The translations under genes and the position numbers were made by a program. From Chitinophagaceae bacterium (GTDB lineage Bacteria; Bacteroidota; Bacteroidia; Chitinophagales; Chitinophagaceae), in assembly GCA_023251335.1 (NCBI GenBank), contig JAHEZA010000027.1, forward strand, positions 1 through 12,327: a stretch of 12,327 nucleotides of DNA, in the 5' to 3' direction. The notes under the pieces are model-generated. The model saw only the letters and a program-made list of their open reading frames with translations, searched no databases and had not been told where the DNA came from. Below are positions 1 to 12,327 of the stretch, piece after piece. Positions within the stretch are counted from its first letter, which is position 1, and every line of letters begins with the position of its first letter.

Positions 1-132
1 TTGTAAAATTTCTTCTAAAAATAGCCGTTAATTTTTAAATTGGTTATTGATGTTACCTGATTTTTCGTAATCGTTCGCTTTACTTCAAAAAAATAGAAAT
101 CCGTATTATTTGTTTGATTTACTGCAAAGGGG
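1..132. other. Unassigned flank downstream of hemW
   Basis: This AT-rich stretch lies past the hemW stop. All three plus-strand frames hit a stop within the first 40 bases, so at most the last few codons of a gene to the left could be here, and I cannot support one. No hairpin followed by a T-run is visible for terminating hemW transcription, and I see no RNA gene. Confidence 0.5.
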
Positions 133-1281
133 TCACGCAAATAATTTTACAGCTATTCCATCAGCAAATAATTTTCCTGCATCGGTCAACATAATTTTAT
201 TTCCTTCAAATAATATCATGTCTTTCTCTATTTCATTCTTTATAATGATTTCAATCCTTTCTCTGTGTTGGTTTGAAAAATCGTCTCCAATGTAATCCAG
301 GTCCATTCCTTCAATTGTTCGAATAGATGTCATAATATATTCATTCAGCATTTGCGACTGAGTAAGATGTTCTTTTTCAAAAGGAATTTCATCATCATTT
401 ATCGATTTCATATAAATCGCATTATTTGCTTTATTCCATAGGCGCATTTTTCCGTTGTATGAATGTGCCGATGGGCCAATACCAATATATTTTTCTCCAC
501 GCCAGTAGCTACTATTGTGCTTGCTTCTGAAACCAGGTTTGGCAAAATTGGAAATCTCGTAATGTTCATAACCCGCGCTGCGCATCAGTTTCATCAACAC
601 GGAATATTGGTCGGCCTGGCCGTCTGTATCAATATCTTCTTTTTTATGAGTCAGAATCATTTTGTTTAGAATGGTTTTTGGCTCAACAGTTAGCGCATAG
701 CAAGCGATATGAGGCACGCCAAGTTCAATAACGGTTCTGATATTTTTTTTCCATTCTTTTTCCGTAAGTCCGGGTATTCCAAAAATAAGATCAATAGAAA
801 AATTTTGGAAGCCCGCATTTTTTGCAAGGTGAATACAATTTAAAGCCTGCACTGCATCGTGCGCACGGTTCATCCATTTCAAATCGCGTTCAATGAAAGA
901 TTGTATCCCGATGCTTAGGCGATTGATCCCGGACTGCTTCCACTCGATTAATTTTTCAGAAGTGATATCGTCAGGATTGGCTTCCAGTGTTATTTCCGGA
1001 TTATCAGATATTTTAAAATGGCTTCTAACAGCGTTGATGACTGAATGAATCTCCTTTCCCGCAAGAAGGCTGGGTGTCCCTCCTCCAAAATAAATTGTTT
1101 CTATCATTTCTTCCGGCGAGATAATAGCAATTTCCTTTTGGGGAGAAAAACTTCTTAATTCAATCTCCCTGATCAGGGAAGCGATCATCTCATCTTTCTT
1201 TAAAATGGAAGTGGAAAAATGAAAATTGCAATAATAACACGCTTGTTTGCAAAAAGGAATATGAATGTAAATACCTGCCAA
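133..1281 (-). CDS. hemW: Radical SAM heme chaperone HemW (coproporphyrinogen III oxidase-like)
   Basis: HemW is a radical SAM protein that binds heme and delivers it to membrane respiratory enzymes. It was long misannotated as oxygen-independent coproporphyrinogen oxidase (HemN). The 382-residue protein opens with the family signature YIHIPFC; Cys11, Cys15 and Cys18 form the CX3CX2C [4Fe-4S] motif. GGGTPSLL (67-73) matches the SAM-binding glycine motif, and ESxNPDD-like ANPDD, SIGIQSF, DLIFGIPG, YEISNFA, HNSSYW and GIGPSAHS follow in the usual order. Length is normal for HemW and shorter than true HemN. The start codon is TTG; it is required because the conserved N-terminus begins two residues later and no ATG lies just upstream. 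The stop is TGA. The gene diverges from the barrel gene across 66 bases. Family assignment is firm; heme-chaperone function is inferred from the family. Confidence 0.95.
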   Translation of the reverse strand: MAGIYIHIPFCKQACYYCNFHFSTSILKKDEMIASLIREIELRSFSPQKEIAIISPEEMIETIYFGGGTPSLLAGKEIHSVINAVRSHFKISDNPEITLEANPDDITSEKLIEWKQSGINRLSIGIQSFIERDLKWMNRAHDAVQALNCIHLAKNAGFQNFSIDLIFGIPGLTEKEWKKNIRTVIELGVPHIACYALTVEPKTILNKMILTHKKEDIDTDGQADQYSVLMKLMRSAGYEHYEISNFAKPGFRSKHNSSYWRGEKYIGIGPSAHSYNGKMRLWNKANNAIYMKSINDDEIPFEKEHLTQSQMLNEYIMTSIRTIEGMDLDYIGDDFSNQHRERIEIIIKNEIEKDMILFEGNKIMLTDAGKLFADGIAVKLFA

Positions 1282-1347
1282 AATTTATTATTTCTGCTTT
1301 ATCAATAAGATGTGGTTTCAGATTTTCAATTTAGTTTTGAAAAATTA

Positions 1348-3168
1348 ATGAAACCAACGGAAACCAAATATCTGAGTAAACGCTTGCCGCTTATTTTTAT
1401 ATTGTTGTTTCTCTTTTCCAGCAGCGTTTATTGCCAAAAAGAATACAGCCTTCATTATCTGATTGCAGACAAAGATACTTCGTACAGCATACAACAAACC
1501 GATTTAAAAACAGCATTTAAGACAAAAGAAGATGCAACGCTTTACGTAAACAAGCTGCTTATAACGCTCATGAACAAGGGGTTTCCCACTGCTTCAGTAG
1601 ATTCTGTTATGTATGATACTTCATTTGCGACAGTCAAATTATATTTAGGAAAAAAATACACCTGGGCGCGGATTTCAACAGATAGTATTGACCCTTATGT
1701 TTTGGAACAAACAGGCTGGAGGGAAAATCAATTTAAAAATAAAGAAATGGATTTTGTCCGTTTGCAATCTCAACAGCATAAAATTCTGGAATATTTTGAA
1801 AATACCGGTTATCCTTTTGCGGAAGTTTCATTAAAAGATGTTGAGATAGAGAATGACAAGGTAAGTGCACAACTTTACGTAAAAAAGGGGGCGCTATACC
1901 ACATGGATAGTATAAGAGTGTTTGGAAAAGTAAAAATAAAGAACTTATTTCTTCAGCATTACCTGGGGATCTATGATGGAAGTCCTTATAACTTTAAAAA
2001 GTTGAAAAACATTTCAAAACTTATTAATGATTTGCCTTTTTTGCAAGAGCAGCAATCGTGGGATGTAACGATGTATGGCACCGGCGCTACTCTTAATCTC
2101 TACCTTGCCCCAAAACCAGCCAGTCAAATTAATGCGCTGGTCGGCTTTGCTCCTGCAAGTACCATTACCGGGAAATCGCTATTAACGGCGGATGTGCATC
2201 TTGATTTGAAAAATTCTTTAGGAAACGGTGAAAGAATATTGGTAAACTGGCAACAACTGCAACCGCAGTCGCCACGACTTAATCTCGGTTATAATCATCC
2301 ATACATTTTCAATTCAAATTTCGGGCTTGATTTTGCTTTCAATTTGCTAAAACAAGATTCATCTTATCTGCAAATCAATGGCATGCTGGGTGTTCAAATT
2401 GATGTTTCTCCTACCAATACATTAAGGGTGTTTTATCAACGCGAACAAAGCAACCTGCTTTCAGGAGGGATAGACACAAACCTGGTTATTGCAACAAAAA
2501 CATTACCACCCAATATTGATGTAGGTTCTCAAAACCTAGGCCTGGGTTATCATTTTATGAATACCAATTATCGCCTGAACCCGAGAAAAGGAAATGAGCT
2601 GGACATTTTGGGGACGGCGGGATTAAAAAAAATATCAAAAAATAATGATATTATAAATCTTACGGATCCGGCAGATCCGCACTTTGATTTCAATTCGCTG
2701 TATGATTCCGTTAAATTAAATTCCTATCAGTTCAAAATCGTAGCTTCCGGTGCACATTATTTTCCGCTGGGAAAAAATAGTACCTTAAAAACAGCGTTAC
2801 ATGCGGCGCTTTTGGGCAGTCCACAAACTTTCAAAAACGAATTGTACCGAATTGGCGGTTATAATTTGCTGCGGGGCTTCGATGAGGAAAGTATTTATGC
2901 CAATCAATATGCCGTCTTCACTGCCGAATACCATTTTTTGGTGGGATTGAATTCTTACTTTTTTGGGTTTTCTGATTTGGGATTTACCAAAACGAAGTAT
3001 AATACTACTTCCTATTCTAATTCGTTTATTAGCGGAGGCGTTGGTTTGGCATTTGAAACCAAATTCGGATTATTAAATTTAAGTTATGCCGTGGGCAAAC
3101 GAAACGATGTGAATTTTGATATCAGAAACGCTTCCAAGATATCATTTGGTTATATCAACTATTTTTGA
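1348..3168 (+). CDS. Omp85-superfamily outer-membrane protein (BamA/TamA-like, POTRA plus 16-strand barrel)
   Basis: A 606-residue outer-membrane protein of the Omp85 (surface antigen D15) type, a superfamily that inserts or exports proteins at the outer membrane. An N-terminal signal sequence (basic start, hydrophobic PLIFILLFLFSSS, likely cleavage before Gln at about residue 30) is followed by two or three POTRA-like modules (about 40-255, e.g. the stretch around NTGYPFAEVSL). The predicted barrel spans about 258-606. The diagnostic loop-6 RGF tripeptide is at 509-511, and the chain ends in Phe, as barrels do. I chose ATG 1348 because a signal peptide follows directly; an in-frame GTG at 1312 would add 12 residues and bury it. 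The DUF4271 gene begins 4 bases after the stop, implying co-transcription. No tamB-like partner is nearby, so the exact subfamily and substrate are unknown. It could also be a two-partner-secretion-like transporter. Confidence 0.85.
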   Translation: MKPTETKYLSKRLPLIFILLFLFSSSVYCQKEYSLHYLIADKDTSYSIQQTDLKTAFKTKEDATLYVNKLLITLMNKGFPTASVDSVMYDTSFATVKLYLGKKYTWARISTDSIDPYVLEQTGWRENQFKNKEMDFVRLQSQQHKILEYFENTGYPFAEVSLKDVEIENDKVSAQLYVKKGALYHMDSIRVFGKVKIKNLFLQHYLGIYDGSPYNFKKLKNISKLINDLPFLQEQQSWDVTMYGTGATLNLYLAPKPASQINALVGFAPASTITGKSLLTADVHLDLKNSLGNGERILVNWQQLQPQSPRLNLGYNHPYIFNSNFGLDFAFNLLKQDSSYLQINGMLGVQIDVSPTNTLRVFYQREQSNLLSGGIDTNLVIATKTLPPNIDVGSQNLGLGYHFMNTNYRLNPRKGNELDILGTAGLKKISKNNDIINLTDPADPHFDFNSLYDSVKLNSYQFKIVASGAHYFPLGKNSTLKTALHAALLGSPQTFKNELYRIGGYNLLRGFDEESIYANQYAVFTAEYHFLVGLNSYFFGFSDLGFTKTKYNTTSYSNSFISGGVGLAFETKFGLLNLSYAVGKRNDVNFDIRNASKISFGYINYF

Positions 3169-3172
3169 CGTA

Positions 3173-4282
3173 ATGAAAATGAAATTTTTTATTTTTTTAA
3201 TTGGAATTGTGGTGATGAGTTTATGCGGCCTGTCTGCTTTTGCACAAGTTATAAGCGATAGTTCTTTACCAAAAATAGAAGATACCGTCAAACCTTCTGG
3301 TCAGAAAAAGATTGTTGATTCAAATATAAAAAATCAGACACCTGATACAGTAAAAGCACTTAAAAGGCAAAAAGCTATTTCCCCTCGAGATACCCTGAAA
3401 AGATTAGAAGTCAGCAATACCGAAAGGGCCGAAGTTCATCCTCCGAAGATTACTTCGAATAATGGTAGCATTTCAAATGATGTAAATTCCATTATAGTTT
3501 CGGACACCCTCATAGATGCCGTACAAACAACTGGGAAGCCTGCCAGTTTTATAGTTGAAGAATTACTTTTAAAAAACCGTTTTATTAATGTAAAGGATTC
3601 ACCCGTGTTTTTAAAAGAGCAGCTTCACTATGCAACCGGAAAGGAATTTCTATTTTATACGCTGTGTATTATAGTACTGATTCTTGGTATATTTAAAAGC
3701 TTTTACAAAAGTTTTTTCACAAACTTATTCAGAGTTTATTTCAATACATCGCTACGCCAGACTCAATTGGCCGACCAACTTTCACAGGCAAAATTGCCTT
3801 CGTTTATTTTAAACCTATTTTTCACCCTAACAGCAGGGGTCTATCTGTGGCTGCTTTTTAATTTATATACTCCTACCAGCTTGGTGAATACCAAATTTTT
3901 GCTTGCGTTTTGTATCATCGTTATCGCGCTCCTTTATTTTGTAAAATTTTGTCTTCTTAAGTTTACGGGATGGGTGTCGGATATTCAGCAGACAATCAAT
4001 AATTATATTTTTGTAATTTTTTTGGTCAATAAAATTACCGGCATTTTATTGGTACCGATTATTATATTACTTGCGTTCTTAAAAACAGGATGGATCCCTG
4101 TCGTGACTAATATTTCTTTTATGATGTTAGGACTGCTATTTCTTTCACGATATATTAAAAGCTACGGAGCGCTTGAAAACAAAATGCCGATAAATCCATT
4201 CCACTTTGTCATCTTCATTTTGGCCGCGGAAGTCATTCCATTATTGTTGATTTACAAAGTAGCCATAGATTACTTAATCTGA
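3173..4282 (+). CDS. DUF4271 membrane protein with secreted N-terminal tail
   Basis: A 369-residue protein of unknown function that I recognise as the Bacteroidota-specific DUF4271 family. The start at 3173 gives a clean signal peptide (about 1-24, ending AFA before Gln); a longer in-frame version from 3116 would overlap the barrel gene and displace that signal, so I rejected it. Residues 25-155 are polar and probably disordered, with recurring Asp-Thr units (DTVKP, DTVKA, DTLKR, DTLID). About six membrane helices follow (roughly 158-174, 209-232, 241-263, 277-303, 307-327, 342-363). The protein is presumably an inner-membrane protein with a periplasmic N-terminal arm. It sits 4 bases after the Omp85 gene and 81 bases before hemD. 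DUF4271 next to hemD is, as I recall, a common arrangement in this phylum, hinting at a tetrapyrrole or envelope link, but no catalytic motif is evident and I infer no reaction. Confidence 0.8.
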   Translation: MKMKFFIFLIGIVVMSLCGLSAFAQVISDSSLPKIEDTVKPSGQKKIVDSNIKNQTPDTVKALKRQKAISPRDTLKRLEVSNTERAEVHPPKITSNNGSISNDVNSIIVSDTLIDAVQTTGKPASFIVEELLLKNRFINVKDSPVFLKEQLHYATGKEFLFYTLCIIVLILGIFKSFYKSFFTNLFRVYFNTSLRQTQLADQLSQAKLPSFILNLFFTLTAGVYLWLLFNLYTPTSLVNTKFLLAFCIIVIALLYFVKFCLLKFTGWVSDIQQTINNYIFVIFLVNKITGILLVPIIILLAFLKTGWIPVVTNISFMMLGLLFLSRYIKSYGALENKMPINPFHFVIFILAAEVIPLLLIYKVAIDYLI

Positions 4283-4333
4283 TGAAACATCATTTTGATT
4301 TTTTGATAACACCGATTTGTTGGCAAAAACTAT

Positions 4334-4341
4334 TAGCTTTG
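4334..4341 (+). promoter_or_regulatory. Candidate hemD promoter, -7 element TAGCTTTG
   Basis: This is an exact match to the Bacteroidota -7 consensus TANNTTTG in the 81-base gap before hemD, placing a start site near 4347 and leaving a leader of about 17 bases. No TTG lies at the usual 17-23 base spacing upstream; the nearest copies give spacers of 11, 14 and 28. The -33 element is therefore weak. It may provide extra hemD transcription independent of the upstream genes. Confidence 0.35.
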
Positions 4342-4363
4342 CAGCAACTGCACCAACTTCATA

Positions 4364-5158
4364 ATGGATAGAAACTCTGAATTTAAAGAAGCAAAGACAA
4401 TTAAGGAAATTCAAAATGTCCTTATTACTCAAGCCAAACCAAATAATGAAAAATCTCCCTATTTTGATTTGGCAAGAAAATATAAGATTGATCTTTGTTT
4501 TGCTCCTTTTATAAGAGTAGAGCCCATTCCATCCAAGGAGTTCAGAAAGCAAAAAATTGATATTCCTTCTTATACAGCGGTAATTTTCAACAGCAAAAAC
4601 GCTATAGATCATTTTTTTAGAACCTGTGAAGAAATGAGAATTACCGTGTCGCAGGATGTAAAATATTTTTGCATTACAGAATCTGTGGCGCTCTATCTCC
4701 AAAAGTTTATTTTATACCGGAAGCGTAAAGTTTTTTTTAGCTCTGATGGTACTTCTAACAACCTTTTTGAAATAATGGAGAAATACAAAGACCAGGAAAG
4801 GTTTCTATATCCTTGCTCCCAGTCTTTTGATAGCGAAATTACCAATTGGCTCAATTCAAACAACTGCGATTACGCCATTCCGGTACTTTATGAAATCATT
4901 TCAAATGATGTAAAGGCCATTGTTGAAAAAAATCATTATGAAATCATTTGCTTCTTTACCCCTTTGGGCGTAAAAAGCTTTATCGAAAATTGTCCTTCTT
5001 TTAATCAAAATGGAACGCTAATTGGCGCATTTGGGGACAACACACGGAAGGCTGTGATTGCCGCCGGCTTCCACCCGGATATTGTTGCGCCAAATCCAAA
5101 GGCTCCAAGCATGGTTTCAGCATTGGAACATTTTCTCTCCGAAATCGTCAAAAAATAA
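4364..5158 (+). CDS. hemD: Uroporphyrinogen-III synthase
   Basis: HemD cyclises hydroxymethylbilane to uroporphyrinogen III, inverting ring D, in the cytosolic path to heme and siroheme. The 264-residue protein has the expected two-lobed layout: the first domain begins at VLITQ (19-23), and the second carries Tyr176 in VLYEI, the FTPLGVKSF segment (198-206; usually FTSPSGVRxF) and the terminal IGAFGDNTRKAVIAAG block (220-235) with the PNPKAPSMVSAL tail typical of the family. HemD is poorly conserved, so these segments plus length carry the call. ATG 4364 is the only plausible start; the next in-frame Met is near residue 91. No other heme-biosynthesis enzyme gene is in the window. The gene ends at a strong terminator shared with gapA. 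Confidence 0.88.
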   Translation: MDRNSEFKEAKTIKEIQNVLITQAKPNNEKSPYFDLARKYKIDLCFAPFIRVEPIPSKEFRKQKIDIPSYTAVIFNSKNAIDHFFRTCEEMRITVSQDVKYFCITESVALYLQKFILYRKRKVFFSSDGTSNNLFEIMEKYKDQERFLYPCSQSFDSEITNWLNSNNCDYAIPVLYEIISNDVKAIVEKNHYEIICFFTPLGVKSFIENCPSFNQNGTLIGAFGDNTRKAVIAAGFHPDIVAPNPKAPSMVSALEHFLSEIVKK

Positions 5159-5187
5159 AGTTTTAATACCTCCTTTTTAGGTACAAG

Positions 5188-5221
5188 AAAAATCTCCCGG
5201 TTTTATGACCGGGAGATTTTT
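5188..5221. terminator. Bidirectional intrinsic terminator between hemD and gapA
   Basis: A perfect 14-bp inverted repeat, AAAAATCTCCCGGT / ACCGGGAGATTTTT, encloses the 6-base loop TTTATG. A GC-rich stem is flanked by an A-run on the left and a T-run on the right, so it works as a stem plus U-tract on both strands. It lies 29 bases past the hemD stop and 41 bases past the gapA stop, as expected for convergent genes. Confidence 0.93.
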
Positions 5222-5262
5222 ATATACATTGAAATCAACTCTGGGAATTGATAAAAATATCT

Positions 5263-6276
5263 TTATTTCTTAATCAATTTTCCAAAATAATGTACCGTGC
5301 GCACCAACTGAGAAACGTAGCTCATTTCATTATCATACCATGAAACTGTTTTTACCAACTGGTTCTCGCCAACCGTTAAAACTTTTGTTTGTGTGGCATC
5401 AAATAAAGAGCCGAAGTTCATGCCAATAATATCTGAACTTACTATTTCGTCCACATTATATCCAAAACTTTCGTTTGAAGCGGCTTTCATAGCGGCATTT
5501 ACTTCATCTACGGTAACCTTTTTATCTAAAATTGTTGTAAGTTCCGTGATAGACCCTGTTATAACCGGAACCCTTTGTGCTACGCCGTCAAGTTTACCGT
5601 TTAATTCAGGCAATACAAGCCCAATGGCCTTTGCAGCGCCGGTACTATTAGGAACTATATTTGCTGCAGCCGCTCTTGCTCTGCGCAAATCGCCTTTGGG
5701 ATGGGGTGCATCCAATGTGTTTTGGTCATTCGTATAAGCATGTATGGTAGTCATAAATCCTGTAGCAATACCAAAACTATCATTCAACACTTTAGCCATG
5801 GGGGCAAGACAATTGGTGGTGCAGGATGCGCATGAAATGATTGTTTCGCTTCCGTCAAGAATTTCATGATTTACATTAAATACAACGGTTTTCACACCGC
5901 CGGTAGCAGGAGCTGAAACAACAACTTTTTTAGCCCCTGCAGTAATATGAGCCTGTGCCTTGTCTTTATCCGCAAAAAAACCAGTGCTTTCTATAACCAC
6001 ATCTACGTCATCAGAACCCCATGGAATTTGAGCCGGGTCTCTTTGAGCATAAATTTTTATTTCTTCTCCATTTACTATAATTGAATTATCAGTACTTTTC
6101 ACTTCTCCATCAAATCTTCCCTGAGCGCTATCATACTTTAATAAGTGTGCTAATTGTTTAGGGCTGGTCAAATCATTAATTGCTACAACGTCTATTCCTT
6201 CCATATTGTAAATTTGCCTGAATACTAACCTGCCAATTCTGCCAAATCCGTTTATCGCAACTTTTACTGTGCTCAT
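5263..6276 (-). CDS. gapA: Glyceraldehyde-3-phosphate dehydrogenase, type I
   Basis: This cytosolic glycolytic enzyme oxidises glyceraldehyde-3-phosphate to 1,3-bisphosphoglycerate with NAD. The 337-residue protein is full length. The Rossmann motif GFGRIG is at 10-15, and Asp35 in NDLT is the residue that usually favours NAD over NADP. The catalytic motif SCTTNC is at 151-156 with nucleophile Cys152, and its partner His179 lies in [22 protein letters not shown], the NSTGAAKAI stretch and WYDNEMSY near the C-terminus are all standard. It starts at ATG (complement of 6274-6276) and stops with TAA. It appears monocistronic, with its own strong promoter upstream and a shared terminator downstream. 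I see no active-site deviation. Coenzyme preference is inferred from Asp35 only. Confidence 0.98.
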
Positions 6277-6311
6277 AATAATTAAATTGTTTTTATTTTA
6301 AAATAAGGTTG

Positions 6312-6341
6312 CAAATTTAAGCTATTGTAAATAAATTTCAA
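6312..6341 (-). promoter_or_regulatory. gapA promoter, TTG-N19-TAAATTTG
   Basis: Read on the minus strand, TTG (complement of 6339-6341) is followed by exactly 19 bases and then TAAATTTG (complement of 6312-6319). This is a full match to the Bacteroidota housekeeping consensus TTG-N19-TANNTTTG. The predicted start site near 6307 leaves a leader of about 30 bases before the gapA ATG. It fits a highly expressed glycolytic gene. Confidence 0.85.
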
Positions 6342-6381
6342 TTTGAAAATATTTCATTCTTCCTACACACTTCCGTTGCAT

Positions 6382-6417
6382 TTCTGATAAATCCGAAAAA
6401 GTTCTGATATTATCCGA
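6382..6417 (+). repeat. Tandem direct repeats upstream of gpx (possible operator)
   Basis: TTCTGATAAATCCGA (6382-6396) and TTCTGATATTATCCGA (6402-6417) share TTCTGATA and ATCCGA around a variable centre. Their starts are 20 bases apart, about two helical turns. GATATTA at 6406-6412 recurs at 6416-6422. They lie 80-115 bases before the peroxidase start and about 40 bases beyond the gapA -33 element. Paired sites on one helix face suit a dimeric or cooperative regulator, but no known operator is recognised and chance in AT-rich DNA is possible. Confidence 0.35.
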
Positions 6418-6496
6418 TATTACAAAATTCATGATTAAATATGCAGCGGAAATGTTAACACCAGTTTTTATCACAATTCGTATCTTTATAAAAAAA

Positions 6497-7084
6497 ATGA
6501 AAAAGATACTCTCAGCAGGAATTTCAATTCTTCTGTTTTCGTTTGTTATTCCTACTCCAACTTCACATGTTATCAAACCAGGCTCTATCTACCAATTTAA
6601 CGTACCTGCCTTGACGGGAGGATCGATTGACTTCTCAAAATTTAAAGGAAAAATGCTCTTGATAGTTAATACAGCTTCCAAATGTGGTAACACACCGCAA
6701 TATGACGATCTTGAAAAATTATATCAAGAATATAAGGACAAGTTGGTTATTGTTGGTTTTCCTGCAAATAATTTTGGCGGCCAGGAGCCGGGAAGTAATT
6801 CTCAAATCGCCGAATTTTGTAAAAAGAATTATGGTGTTACTTTCCCCATGGCTGAGAAAATCTCAGTAAAGGGAGATGATATTGCTCCCATTTATAAATA
6901 TATGGTTGATCTGGCGGAAGCCCATGGATTTGACGATCCTGTAAAATGGAATTTTACGAAATTCTTATTCGATAAAGACGGAAATTTTGTTACTGTTATT
7001 TTCAACAGGGATCGATTGATCCCTAATAATCCTGATCCAAAAGGAAAAGAAGATTATGAAAAGTTGATAAGTTATCTGAAGTAA
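6497..7084 (+). CDS. Glutathione peroxidase family protein, exported, Cys-type
   Basis: A thiol peroxidase of the GPx family that reduces hydrogen or lipid peroxides. The 195-residue form starts at ATG 6497, directly followed by a lysine pair and a hydrophobic segment (about 4-18) that reads as a signal peptide or anchor; the longer in-frame start at 6431 would bury it. Motifs: peroxidatic Cys63 in NTASKCGNTPQY, FPANNFGGQEPG (88-99), Cys108 in EFCKKNYGVTFP, and WNF at 151-153. Cys108 matches the resolving cysteine of thioredoxin-dependent 2-Cys GPx enzymes such as yeast Gpx3, so the reductant is probably thioredoxin-like rather than glutathione. The usual FPCNQF is FPANNF, so the tetrad Gln is Asn92. 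It diverges from gapA and precedes holB by 88 bases. Export to the periplasm is inferred from the N-terminus. Confidence 0.9.
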   Translation: MKKILSAGISILLFSFVIPTPTSHVIKPGSIYQFNVPALTGGSIDFSKFKGKMLLIVNTASKCGNTPQYDDLEKLYQEYKDKLVIVGFPANNFGGQEPGSNSQIAEFCKKNYGVTFPMAEKISVKGDDIAPIYKYMVDLAEAHGFDDPVKWNFTKFLFDKDGNFVTVIFNRDRLIPNNPDPKGKEDYEKLISYLK

Positions 7085-7172
7085 GGAATATTATCCGGCC
7101 TTATTTTGTCTTCCTGATTTCTACTCCTTTTAGGGGCTAAAACACAATTAAATCAATTCGATTTCCCGGTTA

Positions 7173-8405
7173 ATGCAATTTAAAGACGTTATAGAACAGC
7201 TACAAGTAAAAACGCAACTGAAAGATTTGGTTCAAAAGAACCGCCTTTCGCATTCTCTTTTGTTTCTTGGGAGGGAAGGATCAGGCGCTCTTCCTTTGGC
7301 AATTGCCTTCGCACAATATATTTTATGCGAAAATGCAAATTCAAAAGTAAGAAAAGAAAAAGCGATCTCGCTATTTGAAGATAATGAAAAGAATAACGCC
7401 CTTTCTGATTTGAGTGATAGTTGTGGAGTTTGCCCCTCCTGTATTAAAGTGGCCAAATTGATTCATCCAGATCTACATTTTTCTTATCCAGCTTTGAAAA
7501 GAAACAGCGGACACGATCGGGTTAAAAGCGTCGATTACATCGCAGAGTGGCGCAACTTTATTCAGGTGACTCCATATTATAATGTCTCAGATTGGATCAA
7601 TTATTTAAAGGAAAATGCAAAGATTGAGAGCCCTGTTAATAAACAAGGAAATATTACTGTTTTTGAATGTGACGATATTTCTCACAAACTCAGTTTAAAG
7701 GCTTTTGAAAGTCATTATAAAATTCTGATCATGTGGATGCCGGAATACCTGGGTAATTCGGGTAACAAACTGCTGAAGCTAATAGAGGAGCCACCGCCCG
7801 ATACTATTTTCATATTTGTTGCCGAAGATGAAAATGCTATTCTACCTACGATTTTATCAAGAACTCAATTAATAAAAATTGCTTCTCTTTCTGATGCCGA
7901 GATAGCGAATACATTGGCCGAAAAATATAATGTACCGACGGATAAGGCAGCCCAAATTTCGGCAATGTCGGATGGTAATTTTCGGGAGGCGATGTTGCTA
8001 CTGGAGAATTCAGAAGAAGACCTGTTAGTATCAATAAGAGAATGGCTAAATATCACCGTGAAAAATAATGTCGCGGCCCAGATAAAATGGATTGAAGACA
8101 TCAGCAAAAAGGGAAGAGAAAAGCAAAAGCAGCTGCTGAAATATTTTGTGCACCTTATTGAGCAAAGTGTCAGGGCCAGATACATGAATGAAAAATACAT
8201 GAACGCTGTTCCCGAAACTGAATTAGATTTTGCGTTAAAGCTTAATAAAATCTGCGATATTGAGGCGCAGGAAGGTCTGATAGCAGAACTTGACAAAGCT
8301 ATTTATCATATCGAGCGAAATGCTCATTCCAAAATGTTATTTCATGCACTTACTATTCGCTTCTTGCACATTATCAGAGATAATTCGTTAATTTTGGTTA
8401 GTTGA
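7173..8405 (+). CDS. holB: DNA polymerase III subunit delta' (clamp loader)
   Basis: Delta' is the stator of the clamp loader that opens the sliding clamp and loads it on primed DNA. The 410-residue chain starts with the AAA+ entry RLSHSLLFLG. Its P-loop reads GREGSG (33-38) without the GKT, consistent with the non-ATP-hydrolysing delta' rather than DnaX. Zinc-module cysteines are Cys52, Cys84, Cys87 and Cys90. NKLLKLIEEPPP (198-209) and ILSRT (227-231) match the LLKTLEEPP and SRC motifs, with Thr replacing the SRC Cys. It is longer than the 334-residue E. coli protein because of a charged insert between Cys52 and Cys84 and extra sequence at about 105-165. A PSP1/RicT-like gene follows, mirroring holB-yaaT in Bacillus subtilis. 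The start is ATG 7173 after an 88-base gap without a clear promoter. Confidence 0.9.
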   Translation: MQFKDVIEQLQVKTQLKDLVQKNRLSHSLLFLGREGSGALPLAIAFAQYILCENANSKVRKEKAISLFEDNEKNNALSDLSDSCGVCPSCIKVAKLIHPDLHFSYPALKRNSGHDRVKSVDYIAEWRNFIQVTPYYNVSDWINYLKENAKIESPVNKQGNITVFECDDISHKLSLKAFESHYKILIMWMPEYLGNSGNKLLKLIEEPPPDTIFIFVAEDENAILPTILSRTQLIKIASLSDAEIANTLAEKYNVPTDKAAQISAMSDGNFREAMLLLENSEEDLLVSIREWLNITVKNNVAAQIKWIEDISKKGREKQKQLLKYFVHLIEQSVRARYMNEKYMNAVPETELDFALKLNKICDIEAQEGLIAELDKAIYHIERNAHSKMLFHALTIRFLHIIRDNSLILVS

Positions 8406-8623
8406 AGTTTAGGATTTTCCGAAGATGTTGATATAATTTTGTTGAAATTACTTTGATTTTTAATAAATTCATTACCGCACAATTCAAGATTATTCTGTCG
8501 TATTAATTTTTGAAAAAAGTTTTTTTCAATCCATTTTATAAAAAGGAATGGAAAAAGTTATATCGCGTCTATCCTAAAGCTTCATTTTGATTTATTACTT
8601 AAATTTTTTAATTCCTCTTTATA
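8406..8623. other. 218-base AT-rich gap between holB and the PSP1 gene
   Basis: No gene of useful length is visible; the longest ATG-started frame I noticed is nine codons. The gap contains an AT-only hairpin, TTGAAAAAA / TTTTTTCAA (8510-8518 and 8521-8529), and a 6-bp stem TCCATT / AATGGA (8530-8535 and 8547-8552). TCATTTTG at 8582-8589 is one base off the -7 consensus and could be a PSP1 promoter, but no TTG sits at the right spacing. The first hairpin might weakly end holB transcription. Confidence 0.4.
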
Positions 8624-9883
8624 ATGGGATGTACGAGTTGTGGAACAGGTAAACCTAATGGCTGTAAGGGCAACGGAGGTTGTAGCTCAGGCGGATGCAA
8701 CAGATTAAATGTTCATGATTGGCTCTCTGTTTTACCATTTGGCGATGTGGAAAACAATTGCCCTGTGATGGAAGTATCCTTCAATCAGGGAAGCCGGAAA
8801 GATTTTTATAGAAATAATACCGACAGTTTTTTTTCAAAAGGAGATATTGTTGCAGTGGAAGGCACTAATGGTTTTGATGTCGGAACCGTAAGTTTGACAG
8901 GTGAATTAGTGCGGCTGCAGCTAAAAAAGAAAAGGATCGATGAGAACAGCACTGAAATAAAAAGAGTGTTGCGACTGGCTTCAGATAACGATATTGCGAA
9001 ATGGAAGGAATCCAAGGCCAGAGAACAAGAAGTGATGACGAGAAGCCGTGCAATTGCCCGACAGCTAAACTTAGACCTAAAAATGTCTGAAGTTGAAATT
9101 CAGGCTGATTCCAGGAAAGCAACTTTTTTCTACATAGCCGATGAGCGCGTTGATTTTAGAGAATTGATAAGGATATATGCTACCGAATTTAAGGTGAAGG
9201 TAGAAATGAAGCAGATAGGTGCGCGGCAGGAAGCCGGCAAAGTGGGAGGTATTGGAAGTTGTGGCCGAGAACTCTGTTGTAGTACCTGGCTTACAGATTT
9301 CAAAAGCGTAAATACAAATGCCGCGAGATATCAGAATTTGAGTATCAATCAAACAAAATTAAGTGGACAATGCGGTAGATTAAAATGTTGTCTTAATTAC
9401 GAGTTGGATACCTACCTCGATGCACTACAATACTTCCCTGACGATGCAGATGTAATCGAAGTGGCAAAGGGACGAGCCTTTTTAATAAAAAAGGATATTT
9501 TCCGAAACTTAATGTGGTATTCCATGGCAGATAGCACCAAGCATTACCCTCTTTCTATTGATACCGTAAAAAAGATAAAAGCACAAAATAAGGAGGGAAT
9601 TAAGCCTGAGGCTTTGGAAACGGTTGAAATTATTAGTGGCAAACCGAAAGAAGCAGAGCCCGAATTTGTAGATGTAGTAGGGCAGATCAGCCTTAAGTCA
9701 CTGGATAAGAGTAACCGCAAACAAAAAGGAAGTCGAAGGCCAGGTCCAAAAGATTCGGCACATGATAACAGGACGTCTTCACAAACTCAGAAGCAGCAAA
9801 AGAAACAAAGACCGCCTAAACAGCAAAACCAAACGCCCAGAAGAAATGATAATCGCAACTCACCACCGCGAAAGGATTCTTAA
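8624..9883 (+). CDS. PSP1-domain protein, RicT (YaaT)-like, with Cys-rich N-terminus
   Basis: This matches the PSP1 family. B. subtilis RicT (YaaT) works with RicA and RicF in an Fe-S-containing complex that steers RNase Y in mRNA maturation. The 419-residue protein has a Cys/Gly-rich head (Cys3, 6, 14, 20, 25), then a core with GDIVAVEG and the two hallmark clusters CGRELCC (213-219) and CGRLKCC (250-256), which supply six cysteines for metal or Fe-S binding. The final 60 residues are basic, Gln/Asn/Pro/Arg-rich and probably disordered, a pattern suited to RNA contact. RicT itself is about 275 residues and lacks both extensions. ATG 8624 begins the Cys-rich head. It follows holB as in Firmicutes. 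gldH, often its downstream partner in Bacteroidota as I recall, is absent. Its molecular role in this phylum is unproven; RNA processing is inference. Confidence 0.88.
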   Translation: MGCTSCGTGKPNGCKGNGGCSSGGCNRLNVHDWLSVLPFGDVENNCPVMEVSFNQGSRKDFYRNNTDSFFSKGDIVAVEGTNGFDVGTVSLTGELVRLQLKKKRIDENSTEIKRVLRLASDNDIAKWKESKAREQEVMTRSRAIARQLNLDLKMSEVEIQADSRKATFFYIADERVDFRELIRIYATEFKVKVEMKQIGARQEAGKVGGIGSCGRELCCSTWLTDFKSVNTNAARYQNLSINQTKLSGQCGRLKCCLNYELDTYLDALQYFPDDADVIEVAKGRAFLIKKDIFRNLMWYSMADSTKHYPLSIDTVKKIKAQNKEGIKPEALETVEIISGKPKEAEPEFVDVVGQISLKSLDKSNRKQKGSRRPGPKDSAHDNRTSSQTQKQQKKQRPPKQQNQTPRRNDNRNSPPRKDS

Positions 9884-9922
9884 AAAATAAAAAACTAATT
9901 CTCCTTAGAAACAACAATTTTA

Positions 9923-9950
9923 GTGTATAACATGACGTGCATGGGTACAC
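9923..9950. terminator. Imperfect hairpin between convergent PSP1 gene and nadD
   Basis: GTGTA (9923-9927) pairs with TACAC (9946-9950), and inside it CATG (9931-9934) pairs with CATG (9940-9943) around loop ACGTG, with small unpaired bulges. It sits in the 124-base gap between two convergent stops, where a shared terminator is expected, but no clear T-run follows on either strand. It is a weak terminator candidate or another structured element. Confidence 0.25.
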
Positions 9951-10007
9951 GCAAATAAGAATTCCTGAAATTTATTTGTTTACTACAAGGATTTTTTAAT
10001 AAAAGTT

Positions 10008-10580
10008 TTATCCGTAATATTGGTGAGTTTCTATTTCCGCTTTAACAACATCCGGAACCAAATAACGGATAGATTTTTTTTGATGAATCATGTCCCGGAT
10101 AATTGTGCTCGAAATCAGGAGAAGAGGAGCGTCCATAATCCTAACCTTTCCTTGCGCTACTTCTGAAGCTACCATAAATCCCGGTCTTTGATAAATGATG
10201 ATTTCATATCGTTCTAAAAGCCTTTGATAATTTTTCCACTTTTTTATATTGCTAAAACTATCGCTACCCATAATTATGGCAAACTCATGCTTCGGATATT
10301 GGTCTTCCAAATGTGTTAATGTATCTATCGTGTAAGAGGGTTTCGGTAGTTTAAATTCAACATTTGAAGACCTGAGCTTCTTTTCACTATCTATGGCCAA
10401 GTCGATCAAATGCTTTCGATGATTTTCATTAATTAAGGAAATGCTTTTTTTCAAGGGATTTTGTGGAGAAACCACAAACCACACCTGGTCCAGAGGGGAA
10501 TAATTGGCTACATAACTAGCTATTATTAGATGACCATTGTGAACCGGGTTGAAAGAACCAAAGTATAATCCAACTTTCAT
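10008..10580 (-). CDS. nadD: Nicotinate-mononucleotide adenylyltransferase
   Basis: NadD adenylates nicotinate mononucleotide to deamido-NAD in cytosolic NAD synthesis. The 190-residue protein is of normal length. It carries the nucleotidyltransferase motif GSFNPVHNGH (8-17) with His14 and His17, PSYTIDTL (81-88), MGSDSF (104-109), WKNY (115-118) and the C-terminal ISSTIIRDMI (156-165), which binds the ATP phosphates. The start is ATG (complement of 10578-10580). It lies 15 bases downstream of feoA on the same strand, so the two are probably one transcript. It converges with the PSP1 gene. The product supplies the coenzyme used by the neighbouring gapA, but they share no transcript. Confidence 0.97.
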   Translation of the reverse strand: MKVGLYFGSFNPVHNGHLIIASYVANYSPLDQVWFVVSPQNPLKKSISLINENHRKHLIDLAIDSEKKLRSSNVEFKLPKPSYTIDTLTHLEDQYPKHEFAIIMGSDSFSNIKKWKNYQRLLERYEIIIYQRPGFMVASEVAQGKVRIMDAPLLLISSTIIRDMIHQKKSIRYLVPDVVKAEIETHQYYG

Positions 10581-10595
10581 GGATCGCAGTCATTT

Positions 10596-10826
10596 TTAGG
10601 GTTTCAAAATTTCATCTACTATTACCTGATCCGCCTCATCCAAACGTAGGCTGAGCGAATAGCCCGCTACAAGAATATAAATCGGATCTCCCAAGGGGGC
10701 TTTTTTCCAGACTGTGATTTCTTCTTCCGGAAGGCAGCCCATTTCCATCAATTTTAGAATAATCTCATGATTTTCAAAAGACTTAATCTTTACTTTTGTT
10801 CCCGCTTTTACCTGTGATAATTTCAT
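10596..10826 (-). CDS. feoA: FeoA-domain protein (ferrous iron transport accessory)
   Basis: FeoA is a small cytosolic SH3-like protein that assists the FeoB ferrous-iron permease. The 76-residue protein is full length for a single FeoA domain: MKLSQVKAGTKVKIKSF start, LMEMGCLPEEEI (26-37; usual form L-x-x-L/M-G-x-x-P-G), KAPLGDPIYI (42-51) and SLRLDEADQVIV (59-70). No second domain is attached, so it is not a DtxR-type regulator. No feoB is in the window; upstream is divergent ybeY, downstream is nadD after 15 bases. The partner FeoB must be elsewhere, or this copy has a different role. The start is ATG (complement of 10824-10826). Confidence 0.9.
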   Translation of the reverse strand: MKLSQVKAGTKVKIKSFENHEIILKLMEMGCLPEEEITVWKKAPLGDPIYILVAGYSLSLRLDEADQVIVDEILKP

Positions 10827-10884
10827 TCGCTATAAATATCGTTCATGATCCAATAAGTTGTGCGAAATTAGAAAAAAGAAAAAT

Positions 10885-11304
10885 GTGGGTACGATTTCAT
10901 TTAATAATTACGAATCTTCCAGGTATTTAAGAGACAAACTTCTCTTGCGAACATTTCTTTCTTCCATTTTCGCAGAAGAGGGAGTGGATTTTAAATCGGT
11001 ATCTTATATCTTTTGTACCGATAATTATTTACTTAAACTAAACCAAGAGTATCTCAAACATGACACCCTTACTGATATTTTAACCTTTACTCTCTCAGAA
11101 ACTTCGCTTCCCATTATCTCCGAAATCTATATTAGTGTTGATAGAGTAGATGAAAATGCTAAAAAATTGAATGAGAGTTATGAAAATGAATTACATAGAG
11201 TTATGATCCACGGTATTTTACATTTATGTGGTTATGACGACCATTCAAAAAATGAAAAGGCGTTAATGCGTAGTAAAGAAAATTACTATTTGAGTAAGAT
11301 ATAA
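10885..11304 (+). CDS. ybeY: Endoribonuclease YbeY (rRNA maturation factor)
   Basis: YbeY is a zinc-dependent endoribonuclease for 16S rRNA 3' maturation and ribosome quality control. The 139-residue form contains LNQEYLKHDTLTDILTF (52-68), the family core, and RVMIHGILHLCGYDDH (105-120). Zinc ligands would be His109 and His113; the usual third His, six residues later, is Asp119, with His120 one place further on. ALMRSKE (126-132) closes the family. Start choice: no ATG is available. GTG 10885, preceded by an A-rich tract, puts the family's opening strand (TISFNN) at residue 3; an in-frame TTG at 10858 would add nine residues of basic, non-family sequence. The gene diverges from feoA and precedes mnmG, a pairing I recall from other Bacteroidota. 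The gene call is firm; the start is about 65 percent sure. Confidence 0.9.
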   Translation: MGTISFNNYESSRYLRDKLLLRTFLSSIFAEEGVDFKSVSYIFCTDNYLLKLNQEYLKHDTLTDILTFTLSETSLPIISEIYISVDRVDENAKKLNESYENELHRVMIHGILHLCGYDDHSKNEKALMRSKENYYLSKI

Positions 11305-11323
11305 TTCGATTTTAACTTACTGC

Positions 11324-11339
11324 CGTTTCACGTGAAACG
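11324..11339. other. parS-like ParB-binding site 1 (CGTTTCACGTGAAACG)
   Basis: A perfect 16-bp palindrome containing GTTTCACGTGAAAC, the core of the widely conserved bacterial parS consensus TGTTNCACGTGAAACA. Only the outermost base on each side differs. ParB binds such sites near the replication origin to segregate chromosomes. It sits 20 bases after the ybeY stop, upstream of mnmG. A hairpin role in RNA is possible, but no T-run follows. Confidence 0.8.
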
Positions 11340-11360
11340 TATTCCGGGAAGTCATTACAA

Positions 11361-11376
11361 CGTTCCACGTGAAACA
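11361..11376. other. parS-like ParB-binding site 2 (CGTTCCACGTGAAACA)
   Basis: Matches TGTTNCACGTGAAACA at every position except the first base. The wobble position N is C, so this copy is not perfectly palindromic. It starts 37 bases after site 1, roughly 3.5 helical turns, and ends 37 bases before the mnmG start. A second near-consensus copy so close makes coincidence unlikely and supports a true ParB cluster. Confidence 0.8.
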
Positions 11377-11401
11377 CTCCAATCCTATTTTTTTATTTTA
11401 G

Positions 11402-11409
11402 TAATTTTG
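11402..11409 (+). promoter_or_regulatory. Candidate mnmG -7 element TAATTTTG
   Basis: An exact TANNTTTG match ending 4 bases before the mnmG ATG. Transcription would then start at or beside the initiation codon, giving a leaderless message. No TTG lies 19 bases upstream, and such 8-mers arise often in AT-rich DNA, so the call is tentative. Confidence 0.3.
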
Positions 11410-11413
11410 TGAA

Positions 11414-12327
11414 ATGTTTTTAGAATATGATGTTATCGTAGTAGGCGCAGGCCACGCTGGTTGCGAAGCAGCGGCGGCCGCTGCTAATCTTGGGAGTAAA
11501 ACACTTTTGATTACAATGAACATGCAGAACATGGCTCAAATGAGTTGCAATCCTGCAATGGGCGGAATAGCCAAGGGGCAGATAATCAGAGAAATAGATG
11601 CGTTAGGCGGATACTCAGGCATAGTCTCGGACGAAACTATGATACAGTTTCGAATGCTTAATAAAAGCAAAGGTCCTGCTATGTGGAGTCCAAGGACACA
11701 AAATGATCGAGTGCTCTTTTCTTTAAAATGGCGCTCCCTCTTAGAAAAAACACCGAACCTTGATTTCTACCAGGACTCTGTTATAGGGTTAACGAAAGAA
11801 GGACATTCTATTACCGGCGTTAAAACTTCACTTGGCCACGATATTCTGGCAAAGTCCGTTATTCTGACGAATGGAACCTTCCTTAACGGAATTATTCACA
11901 TAGGTAACAAGCAAGCCAAGGGCGGAAGAGTCTCAGAAAAATCTTCTTTTGGGATAACAGAACAACTAGTTGCGTGGGGATTTGAAAGTGCCAGACTCAA
12001 AACGGGGACTCCGCCAAGAATTGATGGACGCTCTTTAGACTATTCAAAAATGGAGGAACAGAGCGGAGATAAAAAAATTACAGGCTTTTCTTATCTGGAA
12101 ACCAAAAAGCCTTCTACCCAACGATGCTGCTGGATTACATACACAAACAAAGAAGTGCATGAAATATTGAGGAGTGGGTTCAAGGAAAGTCCGATGTTCC
12201 AAGGAAGAATAAAAGGCACTGGTCCAAGATATTGCCCAAGTATAGAAGATAAAATAAATCGCTTCGCAGATAGGGACCGTCATCAGCTTTTTATAGAGCC
12301 CGAAGGTTGGGACACGATAGAAGTATA
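11414..12327 (+). CDS. mnmG: tRNA uridine-5-carboxymethylaminomethyl(34) synthesis enzyme MnmG, N-terminal half (runs off window)
   Basis: MnmG (GidA), with MnmE, uses FAD, methylene-tetrahydrofolate and glycine or ammonium to modify wobble U34 of several tRNAs. An open frame of 304 codons runs from ATG 11414 to the window edge with no stop; the family is about 620 residues, so roughly half is present. It shows the FAD motif VGAGHAGCEAA (10-20), SCNPAMGGIAKGQIIREID (44-62) with Cys45 (E. coli Cys47 region), QFRMLNKSKGPAMWSPR (78-94), TNGTFLNGIIHIG (152-164), RLKTGTPPRIDGR (194-206), and GPRYCPSIEDK (270-280) with Cys274, the counterpart of catalytic E. coli Cys277. The start MFLEYDVIVVG matches the family's beginning. 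It lies 109 bases after ybeY, behind the parS pair. mnmG is often near the replication origin in bacteria. Confidence 0.97.
   Translation, partial: MFLEYDVIVVGAGHAGCEAAAAAANLGSKTLLITMNMQNMAQMSCNPAMGGIAKGQIIREIDALGGYSGIVSDETMIQFRMLNKSKGPAMWSPRTQNDRVLFSLKWRSLLEKTPNLDFYQDSVIGLTKEGHSITGVKTSLGHDILAKSVILTNGTFLNGIIHIGNKQAKGGRVSEKSSFGITEQLVAWGFESARLKTGTPPRIDGRSLDYSKMEEQSGDKKITGFSYLETKKPSTQRCCWITYTNKEVHEILRSGFKESPMFQGRIKGTGPRYCPSIEDKINRFADRDRHQLFIEPEGWDTIEV

Follow-up and report, generated by a model that had tools for sequence, protein, structure and literature searches.

The window, i.e., the whole stretch of 12,327 nucleotides analyzed here, carries upstream of mnmG a pair of parS-type sites (Table 1), which is very probably the chromosomal centromere (parS) of this Chitinophagaceae-type bacterium. 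This assignment builds on features that can be established directly, namely the sequence of the sites, their rarity, the residues of the genome's ParB, the conservation beside mnmG and the origin position in three relatives. ParB, which is encoded together with ParA at a separate locus, would bind the pair, load as a sliding clamp and spread across the ybeY-mnmG region, mnmG included; ParA would then move the origin regions apart. For binding, loading, spreading and segregation, we extrapolate here from the ParB family to the window's organism.

The site pair and the ParB of its genome

Table 1. Features around the site pair; positions refer to the window.
Feature	Position	Strand	Remark
ybeY (rRNA maturation RNase), upstream neighbor	10858..11304	+	TIGR00043 above cut-off; start codon uncertain
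parS-type site 1, CGTTTCACGTGAAACG	11324..11339	.	perfect 16-base palindrome
Spacer separating site 1 from site 2	11340..11360	.	21 bases
parS-type site 2, CGTTCCACGTGAAACA	11361..11376	+	not a perfect palindrome
Candidate -7 promoter box TAATTTTG	11402..11409	+	4 bases 5' of the mnmG start codon
mnmG (gidA)	11414..12327	+	partial TIGR00136 match; truncated by contig end

The original prediction described two 16-mers with starts 37 bases apart, one a perfect palindrome and the other off at its first base only, and both are found accordingly. Site 1 differs from TGTTTCACGTGAAACA in both outer bases, and the first base is the sole difference between site 2 and TGTTNCACGTGAAACA. Both are located between ybeY and mnmG, in a gap of 109 bases. 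Since the contig ends within mnmG, its TIGR00136 match stays below the cut-off. For the product of this gene, the 80 best named matches come mostly from Chitinophagaceae, the closest at 84%.

When allowing for up to three mismatches, the window holds two matches compared to 0.08 expected, and none of 200 shuffles reaches this number. We also searched the draft genome of the window (3.40 Mb, 671 contigs, 85.8% complete) for GTTNCACGTGNAAC. The pair provides the only two matches, and the reversed-pattern control gives none in the same draft. The copies are not scattered, and the original prediction saw no other palindrome of this kind in the window. Given the completeness of 85.8% and the contig end inside mnmG, a further site downstream of mnmG is possible. 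Around the pair, a sigma-70 scan yields one promoter-like match on the minus strand (0.9 in shuffles) and a terminator scan none; Rfam (13 sources) and ARAGORN (15 loci) show no matches.

ParB, on which the prediction depends, is present with ParA adjacent and with parS-type contact residues. ParB_N has a single match in the window's genome; ParB is a 306-residue open frame, directly preceded by ParA, on a contig (C366) other than that of the window. It matches PF02195, TIGR00180 and solved ParB/Spo0J/Noc chains (PDB sequence search, NCBIfam). In Caulobacter numbering, which we transferred ourselves via the helix-turn-helix match to the residue numbers in PMC7383237, its contact residues are Q162, G170, K171, R173, N178, G201 and R204, with E at 172, Y at 179 and K at 184. 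R173 and G201 are reported as conserved in ParB orthologues (excerpts of PMC7383237). Within the family, ParB is detected in 142/147 genomes and in all 129 genomes of good quality.

The locus thus resembles the Spo0J/ParB-type parS of Bacillus subtilis and Caulobacter (consensus TGTTTCACGTGAAACA) in its palindrome with the GTT-CAC-GTG-AAC core, in its few copies that cluster, as in relatives, near the origin (3/3 single-contig relatives sampled), and in the ParA and ParB of the genome. It differs in the outer bases of site 1 (C and G), in the often just two sites, and in a cluster that is located at mnmG and away from parB and dnaA in 11 single-contig relatives. parS sites were reportedly surveyed by Livny et al. 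in 2007.

Conservation beside mnmG and position at the origin

The expected conservation near mnmG holds in the family as well as in the class. GTTNCACGTGAAAC is present in 78/147 family genomes, compared to 8/147 for the reversed control (manual count). Among the matches listed, which cover 60 of the 78 genomes, 113/116 sites and 59/60 genomes have their location within 3.5 kb of the mnmG start. We also assessed the mnmG neighborhoods of every family genome with an MnmG match. These 138 stretches cover about 3.5 kb before and 2.3 kb after the mnmG start and are shorter at contig ends, with less than 1 kb of upstream sequence in seven cases (G033, G048, G049, G053, G129, G137, G142). Strict sites (GTTYCACGTGRAAC) are found in 101/138 neighborhoods, in total 251 sites in 766 kb compared to none in 1.2 Mb of control stretches drawn from three family members. 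Exactly two strict sites are observed in 52/138 neighborhoods. The window's distance of 37 falls among spacings of 36-49 bases, which account for 27/150 neighboring pairs. A congener (G045, L027) carries the identical two site sequences only 14 bases apart, i.e., overlapping and without the window's spacer; therefore, the sites are kept but not their distance.

No strict site is found in 37/138 family neighborhoods. For 34 of these 37 genomes, a whole-genome search gives no strict site anywhere, and all 34 except G142 show a ParB match. One-mismatch sites occur in 21/37 of the neighborhoods without strict sites (33 in total, all within the ybeY-mnmG gap) and are absent from the 1.2-Mb control. 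One genome (G090) lacks a strict site at mnmG and has one on another contig.

To cover the class, we drew 40 genomes from 39 families, 38 of them outside Chitinophagaceae. Strict sites are present in 36/38 of the latter, exactly two in 26/38. For 27 of the 32 class genomes with sites listed, the distance from mnmG to a site is at most 4 kb; for the other five, the sites are 43 kb away in one and on another contig in three, and one genome has no MnmG match. Local arrangements were tallied manually for loci of about 1.5 kb on each side of the match, which could be obtained for 30/39 MnmG matches of the class and 30/46 of the phylum. The 28 class loci outside the family show sites on both sides of mnmG (9), only after it (7), only before it (6) or none (6). 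The phylum draw adds 23 loci outside the family: a strict site is present in 20, and in 12 of these solely downstream of the mnmG start.

Several relatives show peculiar arrangements. A strict parS is located inside mnmG near codon 128 in 24/138 family genomes, e.g., L053 (G020), L064 (G032) and L109 (G082), and the seven we read are in frame as V-S/P-R-G/E-T. ybeY is undetected upstream in the fetched stretches of all 24, with G033 having no upstream sequence. A further mnmG-internal site is found near codons 533-540 in G032, G082 and G088. In many relatives, e.g., G028, G072, G083, G098 and G123, a gene is placed between two parS-type sites of the ybeY-mnmG gap, and likewise in G007 and G107 between sites with one mismatch. 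Here, a parS-type site encodes the first residues of the gap gene (ATG TTT CAC GTG AAA, i.e., M-F-H-V-K). About 12 ORFs have F-H-V-K/E at or close to their start, and a CAP/SCP domain is present in the single product we tested, that of G123. Compared to the usual two, nine strict sites each are found upstream of mnmG in three family genomes, namely at G114:C1:7063446-7065245, G015:C5:355352-356749 and G003:C4 near 314482. The class relative G176 has 12 strict sites (C24:13203-13809 and C40:54061-54173), seven of which follow at intervals of 98-99 bases as a tandem centromere-like array.

To relate the locus to the origin, we used family genomes consisting of a single contig. In 11 such genomes (treated as circles), mnmG is separated from dnaA by 429 kb or more and from parB by 724 kb or more. 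For three of them (G113, G022, G018), we sampled the GC skew in 20 stretches of 20 kb each. The switch from negative to positive skew falls in all three into the interval with mnmG and parS, with dnaA and parB outside; the intervals are 142-245 kb wide, and the samples are noisy, i.e., the first positive value in G022 is +0.008 and two samples in the positive arc of G018 are slightly negative. DnaA boxes (TTATCCACA, one mismatch) are few and unconserved in the ybeY-mnmG gaps, and we therefore make no oriC call. In Chitinophagaceae, the parS cluster stays at mnmG and the origin, with dnaA and parB located elsewhere. The predicted origin proximity agrees with a locus at the skew origin and not the terminus in the three relatives, from which we infer it for the 12-kb contig of the window. 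In the window's own genome, parA-parB (L032, G000:C366) precedes what by eye are a membrane-protein-like gene and a dapB-like start, and the surrounding 3.3-kb stretch shows no strict parS.

This picture agrees with published observations. In excerpts of PMC10197239, parS clusters mark the origin of gut Bacteroidetes (B. caecimuris, M. intestinale), as is the case here, and dnaA does not always do so. The main text of that study does not mention mnmG or gidA; our analysis names the gene that anchors the cluster across families. According to an excerpt of PMC2099444, gidA (mnmG) belongs to the genes often found near the origin. Rare sites, ParA and ParB in the genome, the conserved link to mnmG and the origin position in relatives together bear out the centromere-like locus of the original prediction.

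Alternatively, the palindromes could be operators of a transcription factor that controls mnmG rather than a centromere, which we regard as very unlikely. The pair is indeed placed just upstream of a promoter-like box: TAATTTTG presumably represents the Bacteroidota -7 box TAnnTTTG, site 2 ends 25 bases before it, and a TAnnTTTG is found within 60 bases of mnmG in 117/135 family neighborhoods with enough upstream sequence. However, the distance from the box to its nearest site varies in relatives between 21 and 1965 bases, and this speaks against an operator in a fixed place. Furthermore, 27/251 family sites are located within mnmG (24 genomes with one near codon 128), sites of other families are often found just past the mnmG stop, and the relatives' sites cluster at one place, which coincides with the skew origin in the three genomes sampled. 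Given the variable distance and the sites inside mnmG, we take regulation of mnmG to be at most a side effect; the predicted influence of ParB on mnmG transcription is possible. Binding by a Noc-type nucleoid occlusion protein is extremely unlikely: a search of this ParB with the Noc model gives a score of 233.8, below the cut-off of 315, its residues 173/201 are R/G as in ParB instead of the Q/R given for Noc in excerpts of PMC7383237, and it is the sole ParB_N match. Chance palindromes without function, for which only the shortness of the sites would speak, can be dismissed given their conservation, the excess in the window and the 251 family sites compared to none in the control.

Composite sites and an HNH-like gene in relatives

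The pair of the window is well supported as parS and in no way unusual; what surprises is found in relatives at the same locus. At some of their mnmG loci, a composite of half a parS and GTTTC-N5-GAAAC takes the place of canonical parS. We wrote the pattern GTTYCAC-N6-CW-GTTTC-N5-GAAAC from gap sequences without strict sites and tested it on the 147 family genomes and the 80 named loci (G065 and G066 were not used for writing it). In the family, 19 matches are found in 11 genomes, with one to three each including overlapping inverted copies, compared to none for the reversed pattern. All 19 are inside the ybeY-mnmG gap, and all 11 genomes belong to the 34 without strict parS genome-wide; G065 additionally has a one-mismatch site. 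Among the 80 named loci, 11 of which duplicate family loci (two with composite), the composite is present in 15/26 without and 0/54 with a strict parS. Some composites form inverted repeats, nearly perfect and about 20 bases long, around a 5-base loop and look as if a parS had been opened at its center; others keep one parS half. The intact half is partly circular, since the pattern demands an intact GTTYCAC half.

A ParB of altered specificity in composite carriers was considered and set aside: by inspection, the contact residues are unchanged in 8/11 carriers and changed in three (one each in G034 and G066, two in G091). Elsewhere, changes are seen in 1/8 canonical genomes (G031), 0/9 genomes labelled one-mismatch (among them G040, which has two mismatches) and 0/3 half-site genomes. 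Given the contacts unchanged in most carriers, the composite probably still serves ParB.

The composite is adjoined by a gene of about 205 codons. Searched independently by tblastn, this gene is found in 26/273 loci, every one of which matches the composite pattern (26/26) and none of which has a canonical parS (0/26); the remaining loci of the 273 carry neither gene nor composite. After deduplication to 258 mnmG loci, 24 show gene and composite without parS, 191 only parS and 43 none of these, and neither gene nor composite occurs among the other 234 loci; a Fisher's test on the 258 loci ignores relatedness. The composite is located at or just upstream of the gene and in the same orientation in 11/11 family carriers, including two with reversed gene (gene starts were partly extrapolated for this comparison). 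All 24 copies keep an open frame of 197 residues or more. GTTCCACGARTCACA-form sites without the gene are present in three genomes and fit either past carriage or drift.

The distribution of the gene is patchy. On a quick MnmG tree (134/138 rows), we count nine changes of the carrier label, at least six of them forced, and 22/500 shuffles give values as low. The carriers are scattered on this tree, such that a single clade of composite carriers is unsupported. Six genera include a carrier and are represented by two sampled members; in five of them, the gene is absent from the second member (manual tally). Identities of the gene product and of MnmG correlate with a Mantel r of 0.57, and their nearest neighbors agree in 7/24 cases.

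Profile libraries provide no family name for the protein. It has 2378 homologues at E≤1e-3, and the 120 listed ones show no Pfam domain, with those named being hypothetical. The product carries the motif WQF[DE]H[IV].P and, after it, an invariant N; some copies vary, and the residue before the invariant His is non-acidic in 4/24 copies. With tblastn, phage proteins annotated as HNH endonuclease or endonuclease VII are matched at E-values of 5e-5 to 4e-3, and the best phage match (5e-9) is a record without annotation. Matches to plasmids and phages are weak and partial, none covering 80% of the query, and we found no viral contigs that encode the protein. A structure model from 103 sequences reaches a pLDDT of 86.4, compared to 66.7 for an earlier one from 12 sequences. 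A Foldseek search with the confident model gives 19 viral models at E-values up to 0.001, with named endonuclease/HNH entries at 5e-7, 5e-5, 8e-5 and 4e-4; its PDB matches are weak. Motif, phage matches and viral models together lead us to call the protein HNH-like. HNH-like core and patchy hosts are shared with free-standing HNH/Endo VII homing endonucleases (cf. excerpts on F-CphI, PMC6083498). The relatives' gene differs by being lodged at a bacterial centromere and by the 4/24 copies without an acidic residue before the His, and the likeness is one of sequence, predicted fold and distribution.

The association of gene and composite with the exclusion of canonical parS is observed; two mechanisms behind it can be considered. 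First, the ybeY-mnmG spacer with composite and gene might be exchanged as one block, where the composite would be a variant parS or an operator of the gene and the protein would not cut parS. For this reading, we see about equal grounds for belief and disbelief. It is in accordance with the constant arrangement of composite and gene in 11/11 family carriers, the acidic residue missing in 4/24 copies and the correlated identities of the two proteins, and it would entail the parS exclusion, as the family's usual sites are mostly in the replaced spacer. On the other hand, the carriers are scattered on the MnmG tree with at least six forced label changes, nearest neighbors of the two proteins agree in only 7/24 cases, and the decay of one parS half beside the kept other half is left unexplained.

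Second, and as a tentative proposal that may well turn out wrong, an undescribed family of centromere-lodged HNH-type nucleases of Chitinophagaceae would cut canonical parS. Cutting would select for altered parS, such that composites with one intact ParB half-site and GTTTC-N5-GAAAC at a fixed distance after it take over, which would resist the nuclease yet still load ParB. The gene could be a selfish element that parasitizes the centromere or a domesticated partner of it. The model here is that of free-standing homing endonucleases, whose genes are found next to targets immune to them. The nuclease reading is favored by the strict exclusion, the decay of one half, the patchy distribution and the conserved core. 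It is weakened by the 4/24 copies with a non-acidic residue before the His, by the identities that correlate with those of MnmG (though nearest neighbors agree in only 7/24 cases), by block exchange as another possible source of the exclusion, and by a pattern that partly presupposes the kept half. Within it, the window's canonical pair would represent a locus free of invasion.

Nine genomes (G004, G007, G010, G040, G064, G084, G107, G118, G141) have ParB and lack strict parS genome-wide. In 7/9 of them, a one-mismatch pair is found at the usual place, and their sites are possibly immune or drifting alleles.

Meaning for Bacteroidota centromeres

The general anchoring of parS to mnmG across these families is new to us: within the open-licence literature, we found no paper that joins parS sites, mnmG and ParB. 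For nuclease genes residing at bacterial centromeres, the same literature gave no report; the relatives' gene is possibly a first case. In Bacteroidota drafts, dnaA and parAB may point to the wrong place, and mnmG can serve as a gene anchor for finding the centromere and the origin. Furthermore, the occupancy of a conserved tRNA-modification gene by ParB becomes testable across a large phylum. Finally, the composites with their HNH-like gene are natural experiments on the degree of change that a centromere site tolerates without losing its function.
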